Source: Porphyromonas cangingivalis
GTDB taxonomy: Bacteria; Bacteroidota; Bacteroidia; Bacteroidales; Porphyromonadaceae
Direction: 5' to 3'
NCBI RefSeq assembly: GCF_900638305.1
Contig: NZ_LR134506.1
Location: forward strand, 1,550,001-1,614,000
Length of the DNA: 64,000 nucleotides
Shown: piece after piece, positions 1-64,000 of the stretch
Position numbering within the stretch: the stretch's first letter is position 1
Layout: each line of letters opens with the position of its first letter
Notes under the pieces: model-generated
What the model was told of the DNA's origin: nothing
Databases searched by the model: none
Seen by the model: the letters and a program-made list of their open reading frames with translations, nothing else
Made by a program: the position numbers and the translations under genes

Positions 1-1
1 C

Positions 2-568
2 CTCGTAGGCGCAGTGGTCTTCGGCGTACTCTTTTGGCTCAAAAGCTACACCCGCCACAACGATGTCGTGGAGATCCCCGACATCACAGGCATGAAGGTA
101 GCAGAAGCCACACAAGTCCTTGAAGCGCAAGATCTCACCCTCGTGATTGCCGACTCCGTCTTCAACATGAAGATGGCTCCCGGCATCATCCTGGAGACCA
201 CTCCCAAGGTAGGCTCGATGATCAAGAGACAACGCTCCCTCTTCGTCATCGTCAACGCCACAGGTGTCCTCAAACGCCAAGTCCCCGATGTCAACAACGT
301 CTCTCTCCGCCAAGCCATGGCGACCCTTCGTGCCGCCGGCTTCGAGAGCATCACGGTGAAGTATGTCGGCGGAGCGCACAACGACCTCGTCTTGGCACTC
401 AAGACAGAGAGCGGACGTCTCCTCAGCAAAGGCGAAAACATCCCTTACAACACCGCCCTTGTCCTCGAAGTCTCCATCAGCGACCCTTCGCTCATGATGC
501 GAGAAGACTCCTTGATGCAGTCCGCACCGGTCATCATCGAAGAGACCGAAGACGAAAATTGGTTTTGA
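2..568 (+). CDS. PASTA-domain membrane-anchored protein (5' partial)
   Basis: The reading frame is open from the left edge, so the N-terminus is missing. The visible part starts with a hydrophobic stretch (VVFGVLFWL), probably the end of a transmembrane anchor. It is followed by two PASTA-like repeats, at roughly residues 20-85 (VEIPDITGMKVAEATQVLE) and 88-155 (QVPDVNNVSLRQAMATLRAAG). The tail is acidic. PASTA domains bind peptidoglycan or other cell-wall ligands. In Bacteroidetes a stand-alone PASTA protein commonly sits beside an rluD-type gene, as here (22 bp upstream). No kinase or transpeptidase domain is visible in the part seen. The placement suggests a periplasmic protein with an N-terminal anchor, but the exact role is unknown. 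Confidence 0.8.
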   Translation, partial: LVGAVVFGVLFWLKSYTRHNDVVEIPDITGMKVAEATQVLEAQDLTLVIADSVFNMKMAPGIILETTPKVGSMIKRQRSLFVIVNATGVLKRQVPDVNNVSLRQAMATLRAAGFESITVKYVGGAHNDLVLALKTESGRLLSKGENIPYNTALVLEVSISDPSLMMREDSLMQSAPVIIEETEDENWF

Positions 569-590
569 TCGCCCTCGACATCCCCCACAC

Positions 591-1670
591 ATGACAGACC
601 TAAACGACGAACACCTCTCCGACCTCATCGATGAGGACGGAGACCCCACACCGACCGAACTGTACGAACACTTCGGCATCACGGTAGACAAAGGCCAGCA
701 ACCCATACGTATCGACAAATACCTCGTCGACCGGATGCCCAATGTCTCGCGCAACCGTGTCCAGCAGGCCGCCGATGCAGGCGTCATCTTTGTCAACCAA
801 AAGCCGGTCAAGTCCAACTACAAGGTCAAGCCCCTCGATGTCATCTCCCTCAGGCTTGAGCGTCCTCCGTACGAGTTTGAGATCATCCCCGAGGACATCC
901 CTCTCAACATCGTCTACGAGGACGACTACGTCATGGTCATCAACAAGCAGGCCGGACTCGTCGTCCACCCCGGGCATGGCAACTACACAGGCACGATGCT
1001 CAATGCCATCGCCTTTCACCTCAAAGACACGCCCGAGTACGATCCCTCCGACCCACGCTTGGGACTTGTCCACCGCATCGACAAGGACACCAGCGGTCTC
1101 CTGGTCATCGCCAAGACCCCCGAGGTGAAGACACACCTCTCCGCACAGTTTTTCGACAAGACGACCCATCGCCTCTACGAAGCCATCGTTTGGGGATCGG
1201 TCCAAGAGGACGAAGGGACCATCCGCACCAACCTCGCACGTGACCCCAAGGATCGCATGCAGATGACCACCTTCCCCTACGAAGGGGAGGTAGGCAAGAC
1301 CGCCGTCACCCATTATCGTGTGCTCGAACGCCTCGGCTACATCTCTCGCATCGAGTGCCGCCTCGAGACAGGCCGCACCCACCAGATCCGAGCGCACATG
1401 AAGTCCATCGGACACACCCTCTTCAATGACGAACGTTATGGAGGGCACGAGATCCTGCGTGGCAATCGCTTCAGCAAGTACACGAAGTTTGTCGAAAACA
1501 GCTTCGCCCTCTGCCCCCGACAAGCCCTCCACGCCAAGACCCTCGGCTTCTATCACCCCATATTGAAGGAAGAAATGACCTTCGAAGCCCCCCTTCCTTC
1601 CGACATGGTAGCCTTGATCGAGAAATGGCGCACCTATGTCGCTTCGGGCAACATCGAGCCCGAAGTGTGA
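591..1670 (+). CDS. rluD: RluA/RluD-family 23S rRNA pseudouridine synthase
   Basis: This enzyme would isomerise specific uridines in large-subunit rRNA to pseudouridine in the cytoplasm. An N-terminal S4 RNA-binding domain covers about residues 38-90 (RIDKYLVDRMPNVSRNRVQQ). The RluA catalytic domain contains the signature HRIDKDTSGLLV with the catalytic Asp at residue 164. Later conserved parts include RLETGRTHQIRAHM. The length of 359 aa is usual for the family. The start is the ATG 22 bp after the PASTA gene stop, so the two are probably cotranscribed. A strong hairpin follows. RluD rather than another RluA paralogue is an inference from the S4 domain and the neighbour. Confidence 0.9.
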   Translation: MTDLNDEHLSDLIDEDGDPTPTELYEHFGITVDKGQQPIRIDKYLVDRMPNVSRNRVQQAADAGVIFVNQKPVKSNYKVKPLDVISLRLERPPYEFEIIPEDIPLNIVYEDDYVMVINKQAGLVVHPGHGNYTGTMLNAIAFHLKDTPEYDPSDPRLGLVHRIDKDTSGLLVIAKTPEVKTHLSAQFFDKTTHRLYEAIVWGSVQEDEGTIRTNLARDPKDRMQMTTFPYEGEVGKTAVTHYRVLERLGYISRIECRLETGRTHQIRAHMKSIGHTLFNDERYGGHEILRGNRFSKYTKFVENSFALCPRQALHAKTLGFYHPILKEEMTFEAPLPSDMVALIEKWRTYVASGNIEPEV

Positions 1671-1700
1671 CCACACCCTAAGACGGCCATACGGCACACC

Positions 1701-1762
1701 AGACAAACAAGACCGCCCCCGAAAAGTCTCATTCGACTTTTCGGGGGCGGTCTTGTTTGTCT
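1701..1762 (+). terminator. Terminator hairpin after rluD, perfect 28-bp stem
   Basis: The arms 1701-1728 and 1735-1762 are exact reverse complements (28 bp) around a 6-nt loop, beginning AGACAAACAAGACCGCC. A T-rich tail (TTCTTTCC) follows. It lies 30 bp after the rluD stop. The symmetry would also allow it to act on transcripts from the right. Confidence 0.85.
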
Positions 1763-1859
1763 TCTTTCCGATCATATTTCGAAAAAGGGCAACGCCCTAT
1801 CTTATAACCATGCTATAAGCAGTGTCCCCATGATCTCGATCAATGAGTGGATATAAATA

Positions 1860-1940
1860 AGTAAGAGGAGACAACTTCTCATCTCCTCTGGGGCGCGATG
1901 TCTTACGGACATCTCACCGGAGAGGCTCACACCTCTTCAC
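1860..1940 (-). ncRNA. Possible small structured RNA beside the CRISPR array
   Basis: No gene is seen between the rluD terminator and the array. On the minus strand a TATCTTTG box (1943-1950, fitting TAnnTTTG) precedes about 75 nt that fold into three consecutive hairpins. These are GAGG/CCTC, GATGTC/GACATC around CGTAA, and AGAGGAGA/TCTCCTCT. The last is followed by a weakly T-rich stretch (TTACTTATTTAT). This layout resembles a small RNA with its own promoter and terminator. The region could instead be a processed CRISPR trailer or simple intergenic sequence. No known RNA family is recognised. Confidence 0.3.
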
Positions 1941-1967
1941 TGCAAAGATACGACAAATAATTCAAAA

Positions 1968-2814
1968 GCCTTGATGTTCTTAATGACTGAATATGTATAA
2001 GTGTATCACAAGGGAGAGCATTACAGAGCCACCTCGATAGAGATCTTAATAGTCTTAATGACTGAACATGTATAGATAGTTGGACATTACAAGCTGGACA
2101 CGGAGCTGGGTCGGGGTCTTAATAGTCTTAATGACTGAACATGTATAGATAGTTGAACATTACAAGCTGGACACGGAGCTGGGTCGGGGTCTTAATAGTC
2201 TTAATGACTGAATATGTATAGATAGACCGAAGAAGATGGGTTTAGAAAACACTTTAATGATGTCTTAATAGTCTTAATGACTGAATATGTATAGATAGAA
2301 AGAAAACTAAATCCATGATACTTTACATACTCAAATGTCTTAATAGTCTTAATGACTGAATATGTATAGATAGCTCAAATGGGGAGCGGACTAACAGCGA
2401 TGGCTCTGAAGTCTTAATAGTCTTAATGACTGAATATGTATAGATAGATAATCGAAAACCAATCGAATGAAGCTCGAAATACGGTCTTAATAGTCTTAAT
2501 GACTGAATATGTATAGATAGATATAAGACAATATGCAGATATATAAGCCCGACGGCGTCTTAATAGCCTTAATGACTGAATATGTATAGATAGATCTACC
2601 TCGATTGAGGAGAAAAAGAAACGTCTGCTGTCTTAATAGTCTTAATGACTGAATATGTATAGATAGAGCATCCTATCTTTTGCACTTTTCTACAAGCTAA
2701 GAGCAGTCTTAATAGTCTTAATGACTGAATATGTATAGATAGACTCATATCACCGTCCTAAGAGGTAGCAAGGAGTTGTCTTAATAGTCTTAATGACTGA
2801 ATATGTATAGATAG
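1968..2814 (-). CRISPR. CRISPR array, 12 repeats of 37 bp and 11 spacers of 35-39 bp, no adjacent cas genes
   Basis: Repeats start at 1968, 2043, 2116, 2189, 2262, 2337, 2411, 2484, 2557, 2630, 2706 and 2778. On the plus strand the repeat begins GTCTTAATAGTCTTAATGAC and ends TGTATAGATAG. The repeat at 1968 is degenerate at both ends, which marks the trailer. The leader should therefore lie to the right, with transcription leftwards giving a repeat that ends ATTAAGAC. Repeats 2 and 3 share a T-to-C change (GAACATG), and the repeat at 2557 has TAGCCTTAATG. Spacer lengths are 38, 36, 36, 36, 38, 37, 36, 36, 36, 39 and 35 bp. The long, variable spacers fit type I or III better than Cas9 systems. 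No cas gene is seen in the window, so effectors must be supplied from elsewhere or be absent. The orientation is inferred. Confidence 0.95.
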
Positions 2815-2965
2815 AGATTGATTATCAGCAACTTGAATAGAAACCTTTTCTTAACACGCTGAAAATCAGCAGTCATTATTTCTTCGAAAATCGCTATTCG
2901 GAGATGCTCCTACGTGAACATCATGTGGTCACAACCTCTATTTAATCCACTGCGAGACAAAGATA
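2815..2965 (-). promoter_or_regulatory. Probable CRISPR leader with minus-strand promoter
   Basis: An AT-rich stretch directly flanks the intact, non-degenerate end of the array. On the minus strand a TATCTTTG box (2958-2965) fits the Bacteroidetes -7 element TAnnTTTG and lies 144 bp from the first repeat. A small hairpin GCTGA/TCAGC (2858-2870) lies between them. No good -33 TTTG was found at the expected spacing. Confidence 0.4.
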
Positions 2966-3331
2966 TATAAAGAATTTCATTTTTCGAAAATTCGGAGAGG
3001 AATTTTCACGATTTTCAATTTTCGAAGATTGACAGCAGAGCACCACTGATAATCAGGAGATTAGAATGAACAAAAACAGCATTTCTTCGAAAATAGAGTG
3101 AAGATAAGAGCATCCGCAAGTATTTTCGAAAATCTCACCTCACATCTAAAAAACACAATGATCTGATATTCAAAAGGAAAAGAAAATCGCGACCATCAAA
3201 AAAGTTTCGAAAACAGATTCAGGATTTCGGGTCACATCCGAGTAGCTTCATTCGCCCCCTGAGCCACGTGTAAAGAGGGGCAAAATAAAGTCGTAGGAAG
3301 GTCGAAAACGAATCCTAGGACTTTCGAAAAC
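2883..3331. repeat. Cluster of TTCGAAAAT motifs
   Basis: The gene-free stretch between the CRISPR array and leuS carries TTCGAAAAT exactly at 2883, 2983, 3086 and 3125. Variants occur at 3021 (TTCGAAGAT), 3206 (TTCGAAAAC) and 3323. The core TTCGAA is palindromic and several copies extend to ATTTTCGAAAAT. They may be protein-binding sites, or a compositional feature of this AT-rich segment. Apart from these and the 22-bp element at its right end, nothing else was recognised here. Confidence 0.45.
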
Positions 3332-3371
3332 GAATCTTACGACTTTCGTCATCGAGTCCTAGGACTTTTTT
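3290..3371 (+). repeat. Dispersed 22-bp-unit element, copy A
   Basis: There are three full 22-bp units (3290-3311, 3312-3333, 3334-3355) and a 16-nt terminal unit (3356-3371) ending in six T. The unit cores are CCTAGGACTTTC or CTTACGACTTTC. This copy is enclosed by an imperfect 22-bp inverted repeat. Its arms are 3277-3298 (starting GGGGCAAAATAAAG) and 3357-3378 (ending TTTTTTCAGCCCC), with 4 mismatches. It lies about 200 bp upstream of leuS in the same orientation. Confidence 0.8.
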
Positions 3372-3531
3372 CAGCCCCCAAAGATCGGAGGATGCCGTGA
3401 GGAGAAAAAAAACGGAGCTATTCGTTTGGAGGAGAGAGGTGTTGAGGGATGAGGGATCGGGGCAGGGATTTGACAAGTCAGAGTGATAGAAGTCTGACGA
3501 AAATAAATGTATTATCTGCCGACTTTTGTGT

Positions 3532-3539
3532 AATTTTGC
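3532..3539 (+). promoter_or_regulatory. Putative leuS promoter -7 element
   Basis: TAATTTTG followed by CA fits the Bacteroidetes TAnnTTTG element, 37 bp before the ATG chosen for leuS. No clear TTTG is present at the -33 position. Confidence 0.45.
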
Positions 3540-3576
3540 AGGATAATTGACGTCGAACCCTTTTAGCATCAATGAT

Positions 3577-6357
3577 ATGGAATACAGATTTACCGAAATA
3601 GAGAAGAAGTGGCAGGCTTTTTGGAAGGCGAATGACACCTACAAGGTGACAGAAGACCCCTCTAAACCAAAGTTTTATGTCTTGGACATGTTTCCCTACC
3701 CATCGGCGGCAGGGCTACACGTGGGACACCCTCTGGGCTACATCGCTTCGGACATTATTTCGAGATACATGCGCCATAAGGGCTACAATGTCCTACACCC
3801 CATGGGTTATGATGCTTATGGTCTGCCTGCGGAGCAGTACGCGATCCTCACGGGTCAGCACCCCGAGGTGACGACTCAGGTGAATACGGAGCGTTACCGC
3901 AAGCAGTTGGACAACATAGGGTTCAGTTACGACTGGGATCGTGAGGTGCGCACCTCCGACCCGAAGTATTACAAGTGGACGCAGTGGGCCTTCGTCAAGA
4001 TGTTCAACTCGTACTACGACAACAAGGTGCAGAAGGCGAGATCCATCGACGATCTCGTGGCGCACTTCGAGGCACGAGGCACGGCAGACCTTGATGTGGC
4101 TTGTGGCGAAGACCTTTGCTTCACCGCTGAGGAGTGGAAGGCGATGGACGAGCAAAGCCGTCGTCGTACGCTGATGAACTACCGCTTGGCTTATCTCGGT
4201 GAGACGATGGTCAACTGGTGCGCTGCGCTGGGTACCGTCCTTGCCAACGATGAGGTGAGCGATGGCGTATCCATCCGTGGCGGTCATCCTGTCGAGCAGA
4301 AGCGTATGATGCAGTGGTGTCTCCGTGTGTCGGCTTATGCCGATCGTCTCCTCAAGAGCCTTGAGCGTCTCGAGTGGAGCGATGCGCTCAAGGAGACTCA
4401 GCGCAACTGGATCGGTCGCTCCGAGGGGGCAGAGGTGAAGTTTGCGATCAAGGGTAGCGACGAGGTGATGACGGTCTTCACGACACGTGCAGACACACTC
4501 TTCGGTGTCACCTTCATGGTGCTTGCGCCAGAGAGCGACTACGTCGACGTGGTGACTTCGCCGGCACAGCGTGAAGCCGTGGAGGCTTACCTCGACCGCA
4601 CGAAGAAGCGCACGGAGCGTGAGCGTATGATGGACAAGGCAGTGACAGGTGTCTTCAGCGGTGGCTATGCCATCCATCCTGTGACGGGAGCAGAGATACC
4701 GGTATGGATCAGCGACTATGTCCTCGCAGGTTATGGCACGGGAGCTGTAATGGCCGTACCCGGACACGACACGAGAGACTTCGCATTTGCGCGTAAGTTC
4801 GACCTCCCTATCGTCCCTGTGGTGAAGGGTGGTGATGACTTTGACGAAAATACGGCCAACTGGGAGAATGCCATCGACAGCCACGAGGGCGTGATGATCA
4901 ATTCGGACTTCCTTGACGGTCTCAATGTCGATGAGGCCATCGAGCGTATGCGTGCCTTTGTCGAGGAAAAAGGCATCGGCAAGAGGCGTGTCAACTACCG
5001 TCTGCGTGATGCGATCTTCAGTCGTCAGCGTTATTGGGGCGAACCATTCCCCGTGTACTACAAGGAGGGGATGCCTTATACCCTACCCGAGGACAAACTC
5101 CCCCTTCTCCTTCCGGAGATCGACAAGTACCTCCCTACCGAGACAGGCGAACCTCCGCTCGGTCGTGCCGAAGGGTGGCACACAGAGGAGGGCTATCCGC
5201 TCGAACTATCGACGATGCCGGGCTTTGCGGGCTCGTCGGCATACTTCCTCCGATACATGGATCCGCACAACGAGGATGCACTCGTGGCTCGTGACAAGAA
5301 CGAGTACTGGAGACAGGTAGACCTCTACCTCGGGGGTACGGAGCACGCTACGGGACACTTGATATACAGTAGATTTTGGAACAAGTTCTTGTTCGACCTT
5401 GGCTACATCTGCGAGGATGAGCCGTTCAAGAGGTTGATCAACCAAGGGATGATACAGGGCAGGTCCAACTTCGTCTATCGCATCAAGGACACAAACACTT
5501 ATGTCTCCCTCGGACTCAAAGATAATTATGATGTGACCCCTATCCACGTGGATGTCAACATCGTACACAACGACAAGCTGGATCTCGAAGCGTTCCGCAC
5601 GTCGCTCCCCGATCGCAAGGATGCGGAGTTCGTCCTCGAAGCCGACGGTTCGTATGTCTGTGGCTGGGCGGTCGAGAAGATGAGCAAGTCGTACTTCAAC
5701 GTGGTCAACCCCGACGACATCATCGAACACTACGGGGCAGACACCTTGAGGCTGTATGAGATGTTCCTCGGACCACTCGAGCAGTCGAAACCTTGGGACA
5801 CCAACGGCATCGATGGCGTACACCGATTCTTGAAGAAGCTCAACGGCCTCTTCTTCGACGGTGACAACCTCTCCATCAGTGACGAAGCTCCCACACCCGA
5901 AGAGCTCAAAACCCTCCACAAGACCATAAAGAAGGTGAGCAGCGACATCGAGGGTATCTCGTTCAACACGAGCGTGAGTGCCTTCATGATCTGTGTCAAC
6001 GAGCTCCAGGGACTCAAGTGCAACAAGCGTGCGATCCTCGAACCACTCACGGTGCTCATCTCTCCTTTTGCGCCACACTTGGCAGAAGAGTTTTGGCACT
6101 TGCTCGGACACGAGGGTACAGTGACTACCGTCCCTTATCCCGAGTGTAATGAGGATTATCTCGTGGAGAGCTCGGTGAAGTACCCCATCTCTTTCAACGG
6201 CAAGGTACGCTTCACGCTCGAACTCCCTGCCACCCTCTCACCCAAGGAGGTCGAGGAGGTCGTCCTCGGCAACGAACAAACACAAAAAGCCCTTGGCGAC
6301 AAGTCCCCCAAGAAGGTCATCGTCGTCCCCGGGCGTATCGTCAACATCGTCATGTAA
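3577..6357 (+). CDS. leuS: Leucyl-tRNA synthetase
   Basis: It charges tRNA-Leu with leucine using ATP (class Ia synthetase, cytoplasm). The HIGH-type motif ([15 protein letters not shown]) has HVGH at residues 48-51. The CP1 editing region follows (for example [16 protein letters not shown]). The KMSKS motif lies at residues 701-705 ([12 protein letters not shown]). The length of 926 aa agrees with the long Bacteroidetes form. An in-frame TTG at 3547 would add ten residues. The ATG at 3577 ([12 protein letters not shown]) is preferred because it matches the usual family N-terminus and sits behind the -7 element. The next gene follows after 39 bp. Confidence 0.97.
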
Positions 6358-6396
6358 TGTCACAACAACAATAAAAACAATATTTACTCACAAAAA

Positions 6397-7281
6397 ATGA
6401 ATACAAAAAGAAATCTTATCAATGCGATCAAGGACTACGCGTTCATCTTCGTCAGTATCCTCATCTATGGCTTTGCGTGGCAAGGTCTGATCTTCTCGCA
6501 CAAGATCACCACAGGGGGTCTTGCAGGTATCGCGTCTGTCATCAGTTGGGCGTTCGAGATCCCGGCATCTTATCCCTACAATATCATCAACGTGGGTCTT
6601 GTGATCCTCGCTCTCTTCATCTTGGGTTGGAGATTTTCGCTCAAGACCGTGTATAGCGTGGCTGTACTGGCGATCACGATCCCATTCTACGAAAGTTTCT
6701 TCGCAAAGCATGGCCCCCTCTTGGCTGACCAACCCGTATTGGCGGTCGTCCTCGGTGCGATCCTCTGCGGTCTTTCGCTCGGTATGGTGTTCTCCGTCAA
6801 TGGTTCGACCGGGGGTACCGACATCGTCGCTGCGATCATCAACAAGTACCGCAACGTCACCATCGGTCGTGCGCTCATGCTCATCGACTTCGTCATCCTC
6901 GGTATCTCTTACTACCTCTTCAGAGACGCAGACAAGATCATCCTTTCGCTCGTCGAAGTGATCGTCGTGAACCTCACTGTGGACTACTACCTCAACGGCT
7001 ATCGCCAGAGCGTACAGTTCTTCATCAACACCAAGAAGCACAAAGAGGTCGCAGATGTCATCATGCAAGAGCTCAACAGAGGCTGTACCTTCCTCGAAGC
7101 TGAAGGCGCATTTACAGGCGAAAAGCAGAAGTTGGTCATGGTCATCGCAAAGAAGTCCGAGTCGACAATGGTCTTCCGTGCGATCAAGAGCGTAGACCCT
7201 CAGGCATTCATCTCACAGAGTCTCGTCCGTGGTGCTTACGGCCGTGGGTTTGAAGACCTCCAAAGCATCAAGGACAAGTGA
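6397..7281 (+). CDS. YitT-family membrane protein with C-terminal DUF2179 domain
   Basis: The protein has 294 aa. The first ~200 residues hold about five or six hydrophobic segments with the family's conserved glycine-rich turns (THKITTGGLAGIA-like HKITTGGLAGIASV, VNGSTGGTDIVAAI). A soluble C-terminal domain of about 80 residues (RGCTFLEAEGAFTGEKQKL, ending FISQSLVRGAYGRGF) corresponds to DUF2179. YitT proteins are inner-membrane proteins of unresolved function. The gene sits between leuS and rdgB and overlaps the rdgB start by one base (TGATG), which suggests translational coupling. Confidence 0.9.
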   Translation: MNTKRNLINAIKDYAFIFVSILIYGFAWQGLIFSHKITTGGLAGIASVISWAFEIPASYPYNIINVGLVILALFILGWRFSLKTVYSVAVLAITIPFYESFFAKHGPLLADQPVLAVVLGAILCGLSLGMVFSVNGSTGGTDIVAAIINKYRNVTIGRALMLIDFVILGISYYLFRDADKIILSLVEVIVVNLTVDYYLNGYRQSVQFFINTKKHKEVADVIMQELNRGCTFLEAEGAFTGEKQKLVMVIAKKSESTMVFRAIKSVDPQAFISQSLVRGAYGRGFEDLQSIKDK

Positions 7282-7865
7282 TGAAGCTCGTTTTTGCAAC
7301 ACATAACGACCACAAACTCCAAGAGGTGAGAGCCATCCTTGGGGACCTTGTGGACGTTGTTTCTCTCAAAGACCTACAAGATTTCGACGAAATAGAGGAG
7401 AACGGTCTGACCTTAGAAGAGAATGCATCCATAAAAGCCCGTACCGTGTTCACACGGTACGGGCTTCCTTGTTTTGCCGACGACACTGGCTTGGAAGTCA
7501 AAGCCCTCGATGGCGCACCCGGTGTCTACTCGGCGAGGTATGCAGGCCCCGGTCATGATGCCAAGGCAAATATGGCAAAGCTCCTGAAAGAGATGGAAGG
7601 CATAGAAGACCGCAGGGCACGCTTCCGCACCGTCGTCTCTCTCGTCATCGACGGCAAGGAGTACCTTTTCGATGGTGAAGTGGCAGGCGAGATCATGCTC
7701 ACACCGGCCGGTGTCGAAGGCTTCGGCTACGATCCCGTGTTTCGCCCCGAAGGCTGCACCGAAAGTTTTGCAGAGATGTCCACCGAGAAGAAAAACGGCA
7801 TGAGCCATCGAGGCAGAGCGATCCAAGCCCTTGCTCGCCACTTGTCACAGCTTCCCCGAAAGTAA
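7281..7865 (+). CDS. rdgB: XTP/dITP diphosphatase (RdgB/HAM1 family)
   Basis: It hydrolyses non-canonical purine triphosphates (XTP, dITP, ITP) to monophosphates and so cleans the nucleotide pool. Family motifs are visible: FATHNDHKLQEV near the N-terminus (nucleotide binding), ENASIKAR, ADDTGLEVKALDGAPGVYSA with the catalytic aspartates, FGYDPVFRPEG, and MSHRGRAIQAL at the end. The length of 194 aa is typical. The ATG at 7281 overlaps the upstream stop. A GTG three bases earlier is possible. Oddly, a perfect 14-bp hairpin lies inside the coding sequence (7435-7466). Confidence 0.93.
   Translation: MKLVFATHNDHKLQEVRAILGDLVDVVSLKDLQDFDEIEENGLTLEENASIKARTVFTRYGLPCFADDTGLEVKALDGAPGVYSARYAGPGHDAKANMAKLLKEMEGIEDRRARFRTVVSLVIDGKEYLFDGEVAGEIMLTPAGVEGFGYDPVFRPEGCTESFAEMSTEKKNGMSHRGRAIQALARHLSQLPRK
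7435..7466. repeat. Perfect 14-bp inverted repeat inside rdgB
   Basis: The arms 7435-7448 (AAGCCCGTACCGTG) and 7453-7466 are exact reverse complements around the loop TTCA. They encode the KARTVFTRYGL segment. A short T run (TTGTTTTG) follows, as in a weak terminator. Confidence 0.9.
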
Positions 7866-7897
7866 CGCCTGCTCAGAACTTACTCCTGAGAAAAACC

Positions 7898-7980
7898 AAT
7901 GCCTGATCCTCGAAATCAAATTGTCTAACTTGTCGCATCACCTCAGACAACCTTCGTGATCAAGTCAGACAACCTTTTTT
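7898..7980 (+). repeat. Dispersed 22-bp-unit element, copy F (divergent)
   Basis: Units are 7898-7919 (ends CGAAATCAA), 7920-7941, 7942-7963 (CTCAGACAACCTTCGTGATC) and a 17-nt terminal unit 7964-7980 ending in six T. The core is CAGACAACC rather than the CGAC core of the other copies. The period, the AATCAA end of unit 1 and the total length of 83 bp match. It lies 32 bp after rdgB in the same orientation and 129 bp before dinD. Confidence 0.65.
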
Positions 7981-8109
7981 CATGAGACCGAGATCAGAGA
8001 TATACCACAAACCGCTGTAAAGTAATCTTTTTCTGTAACATCGGCTGAAGCTCCCTTATGTCGAACAACTGACGTTGAAGAGCAGATCACACATAGCAAC
8101 CCATAGAGT

Positions 8110-8958
8110 ATGACAAAAGAGGTATCCAAACATACACCGACCATATTTGAGCAGATCCGTCAGGTCGATGAGCAGGGCAACGAGTTTTGGAGTGCTCGTA
8201 CCATGGCAAAAGCCTTGGAGTACTCGGAATACAGACATTTCCAACCTGTCATCGAGAGAGCTAAAGAAGCTTGTGTCAACAGTGGTCAAAAGCTCACTGA
8301 CCATTTCGAGGACATCCTCGAAATGGTCCCCATCGGTTCAGGAGCAGAGAGGAAAACAGATAGTGTAAGACTCTCTCGTTATGCCTGTTACCTGATTGTC
8401 CAAAATGCAGACCCGAGCAAAGAGATCGTAGCATTGGGTCAGACCTATTTTGCAATACAAACCCGTTTGCATGAAATAAGGCAAATGGAGGAGTACAACC
8501 GACTAAGCTCGGAGGATGAAAAACGACTCTTCCTCCGCAACGAGATGGCCAAGCACAATGCCCAACTTGCCGCAGCGGCAAAAGACGCCGGAGTCATTCA
8601 GCCCGTGGACTATGCCATCTTCCAAAATCACGGCTACATGGGACTCTACGGAGGGTTGGATGCAAAGGCGATACACGCAAGAAAGGGCTTGAAGAAAAGT
8701 CAGCAGATCTTGGATCATATGGGAAGCACCGAGTTGGCGGCAAATCTATTTCGCGCAACGCAAACCGAAGAGAAACTGAGAAGGGAAGACATCAAAGGCA
8801 AGCATAAAGCCAATCAAACTCACTTTGAAGTTGGCAAAAAAGTGAGAGATACCATACGTGAGCTTGGTGGAACCATGCCCGAGGATCTTCCCACAGCTGA
8901 CAGTATAAAGAAGATCGAGAGTGCAAAGGAGCCTAAACCTCTAAAAAGGAAAAAGTAA
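8110..8958 (+). CDS. dinD: DNA damage-inducible protein D (DinD)
   Basis: The protein has 282 aa. The N-terminal half is a Bro-N-like domain (EFWSARTMAKALEYSEYRHF, then RLSRYACYLIVQNADPSKE). The C-terminal half has the conserved DinD segments LFLRNEMAKHNAQLAAAAKDAG, quoted here as NEMAKHNAQLAAAAKDAG, plus YGGLDAKAIHARKGL and ILDHMGSTELAANLFR. In E. coli DinD is an SOS protein that antagonises RecA filaments. Whether it is damage-inducible here cannot be seen, as no LexA-type operator was recognised. It ends in a basic tail (KPLKRKK). xseA follows after 49 bp. Confidence 0.9.
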   Translation: MTKEVSKHTPTIFEQIRQVDEQGNEFWSARTMAKALEYSEYRHFQPVIERAKEACVNSGQKLTDHFEDILEMVPIGSGAERKTDSVRLSRYACYLIVQNADPSKEIVALGQTYFAIQTRLHEIRQMEEYNRLSSEDEKRLFLRNEMAKHNAQLAAAAKDAGVIQPVDYAIFQNHGYMGLYGGLDAKAIHARKGLKKSQQILDHMGSTELAANLFRATQTEEKLRREDIKGKHKANQTHFEVGKKVRDTIRELGGTMPEDLPTADSIKKIESAKEPKPLKRKK

Positions 8959-9007
8959 ATCATCTTGAGACATTCTTCGAGAAAACGCTTATAATCACTA
9001 CTCACCC

Positions 9008-10477
9008 ATGGGACTACCCGTCGAACAAACAGAACTGCCTCAGGCTTATCCCCTGTCCGAACTGTTGGAGCACATCCGACAGCTCGTCAAGAGCACGTAC
9101 GACGGCACATATTGGATCGTGGCTGAGGTCATCGAGCTGAGCCACAGCCGTGTGGGACACTACTATTTCACGCTTGGGGAGATGCAGGACGGCAAGGTCG
9201 TTGCGAAAGTGCAGGGCAACCTTTGGGCAGGTGTCGCGAGGTCGGTCATGAGCGAGTTCGAGCGCATCACCGGAGGTAAGATCGAGAAAGGGATGCAACT
9301 CATGCTTCAGGTCAGGGTCGAGTTTACACCACTTTATGGTCTATCACTCACCATCCTCGGCATCAATGCAGAGTACACCCTCGGCAATCTCGAACGCCTC
9401 AAGCGTCTCGCCATCGAACGCCTTCAGACCGAAGGGGTGTTCGACATGAACCGCCTCCTCTCCCTGCCTCTCCTTCCTCTCCGTCTCGCCGTGATCTCAT
9501 CCGATACTGCAGCAGGCTGGGGAGACTTCTGCCAACACATCGAACAAAGTGGCATCTCTCACCTCCTACGCATCAAGCTCTTCCCTTGTATCATGCAGGG
9601 CGCACAGACCACCCCTTCGATACTTGCTGCGCTGGACTCTATCTATGACGAAAGAGAGGACTTCGATGCCCTACTCGTCCTACGAGGAGGAGGAAGCCGA
9701 CTGGACCTCAGTGCCTTCGATGACTACGAACTCTGCTCCCACCTCGCACAGATGCCTTTACCTGTACTCACGGGGATCGGACATGAGAGAGACGAGAGTG
9801 TCGCAGACCTCATCGCACACACACGGCTCAAGACCCCGACGGCACTGGCAGAATTCATCGTAAGAAGGGTCGAAGAAGCCCTCACTCGTCTCTTCGATGT
9901 CGAAGAGGGGATCAAGACCCTCCTTTCGGAGCGCAGAGAAGAAGCTCAAGAGATCCTCGATCATACCCTCTTACACCTACGCCAATCCCTCTACAGTCTC
10001 ACCCTCAATGAGACACGGAGACTACACCGTCTGTCCACAGCACTGAGCATCCCACTAAGGAGCCTGAGCCACCGATCGGAGACAAGACTTCACAGCCTTG
10101 TCGGTAGCTTTGCCAGGACTGCCCACCGGCTTCTTTCGAACGAGAAGTCTCAGCTCGCCACCAAACAAAACCGCCTCACCCTCTCCGTTCGTGAGCGTCT
10201 TTCGTCGGGCAACTATGAGACCGACCGATGCAGAGATCGTCTCACCACACAGCTCCAAGCACTCCGCCCACGACAGACACAACTCCTCGAACACCTGGAA
10301 ACCGTCGCCAAGACCTACGACCCCACGCACATCATGCGTCGAGGCTTCTTACCCGTCATGGCAGAGGGAGCTCCGCTCCTCTCGGTCAATCAGCTCAGTC
10401 ACACAACGACCCTCACTGTCGTGCTCCCGGATGGGAAAGCGACAGCAGAAGTCAAGGACATACTTCCGGAAGAGTGA
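9008..10477 (+). CDS. xseA: Exodeoxyribonuclease VII large subunit
   Basis: This is the catalytic subunit of ExoVII, which degrades single-stranded DNA from both ends. An N-terminal OB-fold domain (about residues 15-110) includes YWIVAEVIELSHSRVGHYYF. The nuclease core contains FDALLVLRGGGSRLDL and PVLTGIGHERDESVADLIAH. A long helical region (about residues 265-440) fits the known coiled-coil arm that binds XseB. The length of 489 aa is typical. It starts at ATG 9008 and pairs with xseB 47 bp downstream. Confidence 0.95.
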   Translation: MGLPVEQTELPQAYPLSELLEHIRQLVKSTYDGTYWIVAEVIELSHSRVGHYYFTLGEMQDGKVVAKVQGNLWAGVARSVMSEFERITGGKIEKGMQLMLQVRVEFTPLYGLSLTILGINAEYTLGNLERLKRLAIERLQTEGVFDMNRLLSLPLLPLRLAVISSDTAAGWGDFCQHIEQSGISHLLRIKLFPCIMQGAQTTPSILAALDSIYDEREDFDALLVLRGGGSRLDLSAFDDYELCSHLAQMPLPVLTGIGHERDESVADLIAHTRLKTPTALAEFIVRRVEEALTRLFDVEEGIKTLLSERREEAQEILDHTLLHLRQSLYSLTLNETRRLHRLSTALSIPLRSLSHRSETRLHSLVGSFARTAHRLLSNEKSQLATKQNRLTLSVRERLSSGNYETDRCRDRLTTQLQALRPRQTQLLEHLETVAKTYDPTHIMRRGFLPVMAEGAPLLSVNQLSHTTTLTVVLPDGKATAEVKDILPEE

Positions 10478-10524
10478 CCCGCACTTTTGTCTGACACAAT
10501 AACATCATAACCCCTATCATCGTA

Positions 10525-10764
10525 ATGGCAACCAAAAACAAAACAGACAACATATCAAAGCTCTCCTACGACGAAGCTCTCCAAGAGGCCGAAGATATCC
10601 TCCGTCGTCTCGAAAATGAGAAGCTACCCATCGATCAAGTCATCGCACAAAGCCGAAGAGTAGCATCACTCATCAAGCACTGCAAGGTCAAGATCACCGA
10701 AGTCGGCAAAGAAGTCGATGACATCCTCGATGATCTGCAAGACGACGAGAACATCCGTCCCTGA
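10525..10764 (+). CDS. xseB: Exodeoxyribonuclease VII small subunit
   Basis: This 79-aa helical protein has the XseB pattern LSYDEALQEAEDILRRLEN and then VIAQSRRVASLIKHCKVKI. In the known complex several small subunits wrap the XseA coiled-coil arm and restrain its activity. It begins 47 bp after xseA and is followed by a hairpin terminator, so xseA-xseB ends a transcription unit. Confidence 0.93.
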   Translation: MATKNKTDNISKLSYDEALQEAEDILRRLENEKLPIDQVIAQSRRVASLIKHCKVKITEVGKEVDDILDDLQDDENIRP

Positions 10765-10788
10765 CAATTCACAAATAGATAGAAGAAA

Positions 10789-10843
10789 GGCTATCCCAAG
10801 GAGTCAAAAGAAAAACTCCTTAGGATAGCCCTCTTCGTTTTTA
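10789..10843 (+). terminator. Terminator after xseB
   Basis: A 16-bp stem (GGCTATCCCAAGGAGT against 10815-10830, one mismatch) has a 10-nt loop and is followed by CTCTTCGTTTTTA. Confidence 0.85.
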
Positions 10844-10855
10844 TGCAAAAAAATG

Positions 10856-10993
10856 ATTGGGGACTGTCTCACGACAACCCCCAATCCCTTGTTTAACCTT
10901 TTAAATCTAATACTATTATGAAAAAACCACGATGCTAATATAGACACTATTTTTTAATTATGAAACTATTTTCGACTAAAAAGTGTCTTTTTT
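10856..10993 (+). promoter_or_regulatory. Leader-like locus: hairpin, micro-ORF MKKPRC, terminator-like hairpin
   Basis: A hairpin ATTGGGG/CCCCCAAT (10856-10885) precedes an AT-rich leader (TTAACCTTTTAAATCTAATA). The leader resembles those in front of many Bacteroidetes start codons. It leads to an ATG at 10918 that opens only six codons (MKKPRC, stop 10936-10938). A stem AGACACT/AGTGTCT (10942-10988) with five or six T follows. Together these look like an attenuator or the remnant of a lost gene. The next CDS starts more than 500 bp away. Between 10994 and 11502 no convincing gene is seen; two inverted repeats lie there (TTGGC/GCCAA near 11306-11331 and TCACCGT/ACGGTGA near 11349-11382). Confidence 0.4.
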
Positions 10994-11502
10994 CATTTTG
11001 AAAGACATAATTAACTTTCATATTGAACACACTCAACGACAAAGCACATTACACTTGTAAACTTTTTACACATTCAAAACACCCTCAATCCCTCTACAGA
11101 CAAAGGATAGAAAGCAATCTACACCAAGACAAAGCATTCCAATCTGTCTATCAAGCCATTGAACAACGCACAGACTTACCACAGCGAGTCACAAAAGGGA
11201 TTTCGACCCAAAATCAATCCGGATGCAAAGAAGGAACCCACTTCGGAGGCCACTGCTTCGGACAATCAAATAATACCGGTACAAAAAACTATATGTAAAA
11301 AACATTGGCTATATTAGCCGTATAGGCCAAGGGGGGATTGTGGGACTTGATCACCGTGCGAAGGCATGAATGTACGGTGAGCATTTTAGAAAAACACAGT
11401 CTCTTTTGCCCTTGTGGTATGCAGAGGATCACCTTTGGGGGTGTAAGCCTGCTCATGCTTGAAGAAGAGAAGAAATTAGTTAACTTAAAAAGAAGGACTG
11501 AC

Positions 11503-12138
11503 ATGAAAACAGCTGTTTACTTTATGCGTTGCCTTACAGATCTTACCATGGGTGACGAGACACTTGGAATCAACTCCGTGATGGGAGAAGGAGAGGAGAA
11601 CATACCCGATGAACTACTCGGGGAGTTTGACATCCCGCCACTCATAATGATGAGGGAGATCAGACGAACCTTGGATGAGAAGGCATTTCCATACATGGAT
11701 TATGTATTTGGGGGTGGTCACTTCGCTTTCCACAAAGGACGATTGATTGCATCTCCCGGCTCTCCGGAGGACGAAGGGGATGAATGGATGATCCTGAACG
11801 AAGATGGATGGGAGGAAGAGTTCGAAACAATGATGAACGACTTATGGTCATCACAAGTCCAACCCGACATAAGCCCCAACGGAGTCTACAACAAGATACG
11901 CACCGAACTTGAAGCCCTACCGATAGTCCGAAAACGCAAAAGAAAAAGAAGGAGAGAAGTGCTCAATGCCGCCAACCAGCCGGCAATACCGGCGGACTCT
12001 TGCTTCATTTTCTTTATCAACTATGATGACCAAGAGAAGTTTGAAGCTCTTGACCGGATGCTTCGACAAGAGACTTTTGAGATCGGTACAGATTTAGGGA
12101 ACGACAGGGGGACTTGCAAGATCATCAACATCTCTTGA
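11503..12138 (+). CDS. Hypothetical protein
   Basis: The protein has 211 aa from the ATG at 11503, which is preceded by AAGAAGGAC. The frame is open upstream to 11338, but that part overlaps an inverted repeat and looks non-coding. No signal peptide, membrane segment or known motif is recognised. The protein is acidic in its first 130 residues (GEGEENIPDELLGEFD), then has a very basic patch (KRKRKRRREV, about residues 145-155). It ends with FIFFINYDDQEKFEALDRML and GTCKIINIS. The basic patch might bind nucleic acid, but this is a guess. A terminator follows at 12202. Confidence 0.7.
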   Translation: MKTAVYFMRCLTDLTMGDETLGINSVMGEGEENIPDELLGEFDIPPLIMMREIRRTLDEKAFPYMDYVFGGGHFAFHKGRLIASPGSPEDEGDEWMILNEDGWEEEFETMMNDLWSSQVQPDISPNGVYNKIRTELEALPIVRKRKRKRRREVLNAANQPAIPADSCFIFFINYDDQEKFEALDRMLRQETFEIGTDLGNDRGTCKIINIS

Positions 12139-12201
12139 GACATCCCCACAAAGAGCCTTACAAGGGCTTCGGACATAAATACTCTTACGTACACCTCCAA
12201 G

Positions 12202-12246
12202 GGTCTGTGGCAAGTGGTCATCCCTCTTTGCCACAGACCTTTTTTT
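12202..12246 (+). terminator. Terminator hairpin with T7 tail
   Basis: A 12-bp perfect stem GGTCTGTGGCAA (12202-12213) pairs with 12228-12239 and is followed by seven T. It ends the unknown gene at 11503-12138, which converges on the minus-strand DUF2851 gene. Confidence 0.85.
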
Positions 12247-12277
12247 GTATCGGTGTGTGGTATAAGGGAGAGACAGC

Positions 12278-13543
12278 CTACTTCTCTCCTTGCCTGAGGG
12301 CACGGAAGATCTCGGGCGCTATGGGGCACGAGAGGCAGAGACCTTGGGTGCAACAGTTGTTGTAGAGATGGATGAGGGCTTGGGTGTCAGAGGCGTGGCG
12401 AGCGATGACGCCGTGTCGGGCGAAGAGACGTACGATGTGATTCTCCTCGGCAGCGAGTGTTGTCAGCCATTCGATGGCCTCAAGAGCCTTGGACCGGTGA
12501 CCTTGGGCGGTGTGGTAGTGGTAAGCCGTGGGGATGATGGCATTGATGAGGAGAGAGCGTACTGTGCTCGCACCCACTCCGCCCATGAGACGTGTCGAAG
12601 CGTGCCCAAAGTCGTAGTGTCGGCACCAGTATTCGGATGGAGAAGAGGCAAGAAGAGCTTCGAGGGTCGCAAAGTCGAGGGTGGAGACAGCAGTCATGAT
12701 GTCCCCCTCTTGTTTCATCAACGAAGCTGCGATGGCGAGCCGGCGTGCAGGGTAAGAGTAAGGACGGATACGGAGCTTACGGAAGATGCCTTGGGGCACG
12801 GGTCGGAGCTCAAACTTCTTGGCGTAAAACAAGTATTCGTCCCTCAATCGGGCTTCATAGTCGTCTCGTGGATGATCGGAGATGAGCGAGGCCTGACCGA
12901 TCAGCATGGCTTCGAGAGGGATGAGGTCGTTGGCGTGTTTTTTCAGATAGATATAAGGGAGATGCTGTGCCACGAGCGCCATGGCATCGTTGTTGGCGTG
13001 TGCACCCAGATAACGCATCAAGGTGTGATAAAAGAGAGTGTGATAACTGCCGTCATCCGTCCTCTGCTCAAGAGCCATGATCTTCCCCCGGAGACGGTCT
13101 ACGGTGAGTCTGTCGAGGATGTTGTGCCACTTGACTTCGGGGACCTCAGCCATCTCTGGCGTACAACGGAGGGCATCCGAAGTGATGTCCATATCCTTGA
13201 GCCGGTGGATGAGTGTCGGCGATATCTGTATGAGGGCAGTAGGGAGGACTTCTCCTTTGGTATTGGTCACCTCGACATCTGCCTCCATGACGATATGAAG
13301 CACCACGCTGTCATAGCGTGGATCCTTGTCGTGTCCGTGCTTTACCCAATCCGAAGCTCTGAGGTGTATCTCCACTGCTCCGCACCATTCGAGTCCGCCG
13401 AAGACAACCCGCGCCATCTCGAAGTCCGGCCCGTCACATATATTCTGTCGTCCGACCTTGAGGACACGCACCTGCTCTTCGCCGAAGAGGAGGGCATCGA
13501 AGAGTCGGTTTTTCCAGATATAATGCAGGTGTTGTTCGGTCAT
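12278..13543 (-). CDS. DUF2851 family protein
   Basis: The protein has 421 aa and the pattern of the Bacteroidetes DUF2851 family. The N-terminus reads HLHYIWKNRLFD, followed by ICDGPDFEMARV and CGAVEIHLRASDWVKHGHD, then YDSVVLHIVMEAD. The DGPDF and the His/Asp-rich WxxHxHxxD-like segment look like conserved functional residues. The biochemical role is not established. A cysteine-containing segment (NCCTQGLCLSCPI) lies near the C-terminus. It starts 18 bp after uvrA and is probably cotranscribed with it. Confidence 0.85.
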   Translation of the reverse strand: MTEQHLHYIWKNRLFDALLFGEEQVRVLKVGRQNICDGPDFEMARVVFGGLEWCGAVEIHLRASDWVKHGHDKDPRYDSVVLHIVMEADVEVTNTKGEVLPTALIQISPTLIHRLKDMDITSDALRCTPEMAEVPEVKWHNILDRLTVDRLRGKIMALEQRTDDGSYHTLFYHTLMRYLGAHANNDAMALVAQHLPYIYLKKHANDLIPLEAMLIGQASLISDHPRDDYEARLRDEYLFYAKKFELRPVPQGIFRKLRIRPYSYPARRLAIAASLMKQEGDIMTAVSTLDFATLEALLASSPSEYWCRHYDFGHASTRLMGGVGASTVRSLLINAIIPTAYHYHTAQGHRSKALEAIEWLTTLAAEENHIVRLFARHGVIARHASDTQALIHLYNNCCTQGLCLSCPIAPEIFRALRQGEK

Positions 13544-13561
13544 GGCAGACTGTCTGTCAGG

Positions 13562-16387
13562 CTATCGGTGATCGCTGTCGTATTTCTCTTTGAGATACTT
13601 ACCCGTATAAGAGTTTTCGCATGCCATCAAGCCCTCAGGTGTACCGCTGAAGACGAGATGTCCCCCATCCTTGCCCCCCTCGGGACCCAAGTCGATGATG
13701 TGATCGGCACACTTGATGACCTCCATATTGTGCTCGACGATGAGGAGCGAATGCCCTTTCTTCAGGAGGGCGTCGAAAGCCTCCATAAGCACGTGCACAT
13801 CGTGGACGTGAAGCCCGGTGGTCGGTTCGTCAAAGATGAAGAGCGTCTTGTCCCTCTTGACCCCTGCGATGTAGTAAGCGAGCTTGACACGCTGGCTCTC
13901 TCCGCCCGAGAGTGACGATGAGTTTTGCCCCAGCTTGACATAACCGAGCCCCACATCCTTGAGTGCTTGGAGGAGCCCTGCAATGCGCTTGCACTCTACA
14001 TACTCGGCCTTATGGGCGGAGAAGAAGTCTATGGCTTCTGTCACGGTCATCTCCAAGATGTCGTAGATGCTCTTGTCCTCGAACTTCACCTCCAGCACAT
14101 CTTCCGAAAATCGTTTGCCATGACATTCCTCACACTCGATCTGCATGTCCGCCATGAACTGCATCTCGACATTCACGACACCCTCGCCCTTGCAGTACTC
14201 GCATCGTCCGCCTTCTTTGTTGAACGAAAAAAAGACCGGTGTGTATCCCATCTGTTTTGACAACTGCTGAGCCGCGAAGAGCTTTCGGATCTCGTCGTAA
14301 GCTCCGATGTAGGTCACGGGATTGGAGCGTGAGCTCTTGCCGAGCGAATTCTGATCGACATACTCCAATGCCTTGACATCGCTGAGGTTGCCCATGATGC
14401 GCTCACAAGCGATGGATTCGATCGGAGCACCGTCCAAGAGACGCTTCATGCCTTCGTAGAAGATGTCCCTGACGAACGAACTCTTGCCCGAGCCACTCAC
14501 TCCGGTCACCACCGTGATCACCCCGAGAGGGATCTCGATGTCCACCCCTTTGAGGTTATGGAGGTATGCCCCCTTGACCAGCATCGAACGATCCCACTTG
14601 CGACGCTGTGTCGGCCAAGGTATACACGCTCGTCCCGAAAGGTATTCGACGGTATGACTGTCAGAGGCAGGGGGCAAAGTCGTGGGACTGCCCTGGTAGA
14701 CGATCTGTCCTCCCTCACGCCCTGCACCGGGGCCTATGTCGATGATCAAGTCCGCCGCCCGGATCATCTCTTCGTCGTGCTCGACGACGACGACGGTATT
14801 CCCCATGTCCGCCAGCCTGCGGACGATGTCGATGAGGAGATGTGTGTCTCTGGAGTGGAGACCTATACTTGGCTCGTCAAGGATGTACAACGAACCGATG
14901 AGTCCGCTACCGAGAGAGGTGGACAAGGCTATACGCTGGCTCTCACCACCCGAGAGAGTATTGGAGAGACGATCCAGAGTGAGGTAGCCGAGCCCTATCT
15001 CATCGAGGAGAGCGACCCTGAGACGAAGTTCATCGAGGAGTCGCTCCCCGACCTTCATGTCGTGGTCGTCAAGAGAAAGGTCTCGGAGCCACTTGTTGAG
15101 TTCGGAGATCGGCATCTCCACGAGGTCAGCGATGTTTTTGCCGGCAATGCGGACATAGAGAGCCTCCTTTTTGAGCCTTCGCCCCTTGCACTCGGGACAG
15201 GTGGTGCGCCCCTTGAATCGAGCCAACATGATCCGATAGTGCATCTTGTACGTCTGTGTCTCAAGGTACTCGAAAAAGGCATCTATCCCGTACACACCCG
15301 GAGCTCCATGCCATAGCAGGTCTTTTTGCTCTTCGGTGAGTTCGTTGTAGGGGCGATGGATGGGGAAGTCGTACTTCTCCACGGACGAGATGAACTCGGT
15401 GAGCCACACCGACATCTTCTCCCCTCTCCAGCACACGACAGCGTTATCGTAGACCGAGAGCCTCTTGTTCGGCACGACGAGATCCTCATCTATCCCCATG
15501 ACTTTGCTGAAGCCCTCGCATACGGGGCAAGCACCGACAGGGCTGTTGAAGCTGAAAAGGTTGTCCGTAGGCTCTTCAAAGACGATGCCATCAGCCTCGA
15601 AGACATCCGAGAAGGAGCGTCTCATCCACCCCTTGGAGCCTCCCTCGTAGAGGATCGTAGCCTTGCCTCGACCCTCAAAGAAAGCGGTCTCCACCGCATC
15701 TCCGAGACGCTGAGAGAGAGCCTCGTTGTCCCGACTTGCCGAAAGTCTGTCGATGACGATGGACACATCCTCCGGCTCAAGGCCTTCGATATACTCATCC
15801 TCAAGGTCTCCTATACGCATCACCTCATCCTTGACGGCGATACGGCTGTAACCGATCTGCATCAAGAGTCGCAAGTGCGCCACAAGAGTCCTGTCCTCGG
15901 GAAGGATCACCGGAGCAAGCACCATATACTTCGTCCCATCGTCCAGAATGGCCACAAAGTCGCGCACATCCGCCACGGTATGACGACGCACGACCTCTCC
16001 GCTCACGGGAGATATGGTCTTGCCGATACGGGCGAAGAGCATCTTCATGTAGTCATACACCTCCGTCGAGGTACCTACCGTGGATCGGGGCGAACGCCCT
16101 CCTCCGGACGACTGGCGTATGGCGATGGCGGGAGGGATGCCGGAGATGTAGTCGCACTCCGGCTTGGCCATCTTGCCCACAAACTGGCGGGCGTACACAC
16201 TCAAGCTCTCGACATAACGGCGCTGTCCCTCGGCATAGAGGGTATCAAAGGCGAGCGAACTCTTGCCCGAGCCACTCAATCCCGTGATCACGACCAGCCG
16301 ATCCCGAGGGATCTTGACCGACACATCCTTGAGGTTATTGACCCTTGCCCTGTGGACTTCTATATATTCGTTTCCTTTACTCATCAT
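13562..16387 (-). CDS. uvrA: Excinuclease ABC subunit A
   Basis: This is the DNA-damage recognition ATPase of nucleotide excision repair. Two ABC ATPase modules are visible. The first has Walker [16 protein letters not shown] and the UvrA signature [17 protein letters not shown]. The second has [18 protein letters not shown] signatures [11 protein letters not shown] and [11 protein letters not shown] and Walker [10 protein letters not shown] and [10 protein letters not shown] are present. Zinc-finger cysteines occur in CPVC, CPEC, CEYC and CEEC pairs. The length of 941 aa is typical. The start is MMSK; the second Met is equally possible. It is divergent from the first SusC gene across 556 bp. 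Confidence 0.97.
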
Positions 16388-16509
16388 TTATGATTGTGCC
16401 ATCCATTTGTGAGGGATAGCCCATAAAGGTACAAAAAGCATACGATACAAGGATCGGGGAGTTCATGAGTCGGATGCTCTTTTTTCTGATCAGGATGGGG
16501 GCTCGAAAG

Positions 16510-16592
16510 GTTTAACGACCTTCGAAATCGAGTTTAACGACTTTCATCATCAAGTTTAACGACTTTCGTCATCGAATCTAACGACTTTTTTT
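16510..16592 (+). repeat. Dispersed 22-bp-unit element, copy B
   Basis: There are three full units (16510-16531, 16532-16553, 16554-16575), each starting GTTTAACGAC, and a 17-nt terminal unit 16576-16592 (ATCTAACGAC then seven T). It lies in the 556-bp divergent region between uvrA and the first susC. The rest of that region (16388-16509, 16593-16806) holds nothing recognised. Confidence 0.85.
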
Positions 16593-16806
16593 GTCGCCTT
16601 CAACGACCGAAATCTGCGGCTCGGATCTGCACAAAGCCACCCTCTTTTTTTGTATGATTATCCCCTCTCCGAATGTATAAACATGAGCCCGAAATACTCC
16701 GTCTCATGATCCATCAAGGATGGGGTGTGTAATCATCTCTTTTTTCGACACATAGCAAATTTCGAGGCCATGACGAATATTATTCGTTCGGTGTATGTTT
16801 TTTTTG

Positions 16807-16814
16807 TACTTTTG
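16807..16814 (+). promoter_or_regulatory. Putative promoter of the first SusCD operon
   Basis: TACTTTTG followed by CAG fits TAnnTTTG. A partial -33 match, TTCG, lies at 16783-16786 with 20-nt spacing. The resulting 5' leader would be about 120 nt and contains a G-run (AAGGGGGGTTAATAATT). Confidence 0.45.
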
Positions 16815-16943
16815 CAGATATTGCCCCCTAAGGTGTGTAAGGGGGGTTAATAATTAACAAAATATTACCAAAGTATTTCTAAAATCTTATCGTTTTTTTA
16901 CTTCACTTCATTCCAACCCCATTTTTTCCTAACTAAAAGATCT

Positions 16944-19900
16944 ATGGACAAGAGAAAAAGGTCAAACAAGATGGTGATGTCTTTCGCTGCCACGGCATTC
17001 GTATTTGCTGTGGGTGTGGGTACGACATTACCGGTATTTTCACAGCAGAGGCCGGCACAGCAGGTACAGCAAGGACTGGTCACTGTAAGAGGGCGAGTGC
17101 TCGATCAGAAGAAAGAGCCACTGCCCGGGGCAAAGATTCAGGTCAAGGGCCTGAACTTAGGTACTGTCTCTGACTACAATGGTAACTTTTTGCTGAGACG
17201 AGTACCCATGGGAGCCACTTTGGAGGTGTACTTCGTCGGCATGAAGCCCGGGACTGTCAAGGTCAAAGGCGAGGATGTCATCGAAGTCATTCTCAAAGAA
17301 GATAAGACAGAGCTATCCGAGGTCGTCGTCACAGGATATAGTGAGATCCGAAAAGACCGTATGACAGGTAGTGCATCGACCATCAACTCTTCGGAGTTCA
17401 AGAACCTTGATGTCAAGTCCATGGATCAGATCTTGAAAGGTGCGGTGTCGGGTGTCACCACATACACTTCGGGACGTCCCGGAGAGACAGCGAAGATACG
17501 TATCCGTGGTGCAAACTCCCTCACGGGCAACACCGAGCCTATATGGATCATCGACGGGATGCCGATGCAGGGTGAGCCTCCCAAGGCTTCCAACGGATCG
17601 TCGTTGGAAGAGATGCTCTTCCAAAACGGTATCGGCAACATCCCTCCCGATGATATCGAATCGATAAACATCCTCAAGGATGCTGCGGCTTCGGCTATCT
17701 ATGGTGCACGTGCTGCCAATGGTGTGATCGTCGTCAAGACAAAGCGTGGGGCAGAGGGTCCCACGAGGTTCAACGTGACAGCTCACTTCGGACTCGTAGA
17801 AAGACCTCAGAACACACTTCCTCTCATGAACTCGGAACAGAAGATCCGCTTCGAGAGAGAGGTCTTCCACGACACCGACGACAGCTCGATCGGACGAGCA
17901 GCCGACATCTACTATCGCATCGGAAGGGGTACCCTCTCTGCGGCCGAAGGTGAGGCAGAGCTTGCAAGGATGGCACGTACGAACACCAATTGGTTCAGAG
18001 AGATATACCGTCCGGCCTTCAGCACACAGATCAGCATGAGTGCTTCGGGTGGTAGCACCAAGACAAGACACTACACTGCGATAAACTTCTCTGACGAAAA
18101 CGGTACGGAGTACAACAACAACCACAAGAGATTCCGCTTCTCAAGCAAGGTCGACTACTCTCTCTCCAGCAAGCTTGAGCTACAGACAGACATCGCTGCG
18201 ACCTATGTACAGGACAGACGCTCGGCATCGGCCATAGGATCGCTTCAGTACGCCCTGAGGGCCAATCCCTATGAGACCCCCGACGGCTACGATATGAGCT
18301 ACCTCCTCAGCTCCCGATACAGTGCCATCTCTCCGGGTCTGAGATGGAAAAAGCTGAACGTGATGTCGGAGATCATGAACAACACCGACTACACCAGACG
18401 TATAGAGCCTCAGCTCAATACCCGACTCAAGTGGGACACTCCCCTCGAAGGCCTTACGGCAATGGTTCATGGTACTGTAAATGCTTCTGTATCGGTGTCT
18501 CGCAAGGAAATACAAGAGAACACTTACACAAGCTTCAGCTCGAACTGGCTCCAATCCCTCTATGGGATCTCTGAAGAGCAGGCAAGAGGATCTCTCCAAG
18601 AGGCTTCCTATGCGTCGAACAGCTATACGATGCGAAGCACCCTCCAATATGTCAAGGACTGGGACTCTGCGCACAACATCGACTTCATGGCGGGCTCTGA
18701 GATCTCTCACATGATCGGTTACACTTCGGGTGTCACATTCCCTACGTTCGACAAGACCCACAGAGTGATCGGCTACCCCGAGCTGACAGATGACATAGAG
18801 GTCAAAAACATCAACTTCAAAGCACTCGGCTCTACCGGTCGTTTCGAGAGCAAACTGGCATCTCTATTCCTCTCCGGTAGCTACTCTTATCTCGACAAAT
18901 ATATCTTGAGCGGATCTGTCAGATACGACGGTTCGAACGTCATCGGCAACCAAAATCAGTTCACTCCACTATGGAACGTCTCCGGACGCTGGAATGTGCA
19001 CAGAGAGTCTTTCTTCAAGAAGAATGACATCGTCAACGCTCTCTCTTTGCGATTCGGCTATGGATACACAGGTAGCATCGACAAGAATGCACTTCCGTTC
19101 GTGGTGATGTATGTCGACGAAAATGTCCTATACGACGGACAGAAGATCCCATCGAACTTCAACTACGCAAACCCCAGCATCAAGTGGCAGACCAAGCAGG
19201 ACTTCAACCTCGGTGCTGAGATCAGCGCACTAAGCAACAGACTTAGACTCAATGTCAACTATTACAACAACAGAGTCTTCGACCTGCTTGACTCACGCCA
19301 CCGCCCTCTGTCTTCGGGGGTAAGCCGTATCACCGAAAACGTCGCAAACCTGACCAACAGGGGTTGGGAATTTGACCTCTCGGGTACGATCATCGAGTCG
19401 GGCAAGTTCAGCTGGTCTGCTCAAGCCAACTTTGCCATAAATGAAAATAAGGTGACCGTCACCGGTTACAAGTCCCTTGCCGACATCCCTTCAGGATACC
19501 GTGGTACAGGATACGAAAACAACGCTCTCTTCGTGGAAGGCTATTCGACAGGCGAATGGTTTGGTTACAAGTTTGCAGGCATCGATCCGGGCACAGGACA
19601 TACACTGGCTTACACCAAGGATGGCGAGACTCAGGACATGGACCTCATCAGAGGCGACAGTCAGGAAGTCAAGACACCTGAGTTGAGATCTTTGGGTGTA
19701 TTTGACCCACCGTTCTCAGGAGGTTTCTCGACATCATTCACTTGGGACAGACTCGTACTGTCGATGAGTATGGAGTATCAAGGTGGCCATCACATCCCAT
19801 CGTTCAGTACCTTCGGCTCTTTCACTCCATACAACAGAAGTATAAACGATGAGTACAGATGGCGTGGAGTCGGAGACATCGCTCCATTCCCTGCGATGAC

Positions 19901-20168
19901 ACAGTATGCACAGGCATACGGTAGTTTCCTCTTCGACAGACACCTTGAGAGAGGAGACTACCTACGCTGTACGTACCTCACGTTGGGTTACAATCTGCCC
20001 ACACACTTCTTGAAGATGATCGGGCTTGAGTCTGCAAGACTTTCTCTGACAGCGAACAACCTCTTCACCATTACCGGCTACAAGGGTCTCGACCCGGCTC
20101 TTAGAGGCAGCACCGGTGGTTATCCTGCTTCACGCAGATACTCGTTGTCTCTCAACATTAGTTTATAA
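16944..20168 (+). CDS. SusC/RagA-family TonB-linked outer membrane protein
   Basis: This is a TonB-dependent outer-membrane transporter that would form a lidded complex with its SusD partner and import an unknown nutrient. A signal peptide covers about residues 1-33 (VFAVGVGTTLPVFSQQ). A carboxypeptidase-regulatory-like beta-sandwich follows at about 45-120 (VTVRGRVLDQKKEPLPGAKI), then the TonB-box-like ELSEVVVTGY and a plug domain with RIRGANSLTGNTEPIWIIDG and AASAIYGARAANGVIVVKTK. A beta-barrel runs to the C-terminus (RRYSLSLNISL). The length of 1074 aa is usual. GC content is like the housekeeping genes. The substrate cannot be told from sequence. Confidence 0.95.
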   Translation: MDKRKRSNKMVMSFAATAFVFAVGVGTTLPVFSQQRPAQQVQQGLVTVRGRVLDQKKEPLPGAKIQVKGLNLGTVSDYNGNFLLRRVPMGATLEVYFVGMKPGTVKVKGEDVIEVILKEDKTELSEVVVTGYSEIRKDRMTGSASTINSSEFKNLDVKSMDQILKGAVSGVTTYTSGRPGETAKIRIRGANSLTGNTEPIWIIDGMPMQGEPPKASNGSSLEEMLFQNGIGNIPPDDIESINILKDAAASAIYGARAANGVIVVKTKRGAEGPTRFNVTAHFGLVERPQNTLPLMNSEQKIRFEREVFHDTDDSSIGRAADIYYRIGRGTLSAAEGEAELARMARTNTNWFREIYRPAFSTQISMSASGGSTKTRHYTAINFSDENGTEYNNNHKRFRFSSKVDYSLSSKLELQTDIAATYVQDRRSASAIGSLQYALRANPYETPDGYDMSYLLSSRYSAISPGLRWKKLNVMSEIMNNTDYTRRIEPQLNTRLKWDTPLEGLTAMVHGTVNASVSVSRKEIQENTYTSFSSNWLQSLYGISEEQARGSLQEASYASNSYTMRSTLQYVKDWDSAHNIDFMAGSEISHMIGYTSGVTFPTFDKTHRVIGYPELTDDIEVKNINFKALGSTGRFESKLASLFLSGSYSYLDKYILSGSVRYDGSNVIGNQNQFTPLWNVSGRWNVHRESFFKKNDIVNALSLRFGYGYTGSIDKNALPFVVMYVDENVLYDGQKIPSNFNYANPSIKWQTKQDFNLGAEISALSNRLRLNVNYYNNRVFDLLDSRHRPLSSGVSRITENVANLTNRGWEFDLSGTIIESGKFSWSAQANFAINENKVTVTGYKSLADIPSGYRGTGYENNALFVEGYSTGEWFGYKFAGIDPGTGHTLAYTKDGETQDMDLIRGDSQEVKTPELRSLGVFDPPFSGGFSTSFTWDRLVLSMSMEYQGGHHIPSFSTFGSFTPYNRSINDEYRWRGVGDIAPFPAMTQYAQAYGSFLFDRHLERGDYLRCTYLTLGYNLPTHFLKMIGLESARLSLTANNLFTITGYKGLDPALRGSTGGYPASRRYSLSLNISL

Positions 20169-20191
20169 CCCCATTAGACGATTTACCTGAA

Positions 20192-21673
20192 ATGAATATC
20201 AAAAAGCTTGCTATTTACAGCTTATATTTATGTTTTTTCATCCTTTCCTTTGGCTTTACAGGATGTAAGAAGTTTCTGGAGGTGAAGCCAACGAATGAGT
20301 TGACAATATCCACATACGATGACGTCAAGGCGCTCTTGGGGGCACATCTGAAAAGCTTTTATACGGGTATAAACTATCTTAGTCGCTCTGGTATAAGTCC
20401 GTTTTATAAGGATAATACCGATGAATATCTTTACGCTCATCTCTATAGTGATGACTTTGATATTAACCAGTATATGAATTTTTTGACCCAAAACTACAGT
20501 GCGGACTTTCTTCCATGCCTTAAGTGGGATCACGAATTTGCGCCTGGGAAAATTTGGGAATCATATTACAAAAGCATCGGGTTTTACAATATGATCTTGT
20601 CAGAGCTCCGGAAGAACTCTTCAGGAGACAAAGAGAGAGACGAACAAATCGCAGCAGAGGCAAAGATCCTCCGTGCATGGTACTTTTTCCGCCTCATGCA
20701 GTACTTCATGCCATACAATGAGGCTCAGCTCGGCTTGCCACTCAACACCGACCCCGATGCCGTCGGATCATACGACAGCAGGAGAAAGACACAGGCTGAG
20801 AACTATGACTTCCTGATCTCTGAACTCAACGAAGTGCTCAGCTACTCATTCAAGGTGAGAAGCGAGTACAATATCTTCTACGACGAGCGTATAGCACACG
20901 CTCTCCTTGCACAGATCTATCTGCACAAAGGGGGATCGGGTGCAAAACAGTCGGACGACTACGACAAGGCCATCCTCCATGCCAAGAAGGTACTCGACAG
21001 CGGATTGAACTACACCATCCTCCGTCCGGTATTGCCGACATCTGCCGACAGTCCACAGATCTTCGGCAGTACGACAAAGAAGAAGCATGCCCTATTCGTC
21101 GCTATTCAGAGCACCAACGAGATGGAATATGTCTGGGGAGTCCCCTACTACGAGATCCCCCAATATCCGTCCAAGGAGCTACTCGAACTTTTTCAGCCCA
21201 ACGACAAACGCTATAAGAGGAACTTCAGAGAGTTTGATAAAGGGCTCGGAGTCGTGAAATATGAGGCGACATTCATATACTCTTATTCAATGTACGAGTT
21301 CTTTACCGCAGCTGAGATGAAGCTAATCATCGCCGAAAGCTATGCAAGAAAAGGCGATGAAGCCTCTGCGCTGAGAGAACTGACAGAGTTTGCATCAAGC
21401 AGATATGAGGGTTACCAACGAAATGAGTCTAAGACAGTCCTTCAGAACATCTTGGACGAGCGTCGCAGAGAGTTCTGCTTCGACTTCACCATGCGTTGGC
21501 TCGATCTCACAAGACTTCAGACCGGCTTCAAGCGATCTCTCAGAAGAGCAGGGCAGGAGGATCAGGTATTTGAGATAAAGGACAATGACCACCACTTCTG
21601 TATGCCTATCCCCAACAAGGAAGAGCGAATCGAGAATCCCATCCCTCAAAATCCGGGATGGACAGGTTTTTAA
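20192..21673 (+). CDS. SusD/RagB-family outer membrane lipoprotein
   Basis: This is the surface ligand-binding lid of the SusCD transporter. A lipoprotein signal ends in FTGC with the lipidated Cys at residue 25. The helical TPR-like SusD fold is suggested by AEAKILRAWYFFRLMQYF, ALLAQIYLHKG and FTAAEMKLIIAESYARKGD. The family C-terminus ILDERRREFCFDFTMRWLDL is present. The length of 493 aa is typical. It follows susC by 23 bp. GC falls at the 5' end compared with susC. Confidence 0.93.
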   Translation: MNIKKLAIYSLYLCFFILSFGFTGCKKFLEVKPTNELTISTYDDVKALLGAHLKSFYTGINYLSRSGISPFYKDNTDEYLYAHLYSDDFDINQYMNFLTQNYSADFLPCLKWDHEFAPGKIWESYYKSIGFYNMILSELRKNSSGDKERDEQIAAEAKILRAWYFFRLMQYFMPYNEAQLGLPLNTDPDAVGSYDSRRKTQAENYDFLISELNEVLSYSFKVRSEYNIFYDERIAHALLAQIYLHKGGSGAKQSDDYDKAILHAKKVLDSGLNYTILRPVLPTSADSPQIFGSTTKKKHALFVAIQSTNEMEYVWGVPYYEIPQYPSKELLELFQPNDKRYKRNFREFDKGLGVVKYEATFIYSYSMYEFFTAAEMKLIIAESYARKGDEASALRELTEFASSRYEGYQRNESKTVLQNILDERRREFCFDFTMRWLDLTRLQTGFKRSLRRAGQEDQVFEIKDNDHHFCMPIPNKEERIENPIPQNPGWTGF

Positions 21674-21694
21674 AATAATAATCTTGCACATATT

Positions 21695-22900
21695 ATGAAT
21701 TATATGAAAATAGTGAATCGGACTATATGGAGTCTATCCTTATGTATAGTTGTCTTGGTTTCTTCCTCTTGCAAAGGACAAAGTGAAGATTTTAGACTGG
21801 AAAGAGCAAGCACAGATTTGATTACTCGTATAGAACTTTCTCCCAATGGCCCTGTGCTATTGAGGGACGGCAAGGCACAGTTGAGTTTCTATGTCAGAGG
21901 ATATTACTCCAAAGATGGAGATAAAACAAACGAAAGAGTATTTCAGGCCGATAGGATTCCCCTCAATGAGATCAAGATCGAAGCATCAGATGGGCAAACG
22001 TTCAAGGCTGATGAATTATTCTCCACGACTTCGAAGGATGATGAAATAACTTTCAAAGCGACTTTCGGTGAGATTGAGGCAAATCCGGTGACTGTGACAC
22101 TCAAAGATGTTCCTACTGAAGCTCTGCCGAAAATCAGAGTTCCGGTTGTTATCAAAGCTCTTTACGCTCCTATGGAAGCTCACTATACGACAGCGTTAAA
22201 TGAGAAGGTGATCGAGCAGGTGCTGGAGCGAACCAATAAGGTTTTCTCCAATCAATTCTTCAAGGCTCCGAGTAGTCGTGACTCAGGTATGGAGTTCTAC
22301 CTCCATGATTTCCAAAAGGTAGATCTCTCTGAAAGTGAAAGTTTGGATATGAAGGCATATATAAAAAAGAACCAAATGGTGGATGTGGATAAGTATCTGA
22401 CGGTTTGGATCACGGCTCGTAGCAAAGGGTTAGCCCCTTCAAAAGTTGCTCCGGCTTATACACTTGGCAATCCCGATGATATCCCCGGACTTAACCTATG
22501 GAAGATCGATAGTGCCGATGAACTTGACGGAAATATCGACCCGATCAATGCCGGTATCGTAATAAGCTACAGAGATTTTTATCAAAGTATATCGGGTCCG
22601 GAAGGAGGACGATTTGAGCAACAAGTGGGACGTTTTTACGGACTTCTTTCTACTTCTACAGATTCTGCCGGTGAAGAAGAGGATGTCGATTACTGTCCCG
22701 ATACTTATACTTACCTCAAAGGCGAGATCAAGAGACTCAAGTCGACACCACATAAAAAAAATCAACGACCCTTCCTCTATTACTCATACAACATCATGGA
22801 CGACTACTCATCCTGCTTCACCATATCCGTGGATCAGGTCGAGCGTATGCGTAAGGTGATCAAGGACTGTCCATATCGCCAGCAGGGGTTGAACAACTAA
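21695..22900 (+). CDS. Metzincin-like lipoprotein (BF0631-type family) with lost zinc site
   Basis: The protein has 401 aa, with a lipoprotein signal ending SSSC (Cys 26). The C-terminal half has the layout of the zinc-dependent metalloproteinase lipoproteins often found with SusCD genes, including CPDTYTY and a Met-turn-like SYNIMDDYSS (Met 368) followed by VDQVERMRKVI. The expected HExxHxxGxxH motif is FEQQVGRFYGLLS. Aligned on Gly 316, the two motif residues His-Glu are Gln 309 and Gln 310, the second His is Arg 313 and the third is Ser 319. All zinc ligands and the catalytic Glu are therefore gone. It is probably a pseudoenzyme that keeps a binding role. It starts 21 bp after susD and closes the operon. 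Confidence 0.75.
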   Translation: MNYMKIVNRTIWSLSLCIVVLVSSSCKGQSEDFRLERASTDLITRIELSPNGPVLLRDGKAQLSFYVRGYYSKDGDKTNERVFQADRIPLNEIKIEASDGQTFKADELFSTTSKDDEITFKATFGEIEANPVTVTLKDVPTEALPKIRVPVVIKALYAPMEAHYTTALNEKVIEQVLERTNKVFSNQFFKAPSSRDSGMEFYLHDFQKVDLSESESLDMKAYIKKNQMVDVDKYLTVWITARSKGLAPSKVAPAYTLGNPDDIPGLNLWKIDSADELDGNIDPINAGIVISYRDFYQSISGPEGGRFEQQVGRFYGLLSTSTDSAGEEEDVDYCPDTYTYLKGEIKRLKSTPHKKNQRPFLYYSYNIMDDYSSCFTISVDQVERMRKVIKDCPYRQQGLNN

Positions 22901-22944
22901 TATCACCCCTCACATGGCCTGACTTATCTCAGCCACTAAGGACA

Positions 22945-22987
22945 AGAGCCGTATGGTAGCACTTCTACCATGCGGCTCTCGTTTTTT
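22945..22987 (+). terminator. Terminator of the first SusCD operon
   Basis: A 15-bp stem AGAGCCGTATGGTAG (22945-22959) pairs with 22965-22979, with one wobble, and is followed by CG and six T. Confidence 0.88.
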
Positions 22988-23028
22988 GATAAGGCAAGTC
23001 TTCCTCCCCCAACCCCTTCAAATTCAAC

Positions 23029-23211
23029 GTGAACTCAATAAAAAACAACACTCTGTTCATTACCTCATTTGACTACCTGAATGATCCTTTTGAATTGCTG
23101 ACATTACTTTCATGTAGCTGTTACGAGACTCTGAACCCGAACGATTTAAAAGTTGACTTTTATGATCATCTTATAAAATATAAAAAGAATCAGCTTACAG
23201 ATTTTTTTTAA
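23029..23211 (+). pseudogene. Possible fragment of a DUF2971-like gene
   Basis: A 60-codon frame starting with GTG reads NNTLFITSFDYLNDPFELLT. The pattern 'L-F-x-S-x-x-x-x-N-D-P-F-E' recalls the N-terminal motif of DUF2971 proteins, which are much longer. If the likeness is real, this is a truncated remnant. It could equally be chance in AT-rich DNA. The rest of the 22988-23408 gap holds nothing recognised. Confidence 0.2.
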
Positions 23212-23408
23212 TAACATATTTCCTTACTTCCGCCTGGTATTATTTAAGCACCCCAAACACTTTTTTAAAACACCCGGGAATATCATCAAGAAATAATAAA
23301 TTTCAACGCTATTAAGATGAAGGCTAGCAAAAAATAACATTAACTTATATTGCAGCACGACAAGCCTACAATTAACTTCTTTTCAAAGAAGGCATCGTCG
23401 ACTTTAAT

Positions 23409-23416
23409 TAATTTTG
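23409..23416 (+). promoter_or_regulatory. Putative promoter of the second SusCD operon
   Basis: TAATTTTG followed by CA fits TAnnTTTG, 38 bp before the ATG of the second susC. No clear -33 TTTG is present at the standard spacing. Confidence 0.45.
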
Positions 23417-23454
23417 CAATACAATTATAATAATTAAACCTATAGATTAAAACT

Positions 23455-26400
23455 ATGCACTTTAAACACTCAAAACAATTGGTGCGATGGGTAGCCTTAG
23501 GGGTATTCTCCTTGCTCTTCGGAGGGCAACTATCAGCACAGAACATAAAAGGAGATAAAAAGCCGGCCTCCTCAAATACTCAACAGTACACAGTATCTCT
23601 CAAAGGTGTCGTTGTGGACAAAAAAGGAGAGCCCCTTATCGGTGTGACAGTACGTATCAAGGGGACCAAACTAGGATTCCGTACCAATATCAATGGAGAG
23701 TTTTTATTCAAAGGAGACTTGCCTACGCCTACGCCCACGCTCATATTGTCCTATATGGGCTACCAAACGAAGGAAGTGCAGGTGTCGTACAACACATCAA
23801 ACAAGATAGTCCTTGAGGAAAATACTCAACTGCTCAACGAAGTTGTCATCACCGGTATCTTCCAACGCAAAAAAGAAGGATTTACAGGGTCAGCCAATAC
23901 GATGACCGGCAAGGAGATAACACAGATGACCTCCGGAAATGTACTCAAGGCAATCGAACTTCTTGATCCAGGCTTTCGACTTGGAAGCAACCTCACTGTC
24001 GGCTCCAATCCTAGTGGACTTCCCGACTTTAACCTCCGAGGCAAGTCCAGTATGGGGGACTATTCGACAGACGAAAAGGTTATCCTCAGAGGAGATGTCG
24101 ATACACGCCCTAATCAGCCACTCTTTGTCCTCGATGGTATCATTGGTGTAAGTGTCACAAAAATCATAGATCTAGATCCTACATTGATAGAGAGTGTAAC
24201 AATCCTTAAGGATGCTGCAGCGATGGTGCTATATGGATCACGAGCTTCAAACGGAGTGGTGGTCATCGAGACCAAAGCTCCAGTAGGAGGGGCTCTAAGA
24301 GTGACGTACTCAGGCAACTACAAAGGCCTGGTACCGGATCTTCGCGATTACAACCTCGTCAACGCAGCAGAGAAACTTGATATTGAGAAACGTGCAGGCG
24401 TATATAACGAGAGTTACAAAGCTCTTCAGTCACAAGGCATACTCGAAGATTTAAAGCACAAAGAACTGGAGGTTCTACGTGGCGTCAATACTTACTGGCT
24501 ATCAGAACCTGTACGTCCGGTATTCAACCATCGCCATGCCTTGAGCATTGAGGGAGGAGACAATGCTCTAAGATATAAAATCTATGCAGGACTCAATGAC
24601 GCTCCGGGGGTAATGAAATACACCGGTGTATATGGCAAAAGTGGAAGCATAGACATCCGATATCGAAAAGGCAAAATATTGTTGAGTAATATCTTATTCT
24701 TGGATCAGAGCAACTCGGATCGCACGTCTCGTTATGGTAGTTTTGACGACTATGCAAGACTCAATCCTTACTATCGTAAGTATGACACCCATGGCCAAAT
24801 CCCTCGTCTCCTTGAGACAGCCACATACAAAGATGGTGTACAGTATGGTCGTATCATAGACAACCCTATGTACAATACTCTGCTCAATACCTTCGATCGC
24901 AACGAAGCCTTTGACGTTCGTAATGCATTGAAGATCGAATACCTACCTTTGGAGAGTATAAGAGTATCTCTCGATGCAACTATAAGCAGAGGTCTGTCTG
25001 AAAACAGTGCATTCAAACCAGCCCAGCATGGAGACTTCGTAGCCATTCACGATATTAAAAGCAAAGGCTCTTTCGTATGGAACAGAACACAGAGGAAGGG
25101 TTATGATGTGAGTTTGACGATGAGTTACAACAATATGTTTACCAATAAGCATTTCATCTCTAGTTTCGCCCACTTCAATATCAAAGAAGATTTGTTGCAT
25201 ACCATAGGGATACATCAAACAGGTTTTCCTAACGAGTATATGGATGAAGTATTTCTTGGTGCAATGACTAAAGGATTGTCCGGAGACGAGCGGACTTCTC
25301 GCTCTTTTGGGGTATTGGCTACGGTAAGTTATACCTACGATCAACGTTACGCCTTAGATGCCAATATACGTGTGGACGCATCTTCGGAGTTTGGTGCCAA
25401 TAATAGATTTGCTCCATTTTGGTCTGTCGGTTCAAGATGGAATATCGAGAAGGAATCCTTCTTGAAAGACTCCTCATGGATTAGGGAACTCGTTCTTAGG
25501 GCGAGTTACGGTATCACAGGGACACAGGGCTTCACTCCTTATCAAGCGTTGCAAATGTACTCTTACAATGGTCTATCTCGCATCTATGACAGTTCTGATG
25601 TAATCGGATCGCAACTTATAGGCTTAGGTAATCCCTACTTGAAGTGGCAGACTACCTCTGCTCTGAATATAGGCCTCGACTTCAATCTCTTTAATGGGAT
25701 TCTCAGCGGACGACTAGAATATTACGACAAGTATACCTACAATACTATTCTTCCCCTTACGATAGCTCCGTCAATAGGATTTACGACTATTTCCGAAAAT
25801 CTTGGGAACATCTCCAACAAGGGTGTCGAAGCAACTATCCGTGTCATGCCAATCAATATTCCTTCGCAACAGCTAAATCTCAACATTGTGGCTACCGCAA
25901 GCCACAACAAAAACAGAATAGCGAAAATATCCAACGCTTTGAAGGCAAGTAATGAGGAAGTATTGAGACGTGATAAGCGAGGGAATAGTCGTCCTCTACC
26001 ACGATATGAGGAAGGGTATTCGCAATCCATGATATGGGCGGTGCGCTCACTTGGCATTGATCCTCAGACAGGAGAAGAGATATTTCTAACCCGTTCAGGT
26101 GAACGTTCCTACAGATGGGATCCCGTAGATATGGTACCTGTCGGAGATACCGAACCTAAGGTTACGGGGGTAGTCAGTTTAAATCTTAACTGGAGAGGGC
26201 TTAGTCTGTCTTTGGCATCACGCTACTCTTACGGGGGTATGCTATACAACTACACTCTCGTCGATAAAGTCGAAAATGCTGATTTGCGATACAATGTAGA
26301 CAAACGAGCCTACACCGAACGTTGGAAAAAAGCAGGTGATGTATCTCGCTTCAAAGCTGTAAATATACAAGGAGCCAATACAAAAGCATCGACACGATTC

Positions 26401-26616
26401 TTGATGAAGAATAATGAAATAGTATTCAATGTCATCAACGCTCAATATCGATTTGATACTGAACAACTCCCTATGCTCAAAAAGATGGGTTTGACAGCAG
26501 CATCCATAGGCATGCATTTGGAAGACTTGTTTAGATTCTCAACCATCAAAATCGAAAGAGGCACTACATATCCTCTTGCTCGGCAAGCATCAATGTCTCT
26601 CAATCTAACATTCTAA
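23455..26616 (+). CDS. SusC/RagA-family TonB-linked outer membrane protein (second locus)
   Basis: The protein has 1053 aa. A signal peptide ends near residue 29 (FGGQLSAQN). A carboxypeptidase-regulatory-like domain follows at about 45-115 (SLKGVVVDKKGEPLIGVTV), then LLNEVVITGIF, a plug with NLRGKSSMGDY, QPLFVLDGIIG and AAAMVLYGSRASNGVVVIET, and a barrel ending in MSLNLTF. It is only distantly similar to the first SusC (for example TGIFQRKKEGFTGSA against TGYSEIRKDRMTGSA). Codon use is clearly more AT-rich than in the flanking housekeeping genes, which hints at a different history. It would import an unknown ligand across the outer membrane together with the next gene. Confidence 0.95.
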   Translation: MHFKHSKQLVRWVALGVFSLLFGGQLSAQNIKGDKKPASSNTQQYTVSLKGVVVDKKGEPLIGVTVRIKGTKLGFRTNINGEFLFKGDLPTPTPTLILSYMGYQTKEVQVSYNTSNKIVLEENTQLLNEVVITGIFQRKKEGFTGSANTMTGKEITQMTSGNVLKAIELLDPGFRLGSNLTVGSNPSGLPDFNLRGKSSMGDYSTDEKVILRGDVDTRPNQPLFVLDGIIGVSVTKIIDLDPTLIESVTILKDAAAMVLYGSRASNGVVVIETKAPVGGALRVTYSGNYKGLVPDLRDYNLVNAAEKLDIEKRAGVYNESYKALQSQGILEDLKHKELEVLRGVNTYWLSEPVRPVFNHRHALSIEGGDNALRYKIYAGLNDAPGVMKYTGVYGKSGSIDIRYRKGKILLSNILFLDQSNSDRTSRYGSFDDYARLNPYYRKYDTHGQIPRLLETATYKDGVQYGRIIDNPMYNTLLNTFDRNEAFDVRNALKIEYLPLESIRVSLDATISRGLSENSAFKPAQHGDFVAIHDIKSKGSFVWNRTQRKGYDVSLTMSYNNMFTNKHFISSFAHFNIKEDLLHTIGIHQTGFPNEYMDEVFLGAMTKGLSGDERTSRSFGVLATVSYTYDQRYALDANIRVDASSEFGANNRFAPFWSVGSRWNIEKESFLKDSSWIRELVLRASYGITGTQGFTPYQALQMYSYNGLSRIYDSSDVIGSQLIGLGNPYLKWQTTSALNIGLDFNLFNGILSGRLEYYDKYTYNTILPLTIAPSIGFTTISENLGNISNKGVEATIRVMPINIPSQQLNLNIVATASHNKNRIAKISNALKASNEEVLRRDKRGNSRPLPRYEEGYSQSMIWAVRSLGIDPQTGEEIFLTRSGERSYRWDPVDMVPVGDTEPKVTGVVSLNLNWRGLSLSLASRYSYGGMLYNYTLVDKVENADLRYNVDKRAYTERWKKAGDVSRFKAVNIQGANTKASTRFLMKNNEIVFNVINAQYRFDTEQLPMLKKMGLTAASIGMHLEDLFRFSTIKIERGTTYPLARQASMSLNLTF

Positions 26617-26632
26617 ATATAATTATAGTATT

Positions 26633-28075
26633 ATGAAAAAGATAACCATAATAATACTCAGCACACTTCTATTCTTCTCTTCCTGTACGAAGTGGTTGGA
26701 AGTGGAACCTAAATCCAATGTTAAAGAAGAGCGTATCTTCAAACATGAACAAGGATTCAAAGAGACTCTCACCGCAGCATACATTAAGATGAGCGCATCT
26801 AATCTCTATGGTAAAGAGCTAACATATGGATTTATCGATATGCTTGCACAAAGGTATGTGATGTCCGAGGATAGACCTCTCTTCTTCCTCAATCGTCCAG
26901 ACTTCTACTCATTTGTAAGTGGCACGACACAAAAGGACAATTACACTAACAGATTCTGGCATGAGTCATACAATATCATTGCCAATATCAACAACCTAAT
27001 AAAGAATATCAATACCAAAGGGCAAGTCATCACCACTCCCGGACTCAAAGATATTATCCTTGGTGAGGCTTTAGGATTGAGAGCATTTTTGCACTTTGAC
27101 CTCTTAAGGATGTTCGGACCTATATATAAAGACAACCCTCAGTCTCCATCAATACCTTATCGTCTTACTTTCGATAGACAGACACGTCAACTTCTCCCAG
27201 CGACAGAAGTTCTGGATCTGATTTTAGCCGACTTAGTCAAAGCAGAAACTCTGCTCAAAAATGACAAAATGGAGATTAACTATGCACTCGAAGGAATCCC
27301 TGAAAATCCGTTCTTAACAAGAAGATCAAAACGAATGAACAAATATGCCGTCAAAGCCTTGATGGCTCGTGTATATCTCTACAAAGGAGACATCGCAAAT
27401 GCAAAGGAAAAAGCACAAGAGGTTATCAATGCCAAAAGAAACGATGGCTCAAAGATCTTCACTTTTGTTACTAATAACGCAAAAGATCATCTTCTTTCTA
27501 ACGAACTGATATTTGCTCTCAGCATGGACGATAAAGTCTTCCCTACAACTGTCCTAAATGAGTTTTTACCGTCTAAGTTTTCGCACACAACAGCAGGTGA
27601 CCGTGATCGTCTTCACGAAATCTTTGATGTAGAAGTCGATGGTATCAATGACATCAGGATGAGAGAAATCGGTGGATTTACTATCTCTGCAGGATATTGC
27701 GTAACACAGAAATATATGCAAGACAATTACTCTTTGGCACTCAACAATACAATGCCACTCATCCGATTGGCAGAGATGTACTATATCTTGGCAGAAGCAT
27801 CAGATGACTTGAAAGAAAGTGCTCGACATCTCTCAAAAGTACGCAAAGCAAGAGCCCTAGAGACCCTTGAGACATTCGATTCTCCTGAGACTAAACTATT
27901 AAACATAGAAAAAGAGTATCGTAAAGAATTTTACGCTGAAGGACAGTTATGGTTCTTTTATAAAAGGCATGGATACAAGACATTTCAATTCTGTCCAATA
28001 CAGGATATGAAGGAACACAATTACAGATTCACCATACCTGATGATGAGATAACTTTTGGTAATATAGATAAATAA
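26633..28075 (+). CDS. SusD/RagB-family lipoprotein (second locus)
   Basis: The protein has 480 aa. The lipoprotein signal ends FFSSC (Cys 18). SusD features include ILGEALGLRAFLHFDLLRMF, YAVKALMARVYLYKGDIANA, LIRLAEMYYILAEASDD and LNIEKEYRKEFYAEGQLWFF. It is the partner of the SusC 16 bp upstream. It is AT-rich like the rest of the operon. Confidence 0.93.
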   Translation: MKKITIIILSTLLFFSSCTKWLEVEPKSNVKEERIFKHEQGFKETLTAAYIKMSASNLYGKELTYGFIDMLAQRYVMSEDRPLFFLNRPDFYSFVSGTTQKDNYTNRFWHESYNIIANINNLIKNINTKGQVITTPGLKDIILGEALGLRAFLHFDLLRMFGPIYKDNPQSPSIPYRLTFDRQTRQLLPATEVLDLILADLVKAETLLKNDKMEINYALEGIPENPFLTRRSKRMNKYAVKALMARVYLYKGDIANAKEKAQEVINAKRNDGSKIFTFVTNNAKDHLLSNELIFALSMDDKVFPTTVLNEFLPSKFSHTTAGDRDRLHEIFDVEVDGINDIRMREIGGFTISAGYCVTQKYMQDNYSLALNNTMPLIRLAEMYYILAEASDDLKESARHLSKVRKARALETLETFDSPETKLLNIEKEYRKEFYAEGQLWFFYKRHGYKTFQFCPIQDMKEHNYRFTIPDDEITFGNIDK

Positions 28076-28086
28076 GAATTGACTTT

Positions 28087-28908
28087 ATGAAACGACAATA
28101 TAAACTACTGCTCTTGCTATGTGCAACCTTATGTTTGTTGCACGCCTGCAAAGAAGAAAATGTGGAAACTTTCTCTGGAGATACAGGTGTAGTCTTCAAA
28201 AGTTTCGGTGGTGTAGACATAGACAACGATGACTTTGAGGTCAATATCAACCTATTCGAGTACTTTGCTAAGCAACAGTTTGGATATCCTTTAGAGAAGT
28301 TTGAAATACCTGTCAAACTATCCATAGAAGGCCATACTCCCACAAAACGCCTAAGGGTGAAAGTCATCGCACAAACGGTCAAGAACACGGAGCCGATGAA
28401 AATGGAGATTCCGGATGTCTACTTCGAACCGGGGAAGAATTCGACTGAGTTTAAACTAAGAATTTTATCCTTAGATAAATATGATGTACTTATGGGAGCA
28501 AAGATTGCTATTGACTATGCTGAGAGTGATGTCGTTGCTGGAGTCAAAGGGAGACAAGATGTGCGACTAACGATCATAGATCAAGCAGTGAAAACACACG
28601 AAAGAGCCAGACAATTTACGGAAGAGGACTTCTTAGATTCCTTTGAAAAGCATTTGGGCAAGTATGGGCCTGTGAAGCATCGCTTTTTAGTCTCTATACC
28701 TCCTATCCAACAAATACCATTCATAGACCGTGTGGTGTACAGTCATATATATCCTGACCAGAAGGAATACGGGCTTGAAGGAGCTTTGCCTGAGTTCAAG
28801 AAAAAGCTCGCAGAGTACAATACCACTCACCCTGAGACTCCCCTCAAAGAACCAGATGGTTCGCTTGTGACCCTTCCAGAAGTAATGTCGGGCAATACTC
28901 AAGAGTGA
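28087..28908 (+). CDS. DUF4843 domain lipoprotein
   Basis: The protein has 273 aa with a signal ending LLHAC (Cys 21). The body matches the DUF4843 pattern: a beta-rich segment (VKLSIEGHTPTKRLRVKVIA), then IPDVYFEPGKNSTEFKLRIL and VRLTIID. DUF4843 lipoproteins recur beside SusCD pairs and are thought to be surface accessory proteins. The molecular role is unknown. It begins 11 bp after susD. Confidence 0.8.
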   Translation: MKRQYKLLLLLCATLCLLHACKEENVETFSGDTGVVFKSFGGVDIDNDDFEVNINLFEYFAKQQFGYPLEKFEIPVKLSIEGHTPTKRLRVKVIAQTVKNTEPMKMEIPDVYFEPGKNSTEFKLRILSLDKYDVLMGAKIAIDYAESDVVAGVKGRQDVRLTIIDQAVKTHERARQFTEEDFLDSFEKHLGKYGPVKHRFLVSIPPIQQIPFIDRVVYSHIYPDQKEYGLEGALPEFKKKLAEYNTTHPETPLKEPDGSLVTLPEVMSGNTQE

Positions 28909-28947
28909 AGCCTATCATATTTGATTTTTATTTATACCTGAAGTATT

Positions 28948-30594
28948 ATGAAAGAAAAAAGAATACTACCTCTCTTCGTTTCTATACTCCTTATGTCTTC
29001 TGCTTGCTATAAGGATAAAGGGAACTATGATTATGACGAAAACATCCTCGATATATCTGTCACACTGGAGCAACAGTATGTGTATAAGAAGGAAAAAACA
29101 GACTTTTACTGCACTATCACCCCTACTATAGACACCTATGGACAGGCGAAAGAACTGAAATACGAGTGGTTCATCTCTAAGAACGATCAAGAGAAAGGGA
29201 CTGCCATTGGTACGGATAAGTCTGTGACCATTCACTTCAACCCTAATTCTGAAGACCCTAATGATCAGTTGGGATCGGAATATACCGTGCGACTATATGT
29301 CACAGATATGACTACAAAGGCACAGACTTTGCGCTTCACTACACTCCGCCTCATTGACCCTTATACCGCATCTTGGGCGGTCTTGCACGAGACAGATGGT
29401 CATGCTGAAATAGGCACTGTCGAATATCATGCTGGAAAATACATCATCCAACATGACACCTATACTCAAGAAAATGGGACCTCACTAAAAGGGAAGCCCC
29501 TACATCTTGGTGTCAGACAGATAAGTACCGAACCATTTATGGACTATTGGTTGTTTTCTTTTCCGTCACAGTTGTATCTCTCTACTACGGAGCTCTCTGA
29601 AGGGGGATTAATTGCTCCGGGCGAAAAGTTCAAAAACTTCAAACCGTGGCAGAAACTAATAAATGTCGAAGAAATAAATAACTTCGATCCAGCCAAGATT
29701 GTCGGCAGTGGAGCTGGAGATACTGGCTATGCTATGGCATCTAATGGGAATATCTTCCACAACAATTATTACAGCCCGGTGATGTACCAAGCAGTACCAG
29801 ATCCTGCCTCTGTCTCTGGACCTGTGTATATAACCAAGTTTGGCGTATGCACAAATGCCGGTGTAGGGTATGATGAAAAGGGGCTTCGCTTCCTTGCTGT
29901 CGATATGACTAAAAACTTTTGGGACGAACAAGAAGCCCAAAATCCGCCCTCTGTCAGGTTAACAATGATGCCAATCAGAGAACATGAAGGAAATGCTAAA
30001 AGTCCTAATAAGATCCCCAAAGGATATCGAGCTGTGTCAATCTTCCCAGGATATCAATATGGGAAGAGCGGTATGGCAACATTCCAGCAATATCAACTCT
30101 ATGCCTATCTCATAAGCCCGGATAGCAGCCTTGTATATACGATACGCGGACGTGAACTATCATCCGCTATCGAAGCACCCATCTCGGGAGCTTACCGATT
30201 TCCTAAACCCCAAAGCATCAATGAGAACACCCGAATGACCTCTGGACATAATTATGCCAACATTATATTCTATGTGGATGGGAACAAGGTTTACAAACAC
30301 AACATTGTGAATGGACAAAATACCGTCATCTACGAGCACGAAGATTCCAATGCTCAAGGTGTAGATATACGTATGGCCGTGGAAGCTTATATAGATAGAC
30401 CAGAGATTATGAAACAAATCATCGAAACCGATCCAGATCGACTCCTTGGTATAGCTTTCAACATACAAGACAAGGGCGAACTCGTAGTCCTTCATCTTGA
30501 TAATACCGGAAGTGTCGAAGAAAGTAAATGGGCTTATGACAATGTACAAGTCCATAAAGGTTTTGGACCTATCAAATCTGTAGTATTTATTTAA
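28948..30594 (+). CDS. PKD-like family lipoprotein
   Basis: The protein has 548 aa with a signal ending LMSSAC (Cys 20). The N-terminal ~120 residues look like an immunoglobulin or PKD-type beta-sandwich (YKDKGNYDYDENILDISVTL, then LKYEWFISKND and YTVRLYVTDM). The long C-terminal part is beta-strand-rich, has no known catalytic motif and could be a propeller. Such PKD-like lipoproteins accompany DUF4843 genes in SusCD loci and may help ligand capture on the cell surface. It lies in the same operon, 39 bp after the DUF4843 gene. Confidence 0.75.
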   Translation: MKEKRILPLFVSILLMSSACYKDKGNYDYDENILDISVTLEQQYVYKKEKTDFYCTITPTIDTYGQAKELKYEWFISKNDQEKGTAIGTDKSVTIHFNPNSEDPNDQLGSEYTVRLYVTDMTTKAQTLRFTTLRLIDPYTASWAVLHETDGHAEIGTVEYHAGKYIIQHDTYTQENGTSLKGKPLHLGVRQISTEPFMDYWLFSFPSQLYLSTTELSEGGLIAPGEKFKNFKPWQKLINVEEINNFDPAKIVGSGAGDTGYAMASNGNIFHNNYYSPVMYQAVPDPASVSGPVYITKFGVCTNAGVGYDEKGLRFLAVDMTKNFWDEQEAQNPPSVRLTMMPIREHEGNAKSPNKIPKGYRAVSIFPGYQYGKSGMATFQQYQLYAYLISPDSSLVYTIRGRELSSAIEAPISGAYRFPKPQSINENTRMTSGHNYANIIFYVDGNKVYKHNIVNGQNTVIYEHEDSNAQGVDIRMAVEAYIDRPEIMKQIIETDPDRLLGIAFNIQDKGELVVLHLDNTGSVEESKWAYDNVQVHKGFGPIKSVVFI

Positions 30595-30611
30595 ATCAAT
30601 ATTCAAGAATA

Positions 30612-31778
30612 ATGAAACGTTTCATATTTTCAATACTCTGCTCAGCCTTCCTTTTCACGGCTTGTATGCATGAAAAAATAAAAGGCATAGTCCTCGAAGG
30701 GGAAATACAGGGTGTAGAGACTTCCGAAATCATCATAGGCAAAGCTGTCCATCAAGCCTATGACCAAGTCTTTCCGATAGATACCATACATGTTCGTGAA
30801 GGTAAGTTCACGTACACTGTTGACAGTTTGCCATCGGGTGTTTATGGTTTCTATGTCGTCACTGATACACCAACCAACAATGCCATTGTATATGCATTCC
30901 TCCAACAGGGCAAGACAAAGGTAGATATCTCTCTATCCTCTCACCGGTTTCTTACTATCAAAGCTTCTGGCACTCCACTGGCCAATGAGTATCAAGCATT
31001 TTCGGATGAGCTGTATGTGGCTTCGGAGCGTCAGGTGATAGATTCGTTGGACAATCTCTTCTATCAAGCACGCATAGCTCAAGATGACGATGCGATGGAT
31101 CGAATCAAATCTATGTCTATCCCATACTATGCGAAGGGAGACGAGTCTAAAAAGTCCTTCATAAGGGATATCACCGCTCGTCAACTCAAAAACCCATTGG
31201 GTATATATTTCTACTATAACGAAATATTTTTGAAGAAGTCTCATACAACACTCGATGACATCAATAGGGTAAAGGATGAAATAAACTCTTTTGATGCAGA
31301 GGCGAAGAGCACATTCTACTATACTCTGATGAACGACCGTCTCATAGAAGCTGAAAAAAGTGTCGTCGGTGCTATCGCTCCCGAAATATCGGGAATAGAT
31401 AGTAATGGTCACTCTATAAAGTTGTCGGACTTCCGAGGCAAATATGTCCTTTTGGACTTTTGGAGCAGTGGCTGCTCTTGGTGTAGAGCAGAAACACCCA
31501 ACATCCGAAAGGCTTACGAAGATAATAAAAACAAAAAACTCGTAGTCTTGGCGGCTTCCCTCGATATGAACGAAGAAGATTGGATCAAGGCAATGAAAGA
31601 AGATAACTTGACATGGCCTTCACTATTAATGCCTTATGAGGAGATCAAAGCAATGAATACCATGTACAATGTGCAGGGGATTCCTCTCATTCTTCTGATT
31701 GACCCGAATGGTCGCATCATAGAGCGTGACATGCGAGGTCCTCGTATCTATGAAGCCGTAGCAGAGTATGTAAAGTAA
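30612..31778 (+). CDS. TlpA-type thiol-disulfide oxidoreductase lipoprotein with DUF4369 N-terminus
   Basis: The protein has 388 aa with a signal ending LFTAC (Cys 18). The N-terminal ~100 residues match DUF4369 (IKGIVLEGEIQGVETSEIII and PSGVYGFYVV). A helical linker leads to a thioredoxin-fold domain from about residue 253, with the redox motif WSSGCSWCRAETP (Cys 288, Cys 291) and the cis-Pro loop VQGIPLILLID. It would reduce or exchange disulfides in the periplasm, possibly to mature the operon's lipoproteins. It is the last gene of the second SusCD operon. Confidence 0.88.
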   Translation: MKRFIFSILCSAFLFTACMHEKIKGIVLEGEIQGVETSEIIIGKAVHQAYDQVFPIDTIHVREGKFTYTVDSLPSGVYGFYVVTDTPTNNAIVYAFLQQGKTKVDISLSSHRFLTIKASGTPLANEYQAFSDELYVASERQVIDSLDNLFYQARIAQDDDAMDRIKSMSIPYYAKGDESKKSFIRDITARQLKNPLGIYFYYNEIFLKKSHTTLDDINRVKDEINSFDAEAKSTFYYTLMNDRLIEAEKSVVGAIAPEISGIDSNGHSIKLSDFRGKYVLLDFWSSGCSWCRAETPNIRKAYEDNKNKKLVVLAASLDMNEEDWIKAMKEDNLTWPSLLMPYEEIKAMNTMYNVQGIPLILLIDPNGRIIERDMRGPRIYEAVAEYVK

Positions 31779-31802
31779 GTATACAATCCTATGTGACAAG
31801 CG

Positions 31803-31833
31803 AAAAAGAGATGGTAGTTACCATCTCTTTTTT
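31803..31833 (+). terminator. Terminator of the second SusCD operon
   Basis: AAAAAGAGATGGTA and TACCATCTCTTTTT form a perfect 14-bp stem with a very short loop. The right arm runs into the T tract. Confidence 0.85.
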
Positions 31834-31997
31834 TGCATCAAACTTTACCGAAAGTCAGAGGTGTTATTACCTTATTCTGCCTTGAGATGAGGGAATATTG
31901 AACAAATCGGGGGAGTTATTTTTTATAGAAAATATGACCACCAATGGTCAATAGGTAAGTTCAAACGAAAAAGAAATTTCAAAAAAGATTGATTAAG

Positions 31998-32717
31998 ATG
32001 GCAAACTATGTAATCCACAAAGCAGACACACGAGGTAAGGTAAACTGGGGCTGGCTACAATCGGCTCACACATTTAGCTTTGGCAACTATTACAACCCTG
32101 AGCGCATGAACTTTGGCGTACTACGCGTGATCAATGACGACACCGTGGCGGCAGGGAAAGGCTTTGACAGACACCCACACGACAATATGGAGATCATCAG
32201 TATCCCTCTCGAAGGAGATCTCGAGCACAAGGATACCCTCGGCAATGTTGCGGTGATCAAGCAGGGAGATATCCAGGTCATGAGTGCGGGGACAGGCATC
32301 CAGCACAGCGAATACAATAGAAACAGCGATCGCTTGACAAAGTTTCTACAGATATGGATCTTCCCCAACAAGAGAAATGTCGCTCCCCGATACGATCAGA
32401 TGACTATGAATATCGATGGGATGAAGAACAAGTTCCAACAAATCCTTTCGCCCAACGCAGATGACGAAGGGGTATGGATACACCAAAACGCTTGGTTCCA
32501 CCTTGGCAAGTTTGACCAAGGCGTATCATCCGAATACAACATCAAGTCCAAAGGCAACGGTGTCTATGCGTTCGTCATCAGCGGTAAAGCGACCATATCA
32601 GGGCAAGCCCTCTCGACAAGAGACGGATTTGGGATCTGGGATGTAGACAACTTGTCTATCATATCCGATGCCCCCGACACTCAGGTGCTACTGATGGAGG
32701 TTCCTATGACCCTATAA
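31998..32717 (+). CDS. Pirin family protein
   Basis: The protein has 239 aa. Bicupin residues of the pirin family are visible: FDRHPHDNMEIISIPLEG (metal-binding His), then GDIQVMSAGTGIQHSEYN, and the C-terminal cupin with VYAFVISGKATISG. Some bacterial pirins are quercetinases and others are redox-linked regulators. The substrate is unknown here. The ATG at 31998 is preferred over a TTG nine bases earlier because the family begins close to this Met. The DoxX gene follows after 45 bp. Confidence 0.92.
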   Translation: MANYVIHKADTRGKVNWGWLQSAHTFSFGNYYNPERMNFGVLRVINDDTVAAGKGFDRHPHDNMEIISIPLEGDLEHKDTLGNVAVIKQGDIQVMSAGTGIQHSEYNRNSDRLTKFLQIWIFPNKRNVAPRYDQMTMNIDGMKNKFQQILSPNADDEGVWIHQNAWFHLGKFDQGVSSEYNIKSKGNGVYAFVISGKATISGQALSTRDGFGIWDVDNLSIISDAPDTQVLLMEVPMTL

Positions 32718-32762
32718 AGCCCCCTCAACAAACAAACCCTATAAAAACAGACAAGAAAAAAA

Positions 32763-33161
32763 ATGGAAAAAAACAAAGACTTAGGATTTCTGATCATGCG
32801 CCTCTCGGTGGGTATCATGATGCTTCTACACGGTATCGCAAAACTCATCGGAGGGATTGAACCCATCCAGGGAATGGTTGCGGCAAAAGGCCTACCTACA
32901 TTTATCTCTTACGGAGTATTTGTTGGAGAAGTGATTGCACCGCTCCTGCTCATCATTGGATTTAGGACAAGACTTGCAGCCCTTGTGTTTGTACTCAACT
33001 GTATTGCGATCATATGGCTCGGCGGTCACTCTGTCGTGAGCTTGGGTCAATACGGTGGTTGGGCAGCAGAGCTCCCCGGACTATTCCTATTCGGAGCACT
33101 TGCACTCTTCTTCACCGGTGGCGGTAAGTACGCAGTATCAAGCAAAGACAAGTGGGACTGA
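32763..33161 (+). CDS. DoxX family membrane protein
   Basis: The protein has 132 aa with four hydrophobic segments. The family pattern includes RLSVGIMMLLHGIAKLIGG, then GVFVGEVIAPLLLIIGFRTR and a final LFLFGALALFFTGGGKY. DoxX-type inner-membrane proteins are associated with redox functions, but their precise role is poorly defined. Pairing with a pirin gene is a recurring arrangement and suggests cotranscription. Confidence 0.9.
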   Translation: MEKNKDLGFLIMRLSVGIMMLLHGIAKLIGGIEPIQGMVAAKGLPTFISYGVFVGEVIAPLLLIIGFRTRLAALVFVLNCIAIIWLGGHSVVSLGQYGGWAAELPGLFLFGALALFFTGGGKYAVSSKDKWD

Positions 33162-33190
33162 TCAGTCTCCCTACAAAAACAATAAAAGAA

Positions 33191-33229
33191 TGGAGTGTCA
33201 AGGTCAGACCTTGGCACTCCATCTTTTTT
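33191..33229 (+). terminator. Terminator after the DoxX gene
   Basis: A 13-bp stem GGAGTGTCAAGGT pairs with 33208-33220 (one G-T pair) and is followed by ATC and eight T. Confidence 0.87.
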
Positions 33230-33381
33230 TTGCATACCCGGAAGTTACACTTAACATAGCCCTTCGTGATCATCCCTCGCAGGAAGAGTCTGAAACCCGA
33301 ACAGATACCGGCCTAAAAAGGGACAACTAACCATACACGCTTGGGGGAGAGCACTACTCGTTAACCTTATCGACCGATAAC

Positions 33382-33464
33382 CTCGTTCGATGGTCAAAAT
33401 CAAGTTTAACGACTTTCGTCATCGATCTTAACGACCTTCGTTATCGATCTTAACGACTTTTTTT
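33382..33464 (+). repeat. Dispersed 22-bp-unit element, copy C
   Basis: Units are 33382-33403 (degenerate, ends AAAATCAA), 33404-33425 (GTTTAACGACTTTCGTC then ATCGA), 33426-33447 (TCTTAACGACC) and the 17-nt terminal unit 33448-33464 with seven T. It lies between the DoxX terminator and the convergent nitroreductase. The remaining sequence of this 490-bp gap, outside the two terminators, shows nothing else. Confidence 0.85.
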
Positions 33465-33573
33465 CGGAGGCTATCCGGTAGTGATCTCACTTCGTAGGTA
33501 AGAAAGAGCTGATCCGAAGACCGGCTGAATCCTCTAACCACAGCGAAGCGAGTCGCAGACACAGACTTATCGC

Positions 33574-33638
33574 ATCGATAAAAAAAACAGGGTGGGTTAC
33601 TCTCACAAGAAAGTAACCCACCCTGTTTTTTTATCGAT
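33574..33638. terminator. Bidirectional terminator before the nitroreductase stop
   Basis: Arms ATCGAT-A8-CAGGGTGGGTTACT and AGTAACCCACCCTG-T7-ATCGAT form a nearly perfect 27-28 bp stem with A and T runs on both sides. It ends the minus-strand nitroreductase gene (stop at 33655) and can also stop plus-strand transcription. Confidence 0.88.
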
Positions 33639-33654
33639 CTATGCGAAGCCCTAC

Positions 33655-34266
33655 TTACTTCACTATGAAGGTCTCAGAAAGAGGGAGCTTCTCCTTACCT
33701 TCAGCTTCAGCAAGGGGAGCACCGAAAGGCATCTGTGCACTCAATACCCAAGAAGCATCTACACCTGCCAACGCCTTGATGTCAGAGTCGACCATACCGA
33801 TGTAGTGCTGGAGGCTTGCACCGAAGCCGAGCATATCGAGACCCATCCATACTGCGTGCTGGTGTGAGCCCTGTACCTGCTGTGCCCAAAGAGGGAAGTT
33901 TGCTGCATAAGCAGGGAATGATGCTTGCAGACCTTCTGTCACAGAAGGGACATCGAAGAAGAGGACAGTACCGATACCGCTTGCAAAAGCCTGACGGATC
34001 TTGGCTGCTGTATTAGCCTCGTAAGCCTCTTGTCCCATGATTGAGATGAGAGCATCCTCTACGAGTTTCCAGTGTGCAGTGTGAGCTTCTCCGGTGAGAA
34101 GGACCATACGTACAGGTTGAGAGTTGAAAGCCGAGGGTACAGTCTGCAAGACATGACCGATAAGGTCCTCGACAGTTTCGCGTGGAGCTACCCATTCAGG
34201 GCGAAGTCCGTAGTGAGAGTGACGATGCGCAAGGGCATCCTTTAGCATTTCTATTTTAGTTGTCAT
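33655..34266 (-). CDS. Nitroreductase family protein
   Basis: The protein has 203 aa. It has the FMN-binding nitroreductase pattern, with an N-terminal HRHSHYGLRP, then LQTVPSAFNSQPVRMVLLTG (flavin site), a mid-protein ASGIGTVLFFDVPSV and WMGLDMLGFGASLQHY near the dimer interface. The family reduces nitro compounds, quinones or flavins with NAD(P)H in the cytoplasm; the natural substrate is unknown. It is a stand-alone gene flanked by terminators. Confidence 0.88.
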   Translation of the reverse strand: MTTKIEMLKDALAHRHSHYGLRPEWVAPRETVEDLIGHVLQTVPSAFNSQPVRMVLLTGEAHTAHWKLVEDALISIMGQEAYEANTAAKIRQAFASGIGTVLFFDVPSVTEGLQASFPAYAANFPLWAQQVQGSHQHAVWMGLDMLGFGASLQHYIGMVDSDIKALAGVDASWVLSAQMPFGAPLAEAEGKEKLPLSETFIVK

Positions 34267-34488
34267 ATTTCTGATTCAGGCACAATTAGGGTGCCGTACT
34301 GAGCATATAACAAATACACACAGAATAATGTTTTTTGATCACACATAATAGATAAAAAAGAAAGATGAGTTGACCCCATCGCGTTTTTCGGACAAAAGGA
34401 AGTATCCGAGTCTTCGATACGATGCCGGCACTCTCGAAGATATTTGTCCAAAGCCAAGCTATCTGTGACAGTCGCCAAGAAAGAAAAA

Positions 34489-34520
34489 GGGTGTGTCGAA
34501 TCTTTCATTTCGACACACCC
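34489..34520 (-). terminator. Terminator of the beta-barrel gene (GGGTGTGTC type)
   Basis: A 12-bp perfect stem GGGTGTGTCGAA pairs with 34509-34520. The minus-strand tail is TTTTTCTTTC. It lies 43 bp after the stop of the beta-barrel gene. The rest of 34267-34563 holds nothing recognised. Confidence 0.85.
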
Positions 34521-34563
34521 TGTTATATATCAGCTTGCACTCAAGGTGCAAAGGCCGTCAGCA

Positions 34564-35214
34564 TCAGAATCTATAACCTACTGAAGCGTAGAAGCTGATG
34601 TTCTTCCTATTGCCATTATCGCTGTCCTTGTAGACACTGGTCAAACCGTACTGTGTACCCACACCGAGCATGATCTTGTTCATCTCGACACCTGCGCCGA
34701 CTTGTACACCGTAGTCAAAAGGCTTATAGACAGGGTCTCCCGAACCGGTGCGACCGGTCTTGAAGAGGTTTGCTTTGGTCTGAAGGTCAACTCCGATGAT
34801 GTTTTCGGCCAACGACTCCTTGGCAGAGAGACCATAAGCAAGGTATGAACCGAAGTTGACAAATGCGTTGAAAGAGTCAGAGAGGTTAAATCTGCTGTTG
34901 AGCAAGATGGGCACATCCACGTACTGGAGTGTAGTCTTTGCGTCCGCTGTCTTGCCTTTGATCGAGAAGTAATTTTTGCCTGCACCCTTCATCGAATAGT
35001 TGGCTCCGAGCTGTACGGATAGGTCATAAGTGTCCGAAGTCACGAATGCATAGTCGATAGCGGCACCTATACGGAAGCCATGATGCAACTTAGAGTCCTT
35101 GTCACCGGTGAAGTTGGCACCTTGATAACCACCCTGCACAATGAAAGTAGGACGATTCTGTGCCACTGCGGTCATACAGAATAGAGCAAATGCAATAGTC
35201 AAAATTTTCTTCAT
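34564..35214 (-). CDS. PorT-type outer membrane beta-barrel protein
   Basis: The protein has 216 aa from the ATG at 35214, chosen because it starts a clear signal peptide (KKILTIAFALFCMTAVAQ). The rest is a small beta-barrel with alternating strands: FIVQGGYQGANFTGD, YDLSVQLGANYSMKGAG, FNAFVNFGSYLAYGLS and a final aromatic strand ISFYASVGYRF. Proteins of this family are outer-membrane barrels of mostly unknown function. PorT itself belongs to the type IX secretion system, but this gene need not be its orthologue. Confidence 0.85.
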   Translation of the reverse strand: MKKILTIAFALFCMTAVAQNRPTFIVQGGYQGANFTGDKDSKLHHGFRIGAAIDYAFVTSDTYDLSVQLGANYSMKGAGKNYFSIKGKTADAKTTLQYVDVPILLNSRFNLSDSFNAFVNFGSYLAYGLSAKESLAENIIGVDLQTKANLFKTGRTGSGDPVYKPFDYGVQVGAGVEMNKIMLGVGTQYGLTSVYKDSDNGNRKNISFYASVGYRF

Positions 35215-35406
35215 GTTGTTTCTTTTTTTAGATTGTACATTCCCTCGAAAGCGCACAACGCACGCCCCAAGGCTGTTTCAAATCGGCACATCTTGTGATG
35301 CACCTGTCGCAAATATAGAGATAAAAGCGATGTTCAAGCCTGAGAGCCGCCCAATATATGTTAAAACACCACGGACACCGCTCCACAGGCTGAGGAAATA
35401 AGGTGT

Positions 35407-35586
35407 TTAGTCGTTGCTACCACCCTTGCGCCAGACAAAAAACAAGATGCCGATAGCCACAAGAGCCAAGACCACCAATACCGCAATCTTGAGGATCGCA
35501 CTCGAAATCCAGATGATACCCTTCGCAACGAGGAAGAGGAGGGCGATGACAACGATCACTATAAGGGTCCAAAAAGCTTTGTTCAA
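35407..35586 (-). CDS. Small membrane protein, 59 aa
   Basis: A short minus-strand frame reads LNKAFWTLIVIVVIALLF, then VAKGIIWISSAILKIAVL and ends FFVWRKGGSND. Two long hydrophobic helices and a positively charged C-terminus give the look of a small inner-membrane protein. The only available start is TTG at 35586, because an in-frame TGA lies six codons upstream. The function is unknown. It is isolated between the beta-barrel gene and the terminator of the lipoprotein pair. Confidence 0.55.
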   Translation of the reverse strand: MNKAFWTLIVIVVIALLFLVAKGIIWISSAILKIAVLVVLALVAIGILFFVWRKGGSND

Positions 35587-35702
35587 ATCTTCATAACCAA
35601 ATCAATTTTCAATCATACGTTATTGACGAAGATAATAAAAATCGGCGTATTTTCATAGAAAAGTCTCCCCTCATTATCTCTCTGCATTGCGGATAAAAGA
35701 AA

Positions 35703-35740
35703 AGAGGGCGCGCCAAGACTTCTATTTCGGCACACCCTCT
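35703..35740 (-). terminator. Terminator of the lipoprotein pair (GGGTGTGCC variant)
   Basis: A 12-bp stem AGAGGGTGTGCC on the minus strand pairs with GGCGCGCCCTCT through two G-T wobbles. The tail is TTTTCTTTT. It lies 84 bp after the stop at 35824. Confidence 0.8.
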
Positions 35741-35823
35741 TCGGATGGGATTTCGAGACAAACACAGCAGGATCAGAGGTACCGAGGATGCTCCGAGAGG
35801 GAGACCATCGGCCATGCGTCAGA

Positions 35824-36492
35824 TCAATAAGTGTAGTCCCATTCGTATTCGTTGAGGTACTCCACCCTGCGCTCTTTGAGGTGGATGCAGACTTTGCGAT
35901 AGGCCATGAGACGGAAGTTCTCTTTGATCCGGTCTTTATATTTCTCTTTGAGGGCGGGGAGTTCGTTCGCAAGACTCAGAGGGACCTCGTTGAGAAACTT
36001 CCACGTTGAGGTCTCGGAGATCCATTCGACGACAGGGTATTCTTTGTCGAACATCAGCACGTTTATGCGGTTGTCGTCCTCGACCGTCATGAGTCCCCTC
36101 ATGTACTGATCGACCTGAGCAATACGCTTGGCTGTACGGAGGTTGTACACTTCGAGGGTCACCACATCATCTTCGCCATCACTCAAGATGAGATGGTCAC
36201 TGACGACATCTTCGACTTCGAGCTCTACACCTTCTATGACAAATGAGGTGAAGTCGGTACTCTTGGCTTGGATCATCAGCGAGTCTATATCATCAGCTCC
36301 GTCTCCCGACTTGAGGATACGGAGGTCTTCGTTCTCGAAAGCGATGGTCTGACTTTGGGTGAGTACCGGGAGCTCGACCGAAGTCTCCGATCCGTCATGG
36401 GAGTCGGAGCCACTCTTTTGTCCTCCTGCACAGCCGATGAGGGCTGTCGACATCAATAGGATGAAGCCGTGGAGTAGTACGTTCGTTTTCAT
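35824..36492 (-). CDS. Hypothetical lipoprotein, paralogue of its upstream neighbour
   Basis: The protein has 222 aa with a lipoprotein signal ending TALIGC (Cys 21). The start at 36492 is chosen because it opens this signal. No known domain is recognised. The body is acidic and beta-rich. Its C-terminus (MAYRKVCIHLKERRVEYLNE, then YEWDYTY) matches the end of the gene upstream (MAYRKIRMYLDSGRIEELDE, then YKWGYMQ). Both also share QYM-G and a 'P-V/Q-x-W' segment. The two are a diverged tandem duplication. Confidence 0.8.
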   Translation of the reverse strand: MKTNVLLHGFILLMSTALIGCAGGQKSGSDSHDGSETSVELPVLTQSQTIAFENEDLRILKSGDGADDIDSLMIQAKSTDFTSFVIEGVELEVEDVVSDHLILSDGEDDVVTLEVYNLRTAKRIAQVDQYMRGLMTVEDDNRINVLMFDKEYPVVEWISETSTWKFLNEVPLSLANELPALKEKYKDRIKENFRLMAYRKVCIHLKERRVEYLNEYEWDYTY

Positions 36493-36515
36493 AGCAAATC
36501 TGATTGAAATAAGTG

Positions 36516-37181
36516 TCACTGCATATAACCCCACTTGTATTCATCGAGCTCTTCTATCCGTCCGCTGTCAAGATACATACGGATCTTACGGTAGGCCATG
36601 GCTGTGAAAACAAAGTCCTGCAACTCCGAATCAAGTGCCCTGACCGAAGCCTTGAGGTGCTCGGGGACATCGTTGGAGAATGTCCATTCTCCGGTAGCAG
36701 GATCCCACTGAGCTTGGGGATAATCATTTCCGTAAGCATAGAACAGGATCTGATTGTCGTTCTCGACTTCGATGGTAGGGCCACTCATGTACTGTTCAAA
36801 CTTGCCTGTCATCTTCCCCGTGAGGAGATCAAAAGCTTGGAGTTCACGGATTACCCCTGTGCCTTCACTCAACAAAAGATGACCAGGTGTCTTTGCTTCA
36901 AAAGCCAAAAATGCCCATGCCCCTTTGACTTCGAAAGGGGCAAAGCCTGCCCATTTAGGTTGGATAAGAAAGATGGCTTGATCAGTGCCTTCAGGAGTGG
37001 CATCAACGATGCGTAGTGTGTCGTCCTCAAACTCCACGAGCTGTCCTTCGGCAAGTTCGGGAAGTGCGACAGCCTGAGCTGTCGAAGCATAGTCAGATCT
37101 CTTATTCGTGCCTGTACAACTCACCGCTCCCATGAGCAGTAGGATGGAGACACAGAGGGTCAAAAGCGAATGTTGTCTCAT
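36516..37181 (-). CDS. Hypothetical lipoprotein, upstream paralogue
   Basis: The protein has 221 aa with a signal ending MGAVSC (Cys 22). The order of segments is the same as in the next gene 23 bp downstream: ALPELAEGQLVEFEDDTLRI, a central FDLLTGKMTGKFEQYMSG, YPQAQWDPATGEWTF and the conserved C-terminal MAYRKIRMYL...DEYKW block. No catalytic motif is visible. It is probably a periplasmic or outer-membrane-anchored protein of unknown role, expressed with its paralogue. Confidence 0.8.
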   Translation of the reverse strand: MRQHSLLTLCVSILLLMGAVSCTGTNKRSDYASTAQAVALPELAEGQLVEFEDDTLRIVDATPEGTDQAIFLIQPKWAGFAPFEVKGAWAFLAFEAKTPGHLLLSEGTGVIRELQAFDLLTGKMTGKFEQYMSGPTIEVENDNQILFYAYGNDYPQAQWDPATGEWTFSNDVPEHLKASVRALDSELQDFVFTAMAYRKIRMYLDSGRIEELDEYKWGYMQ

Positions 37182-37235
37182 AGTAGTGTTGTCATGTTAA
37201 TGGTGGATATTTTCTTGTTTGTGTGTCTGTTTCGG

Positions 37236-38621
37236 TCATTCTTCGTCCAACTCTTCATCGACCTTGGCATCTTGGAGCAGCGAAGAGTTGATGCTCTTGG
37301 TCGAGGGTAGCCCCATGCTACGCATCCCCTCCATCTGTCGGATGAGGTTGCCACGTCCCGAGGAGAGCTGTCCGCGCGCTTGGTCGTACGTTTTCTGAGC
37401 CTCTTCGAGTTTCTTGCCTATGTTTGCAAAGTTGTCCGAGAAGTTGACGAACTTCTCATACATCTTGTTTGCACTGTCGACGATCTTCTGTATGTTTTGG
37501 ATCTGAGTCTCTTTACTCCAGAGGTCGTAGAGGATCTTGAGCATCCCGATGAGGTTGGCAGGCCCCATGAGGAGGACTTTCTTCTTGTAAGCCATCTGCC
37601 AAAGGTCGCTCTGACCGTGTATGGCGAGGTTGTAAGCCCCTTCGTTGGGGAAGAACATGATGACAAAGTCGGGCGAACTCTCCATATAAGCACTGTAATC
37701 CCTCCTGTATAGCTCTTCGATATGGTTCTTGACCGAGTCCAAGTGACGTTTGAGGGCTGAGTTTCGAGCCTCCTCGCCGGTCGCTTCGTGAAACTCGGCA
37801 TAAGCCGTCAATGACACCTTGGCATCGATGATGACATCCCTCTCTCGGGGGAAGTGGATGATCGCATCGGGGCGCATACGCTGACGGGTCTCATCGTTGG
37901 TGAGCTTATTGCCGTGCTCATCGGTGATATACTCCTGCAGTTTGTACTCCCTGCCTTCGGTAAGTCCCGAGTCCTCAAGGATGCGTTCGAGGATGAGCTC
38001 ACCCCAGTCGCCTTGTACCTTGGACTGCCCACGGAGAGCCTCGGTGAGCGAATTGGCTTGATTGGAGAGGTTTTTACTCTGATCCTGAAGTTCCTTGATG
38101 ATGTGAGCAAGGGTATGACGCTCTTTGGCCTCGGTCTCGTAGGACTCTGCCACCTGCTTCTTGAACGCCTCTATCTTCTCCTGCAGCGGAGAGAGGATGA
38201 CCTTGAGGTCCTCTTTTTGCTTCTCTGTGACCTTGTTGCTCTTCTCCTCGATGATCTTCTCTGCTATGAGGCTGAACTCCTTACGCAGCTCTTCTCGTTG
38301 TTGCTCCTGCGCTTCGGTCAGTTCGGCCAACTTCCGACGAAGCCCCTCACGCTCCTCACTCACGGTCGCAACAGCTATTCGAGCATCCTCGGTCTTCTTC
38401 TGACTCTCCTCCAAAGCCGTGCGTAGGGCACGTGCTTCTTCGTTCATCTCCGACAACCGACTCTGTGCCAACGTCGCCTCCGTACGTACCGAGGAGAGCT
38501 CCCGCTCCACCTCATGTAGAGCCGAGAGAGCAGAGTCCGCCAGGGTGTTCTTGCGGACGAAAAGAGAAACCAACACCACAATAATAATCGAAAGGATTGT
38601 GATAATAATGTACCAAGCCAT
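37236..38621 (-). CDS. rmuC: DNA recombination protein RmuC homologue
   Basis: The protein has 461 aa. A single N-terminal transmembrane segment (YIIITILSIIIVVLVSLFV) precedes a long coiled coil (about residues 30-200). The RmuC domain follows, with SKVQGDWGELILERILEDSG, MRPDAIIHFPRERDVIIDAK and VIMFFPNEGAYNLAI. RmuC limits inversions and recombination at short inverted repeats in E. coli; its nuclease-like fold suggests DNA cleavage. It is the last gene of a four-gene minus-strand operon. Confidence 0.93.
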   Translation of the reverse strand: MAWYIIITILSIIIVVLVSLFVRKNTLADSALSALHEVERELSSVRTEATLAQSRLSEMNEEARALRTALEESQKKTEDARIAVATVSEEREGLRRKLAELTEAQEQQREELRKEFSLIAEKIIEEKSNKVTEKQKEDLKVILSPLQEKIEAFKKQVAESYETEAKERHTLAHIIKELQDQSKNLSNQANSLTEALRGQSKVQGDWGELILERILEDSGLTEGREYKLQEYITDEHGNKLTNDETRQRMRPDAIIHFPRERDVIIDAKVSLTAYAEFHEATGEEARNSALKRHLDSVKNHIEELYRRDYSAYMESSPDFVIMFFPNEGAYNLAIHGQSDLWQMAYKKKVLLMGPANLIGMLKILYDLWSKETQIQNIQKIVDSANKMYEKFVNFSDNFANIGKKLEEAQKTYDQARGQLSSGRGNLIRQMEGMRSMGLPSTKSINSSLLQDAKVDEELDEE

Positions 38622-38647
38622 AAGACGCAGAGAAAGGATTAGACGGG

Positions 38648-39385
38648 TTAATTGTACAAGTGATGTAAGAAGCCCACATAAAGTCCTGCAGTCTCGGTAC
38701 GCAGGCGTTCTTTGCCCAGCATGACAGGGACGAAGCCCGATGCCTTTGCCGCTTCGACTTCTTTCGGCGAGAAGTCGCCCTCAGGCCCGATGAGAAAAAC
38801 GGAGTCTTCGCCCCGGACAAAAGCCTCCCGGAGCTCTTGTCGCACACCACTCTCATCACAGTGAGCGATGTACCGGCGAGCGTTGTCGGGCAAGGTCGTC
38901 AAGAAGTCCTTGAGACTGTCGTGCCAAAGGATCTCGGTCGTGACGAGTTTGCGAGACTGCTTGATCGCCGAGATCATGATCTTTTGTAGCCGTTCGACAT
39001 TGACATGACGACGAACGGTATGATCCGTACAGATGAGACTGATACGGTCGAGCCCTATCTCGATGAGTTTCTCCAACATCCATTCGATGCGGTCGATGCT
39101 CTTCGTAGGGGCGATGCCGAGGTGTACCGCAGGCCGTGTGCGCTCGAAGGTCTCCACCGTGCGCTCGATCGCGACGGCTGTCCCCTTGCTGTCTGCCGAC
39201 AGGATGACGGCCTCATATAGGAAGCCCTTGCCATCGGTGACAAGGATACGATCCCCCTCCTTGAGTCTCAGCACCCGTATGGCATGAGCCGACTCTTCGG
39301 GGGGGAGAAATCCCGTGCTCACCACCTCGGGAGCGTAGAAGTAGGTCGTGTCTTCGGAGATCTTGTTGTTGTGCTTTTTACTCAT
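38648..39385 (-). CDS. rsmE: 16S rRNA (uracil1498-N3)-methyltransferase
   Basis: The protein has 245 aa from the ATG at 39385. RsmE methylates U1498 in the decoding centre using SAM. A PUA-like N-terminal domain (SAHAIRVLRLKEGDRILVTD) is followed by a SPOUT knot methyltransferase domain with APTKSIDRIEWMLEKLIEIG, SAIKQSRKLVTTEI, FLIGPEGDFSPKEVE and MLGKERLRTETAGLY. The open frame extends upstream, but this ATG overlaps the preceding stop by 8 bp and begins a normal-length protein. rmuC follows after 26 bp. Confidence 0.94.
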   Translation of the reverse strand: MSKKHNNKISEDTTYFYAPEVVSTGFLPPEESAHAIRVLRLKEGDRILVTDGKGFLYEAVILSADSKGTAVAIERTVETFERTRPAVHLGIAPTKSIDRIEWMLEKLIEIGLDRISLICTDHTVRRHVNVERLQKIMISAIKQSRKLVTTEILWHDSLKDFLTTLPDNARRYIAHCDESGVRQELREAFVRGEDSVFLIGPEGDFSPKEVEAAKASGFVPVMLGKERLRTETAGLYVGFLHHLYN

Positions 39386-40064
39386 TGCCTGAGGTTTTGA
39401 TACGAGCCTCTTGTTCGGCCCAGATGATCTTTGCCCATTCGTATTGCTCTTTGTCGATGCTGAGCTTGTGGAGGATCTCCAGCTCCTCATAGGTGCTCTC
39501 GTGGAGACGCTCCTCAGCCGTCGGATCTGTCACCTCGAGAGGCATCACGCCCTGAGTGATACAACGCCCCAAAAGGCTGTTGGACACACGCTCCTTCTGC
39601 ACATCCAGCCCAAGTTCGCTCACCTCGTCATAGCCCTTGTACTTCACTTGCTTCTCTGCAGTGTTGAGGACGTCCTCCTCGATGTATATGGGGAGGTTGC
39701 GCAGGTAGGCGTGGAGGACACCTTGGTGCATGGTGACCGTGAACGTGACCCGCTCACCCATCTCTCCGAGTGCCATCATCTGAGCCGTCAATGCCCCCGA
39801 ACGCTCTGTGTGTATCGACACACTCCGTATGCGATAGCCCACCGCCATGGCGAAGTCATCCACGACATCGTGATCCACCGCCTCATTGCGAGCGTACCAC
39901 TTGATCGCCGAGATGAATGTCGCCTCCCTGTGACGAGGGATGAACACGGGCATGTGGCGATGTGGCTCTGCGATCTCACGAAGGACCATCGCCATCGTTC
40001 TCTCCTTATTGTTGCTGTGTCCGACACCGATGACGGTCACCTGACACATCTTCACTTCTTTCAT
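39378..40064 (-). CDS. Hypothetical protein in the rsmE/FHA operon
   Basis: The protein has 228 aa and is soluble, with no recognised domain. Notable segments are CQVTVIGVGHSNNKERTM at the N-terminus, PHRHMPVFIPRHREATFIS with four His, and a C-terminal ANEWAKIIWAEQEAR-like helix (YEWAKIIWAEQEARI). It overlaps rsmE by 8 bp and lies 41 bp after the FHA gene, so it is expressed with them. The His-rich stretch could bind a metal, but this is a guess. Confidence 0.75.
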   Translation of the reverse strand: MKEVKMCQVTVIGVGHSNNKERTMAMVLREIAEPHRHMPVFIPRHREATFISAIKWYARNEAVDHDVVDDFAMAVGYRIRSVSIHTERSGALTAQMMALGEMGERVTFTVTMHQGVLHAYLRNLPIYIEEDVLNTAEKQVKYKGYDEVSELGLDVQKERVSNSLLGRCITQGVMPLEVTDPTAEERLHESTYEELEILHKLSIDKEQYEWAKIIWAEQEARIKTSGNE

Positions 40065-40105
40065 CTTTAGTCTCTTACGCTATTGGTCTTCAAAACGAAA
40101 AAGCC

Positions 40106-40666
40106 TTACAGGTCGAAGTCGGCCAGATCGAACTCCTCCTCTTCGACCAACGAGGGAAGATGGACGATGACCGAAAGTGCACCGAGACTGAGGACATCAC
40201 CATCACGGAGATGTACCTGTTCGCCACGAGCGAGCAGACGACCATTGACGAAGGTCCCCGTATTGCTCTCATTGTCCATCACCGAGATCACCTCCTTGCG
40301 TCGCACGATCTTGATGTGGTTGCGACTCATACTCGGATCGGCGGTGAAGACCTGTATGTCAGCCGCAGAGTCCTTGTTCTGTCGCCCGAGGATGCTTGTC
40401 CCCATGGGGATCGAATAGTCCTGAGGGATCGTGAACTGGTTCTCGACGATCTCCAGCCAAGGGTCTGCTTCCTGATCTATCGAAGGCGTGACGACGACCG
40501 CCTTGACAGACCTGTCGGAGTGCTGCATCGATGTCGCACGGCACGAATACACTGCGATGGGTTTGTGACAGTTGGGGCACAAGTTCAGCTCCGCACCATG
40601 ATCCTTGACGGATGGTGCGATGACTTCGATATTGGCTCTGCAATAAGGGCATTTGGTCTTTTCCAT
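40106..40666 (-). CDS. Zinc-ribbon and FHA-domain protein
   Basis: The protein has 186 aa from the ATG at 40666. The N-terminal zinc ribbon has CPYC (Cys 6, 9) and CPNC (Cys 30, 33). The second half is an FHA domain (about residues 90-170) with MGTSILGRQN, the binding loop SMSRNHIKIVR and NESNTGTFVNGRLL, which bind phosphothreonine peptides. It may read out Ser/Thr phosphorylation, but no kinase or phosphatase gene is nearby. It is the first gene of the FHA-unknown-rsmE-rmuC operon. A TAATTTTG box precedes it. Confidence 0.88.
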   Translation of the reverse strand: MEKTKCPYCRANIEVIAPSVKDHGAELNLCPNCHKPIAVYSCRATSMQHSDRSVKAVVVTPSIDQEADPWLEIVENQFTIPQDYSIPMGTSILGRQNKDSAADIQVFTADPSMSRNHIKIVRRKEVISVMDNESNTGTFVNGRLLARGEQVHLRDGDVLSLGALSVIVHLPSLVEEEEFDLADFDL

Positions 40667-40684
40667 TCTTTTTCTCTTTAGTGA

Positions 40685-40692
40685 CAAAATTA
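40685..40692 (-). promoter_or_regulatory. Putative promoter of the FHA-rsmE-rmuC operon
   Basis: On the minus strand TAATTTTG fits TAnnTTTG and lies 18 bp before the FHA start codon. No clear -33 TTTG was found. Confidence 0.35.
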
Positions 40693-40860
40693 CAAGAATT
40701 ATCTCACCCAAGAAAATAAACCCCTTCCCCACAGCCAAGGTCGCGCACTCGCACCGACCGCCCCAAGGTCGGCCACCTCAAGGCCTTGTCCCACAAGACT
40801 CCGCATCACAAACTCCATAAGTCGTCGCACGGATGACCTGACACTCCTCCTCACGTCCCG

Positions 40861-40943
40861 AAAAAAAGTCGTTAAACTTGATGATGAAAGTCGTTAGACT
40901 TGATCTCGAAGGTCGTTAGACTTGATTTGTACCATCCTTTGAC
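40861..40943 (-). repeat. Dispersed 22-bp-unit element, copy D (minus orientation)
   Basis: Read on the minus strand, the units are 40943-40922 (degenerate, ends AAATCAA), 40921-40900 (GTCTAACGACCTTCGAGATC), 40899-40878 and the 17-nt terminal unit 40877-40861 (GTTTAACGAC and seven T). It lies 49 bp after the stop of the minus-strand gene at 40993-41577, in the same orientation. Confidence 0.85.
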
Positions 40944-40992
40944 CTTCGTTACCCTCGGAAAGAAGAAGGGGGACGAGAGGGAGTCCGGACGA

Positions 40993-41577
40993 TCAGAAGA
41001 GGTCATCCACCCATGCCTCAAACTCGTGCTCGTCCTCGGGGGCTTCGTCCACGAAGCATGGATCCATGTGGGTGAGGAAGTGCCAGTCCTCTTCGTCCGA
41101 GCGACGGTAGATGACGGCTTCGCCATCTTCCGAGCCTCGAAAACTCCGATCGACATCGCACCCTCTGCCCTTAAGGAGGGCCGAGACTCTGAGGAAGACC
41201 TCTTCTCTACGAGAGATGTACCGCTCGACCTCTTCGTTTGGGATGACATAAGCATCGACAAGGGTCTGACCATCGACGAGCCCTTGGTCGGGCTCGGACA
41301 TATCAGGCAATTCTCGCCATAGGATCTCGACATCCTCTTTGTCACGAAACATAAATCGGCTCACCGGCACACGGTTGCCGTTTTGTTCGATCTCGATATG
41401 GTCGGGGAGAGCATCGGGACTGAATGTCTCATAGGTGAAGCTGTAGTCTTCGCCCTCCTCCTCGGTCATCCGGTAGCCGGGGATCTGTCGGACGAACGCC
41501 CGTGCGGCTTCCATGTTGTCGAAGAGCACGAGTGGTGTCTCTTGTCCGTTTTGGCTGAATATGAGCAGGTACTTCAT
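40993..41577 (-). CDS. Hypothetical acidic protein
   Basis: The protein has 194 aa from the ATG at 41577 (MKYLLIFSQNGQETPLVLFD). The frame continues upstream into what looks like the promoter region, so this Met is preferred. The protein is very acidic, with a C-terminus rich in Glu and Asp (DEAPEDEHEFEAWVDDLF). No signal peptide or known motif is present. Segments such as VLFDNMEAARAFVRQIPGY hint at a small ferredoxin-like alpha-beta start. The function is unknown. Confidence 0.7.
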   Translation of the reverse strand: MKYLLIFSQNGQETPLVLFDNMEAARAFVRQIPGYRMTEEEGEDYSFTYETFSPDALPDHIEIEQNGNRVPVSRFMFRDKEDVEILWRELPDMSEPDQGLVDGQTLVDAYVIPNEEVERYISRREEVFLRVSALLKGRGCDVDRSFRGSEDGEAVIYRRSDEEDWHFLTHMDPCFVDEAPEDEHEFEAWVDDLF

Positions 41578-41755
41578 GTTTGGTAGATTTTGTCTTTGTC
41601 CCGCAATATACGCCATTTTGTCCAATAGACTTCGCGACCCTGAAGAAACCCCGAAAGAGTCGCGACCGGGTGCGACAAATCGCATACCGGCCACGACACG
41701 TGGGAGGAGGGAGTAAAATAAATGAAGAAAAGAATCGAAATTCAAAGTAAAATTT

Positions 41756-41763
41756 TATCTTTG
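41756..41763 (+). promoter_or_regulatory. Putative promoter of the PhoH gene
   Basis: TATCTTTG fits TAnnTTTG and lies 76 bp before the ATG at 41840. No clear -33 TTTG is present. Confidence 0.4.
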
Positions 41764-41839
41764 TGTCTGAGCACTTTGAACTTCCAAAGAGAAGAAGATC
41801 GTGCCATCGGGCTTATCCACAAACGAATATAGTGTTGCC

Positions 41840-43162
41840 ATGGCTAAGAAGAACTACGTCCTTGACACAAATGTCATACTACACGAGTACAGATGTATCC
41901 AGAAATTTCAGGATAATGACCTCTTTGTGCCGATAACGGTATTGGAGGAGCTGGATAGGTTCAAAAAAGGGTCGGAAGAGATACACTTCAATGCCAGGGC
42001 TTTTGCACGACTATTGGACGAAAAGGCTTCGGGCAAACTCCTTACCGATGGAGTGGTGATCAATGAGGATGGTGGCCGTCTGTCGATCTTGACAAACGGA
42101 CTGTTCGATAAGCGAGTGAAGGCGGCTTTTGCCGGCGACACCGCAGACCATCGCATCCTCTCTGCTGCTCTCACCCTTGCGGACAGAGATCATTCGATCC
42201 CCACAATCCTTGTCACCAAGGACGTCAACCTCCGTATCAAGGCACTCGCCTTGGGTCTCCGTGCCGAAGACTACACATCGGACAAGGTGGTCGACACGAG
42301 CATCATCACGGGCGAATTCAGAGAGGTCGAGGGGATCCCCACAGATATCATTGACGAGATATATAAGGCCAAAGGTGAGGGGATCGAGCTGTCTCGTATC
42401 TCTTTGCCATTCGACCCTATCCCCAACCAGACCTTCATCCTCGACAGCGGACAGAGCTCCGTACTTGCGCGCATAGATCCCCAAAAGGAAAGGGTGCGTG
42501 CCGTGGAGAAGAAGACCCTCTCGGGCATCACACCTCGTAATGCTGAGCAGGCTTTTGCGTTCGATGTACTCACCGATCCCGACATTTCGCTCATCGCACT
42601 CACAGGGACGGCAGGTACGGGCAAGACCCTCTTGGCTCTTGCTGCCGCACTCTCGATGGTGGATGACTATCAGCACATCTATCTGGCTCGTCCGATCGTG
42701 TCGTTGGCCAACAAAGATATAGGCTTCCTGCCCGGCGACTACAAGCAGAAGGTGCAGCCTTATATGCAACCCCTCTTCGACAATCTCAATGTCATCAAGG
42801 CCCAACTCGGCAACCCTATGCGTGTCCGTGAGATCGACGCTCTCCTGACGGACGAAAAGCTCGTCATCGAAGCCCTCGCTTACATCCGTGGTCGAAGCCT
42901 TGCGAACGTGGTCTGTATCGTCGATGAGTCGCAAAATCTCACGCCTCAGGAGATCAAGACGATCATCACACGTGCCGGCGAAAATGCCAAGATGATCTTC
43001 ACGGGTGACGTCCATCAGATCGACTCACCCTACCTCGATGCACGGAGCAACGGCTTGGCATATATGATCGAACGCATGAGAGGAGAAGACTTCTTCGCTC
43101 ATGTCAACCTTGTCCAGGGCGAGCGTTCGCGCCTTAGCGACATAGCGGCAAAAAAACTGTGA
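41840..43162 (+). CDS. PIN-domain PhoH-family ATPase/ribonuclease
   Basis: The protein has 440 aa. A PIN nuclease domain opens the protein (NYVLDTNVILHEYRCIQKF, then VLEELDRFK) and the PhoH ATPase domain starts near residue 240. Walker A is LTGTAGTGKTLLALAAAL, and VVCIVDESQNLTPQEIK and MIFTGDVHQIDSPY are Walker B-like. PhoH2-type PIN-PhoH proteins act as RNA helicase/ribonucleases in other bacteria. The ATG at 41840 is preferred over upstream in-frame codons because it starts the PIN domain. The gene is followed by the carboxyltransferase gene after 69 bp. Confidence 0.93.
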   Translation: MAKKNYVLDTNVILHEYRCIQKFQDNDLFVPITVLEELDRFKKGSEEIHFNARAFARLLDEKASGKLLTDGVVINEDGGRLSILTNGLFDKRVKAAFAGDTADHRILSAALTLADRDHSIPTILVTKDVNLRIKALALGLRAEDYTSDKVVDTSIITGEFREVEGIPTDIIDEIYKAKGEGIELSRISLPFDPIPNQTFILDSGQSSVLARIDPQKERVRAVEKKTLSGITPRNAEQAFAFDVLTDPDISLIALTGTAGTGKTLLALAAALSMVDDYQHIYLARPIVSLANKDIGFLPGDYKQKVQPYMQPLFDNLNVIKAQLGNPMRVREIDALLTDEKLVIEALAYIRGRSLANVVCIVDESQNLTPQEIKTIITRAGENAKMIFTGDVHQIDSPYLDARSNGLAYMIERMRGEDFFAHVNLVQGERSRLSDIAAKKL

Positions 43163-43231
43163 CACCTCACTGCGTTCAGGGAAATACGTGGTAGTGTCTG
43201 ATATATAATCTTTTTACACTTGATTTTTGGT

Positions 43232-45088
43232 ATGAAAAAGTCTATCAAGTTCAGTCTCATCTATAGAGACATGTTCCAATCCTCAGGTAAGTACCAGCCT
43301 CGCGCTGATCAGCTCGCTCGTATCGCACCGCTCATCGTCGAGATGGGGTGCTTCTCCAGAGTGGAGACCAACGGTGGTGCATTCGAACAAGTCAACCTCC
43401 TCTACGGCGAAAATCCCAATAAGGCAGTACGCACCTTCACCAAACCTCTCAAGGATGCAGGTATACAGACGCACATGCTCGACCGTGGTCTCAATGGTCT
43501 GCGTATGTATCCCGTGCCTGCCGATGTCCGCCGTCTCATGTACAAGGTCAAGAAGGCTCAGGGTGTCGACATCACCCGTATCTTCTGCGGTCTCAACGAC
43601 GTGCGCAACATCATCCCTTCGATCAAATATGCGAAGGAAGCGGGTATGATCCCTCAGGCCACGCTCTGTATCACCCACTCTCCGATCCATACGGTGGAGT
43701 ACTACTTCAATATAGCGTCCCAACTCATCGAGGCGGGAGCACCCGAGATCTGTCTCAAGGATATGGCCGGCATCGGTCGTCCGGCCACATTGGGTAAGAT
43801 CGTCAAGGCGATCAAGGACAAGTATCCCGATGTCATCATCGAGTACCACGGACACACAGGACCGGGATTCTCTGTGGCTTCGATGCTCGAAGTCTGTCGC
43901 AACGGTGCCGACATCGTCGACGTCGCTATCGAGCCCCTCGCTTGGGGGAAGATCCATCCGGATGTGATCACCATACAAGCGATGCTCAAGGATGCCGGCT
44001 TCGATGTCCCCGAGATCAACATGAACGCTTACATGAAGGCTCGTGCCCTCACGCAAGAGTTCATCGACGACTTCCTCGGTTACTTCATGGATGACAACAA
44101 TCTCAAGATGTCTTCTCTACTCGTGGGTTGTGGTCTGCCGGGAGGTATGATGGGCTCCATGATGGCAGACCTCAAAGGGGTCCACGCAGGTATCAACATG
44201 CACCACCGCAACAACGGCACACCGGAGTTGTCCATCGACGACCTCTTGGTCAAACTCTTCCAAGAAGTCGAGTATGTATGGCCTAAGCTCGGCTATCCAC
44301 CCCTCGTGACCCCATTCAGCCAATATGTCAAGAATGTTGCCCTCATGAATGTCTACAACATGGAGCGTGGTGAAGGTCGTTGGCAAGCGATCGACCCAAA
44401 CACTTGGGACATGATCCTCGGCAAGGCCGGACGCTTGCCCGGTCCTCTTGCGCCTGAGATCATCGAGCTCGCAAAGGAGAAGGGTTACGAGTTCACCGAT
44501 GTGGATCCACAAACCAACTTCCCGGACAAGCTCGACGAATACAGAGACGAGATGAAGAGAGAGGGATGGGACTTCGGGCAGGATGACGAAGAGCTCTTCG
44601 AACTCGCCATGCACGACCGTCAATACAGAGACTACAAGAGTGGAGTGGCGAAAGAACGCTTCTACAACGATCTCAACAAGCTCAAGGATGCCAAGATGGC
44701 AGAACAAGGACTCAGCCCCGAGGACATCAAAGCTGTCAAAAGAGCGAAGTATGTCGCTGTCACCGCTCCTGCATCGGGACAGGTCTTCTGGGATGTCGAC
44801 ATGGATGACCGATCGGCTATGCCTATGGAAGGCACATCATTCAGAGCCGGAAGTAAGATGTGCTTCGTGATGACTCCGATGTCTTATCCCGAAGATGTAC
44901 ACACATTTATCTCCGGTCGCATCCGTGAGGTGGTCGTGCCACAGGGCGGAACAGTTCGCAAGGGCGATGTCATCGCTTACCTTGATGAGGTCGAAGACTT
45001 CGTCCCCGAAGCCGAAGAAACAAAGACAAAGATCGTACGCGTGGAGGATGCCCCCTATGTATCCAAACCACGTGCACAGAAGAAGTAA
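43232..45088 (+). CDS. Pyruvate carboxylase subunit B / oxaloacetate decarboxylase alpha-like carboxyltransferase
   Basis: The protein has 618 aa. The N-terminal TIM-barrel carboxyltransferase domain has KFSLIYRDMFQSSGKYQPR, EICLKDMAGIGRPATLGK and IIEYHGHTGPGFSVASML, with metal-binding Asp and the HGH motif. A conserved PYC/OADA central domain follows (GGMMGSMMADL, YVWPKLGYPPLVTPFSQYVK). The C-terminus looks like a biotinyl/lipoyl carrier fold, but the AMKM biotin site reads PMSY (residues 549-552), with Ser 551 in place of the lysine. Biotin must then come from a separate carrier protein. The ATG at 43232 is preferred over a TTG 12 bases upstream. Confidence 0.9.
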   Translation: MKKSIKFSLIYRDMFQSSGKYQPRADQLARIAPLIVEMGCFSRVETNGGAFEQVNLLYGENPNKAVRTFTKPLKDAGIQTHMLDRGLNGLRMYPVPADVRRLMYKVKKAQGVDITRIFCGLNDVRNIIPSIKYAKEAGMIPQATLCITHSPIHTVEYYFNIASQLIEAGAPEICLKDMAGIGRPATLGKIVKAIKDKYPDVIIEYHGHTGPGFSVASMLEVCRNGADIVDVAIEPLAWGKIHPDVITIQAMLKDAGFDVPEINMNAYMKARALTQEFIDDFLGYFMDDNNLKMSSLLVGCGLPGGMMGSMMADLKGVHAGINMHHRNNGTPELSIDDLLVKLFQEVEYVWPKLGYPPLVTPFSQYVKNVALMNVYNMERGEGRWQAIDPNTWDMILGKAGRLPGPLAPEIIELAKEKGYEFTDVDPQTNFPDKLDEYRDEMKREGWDFGQDDEELFELAMHDRQYRDYKSGVAKERFYNDLNKLKDAKMAEQGLSPEDIKAVKRAKYVAVTAPASGQVFWDVDMDDRSAMPMEGTSFRAGSKMCFVMTPMSYPEDVHTFISGRIREVVVPQGGTVRKGDVIAYLDEVEDFVPEAEETKTKIVRVEDAPYVSKPRAQKK

Positions 45089-45115
45089 ACATCTGACGAT
45101 ATAAACCAACAAAGA

Positions 45116-45158
45116 GCGGTGCCATGGCCCATCATCAAGCTACGGCACCGCATCTTTT
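45116..45158 (+). terminator. Terminator after the carboxyltransferase gene
   Basis: An 8-bp stem GCGGTGCC pairs with 45144-45151 and is followed by ATCTTTTT. The following 45159-45330 stretch shows no gene. Confidence 0.75.
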
Positions 45159-45330
45159 TGCTACACGATGAGGATTAGAACAGGGTAAATATTCCATTCA
45201 ACCCCTGCATATCGGAAGCCTGATGTAATATGAGAAGAGTCCGTTCTCGTTTATACTTATAACTCTGTAGGCACTCCGAAAAATATTCTTCTAGTTTTAA
45301 ATTGACTTCCATAGCAGGAGGAGTATGGAG

Positions 45331-45370
45331 AAAGGGCTGCGCCGAAGATAAGTCTCGACACAGCCCCTTT
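45331..45370 (-). terminator. Terminator of the fimbrillin operon (GGGxTGTGTC type)
   Basis: On the minus strand AAAGGGGCTGTGTCGAGA pairs with TCTTCGGCGCAGCCCTTT, with a one-base bulge and wobbles. It lies 20 bp after the stop at 45390. Confidence 0.7.
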
Positions 45371-45389
45371 GCATGGTTGTCTTTACATC

Positions 45390-46943
45390 TTATTCGACAG
45401 TGATGTCGTCGATAAAGAGATTATAGGCTACTTTTTTACCTATCTTTACAGCAAAGAAGTTACCTGTCTGTGCAATCTCTCCAGCAAACTCAGCGATATT
45501 AAGTTCTATCTTTACCCAATTGCCCCCAGTGTCGATTGTGCCACCATATCTATGTTGCTTTGCTGGAGATATAGTTTTGTCGGCAGTTACATCCTCGAGA
45601 TTAAATATCTTTGATTTCTCACCTCCCTTTTGATAAACCAACACAGAAAGAGACTCTCCTGCAGTTCCCTTGATGTAGAATGTTATCTTCTTCTTCCCTG
45701 CAAGATTTTTATTCTTTCCTTGGATATTGAAGATAAACGCTGGTTTGGTTACGGTTGAGGATTTAGTTTGGATGTGAAGAGCCTTGCCGGTTCGACCACC
45801 ATCTGCAAAAGTAGCGTATGCAGGAAGTGGGAATTTTGGCAAGAGAAGAGCCTTGAACGCAGCTTCATCTTCAAAGTCCGCACCGGCAAATAAAAGTTCG
45901 GCTTGACCCGGTGTTGGGCTTGGGGTGCCAGGGTTATCAGAGCCACCATTACCAGATTGATCATTGCCATTGCCTTGATCACCTGAGCCACCACCATTGT
46001 CGGGTGCGCCGGGAGTAGAGCCGGAGTCATTATTGCCCGGATCTTTTGGAGTAAGCGTACCACCCTCGATATTTTCTACATTCCAGTCAGTGATGCTGGA
46101 TCCGAAGATCGTCTTGATCTCTCCTTCGACACTACCGACCGAAGTGGTTACGACATACTTCTTACCTGCTTCGATGAGTTTTGTCTCAGGCTTCCAAGTG
46201 TATTCCTTGCCACCGAGAGTCACCTTCATGGTTGCCTCTTCAAGGCTTGTGCCGGGGATTAGTATCATAGAGATGACAGCCTTTGAGTCGGAAATCTTCT
46301 TTACCACCAAGTTCATTGGCGCAGACTCTGTTCCCGGAGTGAGTTCTCCTGTTGCGAGGTTGAATGTCGCAGTCGTCAAGATGGACTCAAATACCGCCTT
46401 GGCTTCATCCAATGAGATGTTAGCACCGGGGATGACCTGAAGCACCATTTCAAAAATGGCAAGTTTGTGGTCAAAGACAAGATTTACTCTTGGCGTTGTC
46501 TTGTTTTTGTTTGTTGCGTTGTTGCTATAAACAAAGTCCAACTTTGACAGATCAGATTGATCTACAACATTGATATTGTAGATGCCATTTTCGATATCGG
46601 TTTTATATGGAGCATAAGCGATAAAGTCGAGAGCCGAACCATCTTTTGGGAAGATGATTGAAGTCCCTGTTTCGGTAAATACGCCATTAGATTCTGCACT
46701 ATACTTCACGTTTGCCTTCCCGTCATAAATCCCTGCAGGGATGTTTTTCTGACCGGCATTGAGCACAAACACTCCGACCTCATCACCGGTAGTCCAGCTG
46801 TCGTTCTCGACACGAAGGTTATTGACGATAGAGGTAAATTCGACTTTCGCTCGGGGTTCTGTGATGCTGTTATCAGCCTTGTCACAAGAGGCAAAAGCCA
46901 TACTCCCGACAAGAAGCCAAGCAAGAGTTTTAAGTCTGTTCAT
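45390..46943 (-). CDS. Fimbrillin-family lipoprotein with C-terminal beta-sandwich domain
   Basis: The protein has 517 aa. The lipoprotein signal ends AFASC (Cys 20). The N-terminal ~280 residues have the fimbrillin (Mfa-like) pattern: WTTGDEVGVFVLNAG, SALDFIAYAPYK, LDFVYSNNATNKNKTTPRVN and LVFDHKLAIFEMVL. A Gly/Asn/Asp/Pro-rich linker (about 303-350) leads to a C-terminal domain of about 160 residues. That domain resembles a jelly-roll carbohydrate-binding fold (NLAGKKKITFYIKGTAGESL, GGNWVKIELNIAEF, NLFIDDITVE). It may sit on the surface or at a fimbrial tip. It lies 55 bp after the nuclease fusion gene. Confidence 0.82.
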   Translation of the reverse strand: MNRLKTLAWLLVGSMAFASCDKADNSITEPRAKVEFTSIVNNLRVENDSWTTGDEVGVFVLNAGQKNIPAGIYDGKANVKYSAESNGVFTETGTSIIFPKDGSALDFIAYAPYKTDIENGIYNINVVDQSDLSKLDFVYSNNATNKNKTTPRVNLVFDHKLAIFEMVLQVIPGANISLDEAKAVFESILTTATFNLATGELTPGTESAPMNLVVKKISDSKAVISMILIPGTSLEEATMKVTLGGKEYTWKPETKLIEAGKKYVVTTSVGSVEGEIKTIFGSSITDWNVENIEGGTLTPKDPGNNDSGSTPGAPDNGGGSGDQGNGNDQSGNGGSDNPGTPSPTPGQAELLFAGADFEDEAAFKALLLPKFPLPAYATFADGGRTGKALHIQTKSSTVTKPAFIFNIQGKNKNLAGKKKITFYIKGTAGESLSVLVYQKGGEKSKIFNLEDVTADKTISPAKQHRYGGTIDTGGNWVKIELNIAEFAGEIAQTGNFFAVKIGKKVAYNLFIDDITVE

Positions 46944-46998
46944 AGTTCTTTGATTTTATTGATTAGTAATTAGTTTATTATCGTTCGTCTAAAGAGTT

Positions 46999-48594
46999 TT
47001 ATTTCTTCCATTCTTGTATTGACTTGATCCTCTTGGCAGCAGGATCAGTGACAGAAGGGAAATACGTAAATCCGGTGATGCGCTCCAGCTCCTCCACAGA
47101 GATAACCGACTGCTCATACTTTTGGGTATTTGCAGGGCTGTTGGGCATCTTGAACGCAAGACACTTAGGAGCTTTACCTCGAGGCTTCTTCATGATGGCC
47201 TTGTAGTAATAGTCAGGGACAGGGAAGACATTACCATCCTTGTCTGTTGTTGTTTCCTTGATCGGTTGTTGGAGGATGACCCCTGTCACGATATATACGG
47301 TATCTCCATACTCTTGCGCCCACTTCCGCACAGCACCTTCAAGGCTATTCCATTGACCGGAGTTGAAGTTACTGTACTGAGCAGCCATATTGGTGTAGTA
47401 GAACGTCATCTCATTTGCCAGTCGGTCATGAGTCCTATCACCGCTGGGAAACAAGTGTCCTCTTGCGATGGTCCCACGAGGTGTATGATTAAACGCATTT
47501 TTGAGGTTCGGCTGAAGTTCTCTGGCTATCGCAGGATCATACTGCCACTTATCAGTGCGTTTAATGGTCTTATCCATATAACTTGGATGCAAGGGGTGAG
47601 CGATCCAGTATGGAAGTTTATTTTTCTTATCGTACAAGACCATGAAGTTGCGAGGCCCAAAGTTTGTGCTACGCAAAAGCCATTTGGCATTCATGAAGTG
47701 TAGTACCTTGATGCTGTTGGGTGCTGCGCCACCCTTGGTGTAGACGGGCACTTCTTCATACTCGCTACGCTGGGTGACTATGACATCGACACCATCGACC
47801 TTGATGTTAAATCGATAGTTAAATCCCGCCTTCAACTCCTTATCCAAGACCCAATCGTATGACTTGCCCCCGACACGGATCTCTACTTTTGTGCTCTTGG
47901 CCGGAGCCGGAAAGAGGATGACAGAAGCCTCGACACCACGCTCCACAGGCGAAGTGCGAGCTTCGATGTCTGCCGTTTCGGAACCGAGAGAGAGGGCACC
48001 GGTCTTGAGATCAAAGTTTGCACGGGAGACCACCTCCTTGAACACCACGGAAGCGGAGGAGATGCTCGTCCCCTCATTGACGGCCGAAAGATTGAGGATG
48101 ACTTTTGCCATCCTGCGTTTGAAGACAAGCTCGTTCTCGCTATAAGTCCCCTTTGCGACATTTTTAAGGTTGTCGCTGTACATGAAGTCTTCTTGTTTGC
48201 TCAGATCGAGCGGAATAGAAGCACCTCCCGAAAACTCTCTATAAGGATAATAGGCCAAGAAGTCATACCTCTTATCTTGTTCGGGATAAAGGATGCGACG
48301 CCCCACAGGAGCAAAAAGTCCATTTCCACTTGTCACAAATTCTGTATTCACGAGAGGGTCAAATGCCGTCTCTGTCCCGGCCTCGTAGCCGAAGATCCCG
48401 ATACGATCATCGATATCAAAAGCCGTGCCCGAAGCTCTCAAGAGCTCGTCACCTTCGACAGAAGAACCAAAAGAAATGTACGTGGGGAGGGGTGCAACCT
48501 CTTCGTGAGACCACTTCTGACAGCTCGACAAGAGCATCGTCAGGAAAAGGAGTGCGAGCGTTGGTTGCTTACACATGAAGAAAGAGTTTCTCAT
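46999..48594 (-). CDS. Fimbrillin-like domain fused to DNA/RNA non-specific endonuclease
   Basis: The lipoprotein has 531 aa with a signal ending LLSSC (Cys 25). Residues ~35-275 resemble a fimbrillin/Mfa-like module (FDIDDRIGIFGYEAGT, YDFLAYYPYREFSGG, LVFKRRMAKVILNLSAV, KAGFNYRFNIKVDG). Residues ~290-525 match the NucA/EndA-type beta-beta-alpha metal nuclease, with the RGH motif ARGHLFPSGDR (His 380 as general base) and TNMAAQYSNFNSGQWNSLE with the metal-binding Asn 411. ISVEELERITGFTYFP is also typical. The Asp of the usual DRGH is Ala 377. It is probably a surface-anchored nuclease, which might degrade extracellular DNA. Confidence 0.85.
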   Translation of the reverse strand: MRNSFFMCKQPTLALLFLTMLLSSCQKWSHEEVAPLPTYISFGSSVEGDELLRASGTAFDIDDRIGIFGYEAGTETAFDPLVNTEFVTSGNGLFAPVGRRILYPEQDKRYDFLAYYPYREFSGGASIPLDLSKQEDFMYSDNLKNVAKGTYSENELVFKRRMAKVILNLSAVNEGTSISSASVVFKEVVSRANFDLKTGALSLGSETADIEARTSPVERGVEASVILFPAPAKSTKVEIRVGGKSYDWVLDKELKAGFNYRFNIKVDGVDVIVTQRSEYEEVPVYTKGGAAPNSIKVLHFMNAKWLLRSTNFGPRNFMVLYDKKNKLPYWIAHPLHPSYMDKTIKRTDKWQYDPAIARELQPNLKNAFNHTPRGTIARGHLFPSGDRTHDRLANEMTFYYTNMAAQYSNFNSGQWNSLEGAVRKWAQEYGDTVYIVTGVILQQPIKETTTDKDGNVFPVPDYYYKAIMKKPRGKAPKCLAFKMPNSPANTQKYEQSVISVEELERITGFTYFPSVTDPAAKRIKSIQEWKK

Positions 48595-48708
48595 CTTGTA
48601 TCTATTTGCCCATCAGAGGGATATTGTCAAATAATGATTGAAGATATGCGTTAGATTGATCTTGTATTCTGCTCGCAAACTTAAATAAAACTTTTCAATT
48701 ATTCAACA

Positions 48709-48740
48709 CAAAATTAGGATCTTAACACAGTTGTGTCAAA
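48709..48740 (-). promoter_or_regulatory. Promoter of the nuclease-fimbrillin operon
   Basis: On the minus strand TTTG (48740-48737) and TAATTTTG (48716-48709) are separated by 20 nt, matching the Bacteroidetes -33/-7 consensus. They lie 114 bp before the start codon at 48594. Confidence 0.55.
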
Positions 48741-48784
48741 AAAAAAGAAAAATGTGAACCCCAAAAAACTTGGGATTCACATTT
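48741..48784 (-). terminator. Terminator of the tRNA-Arg pair
   Basis: On the minus strand a 15-bp stem AAATGTGAATCCCAA pairs with 48764-48750 (one mismatch) and runs into a TTTTTCTTTTTTTTT tail. It lies 10 bp after the last tRNA. Confidence 0.85.
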
Positions 48785-48794
48785 CGATAAGGAG

Positions 48795-48868
48795 TGACCA
48801 CGACAGGATTCAAACCTGTAACCTTCTGATCCGTAGTCAGATGCTCTATTCAGTTGAGCTACGTAGCC
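48795..48868 (-). tRNA. tRNA-Arg (anticodon ACG), copy 2
   Basis: It is 74 nt. The acceptor stem GGCTACG pairs with CGTGGTC, the D arm is GCTC/GAGC, and the anticodon stem TCTGA/TCAGA encloses the loop CTACGGA with anticodon ACG. The T arm is ACAGG/CCTGT around TTTGAAT. The discriminator is A, and CCA is not encoded. Confidence 0.95.
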
Positions 48869-48941
48869 ATCACATTTCGCACTTCACTATACAGATAAGC
48901 GATAATGCCACATGAAAGTGCATATAAAATAAATACTAAAG

Positions 48942-49015
48942 TGACCGCGACAGGATTCAAACCTGTAACCTTTTGATCCGTAGTCAAATGCTCTATTCAG
49001 TTGAGCTACGCGGCC
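48942..49015 (-). tRNA. tRNA-Arg (anticodon ACG), copy 1
   Basis: It is 74 nt and nearly identical to the downstream copy 73 bp away. The differences are paired: the acceptor is GGCCGCG/CGCGGTC and the anticodon stem is TTTGA/TCAAA. The anticodon loop CTACGGA is the same, and CCA is not encoded. The two are probably cotranscribed and end at the 48741-48784 hairpin. Confidence 0.95.
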
Positions 49016-49181
49016 GACACCCAAGCAGATGATACTGCTTATTCTGTCTGCAAAGATACAACTTTTTTACCAATTCACAATAGAGACAAACTTTTCAACC
49101 TCTACGCACAGAGGCTGAAATACACATACAACTATAAACCAACACAATACGCAGAAGAAAAGTGTTGTTTATTTATTATTT

Positions 49182-50552
49182 CTACTGTTTGAGGAAAGTC
49201 AAATAGCGATTGCAGAGGCGACTATTGACACAATTGAAGATATTATTGGCAAAGAGGATGTCCGTGATGGCATTCTCCTCGACATACTTGATCATGTTAC
49301 GGGTAAAATAACGGACATCTATGACATGCACTTCCTCAAACGAGCCGAAGAGGTATCCCGGCAGGGCATTGCCGAAACTATCCTTGAGGATCATAAGGCG
49401 ACGTGCATTGTCGGTGGAGGTCTTGACTTTGGTGATCTTGCTGTCGCCCCCCATGAAGGTGGAGTACGCTCCGCTGCTGCCGTCCTTATAGTGGTGGAAG
49501 AACTTTCCCTTACGTGGTGCTTCTTCCCCGATGACTTTGAAATTCTCATCCAACAGGTATTGGACATAAGTCGTCTCATAAGTGATCCCGAGAGGGACAT
49601 GATAGACAAAGTCCTCAGAAGCCTTCTTGACAGAAATATCCTGCGAGAAGGCATACATCGTACCCACAAAGCCTTTGACCACCTTACGTTCGAAAGTCTC
49701 CAGCACAGGCAGAGGCACACCCGCCACTTCGGCCAACTGTCGCGCAGCATAGTACGCTCCGAGCGGAGCCCAGTGATGATCGGTGCGGAGATAGATATCC
49801 TCTTCGGTATGAGCCAAAAGCGAAGCGTGGACATCCACGACCGTCACCTCAGGTGAGAGTTTCGAGTGGATATAGTCGATGACGGGGCGTTGAAGTGCGG
49901 TATATTTCTTTGCCCGATCGGGGCAATAGAACGCAGCAGCAGTAGGGATGACCATGCAGTAGACCCGGACACCATCTCCAAAAGTACTCTGATAAGTGTT
50001 CGCCACCTTAGCATAGACCGATCCCACATTTCGCCCTCCGCCAAAAGCCATGATTGCACGTACATTCTCCCCCTTGCCAAAGACTATGATCCCATTGTTC
50101 GAGAGCTTGGCGATGTCTTCCACATTCGTATCTTCGGAGGTCTCTTGAGGGACGTCTTTCGGAGGTTCGGGGAGAGAGGGGTCAGTCTTTGGAGCGACTT
50201 CTTCGACGTCTGTCTCCTGTTCGGGATGCACCTCGGCGAGATCTTCTATCGGTCGGGCAGTCACACCATGGAGCTTGACCCCGGTCTCACTCTTGGGCAA
50301 CCCGAGTTTGTCTTTGAAGAGCAAACTAAGGGTCATAAATCGATCTCTGTACGGCTCACTATCGCTGAACCATGTAGACACCTCCTTGGTATACTGTCCC
50401 GTGCGGAGCTTGTCAAAGTCAAATATCGGGAAAGTAGCGAGCTCCCTCTTCTCCAGCTCCGAGAAACGACTTCGGGGAAAGAAGTTGAAGAGGATCGTCA
50501 AGGCCAAAAACACAGACAGGACAACAAAAAGAAAAGGTTTGGCGTATTTCAT
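49182..50552 (-). CDS. DHHW-motif AlgX/AlgJ-like O-acetylation accessory protein
   Basis: The protein has 456 aa from the ATG at 50552, which starts a transmembrane anchor (FLFVVLSVFLALTILFNFF). An acidic, proline-rich linker (about residues 106-146) precedes an SGNH-like domain with the DHHW motif (residues 258-261, RTDHHWAPLGAYYAAR) and a late LMILKDSFGNALPGYL. In alginate-type systems such proteins pass acetyl groups from the MBOAT partner to a polysaccharide in the periplasm. The upstream gene is that MBOAT. The frame is open further upstream, but no better start is seen. Confidence 0.85.
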   Translation of the reverse strand: MKYAKPFLFVVLSVFLALTILFNFFPRSRFSELEKRELATFPIFDFDKLRTGQYTKEVSTWFSDSEPYRDRFMTLSLLFKDKLGLPKSETGVKLHGVTARPIEDLAEVHPEQETDVEEVAPKTDPSLPEPPKDVPQETSEDTNVEDIAKLSNNGIIVFGKGENVRAIMAFGGGRNVGSVYAKVANTYQSTFGDGVRVYCMVIPTAAAFYCPDRAKKYTALQRPVIDYIHSKLSPEVTVVDVHASLLAHTEEDIYLRTDHHWAPLGAYYAARQLAEVAGVPLPVLETFERKVVKGFVGTMYAFSQDISVKKASEDFVYHVPLGITYETTYVQYLLDENFKVIGEEAPRKGKFFHHYKDGSSGAYSTFMGGDSKITKVKTSTDNARRLMILKDSFGNALPGYLFGSFEEVHVIDVRYFTRNMIKYVEENAITDILFANNIFNCVNSRLCNRYLTFLKQ

Positions 50553-50670
50553 CGGAGATGGGAGATATTTATTATCAACGTATGTATGCCTTTTAGAGCC
50601 GAGCCAAGCGTACACATTGACAAGGCAACCATGCTCGGGACATACAGATGTGGATCTCTTGGGACATTCA

Positions 50671-52119
50671 TCAGAATCGGGTGTATAAGAACGGATTATT
50701 TGTAGCACCGACAAGGAGTGCCACCGACAGAGTCAATACCCCAAGGACAAGGAGCGTACGCAGGGCAAGCTGCCCTACTGCAAGGACTTCCGACTGCTCT
50801 CCAAGGATCTTGACGGCACCCACCTCGATCCAACGCCGCATGGGGAGACAGAGTAGGATGGCTACGACCCAAAGCCAGAAGTTATCCACCAAGGCATTGG
50901 TGGCATTGAGGTCACCGGAGATCGTCGACTTTCCAAAGAGGATAGAGATAAAGGTCTGCAGCTGCGCCGGATCGACATAGTAAAACAGCCCCCAACCCAG
51001 CACGATGACAATGAGGCTGTACACGTGCATAAAAGGACGGAGTGCTCTGTGCTCGATGCGAAGGAGAGTAAACTTCTCGACGGTGACAAAGAAGCCGAAG
51101 TAAAGCCCCCAAAGGATGAAATTCCAGCTCGCACCGTGCCACATCCCTGTGAGGAACCACACCACGAAGAGGTTGAAGATCTGATGCTTCCGTCCTCCGC
51201 CCATGGGGATATACAGATAGTCTCGGAAGAATGTCCCGAGCGATATGTGCCAACGCCTCCAAAAGTCCGTGATCGAGCGACAACAGTAGGGATGATCGAA
51301 GTTTTCAAGGAAGTGAAAGCCCAGACATCGCCCTATACCGATAGCCATGTCGGAATAGCCGGAGAAGTCGAAGTAGATCTGTAACGAGAACGCCAACAGC
51401 CCTACCCATGCTCCGGCCGTGGACAGCCCCTCCATATCTCCGGCGAGGAAGCGATCACTGATGAGAGCCAACTGATTGGCGATGATGACCTTTTTACCCA
51501 AGCCGATGAAGAAGCGATACACTCCCTCGGCAAAGTCTTTCGACGACACCTTCCGCTCGGTGATCTCCTCCGCCACGGTACCATACCTGACGATAGGCCC
51601 GGCGACGAGTTGAGGGAACATGGATATATATAAGAGAAGATCCCTATACTTACGCTGCGCAGGAGACACTTTACGGTACACATCGACGAGATAAGAGATC
51701 GACTGAAACGTGTAGAAGCTGATCCCTATCGGCAGGGTAAATGGTGGAGGCGAGACATCGAGACCAAAATCTCTCAGGATATCGGCGAAGAAGCCGGCGT
51801 ACTTGAAGAGGCCCAGTGCTCCCAGGTTGTAGATAAGCCCGAGGATGAGGGCTGTCTTCTGTCCTTTCTCATAACGCTCGATCGCAAGTCCGCAGAGGAA
51901 GTTGACGAAGACGCTGAGGAGCATCACAAAGACATATACAGGTTCGCCCCAAGCATAGAAGAAGAGTGAAAAGAGGACGATGACGGCATTTTTGAAGCCG
52001 TTGATACGTGCAGTAGCTCCTTCCCTGACCCTCAATCTGTCGACACGACCTGCAAGGAGATAAAGCAATCCGAAGAGAGGGATGAAGACAAAGAGGAAGA
52101 AAAGATCCGAGAATACCAT
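50671..52119 (-). CDS. MBOAT-family membrane O-acyltransferase (AlgI-like)
   Basis: The protein has 482 aa with about ten to eleven transmembrane helices. Family motifs include YFDFSGYSDMAIGIGRCLGF, FDHPYCCRSITDFWRRWHIS, LGTFFRDYLYIPMGGGR and the catalytic His in FLTGMWHGASWNFILWG. It would carry acyl (probably acetyl) groups across the inner membrane for transfer to a surface polysaccharide. It lies between an SGNH hydrolase gene (22 bp upstream) and the DHHW gene, a typical O-acetylation module. Confidence 0.93.
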   Translation of the reverse strand: MVFSDLFFLFVFIPLFGLLYLLAGRVDRLRVREGATARINGFKNAVIVLFSLFFYAWGEPVYVFVMLLSVFVNFLCGLAIERYEKGQKTALILGLIYNLGALGLFKYAGFFADILRDFGLDVSPPPFTLPIGISFYTFQSISYLVDVYRKVSPAQRKYRDLLLYISMFPQLVAGPIVRYGTVAEEITERKVSSKDFAEGVYRFFIGLGKKVIIANQLALISDRFLAGDMEGLSTAGAWVGLLAFSLQIYFDFSGYSDMAIGIGRCLGFHFLENFDHPYCCRSITDFWRRWHISLGTFFRDYLYIPMGGGRKHQIFNLFVVWFLTGMWHGASWNFILWGLYFGFFVTVEKFTLLRIEHRALRPFMHVYSLIVIVLGWGLFYYVDPAQLQTFISILFGKSTISGDLNATNALVDNFWLWVVAILLCLPMRRWIEVGAVKILGEQSEVLAVGQLALRTLLVLGVLTLSVALLVGATNNPFLYTRF

Positions 52120-52141
52120 AGCAATACTTTTATAGTGTGGA

Positions 52142-53035
52142 TCAACGCCCCAAGTGCTTGTCTATCATCGGGCGGATGAGATCAGCCAAGATCTCGCCGT
52201 TTTTACGAGCACCGAGGGGACTCGTATGTGTGCCATCGTAAGTATAGAGACGCTTCTTTGCCTCTGCCTTGCTCGACACGACACAGACCTTATCTTGTCG
52301 GACGACCGGCATCCCCATACGGAGGGCAACCCCTTCGATGAGATCTCCTGCACGCTCGATACCATCCCCCTCTACGGCCGTCGTCTGGAGAGGTGTCAGC
52401 ACGATGAGCAGAGCCTTGGGGAAATGCTTCCGAAGCAGAAGACAACCATACCGTACCGACTCCGTCAGCGACACGACCTCCGATGCTCGACGCTCCGTCA
52501 TGGCTCCATCATCGGGCACGAATGCCTCCTCGACACTCCGTCCGAAAGCATCGGGACGATACTTCCCGAACCAAACATCGTTCGTCCCCGCGGCGACGAT
52601 CACCACATCGGGATAGGGCTGAAGTTGGCCTTCGTATGCTTTGATCAGGCGGTGGATCTGGTTGAAGATGACATTGTCATCCCCTATCCGTCCTATGTTT
52701 TCGGTCGTATTGACCTTGGTCTTCGGAGTGTTCGTCCAAGTCGCTCCACTACGGGCATAACTTCGGCAAGAGGTCGGTCTCACGCGTTCGACAAACCACC
52801 TGCTCCACCCCTTCGGCAGGTCACAATGATCGCCCCCGAGAGCTGTGTTGGAGTCCCCCAGGAGGACGATATGCAAGGGCTCGACATGAGGCGAACAGAC
52901 CGCCACCTGTGCCATCGAGGCAAAGGGTCGGAAGGTCATCAGGAGAGCGATGAAAACACAAAAGGAGTAGAGACACTTGAGTCGGCACTCGCTCCCCCCG
53001 GAGGCACGACAAGTGAGAAGACTGTATGTATCCAT
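52142..53035 (-). CDS. SGNH/GDSL hydrolase-type esterase
   Basis: The protein has 297 aa. A hydrophobic segment near residues 22-42 (CLYSFCVFIALLMTF) is a signal peptide or anchor. SGNH blocks are visible: block I VLLGDSNTALGG (Ser 62), block III VIVAAGTNDVWFG and block V YDGTHTSPLG (Asp 267, His 270). It probably adds or removes acyl groups on the polysaccharide handled by the MBOAT and DHHW proteins. It is first in the operon behind a good promoter. An internal Met (residue 33) is another possible start. Confidence 0.88.
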   Translation of the reverse strand: MDTYSLLTCRASGGSECRLKCLYSFCVFIALLMTFRPFASMAQVAVCSPHVEPLHIVLLGDSNTALGGDHCDLPKGWSRWFVERVRPTSCRSYARSGATWTNTPKTKVNTTENIGRIGDDNVIFNQIHRLIKAYEGQLQPYPDVVIVAAGTNDVWFGKYRPDAFGRSVEEAFVPDDGAMTERRASEVVSLTESVRYGCLLLRKHFPKALLIVLTPLQTTAVEGDGIERAGDLIEGVALRMGMPVVRQDKVCVVSSKAEAKKRLYTYDGTHTSPLGARKNGEILADLIRPMIDKHLGR

Positions 53036-53113
53036 ACGCGTACAGACTAATGTAATAAATCTCCGCCTCTCTCATCGAGAGACCACTCTCTGCCCATAAG
53101 GGGCGTACACCCA

Positions 53114-53144
53114 CAAAAATAATGTTTTTTCACATTCCGTCAAA
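53114..53144 (-). promoter_or_regulatory. Promoter of the O-acylation cassette
   Basis: On the minus strand TTTG (53144-53141) and TATTTTTG (53121-53114) are 19 nt apart, the standard Bacteroidetes -33/-7 arrangement, about 80 bp before the SGNH start codon. The remainder of 53145-53270 shows no gene. Confidence 0.6.
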
Positions 53145-53270
53145 CGCTCTACCTCAGCGCAGCCACTTCTTTGGGTAAAAAAGCCCCAAGAACCGTCACA
53201 AATGAATTCTGCCACACCATCTTTTTGCACAAATGTCGATACCAAAAGGTGTGCAACCGCTCAAAAAAAG

Positions 53271-53312
53271 GATGAGGGTGTGTCAAAACTTAGATTTTGA
53301 CACACCCTCATC
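53271..53312 (-). terminator. Terminator of gpmA (GGGTGTGTC type)
   Basis: A perfect 18-bp stem GATGAGGGTGTGTCAAAA pairs with 53295-53312 around a 6-nt loop. The minus-strand tail is CTTTTTTT. It lies 28 bp after the gpmA stop. Confidence 0.9.
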
Positions 53313-53339
53313 TTGTATTGACTCTTGTCTGTGGGCGGA

Positions 53340-54086
53340 TTACTTCTTTTTGCCTTGGTTGGCCACCGCATCCATGAGCTTCTTGATCTCTTCGGGATCG
53401 CCGATGAAGTAGTCCTTGACAAGGTTCATGTTGTCGTCAAACTCGAAGACATAAGGTATCGCAGTAGGGAGATTGAGACTGATGATACCTTCGTCCGAGA
53501 TACCTTTGAGGACCTTGATGATACCACGCAAACTGTTACCGTGAGCTGCGACGATGACATCATCATGCTCCTTGAGCGAAGCCTTGATGTCACTCTCCCA
53601 GTAAGGGAGGATGCGATCCACTGTATCCTTGAGACTCTCTGTGAGAGGGAGATCCTTGGGATCTACACCGGCATAACGGCTCTCTTGGAATGGCGAACGC
53701 TCATCTGCCTTGTCGAGTGGAGCAGGAGCGACATCGTAGCTACGTCTCCAAATGAGCACCTGATCTTCGCCGTACTTTTCGGTGGTCTCAGCCTTATTGA
53801 GGCCTTGGAGCATACCGTAGTGCTTCTCGTTGAGACGCCAAGACTTCTGCACGGGGATCCAGTCGAGATCCATCTGATCGAGTACATTATTGAGGGTCTT
53901 GACAGCCCTCTTGAGATATGACGTGAAGGCGAGTGTGAAGTGGAAGCCTTCAGCCTTGAGCTGACGACCTGCCTTGATCGCCTCTTCGACACCCTTCTCG
54001 GTAAGATCCACATCTGTCCAACCGGTAAATCTGTTCTCTTTGTTCCACTGGCTCTCGCCGTGACGGATAAGTACTAATCTTTTCAT
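53340..54086 (-). CDS. gpmA: 2,3-bisphosphoglycerate-dependent phosphoglycerate mutase
   Basis: It interconverts 3- and 2-phosphoglycerate in glycolysis. The signature [20 protein letters not shown] carries the phospho-His (His 9). GESLKD-like [16 protein letters not shown] and [17 protein letters not shown] carry the second active-site His. The length of 248 aa is usual for the dPGM form. The C-terminal tail is basic. It is a monocistronic gene with its own strong terminator. Confidence 0.96.
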
Positions 54087-54133
54087 CCTTATTCTACTGT
54101 ATTTATGTTGTTCTTGATTGTTGTCTTAGGTGA

Positions 54134-55117
54134 TTATTTCTCCCTACTGCCGACATAGTCGCAGAGAGACATGAGTGCAGACTTGTACTCACAGTCGGGT
54201 AAATGCGTGTCGAAGAGAGCCTTGCTCTCATCGATGAGCGACTGTATCTTGGTCTCGGCATAAGCAACACCACCCTCACGTATCACGTAGTCGATGAGGG
54301 TACGGATCTGAGAGGACGAGAGCTCTTCGTGATCGAGGATGTCGATCATCTCCTGACGGTCGGCGATGTCTCCGTCCTTAGTAAGAGCATGGATGAGCGG
54401 AAGGGTGACCTTGTGCTCACGGAGGTCATTACCGATCGGCTTGCCGATGGTCTCATCCGATATGTAGTCGAAGATGTCGTCCTTGATCTGAAAGGCGATA
54501 CCGAGCTTCGTGGTCGCTTCGGAAAGCGCATGGAGCTTGATCGGATCTTTGAGTCCGACAAGCGAAGCTCCTATATAGACACTCATTGCCATGAGTGAAG
54601 CGGTCTTCTTATTGATGATATCGTAGTAAGCCTCTTCGGTAGGGAAGCCCTTGCGTGCGGCATTCATCTGAAGGAACTCTCCCTCGATGAGCATACGACC
54701 GAGCAAGGCGAGGGCGTTGATGACATCGTGATTTTTTGTCTCTGCCGCCTTCATCATTGCAGTGGCGAGGACATAGTCGCCCATGAGTACAGCCTTGTGA
54801 CTACCTATGAGCGTATGTAGCGCAGGATGTCCACGGCGTAGTCCGCTCTCGTCGATGACATCGTCGTGGATGAGGGTGGCGACATGTAGGAGCTCCACAA
54901 AGACGGCACCGTTGATGACCCGGGCATCGACTTCTCCAAGACATCCGGCGGTCAGGATGAGCATCATCGGACGCATCCTCTTGCCTGCGGACTTGGACAG
55001 TATCTCTACGGCATTACGGATCTCTGCACTCGCACTGGTGAGAGAAGCATAGTATTCTTTCTCAAACAATTCTAATGAGCGATGAACACTGTCAGGTAGA
55101 GAGGAATAAAAACTCAT
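54134..55117 (-). CDS. Polyprenyl diphosphate synthase
   Basis: The protein has 327 aa. It is an all-helical trans-prenyltransferase that condenses IPP onto allylic diphosphates. The first Asp-rich motif is LIHDDVIDESGLRRG (DDVID at 85-89) and the second is IAFQIKDDIFDYIS. KRMRPMMLIL and NEMNAARKGFPTEEAYY-like LQMNAARKGF are also typical. The product is probably octaprenyl or longer diphosphate for menaquinone (IspB-like), but chain length cannot be read with certainty. The ATG at 55117 is chosen because the upstream extension is not family-like. A TAAATTTG box lies on the minus strand at 55159-55166. Confidence 0.9.
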   Translation of the reverse strand: MSFYSSLPDSVHRSLELFEKEYYASLTSASAEIRNAVEILSKSAGKRMRPMMLILTAGCLGEVDARVINGAVFVELLHVATLIHDDVIDESGLRRGHPALHTLIGSHKAVLMGDYVLATAMMKAAETKNHDVINALALLGRMLIEGEFLQMNAARKGFPTEEAYYDIINKKTASLMAMSVYIGASLVGLKDPIKLHALSEATTKLGIAFQIKDDIFDYISDETIGKPIGNDLREHKVTLPLIHALTKDGDIADRQEMIDILDHEELSSSQIRTLIDYVIREGGVAYAETKIQSLIDESKALFDTHLPDCEYKSALMSLCDYVGSREK

Positions 55118-55447
55118 TGTTTGGTCTAATTTTCTGTGGACACTTATGTGTATCTCTACAAATTTACAGAAAAGCCCCCTATTTAGCACCACTTCTTCGA
55201 GAATAATTGGCGAACCGACTTCGGCAGTCCGTCAAGGCAACCTATTCTGCTCGGAGACAGAATGTATTCCGGCACGGGACAGAAAACATTCTGTTGCTTG
55301 TCGGAAAAAAGATATTGATCTATTGTTTTGATGAACATTGAGTAGTAACTCAAGGGGCTTATGACTCCTGTGGACTCAGCAACATTGGTGCGTATGTTGT
55401 AAGGTTGGAGACCATGTTTGGGTAAAAAGCGGCTCTCTATGAACAAA

Positions 55448-55490
55448 ACTGCATCCCCAAAGCCGTATATACGGTTTTGGGGATGCTGTT
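55448..55490. terminator. Bidirectional terminator downstream of aroB
   Basis: A near-perfect 18-bp palindrome GCATCCCCAAAGCCGTAT against 55469-55486 (one wobble), with no unpaired loop beyond ATAT, is flanked by AAAACT and GTT. It ends minus-strand transcription from aroB. The 55167-55447 stretch to its left holds only a doubtful 87-codon frame. Confidence 0.75.
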
Positions 55491-55515
55491 CAATACCCTG
55501 ATTGACAAAGGCGTG

Positions 55516-55767
55516 TCAGTCTCTGAGACTCTCCATGCCGACAAGCAGGCCATTGGCGATGAAATGATATCCGGCACTCATTCGGGAGATGGTGTAGGTC
55601 TCTTGAGGCTCTTTGATCTGATCTATTCCGATGAGTCTGTCTGTACCACCCACGAGCAGGAAGAGGTCTCCCGGTCTTATCTTACCGATGTGCTCGAAGC
55701 CCTTGTATTGAGCCGATTTTTTCGGATAAAGCGAAACGGATTGTCTTTTGTCGAAGCATCGGTGCCT
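55516..55767 (-). pseudogene. Coding-like frame without a start after aroB
   Basis: In the aroB frame, directly after its TAG, 83 codons stay open to a TGA at 55516. The late part reads like protein: YKGFEHIGKIRPGDLFLLVG, GTDRLIGIDQIKEPQETYT and SAGYHFIANGLLVGMESLRD. It has no ATG before the last third. A short ATG frame (MLRQKTIRFALSEK) overlaps it one base out of phase and meets it at a run of six A. A one-base slip there would create a single small gene. It may be a remnant, a frameshifted gene or a chance frame. It lies before the transcript's terminator. Confidence 0.3.
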
Positions 55768-56838
55768 CTACACCCCGACAAAGTCACGGTAGAAGTCGAG
55801 AGCTCCCTCCATCTCTTGGCGAGAGATGTCTCTCGTGATGAGTGGTTCACCGGGCTTGGTAAGTAGGATGGTGGTGATGAGATCGCCGGAGTTTTTCTTG
55901 TCGTGGCGCATGATGTCGATGAGATCATCGTAGTCATGGCAGGTGAAGCGCACGTGGGGAAACTCCTCCCGAACGTAGTTGCTGAAGGAGTAGAGGGTGT
56001 TGCGGTCGAGGTTGTGACGACGCACGGAAAGGTAGAGATCGGTGATGAGTCCTACAGTGACAGCGATACCGTGAGGAACTTGTGGCCGAGATCGGCGTAC
56101 CATAAGGGCTTCGAGAGCGTGGGCGACGGTATGACCGAGGTTGAGGGTCATACGGATGCCTGTGTCAAGGGGATCTTCGGCAACGATCTTTTGTTTGTGC
56201 TCGATGCAGGCAAGGAGCATCTCGTGAGAAATTTGCCCTGCATTCCGGCTCAAGCTTTGTCCGTAAAGTGGAGCACCGCAGAGAAGACCGTACTTTAAGA
56301 CTTCTCCATAACCGGAGAGGAGTTCGGCTGTCGGAAGGGTGTCAAAGAACGCAGGACAGATCAGGGTCAACGATGCGGGATAAAACGCACCAACGATGTT
56401 TTTTACCCCCTCAAGGTCTATCCCTGTCTTACCACCGATCGAGGCATCTATGGCTCCGAGGAGGGTCGTCGGGAGGTTGATGAGTCCGATACCTCTCTTA
56501 TAGGTCGCAGCGACAAAGCCTACAACGTCCGTGAGTGCACCTCCACCGAGGGCGACAAGTGCTGTACGACGAGTGACACCGAGTGCGGTGAGCTTGGTCC
56601 AAAGCATCGTGACCGTACCGATGTCCTTACCTGACTCTCCTGAGGGGATGACGACAACGGGAGCGGTATGCCACAGTGTCGGCATACCGCTCCCGTCGGA
56701 GAGTAAGGGGAGACAGTGTCTCTCCGTATTTTCGTCCACCACGATGATCAGTCTCTCGTACCCCTGGCCGTCGATATGAGTCGACAGTGCGCTTGCCACT
56801 CCGGGCAGGTCTGCCACTTGTACTTGTTGGTGCATCAT
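55768..56838 (-). CDS. aroB: 3-dehydroquinate synthase
   Basis: This is the second step of the shikimate pathway, converting DAHP to 3-dehydroquinate with NAD and a divalent metal. NAD-binding and metal-binding segments are visible: IPSGESGKDIGTV, ALGGGALTDVVGFVAATYKRG, LPTTLLGAIDASIGGKTGID, GYGEVLKYGLL and LNLGHTVAHALE. The length of 356 aa is normal. It starts 24 bp after alaS and is likely cotranscribed. A perfect 16-bp hairpin lies inside the coding region (56657-56696). Confidence 0.95.
   Translation of the reverse strand: MMHQQVQVADLPGVASALSTHIDGQGYERLIIVVDENTERHCLPLLSDGSGMPTLWHTAPVVVIPSGESGKDIGTVTMLWTKLTALGVTRRTALVALGGGALTDVVGFVAATYKRGIGLINLPTTLLGAIDASIGGKTGIDLEGVKNIVGAFYPASLTLICPAFFDTLPTAELLSGYGEVLKYGLLCGAPLYGQSLSRNAGQISHEMLLACIEHKQKIVAEDPLDTGIRMTLNLGHTVAHALEALMVRRSRPQVPHGIAVTVGLITDLYLSVRRHNLDRNTLYSFSNYVREEFPHVRFTCHDYDDLIDIMRHDKKNSGDLITTILLTKPGEPLITRDISRQEMEGALDFYRDFVGV
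56657..56696. repeat. Perfect 16-bp inverted repeat inside aroB
   Basis: Arms 56657-56672 (ACGGGAGCGGTATGCC) and 56681-56696 are exact reverse complements around an 8-nt loop. They encode the SGMPTLWHTAPVV segment near the aroB N-terminus. The hairpin is as strong as the intergenic terminators, but no T run follows. Confidence 0.9.
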
Positions 56839-56862
56839 CGCTGTGGTGGGATCGTCTGAAGA

Positions 56863-59496
56863 TTATTGAAGTCCGAGTTCGGCAAGGATGAAGTTGTTCG
56901 CTTCGCTGAGCCCTTCGGGACGCTTCCCTCCTGCTGTAGCGAAGGCCGGCTGACCGCCCCCTCCACCTTGGATGAACTTACCTGCAGCTCTCACGAGGTT
57001 CGAAGCATTGTGTCCCTGAGCGACAAGCCCTTCGCTGAGCATGAGGGTCAGTGTGCACTTGTCGCTATCGATGCTATTGGCGATGTAGACAAACTCCTTT
57101 GTCTCTGCCGCTTTGACCGCAAATGCTATGTCCTTGGCGATATCTGCCTTGAGTGTGAACGGTACTACATACACGTGAACATCGCCGACCACCTTTGGCG
57201 CAGCGAGAAGTTCTTTTTTGAGACGCTCCTTACGCTCATCCATGGCTTCACGCAGTTCCTTGCGGATCTGCTCATCTTCGGAGATGAGCTTCTGTACGGC
57301 TTGTTTGAGGTTGGGCGAGTTTTGGAAGAGCCCTTGGAGGTCGTAGATCAGATCTTGTAATTTGTCGTTGTAAGCGTCCGCAGCTTCGCCCGTGACAGCT
57401 TCGATACGACGGATACCTGCGGCGATGGATGACTCGCTGACGATACGGAAACTACCGATGACTCCTGTCGCAGGGACGTGTGTCCCCCCACAAAGTTCGA
57501 TGGAGTCACCGAAGCGGATGACACGTACCTCCTCACCATACTTCTCACCGAAGAGCGCCATCGCCCCCATCTCTTTCGCTTCACTCATCGGTACACAGCG
57601 GCGTTCGTCGATGGGGAAGTTGGCACGGATCATATCAGAGACAAGGTTTTCGACCTTGCGGATCTCTTCTCTCGTCATCTTGGAGAAGTGTGAGAAGTCG
57701 AAGCGGAGGACATCGTCGGACACGAACGACCCCTTCTGCTCTACGTGAGTGCCAAGGACTTGGCGCAACGCAAGGTGCATGAGGTGTGTCGCAGAGTGGT
57801 TGCTCTCGATGCGACGGCGACGACGGCTGTCGATGCTCGCGTGAAACTCCTGAGTGAGATCCGCAGGGAGCTTCGTCATGATATGGATGGGGAGGTTGTT
57901 CTCACGGACGGTATCCTCGACATAGACGACCTCTTGGTTCGCCATACCACGGAGCTCGCCACGGTCACCGATCTGTCCACCCATCTCAGCATAGAAAGGC
58001 GAATGCGTCAAGATGACCTGATAGAGGTCTTTACCCTTCTTCTTGATCTTGCGGTAACGCACGATGTGGGTCTTGCTCTCATTGTGATCGTAGCCCACGA
58101 AGTCCACATCGCCCTCGCCTACCATGACCCAGTCGTCCGCCTCGATGGCAGCGGCGTTGCGTGCACGCTCTTTCTGCTTCTGCATCTCCGTCTCGAAGCC
58201 TGCCACATCGGCAGTCAACCCCTTCTCTCTAAGGATGAGTTCGGTGAGGTCCACGGGGAAGCCGTAAGTGTCATACAGTTCGAAAAGGACTGACCCGGGG
58301 AGGACAGAAGACTTCTTGCCCCCATCCATCTCCTTTTCGACATAAGAGTCGAGGATGTGTATACCGGTCTCCAGTGTGCGCAAGAAGGACTCTTCCTCCT
58401 CCTTGATGACCTTTGTGATGATTTGTTCTTGCTGAACGAGCTCGGGATAAGCCTCACCCATCGAAGACAAGAGGACGGGTACGAGCTTGTAGACAAACGC
58501 CTGCTTCTGACCGAGGAAGGTATATCCATACCTCACGGCACGACGAAGGATACGGCGGATGACATAGCCCGCCTTGGCATTCGACGGAAGTTGACCATCC
58601 GTGATCGAAAACGCTATCGTGCGTATGTGGTCTGCGATGACACGCATGGCGATGTCCTGCGCTTCGGTATGGCCATAAGGGACATGTACGAGCGAAGAGA
58701 TCGCAGAAATCATGGGTGTGAAGACATCGGTGTCATAGTTCGAGGTCTTGCCTTGGAGAGCCATACAGAGACGCTCGAAGCCCATACCTGTGTCGATGAC
58801 CTTGTTGGGGAGTGCTTCCAGACGACCATCCGCCATGCGATTGTATTGCATGAAGACGAGGTTCCATATCTCGATCACCTGAGGGTGGTCGTGGTTGACG
58901 AGGGAGACACCGGGTACTGCCGCACGTTCGGCATCACTGCGGAGGTCTATGTGTATCTCCGAGCAAGGACCGCAAGGCCCTGTGTCGCCCATCTCCCAGA
59001 AGTTGTCCTTCTTGTTGCCATTGATGATACGATCAGCAGGAAGGACACGACGCCAAAATGCCTCTGCCTCATTGTCTCGCTCCAATCCTTCTTCGGGCGC
59101 ACCCTCAAAGACGGTGACATAGAGACGATCGGGATCGAGCTTGTACACATCGACAAGGAGCTCCCACGCATACTCGATGGCCTCCTTCTTGAAGTAGTCT
59201 CCGAACGACCAGTTGCCCAACATCTCGAACATCGTGTGGTGGTACGTGTCACGTCCCACCTCTTCGAGGTCGTTGTGCTTACCGCTGACACGGAGGCACT
59301 TCTGAGAGTCTGCCACACGAGGATATTTGATAGGAGTATTGCCCAAGATGACATCCTTGAACTGATTCATCCCGGCGTTGGTAAACATGAGTGTAGGGTC
59401 GTCCTTGATGACCATCGGTGCCGATGGTACGATATGATGTCCTTTGGACTTGAAGAAGTCCAAGAACAGCTGTCTGATCTGCTTCGAAGTGTACAT
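56863..59496 (-). CDS. alaS: Alanyl-tRNA synthetase
   Basis: The protein has 877 aa from the ATG at 59496. Class II motifs include [32 protein letters not shown] and [20 protein letters not shown]. The editing domain has the zinc-binding [18 protein letters not shown] and [10 protein letters not shown]. The C-terminal C-Ala region ends [15 protein letters not shown]. It charges tRNA-Ala and clears mischarged Ser. The upstream frame extension lacks family likeness. It is divergent from the MerR gene and followed by aroB. Confidence 0.97.
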
Positions 59497-59560
59497 ATAT
59501 GTTGTATTCTGTTTTTGTTGCGCAAAATGAGTCAAATAAGAGCCTACCAAAGGCTCTATG

Positions 59561-59584
59561 CAAAGTTACAAATTTATATCTTTG
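59561..59584. promoter_or_regulatory. Divergent -7 elements for alaS and the MerR gene
   Basis: On the plus strand TATCTTTG (59577-59584) lies 28 bp before the MerR-type ATG. On the minus strand TAACTTTG (59568-59561) lies 64 bp before the alaS ATG. Both fit TAnnTTTG. The close spacing means the two promoters could compete or share a regulator. Confidence 0.5.
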
Positions 59585-59612
59585 TCTCTATAATATAGAT
59601 ACATGTATAGTG

Positions 59613-60014
59613 ATGAGAACGAAGAAAAAAACAGTACAGGTCGACTGGAAAAACAAGACCGACATGAAGCTCTGCTATACCATCAGCGAAGTCGCACAGA
59701 TGTACGGCATCTCTGAGGTGACGATCAGGTACTGGGAGCAGGAGGGTGCGTTCAAACCCCGACGCTCGGCTTCGGGCACTCGCTACTATCATCGTGAGCA
59801 TCTCATCGTCATCGACAAACTGAACTATCTCATCTATGACAAAGGCTTCACCCTCAAGGCAGCCCTCTCTCGTCTGCACGTGGACACCACCGAAATCGAG
59901 GTCAAAGTCATCGATCACCTCAAAAACATCGCCGAGAGGTTGAGAAAGATCTCCGAAAGTGCCACACTCCTCATGGAACAGAAGCCCACACGTCCATCTG
60001 ACAGCACCCAATGA
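59613..60014 (+). CDS. MerR-family transcriptional regulator
   Basis: The protein has 133 aa. An N-terminal MerR-type winged helix-turn-helix (CYTISEVAQMYGISEVTIRY, then WEQEGAFKPRRSASGTRYYH) is followed by a helical region with GFTLKAALSRLHVD and LKNIAERLRKISESATLL, a dimerisation coiled coil. There is no obvious effector-binding domain or Cys cluster. It resembles the small MerR-type proteins of Bacteroidetes with unknown signals. It shares a divergent promoter region with alaS and overlaps the next gene by ATGA, so the two are coupled. Confidence 0.9.
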   Translation: MRTKKKTVQVDWKNKTDMKLCYTISEVAQMYGISEVTIRYWEQEGAFKPRRSASGTRYYHREHLIVIDKLNYLIYDKGFTLKAALSRLHVDTTEIEVKVIDHLKNIAERLRKISESATLLMEQKPTRPSDSTQ

Positions 60015-60685
60015 CCGCATCCCCGACACACAAGATCGAGCGCACCCAAGACGGCAGTACTACCCTCTACAACGAAGCCCTCGACGAACACTATCACTCC
60101 TGCTTCGGTGCAAGAGCCGAGTCACTCCATGTCTTCATAGACAATGCGCTCGTTCGTGGCGAGACAAGCCCCAAGAGTGTCCTTGAGATAGGCTTCGGCA
60201 CAGGGCTCAACGCCCTGCTCTCACTCCTCCATACCGAGCGACATCCCGACTACGAGGTCCTCTACACGACATACGAACTCTTCCCTATCTCGGACGAACT
60301 CGCAGTGGCGTTTGCCAACTCCTTTGACGAAACCGAAAGGTCATGGCTCCGCAGACTCCATGCAGCTCCTTGGGGCGAAGTGGTGGAGATCACCCCAAGG
60401 TTCAGACTCCACAAGATCCAAGCCGATGCACGCTCGGTCACCCCTCCCACACCTCTCGCCACTGCCGTGTATATGGATGCATTCTCGCCCGAGAAGTGTC
60501 CCGAACTTTGGGAAATCGAACAGCTCCGACGTCTCTACGACTGTTGTGCTTCGGGTGCTTACCTCTCCACCTACTGCGCCAAGGGGGCAGTCCGCAGAGC
60601 CTTTCAGTCGGTAGGCTTCGAGGTCTTCCGCACGCCCGGTCCTCCGGGAGGCAAGCGCGAGATCCTCGTCTGTCACAAACCATAG
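60011..60685 (+). CDS. mnmD: tRNA 5-methylaminomethyl-2-thiouridine methyltransferase (MnmD type)
   Basis: The protein has 224 aa and corresponds to the methyltransferase half of MnmC without the FAD oxidase half. It would use SAM to finish the mnm5s2U34 modification at the wobble position. Motifs include TLYNEALDEHYHSCFGARAE at the N-terminus, the SAM site VLEIGFGTGLNALLSLL, the DAFSPEKCPELWE motif and a C-terminal VFRTPGPPGGKREIL. The start overlaps the MerR stop (ATGA). A 22-bp-unit element follows. Confidence 0.9.
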   Translation: MTASPTHKIERTQDGSTTLYNEALDEHYHSCFGARAESLHVFIDNALVRGETSPKSVLEIGFGTGLNALLSLLHTERHPDYEVLYTTYELFPISDELAVAFANSFDETERSWLRRLHAAPWGEVVEITPRFRLHKIQADARSVTPPTPLATAVYMDAFSPEKCPELWEIEQLRRLYDCCASGAYLSTYCAKGAVRRAFQSVGFEVFRTPGPPGGKREILVCHKP

Positions 60686-60750
60686 TCTCCACATTCGCCA
60701 TCCGCCCTCTCGTCTCCCCACAGAGACCTCCTACACGCATCCCAAATCAA

Positions 60751-60833
60751 CTCGTACAAGTGCCGAAATCAAGTCCTACGACTTTCGCCACCAAATCGTA
60801 CGACTTTCCTCATCAAGTCCTACGACTTTTTTT
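60751..60833 (+). repeat. Dispersed 22-bp-unit element, copy E
   Basis: Units are 60751-60772 (CTCGTACAAGTG, ends GAAATCAA), 60773-60794 (GTCCTACGACTTTCGCC), 60795-60816 (ATCGTACGACTTTCC) and the 17-nt terminal unit 60817-60833 (GTCCTACGAC and seven T). It is 65 bp after mnmD in the same orientation and 22 bp before the convergent mutS stop. Confidence 0.85.
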
Positions 60834-60855
60834 CATGTGGGCAGGAGGTCGATAA

Positions 60856-63495
60856 TCAGTTGCTCTTGCCGGTGAGGGCTTTCTTGATCTCGTTGAGTTT
60901 GTTAAGGGCTTCGAGCGGGGTGAGGCTGTTGATGTCTATGTCTGTGATCTCGCTGCGTATCTGCCCGAGGACAGGGTCATCGAGCTGGAAGAAGCTGAGT
61001 TGGTAGGGCTGTTCGGCCGCCGGGGTTGTGGTCGAGGGTATCTTCGTGATCGACAGAGACTCTTCCGAACGCATCTTAGCCGCTGCTGTCTCCAAGGTCT
61101 CAAGGATCTCCTCGGCACGAGAGACGATGGGGCGAGGCATCCCTGCAAGCTGTGCGACATGGATACCGAAGCTGTGTTCACTACCACCGGGGATGAGCTT
61201 GCGCATGAAGATGACTTTACCGTCACTCTCCTTGACCGAGACATTGAAGTTGTGGATACGAGGATAGATGCTTTCGAGCTCGTTGAGTTCGTGATAATGG
61301 GTCGCAAAGAGGGTCTTGGCACGACCATTGGGATGCTCGTGAAGGTACTCGACGATGGCTCTTGCGATGGAGATGCCGTCATAGGTGCTGGTACCACGAC
61401 CGAGCTCGTCGATGAGGATGAGACTGCGACGTGTGAGGTTGTTGAGGATAGCGGCAGACTCGGTCATCTCGACCATGAATGTGGACTCTCCTCGGGATAT
61501 GTTGTCCGAAGCTCCTACACGGGTGAAGATGCGATCGACGATACCTATCCTTGCCGAGCGTGCAGGGACGAACGAACCGATCTGAGCCATGAGGGTGATG
61601 AGAGCAGTCTGTCTCAAGAGTGCTGACTTACCCGACATATTGGGCCCCGTGATGACGATGATCTGAGTGCCGTCGGTGTCGAGATAGACATCGTTGGGGA
61701 CATAAACCTCACCGGCAGGGAGGAGGCGTTCGATGACAGGGTGACGCCCCTCCTTGATGTCGATGACTTCGCTGTTGTCGACGATGGGGCAGTGATAGTC
61801 GTTGGCCTTCGCAATCTTTGCAAAGCTATTGAGCACGTCGATGGTGGAGATCACCATGGCATTGCTCTGAAGGATGCGCATATACCCTCCGAGGGTGTTC
61901 ATAAGGCCTGCGAAGATCTCGGCTTCGAGGGCTTGGATCTTTTCTTCCGCACCGAGGATCTTTTGCTCATACTCTTTGAGTTCTTGTGTGATATAACGCT
62001 CGGCATTGACGAGAGTCTGCTTGCGGATCCAATCTTCGGGGACCTTGTCTTTGTGGGTGTTGCGGACCTCGATGAAGTAACCGAAGACATTGTTGAAGGC
62101 AATCTTTAGGTTGGGGATGCCTGTACGCTCCGACTCACGTGCACGGATCTGCATCAGATAATCCTTACCTCCACCGGAGATCTCGCGAAGGGCATCGAGC
62201 TCGGCATTGACACCATCACGGATGACGGCACCACGTCCAAGGGCTATGGGTGCATCGGGATTGATGTAGTCCTCTATCTTCTGTGCCAACTCGTCACAAG
62301 GGTCGAGCGTGATGGCGAGATCCTTGAGCGAAGAGACTGTGGAAGCCTGGAGCATATCTTTGATGGGGCGCATGATGCGAAGTGCTGTCGCCATCTGAAG
62401 CATCTCACGAGGGTTGATGCGAGATACGGCAACCTTCGAGGAGAGACGCTCAATATCCCCGATACCACAAAGGAGATCATCGAGTCGGGCTGCCTCTTCG
62501 GGCATGTCGAGGAGTGCTCTGACTGCCGTCTGCCTCTTCGATATCTCGACAGGATCGAGCAGCGGAAATACCGTCCAACGCCTCAAGAGCCGCCCCCCCA
62601 TGGGGGTGCGAGTGGCATCAAGCACATTGATGAGAGAGACCCCTTCGTCAGAGATGGGGTTGAGGATCTCCAAGTTGCGGAGGGTAAATTTATCAAGACG
62701 GACGAAGTGGTCCTCTTCGATCTTACGAAGAGAGGTGATGTGTCCGAGTTCTTCGTGACAAGTGGCTTGGAGGTAGTAGAGGATCGTACCGCAGGCGATG
62801 ATGGAGAGGGTGTTGGTCTCTATGCCGAGCCCTTTGAGGTGGTGCAGCTCGAAGTGCTTCATCAGACGGTCTCGACCATAATCTTCGGTAAAGACCCAGT
62901 CTTCGAGGGGATAGATGTTGAGCTTGTCACCGAAGTGGCGAGTGATCTCATGCTCCGTGCCACGCTTGATGAGAACCTCCTTGGGATTGAAGTTGTGGAT
63001 GAGCTTGTCGATGTCGTCGACATAACCTTGAGAGGTGAGAAATTCGCCCGTCGAAAGATCGAGGAATGCCACACCGGCCTTGCCGGCTCCGAGGACAACG
63101 GCCGCAAGGAAGTTGTTCGTATTCGAGACGAGGACGGTATCGTTCATCGTCAAGCCGGGAGTCACCAGCTCTGTGACTTCACGTTTGACGAGCTTCTTGG
63201 TGAGCTTGGGGTTTTCCATCTGATCGCAGATGGCGACACGTTTGCCGAGGGCGACGAGCTTAGGGAGATACGTGTCCAAGGCATGGTGAGGGAAGCCTGC
63301 GAGTTCGACATGGCTGGCAGAGCCGTTGGCGCGCTTCGTGAGGGTGATCCCCAACAACCCCGACACCTCTATCGCATCGGTAGAGAAGGTCTCATAGAAG
63401 TCCCCGACACGAAACAAAAGGATGGCATCCGGATGTCGTTGTTTGATGGCATTGTATTGAGACATCATCGGTGTCTCTGCGATCTTAGCACACAT
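60856..63495 (-). CDS. mutS: DNA mismatch repair protein MutS
   Basis: The protein has 879 aa. The mismatch-binding domain I has the Phe-x-Glu motif (FRVGDFYETFSTDAIEVSG). The ABC-type ATPase domain has Walker A VITGPNMSGKSALLRQTAL, Walker B and D-loop LILIDELGRGTSTYDGISIA, and ATHYHELNELES. The tail PLEALNKLNEIKKAL fits the MutL/clamp-interacting C-terminus. The start is taken at 63495; a nearby Met (residue 10) is possible. It is convergent with mnmD, with the 22-bp element between them. Confidence 0.97.
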   Translation of the reverse strand: MCAKIAETPMMSQYNAIKQRHPDAILLFRVGDFYETFSTDAIEVSGLLGITLTKRANGSASHVELAGFPHHALDTYLPKLVALGKRVAICDQMENPKLTKKLVKREVTELVTPGLTMNDTVLVSNTNNFLAAVVLGAGKAGVAFLDLSTGEFLTSQGYVDDIDKLIHNFNPKEVLIKRGTEHEITRHFGDKLNIYPLEDWVFTEDYGRDRLMKHFELHHLKGLGIETNTLSIIACGTILYYLQATCHEELGHITSLRKIEEDHFVRLDKFTLRNLEILNPISDEGVSLINVLDATRTPMGGRLLRRWTVFPLLDPVEISKRQTAVRALLDMPEEAARLDDLLCGIGDIERLSSKVAVSRINPREMLQMATALRIMRPIKDMLQASTVSSLKDLAITLDPCDELAQKIEDYINPDAPIALGRGAVIRDGVNAELDALREISGGGKDYLMQIRARESERTGIPNLKIAFNNVFGYFIEVRNTHKDKVPEDWIRKQTLVNAERYITQELKEYEQKILGAEEKIQALEAEIFAGLMNTLGGYMRILQSNAMVISTIDVLNSFAKIAKANDYHCPIVDNSEVIDIKEGRHPVIERLLPAGEVYVPNDVYLDTDGTQIIVITGPNMSGKSALLRQTALITLMAQIGSFVPARSARIGIVDRIFTRVGASDNISRGESTFMVEMTESAAILNNLTRRSLILIDELGRGTSTYDGISIARAIVEYLHEHPNGRAKTLFATHYHELNELESIYPRIHNFNVSVKESDGKVIFMRKLIPGGSEHSFGIHVAQLAGMPRPIVSRAEEILETLETAAAKMRSEESLSITKIPSTTTPAAEQPYQLSFFQLDDPVLGQIRSEITDIDINSLTPLEALNKLNEIKKALTGKSN

Positions 63496-63569
63496 AAGTA
63501 TATGTTTTTTCTTCTTGTATTCTCGATAATGTGTTGAAAAGAAAGTTGTACAACCTTTTTTCGTAGGGT

Positions 63570-64000
63570 CTACTTCGTCCGTTTGGCCATGTGGGAATGG
63601 ATGTCAAGCAGGTAAGATAGACTGAGCCCGACCTCATAGCCGTTGTTGTGCCGTCCGAGGAGCCCTTCGGCAGGGAGAGCCGAGGGCGCGAAGAGATAAC
63701 CTGCCCCCACCCTCATCCCGAAGGTACGGTGGGTGACGAGGGTCAGTCCTCCACCGATCTTGACAATGGCCGATGCACAGGTATAGTCCTCGATCTCCAT
63801 CCCATCGGCACTTACTGTCAAGATCTTGCCTACACGACCTGCAGAGAGATAGCCTGCACCGGTCTCCAGATCCCACCACATCCGTCCGCCGAGGATGGGT
63901 CTCATGTACGACAGACCGACAAGGAGCGCATGGGCATTGAGGTGTTCGTGGCGTTCGCTGTTTTCGCCTCTGAAGATCCTGGCCTGCACCACCGTACCGA
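63570..64000 (-). CDS. Probable outer membrane beta-barrel protein (partial)
   Basis: The frame is open through the right edge, so the N-terminus is missing. The visible ~143 residues show alternating hydrophobic strands and turns: NAHALLVGLSYMRPILGGRM, WWDLETGAGYLSAGRVGKIL, VKIGGGLTLVTHRTFGMRVG and a final GYEVGLSLSYLLDIH. The pattern suggests a small outer-membrane beta-barrel with the end close to the stop. No family is recognised. It lies upstream of mutS on the same strand (74 bp). Confidence 0.6.
   Translation of the reverse strand, partial: GTVVQARIFRGENSERHEHLNAHALLVGLSYMRPILGGRMWWDLETGAGYLSAGRVGKILTVSADGMEIEDYTCASAIVKIGGGLTLVTHRTFGMRVGAGYLFAPSALPAEGLLGRHNNGYEVGLSLSYLLDIHSHMAKRTK

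Follow-up and report, generated by a model that had tools for sequence, protein, structure and literature searches.

The window analysed here, a stretch of 64,000 nucleotides, corresponds to positions 1550001–1614000 of the genome of Porphyromonas cangingivalis (G000), a single contig of 2,404,857 bases, and contains six copies of a short intergenic repeat. The copy under study (copy 3; 16507–16592, plus strand) lies between the divergent uvrA and SusC/RagA-type genes. Its readable slots all point forward (FFFFF) at a 22-bp pitch, with units at 16510–16531, 16532–16553 and 16554–16575 and a terminal unit at 16576–16592 ending in a T7 tail, all on the plus strand. Four other copies consist of an inverted left slot followed by three forward slots (RFFF): copy 1 (3286–3371, plus strand; T6 tail) upstream of leuS, copy 4 (33378–33464, plus strand) between convergent DoxX-like and nitroreductase-like genes, copy 5 (40861–40946, minus strand) flanked by two minus-strand genes, and copy 6 (60748–60833, plus strand) between a convergent mnmC2-like gene and mutS. 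Copy 2 (7898–7980, plus strand; RFF), which has a Ham1-family gene on one side and a dinD-like one on the other, has one inner unit inverted and belongs to a sequence type (GTCTAAC/AGACAAC) characteristic of a second Porphyromonas species, G007.

These six copies had been reported by the initial annotation, and all were present in the window with the coordinates and strands it gave. A scan with filters switched off, using a sequence model built from 14 copies (R1), returned the same six with 56.9–85.7 bits and E ≤ 1e-16 (copies 1 to 6: 74.2, 56.9, 84.5, 85.7, 79.2 and 73.4 bits), the next best match having an E of 0.47. A second model built from 12 copies of G007 (R2) scored copy 2 with 57.1 bits and added a candidate solitary dyad at 63534–63572 (no strand assigned; AAAGTTGTACAACCTTTTTT; E = 0.0015), possibly a single unit or a chance match. 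At the gathering threshold, Rfam matched two tRNAs in the window and none of the elements. Upstream of leuS, the window also holds an array of 73-bp repeats (2044–2815) which degenerates downstream; BrickBuilt_12 of Porphyromonas gingivalis ATCC 33277 adjoins leuS according to the accessible part of PMC4596501.

A genome-wide profile scan, as the initial annotation had suggested, revealed at least 113 copies in the host genome. R1 gave at least 156 matches at E ≤ 1, both strands counted. Scoring covered the best 150 of 1149 first-look candidates. The 113 copies are clusters of the 141 listed rows reaching at least 20.4 bits, nine weaker listed rows being left out; this number is a lower bound, and at least two more arrays (535197 and 2379091) came up in a search with the dyad described below. 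Beyond a tolerance of 40 bp, no overlap with a predicted gene was seen for any of the 113 copies. The earlier view of a defined, dispersed intergenic element instead of a random minisatellite was thus borne out by more than 100 further copies genome-wide, none of them in predicted genes.

Typically, the element measures about 86–88 bp and comprises four 22-bp slots, each made of a quasi-palindrome (in G000 AAGTCNNNNGACTT) together with a spacer of 8 bp, for which TCGTCATC is the commonest sequence. The 22-bp period emerged both from tandem repeat finder output and from slot analysis. In many copies the left slot is inverted and makes up a variable terminal module (AAAGTC..GGA..); at the other end, the right slot finishes with a T-run. 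Chance is excluded because the dyad AAGTCNNNNGACTT occurred at 68 sites as compared with 2 for the reversed pattern. Both ends were found in 52 copies, 40 of which have an identical 76-bp span from GTC to GAC; the pattern used was confined to 80–98 bp, so that longer arrays are excluded from these 52. A comparison of indels with substitutions, in which 47 of 87 near-full rows of a model-fitted alignment were gapless, was set aside. Among the unit matches listed for G000, 99 of 100 fall in or beside the 113 arrays, and adjacent FF units of the same element agree in two core bases in 74% of cases as compared with 28% of random pairs.

The orientation of the slots follows a clear preference. A readable R-to-F junction, i.e. 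an inverted left slot facing forward right slots, was present in 70 of the 113 copies; all readable slots point in the same direction in 38, the focal copy included, and an F-to-R junction was seen in 11. Counted as junctions, 73 R-to-F stand against 11 F-to-R in G000 and 66 against 11 in G007 (binomial p < 1e-9). The initial description of a plain tandem array with a degenerate first unit therefore has to be revised: in five of the six window copies this first unit reads as an inverted end slot, and the focal copy runs all one way. A fixed unit count, also claimed, was not confirmed: four slots are typical (58 of 113), two or three readable slots were found in 44 copies including those with degenerate ends, and five to nine in 11. 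At one locus (L105, G000 1780282–1784744), several partial copies of the element lie among small reading frames, two of them of 108 codons; the one frame of this locus tested against Pfam gave no match.

Across 12 genomes of the genus, R1 at E ≤ 0.01 found at least 146 matches in G000 and at least 107 in G007, which carries a related set of elements. One match was obtained in G003 (E = 0.0025), and nine genomes had none among the matches listed; the ceiling of 150 scored candidates applied to these genomes as well. With its own model, G007 yielded 163 matches, both strands counted; the set used here comprises 91 entries, a few of which overlap. A 394-kb sample of G007 contained 33 copies; it consists of long contigs mostly outside the element stretches fetched before, is not random and may understate the density. 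In 38 genomes of the family, a conserved-spacer pattern at 22-bp pitch occurred 49 times in G000 and once each in five others including G007, and its reversed control once each in two of the 38. As this pattern nearly misses G007, it leaves room for other dialects elsewhere. No copy was found in the phage and plasmid collections, and spread by either vehicle was rejected on this ground; viral contigs gave 17 single matches to a short pattern, which were taken as chance, and none to a second pattern. Seven contigs of G007 (C90, C73, C79, C84, C59, C54 and C67) show element matches within about 210 bp of their start, which suggests that the repeat breaks short-read assemblies.

Each of the two carrier species has its own sequence dialect. 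In G000, the half-sites are GTC..GAC in 110 units, ATC..GAC in 58, GTT..GAC in 51 and GTT..AAC in 13, with TAAC, TTAC, ATAC and CTAC as the commonest cores. In G007, 159 units carry GTT..AAC, and the core AGAC was found in 188 of 205 units as compared with 14 of 279 in G000. Window copy 2, which adjoins the dinD-like gene, is a copy of the G007-type dialect inside G000. Within G000, copies of the TAACGAC type (42) lie nearer to 1.68 Mb than those of the NTACGAC type (51; p = 7e-5 in a test made after the trend had been seen), and neighbouring elements are not more alike than expected by chance (p = 0.57). The cumulative GC skew of the element-flanking stretches has its minimum at about 1.5–1.8 Mb, roughly at 1.68 Mb. 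To call this region the origin is tentative, because dnaA lies at position 22 of G000 and the skew was taken from the element-flanking stretches only.

The genomic placement of the copies was evaluated with our own simple hexamer gene finder. The 113 copies of G000 were found in tandem (61), divergent (29) and convergent (14) gene contexts, the remaining nine being located at the edge of a stretch. Regular spacing along the chromosome was considered and rejected; gaps below 5 kb numbered 9 as compared with 23.5 in random placement of 113 copies, but the 80 best copies show no regularity. Insertion sequences with a Mutator/IS256-type transposase (PF00872) lie within 600 bp of an element in four of their 15 genomic copies (G000: L033, 99948–101368; L082, 1464269–1465914; L074, 1271141; L031, 55016), and attraction of this insertion sequence was not accepted at p = 0.07. 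One copy of it seems to split an element; another is flanked by a pair of 253-bp direct copies (96%) with an element in them.

Presence and absence of the element differ between the two species. Nine copies of G000 have colinear flanks in the G007 sequence that was compared. At three of these sites (115393, 1377414 and 1745042) both species carry the element, and at five (327611, 763231, 812812, 1741583 and 2046232) the scans gave no match in G007, where site 1741583 relies on an 89-bp flank match and site 2046232 on a gene-sized length difference. The ninth, 1557898, is window copy 2; opposite to it, a shorter interval of G007 contains a weak partial match (E = 0.0009) which looks like a decayed unit. 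Positions 7898–8958 of the window hold this copy and the dinD-like gene beside it; the gene is missing from the shorter interval. Within the 394-kb sample, which was not chosen for elements, two of five colinear sites are occupied in both species. One G007 copy, L181, has no counterpart in G000. For 55 copies of G007 with fetched flanks, both flanks were common to a G000 copy in one case and one flank in 20. Clean empty sites could not be read, since the two species have hardly any alignable sequence between their genes.

To what extent shared occupation reflects common descent can be judged from the similarity of the paired copies. A place at or close to the top in both directions was missed by five of the six syntenic pairs. 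Most of the shared sites may therefore have been occupied independently, and this is made more likely by the finding that 29 of the 131 intergenic regions of at least 110 bp in the G007 sample are occupied. In-place change of the dialect at shared sites was accordingly rejected, as such a mutual top or near-top position is reached by only one of the six pairs. This pair, 1377414/L206 (rank 1 of 90 and 2 of 113), looks inherited from its sequence similarity and carries the two dialects, the readable inner units all being in the dialect of the respective species. Simple subfamily turnover does not explain a site of this kind.

The limits of the element were determined by comparison of 508 similar pairs among the 80 copies with at least 40 bits, the 33 others being left out. 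At the right end, the match stops at most 6 bp away in 466 pairs, runs past it in 26 and stops before it in 16. At the left end of the same pairs, the match stops inside the element in 464 and passes the end in one. The element thus has a boundary on its right and no sharp limit on its left. A target-site duplication of at least 4 bp was found in three of 52 copies as compared with a mean of 2.8 in shuffled sequences, and one hidden in the A/T-run is possible. As to terminal inverted repeats of the MITE type, the R-to-F inversion is readable in the 70 copies mentioned above and the left end is variable. The REP-associated tyrosine transposase (PF01797) had no match in G000 and G007, and at least one in four of the 12 genus genomes; it was consequently rejected as the mobiliser in the two carriers. 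No other mobilising enzyme was found, and no autonomous parent element came to light in passing.

We consider the chances about even that the family is a lineage-specific, non-autonomous dispersed repeat which resembles REP, BOX and MITE elements in its behaviour. A unit of about 88 bp would spread, or would have spread, into intergenic DNA, would have been gained and lost between species and would have multiplied into distinct sequence subfamilies in the two Porphyromonas carriers. The body of the element would be the array described here, typically of four quasi-palindromic 22-bp slots in mostly outward orientation (R..RF..F) with A/T-run ends. We infer that the phased palindromic slots serve as recognition sites for a trans-acting factor, which copies the element and leaves no detectable target duplication. 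This reading is favoured by the copy number and intergenic placement, the prevalence of four slots, the common right end, the outward order, the differences in occupation between the species, the dialects and the position of the TAACGAC-type copies. Against it stand the lack of a target-site duplication, of a PF01797 match and of a parent element, the blurred left end, the unreadable empty sites, the two weaker cases among the five sites without a G007 match, and site 1377414/L206. The terminator-like hairpins are probably a by-product, and selection that removes copies inside operons and promoters would lead to the observed placement. If the element is mobile, it would be a source of rearrangements and of polar or promoter effects. 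In any case, it occupies more than 100 intergenic regions of an oral bacterium, amounting to some 10 kb of sequence close to promoters and to the ends of genes, and it may be of use as a strain-typing marker.

The main rival to this REP/BOX/MITE-like reading, possible in our opinion but rather doubtful, is a phased protein-binding array. A sequence-specific protein, such as a regulator or a nucleoid or segregation factor, would bind to four dyads that lie on the same side of the DNA helix, as 22 bp make two turns, and its recognition sequence would have diverged between the species, the sites being carried along with the change in recognition. The 22-bp pitch with four slots as the typical number, the excess of the dyad over its control and the commonest dyad halves, which differ on both sides between the species (GTC..GAC in G000, GTT..AAC in G007), are in agreement with such an array, as is the inherited-looking site 1377414/L206 with its species-specific inner units. 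However, no candidate protein was found, and the left half varies independently in G000, where GTC, ATC and GTT are all combined with GAC, so that the units are asymmetric. The poor ranking of five of the six syntenic pairs, by which most shared sites may be independent, likewise counts against this reading, and the family was found in number in only one of the 11 other genus genomes among the matches listed. If the element is bound by a protein, it would point to a chromosome-wide factor. A more far-reaching proposal, that four-dyad phased binding platforms mark the boundaries of transcription units and that their code was rewritten together with the cognate protein between the two species, appears unlikely to us.

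That the element lies between transcription units as an insulator, or as a terminator working in both directions, is quite unlikely, too. Hairpins with −10 kcal/mol or below before at least four T were predicted on at least one strand in 71 of the 113 copies and on both strands in 19, and element ends with an adjacent RF pair gave mean hairpins of −13.5 to −22 kcal/mol as compared with −2.8 and −5.4 for shuffled sequences. The hairpin potential is thus real and above that of shuffled sequence, but no use of the hairpins is visible. In the 61 tandem contexts, the T-tail points the same way as the gene in 28, and the terminator-like strand is the one with the gene only in 11, the one against it only in 14, both in nine and neither in 27 (Wilcoxon p = 0.98); moreover, no terminator-like strand was found in 42 of the 113 copies. 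The placement of the copies can be read in both ways. In tandem contexts, the copy is nearer to the 3′ end in 46 of 61 cases, and in the G007 sample 15 of 36 regions between oppositely oriented genes are occupied as compared with 14 of 95 tandem regions, region length not being controlled in this comparison. Both observations would fit a terminator, but divergent contexts outnumber convergent ones, and selection against copies in operons and promoters would explain the same picture equally well.

A minisatellite, i.e. a 22-bp repeat growing and shrinking by slippage without a defined element, would account for the arrays of five to nine slots and for the likeness of units within an element, but it is highly improbable in view of the marked prevalence of four slots, the R-to-F inversion, the common right boundary and the more than 100 dispersed loci. 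Equally improbable is a structured RNA or an sRNA whose hairpin is maintained by selection: several of ten folded copies were more stable than their shuffles (z down to −5.5) and the palindromic copy L126 resembled an Rfam 3′UTR family (E = 0.011, well below the gathering score), but the other folded copies were no better than shuffles, the window contained no Rfam match at the gathering threshold besides the two tRNAs, and hairpin covariation was rejected because core matching between RF neighbours was not clearly above that between FF neighbours (56% as compared with 74% for two core bases, 32% as compared with 28% for five bases).

Among known repeat systems, an integron attC site was considered because GTTAGAC fits its core site; it was rejected since none of the 12 genus genomes has an integron integrase over the TIGR02249 cut-off and many G000 cores (TTAC, ATAC, CTAC) do not fit. 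A CRISPR array was rejected as well, because its spacers would be unrelated and here the same 8-bp spacers are used repeatedly; TCGTCATC, for example, is found in 25 FF junctions. Closer are the BIME/REP and BOX elements. The family described here differs from them in the typical four-slot 22-bp pitch with its outward rule and in that the carriers have no match to a REP-associated transposase. With them it shares a mosaic build, in which palindromic modules of either orientation are combined between genes, as well as the high copy number and the hairpin and T-run features (for BOX, RUP and SPRITE, see the accessible part of PMC10969869). The DNA uptake sequences of Neisseriaceae are similar in being species-specific dialects of a genome-wide repeat; as far as outlined in the available text of PMC3630211, they consist of a short motif that is present thousands of times, whereas nearly all unit matches listed here lie in or beside the arrays. 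The 77-bp capsule inverted repeat, as it appears in the accessible part of PMC3969353, was rejected as a different and longer structure.

The family seems not to have been described before: among the open-access papers listed for it, no title or opening of an abstract describes it, and the literal 16-mer was absent from the open-access literature searched. According to the available part of PMC5771137, its authors did not annotate repeats of 3–31 bp. Tandem repeats of 22 nt were reported for strain W83, their exact locations not being given in the accessible portion of PMC4596501; they have the same repeat length, are known here only through this mention and may be part of the present family.

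The most obvious candidate for a relative within the genus is the BrickBuilt MITE of P. gingivalis, which is likewise intergenic, dispersed and composed of short tandem repeats. The initial annotation had raised a kinship with it, which our results do not support. As described in the available text of PMC4596501, BrickBuilt elements have 23-nt repeats, a length of 84–991 nt and 19 copies in ATCC 33277, as compared with 22-bp units, about 88 bp and more than 100 copies here, and many of them also have a leader and a tail, with terminal repeats of the IS5 type. A search for the terminal inverted repeat of this type (GAGACCTTTGCA and its variant), one mismatch being allowed, gave a site within 20 bp of one of the 113 copies and within 400 bp of two; the sole stretch within 20 bp (one mismatch to the BrickBuilt-type repeat) also matches other IS5-type repeats. 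Sequence that could correspond to a BrickBuilt-like leader or tail was equally lacking, as identity extended more than 6 bp past the right end in 26 of the 508 pairs of the 80 copies and past the left end in one. The two families are set apart by the description of BrickBuilt and not by an alignment of the units. On this basis, the element is a real high-copy family. Its architecture, with typically four slots in outward order, is unusual and sets it apart, by description, from BrickBuilt.
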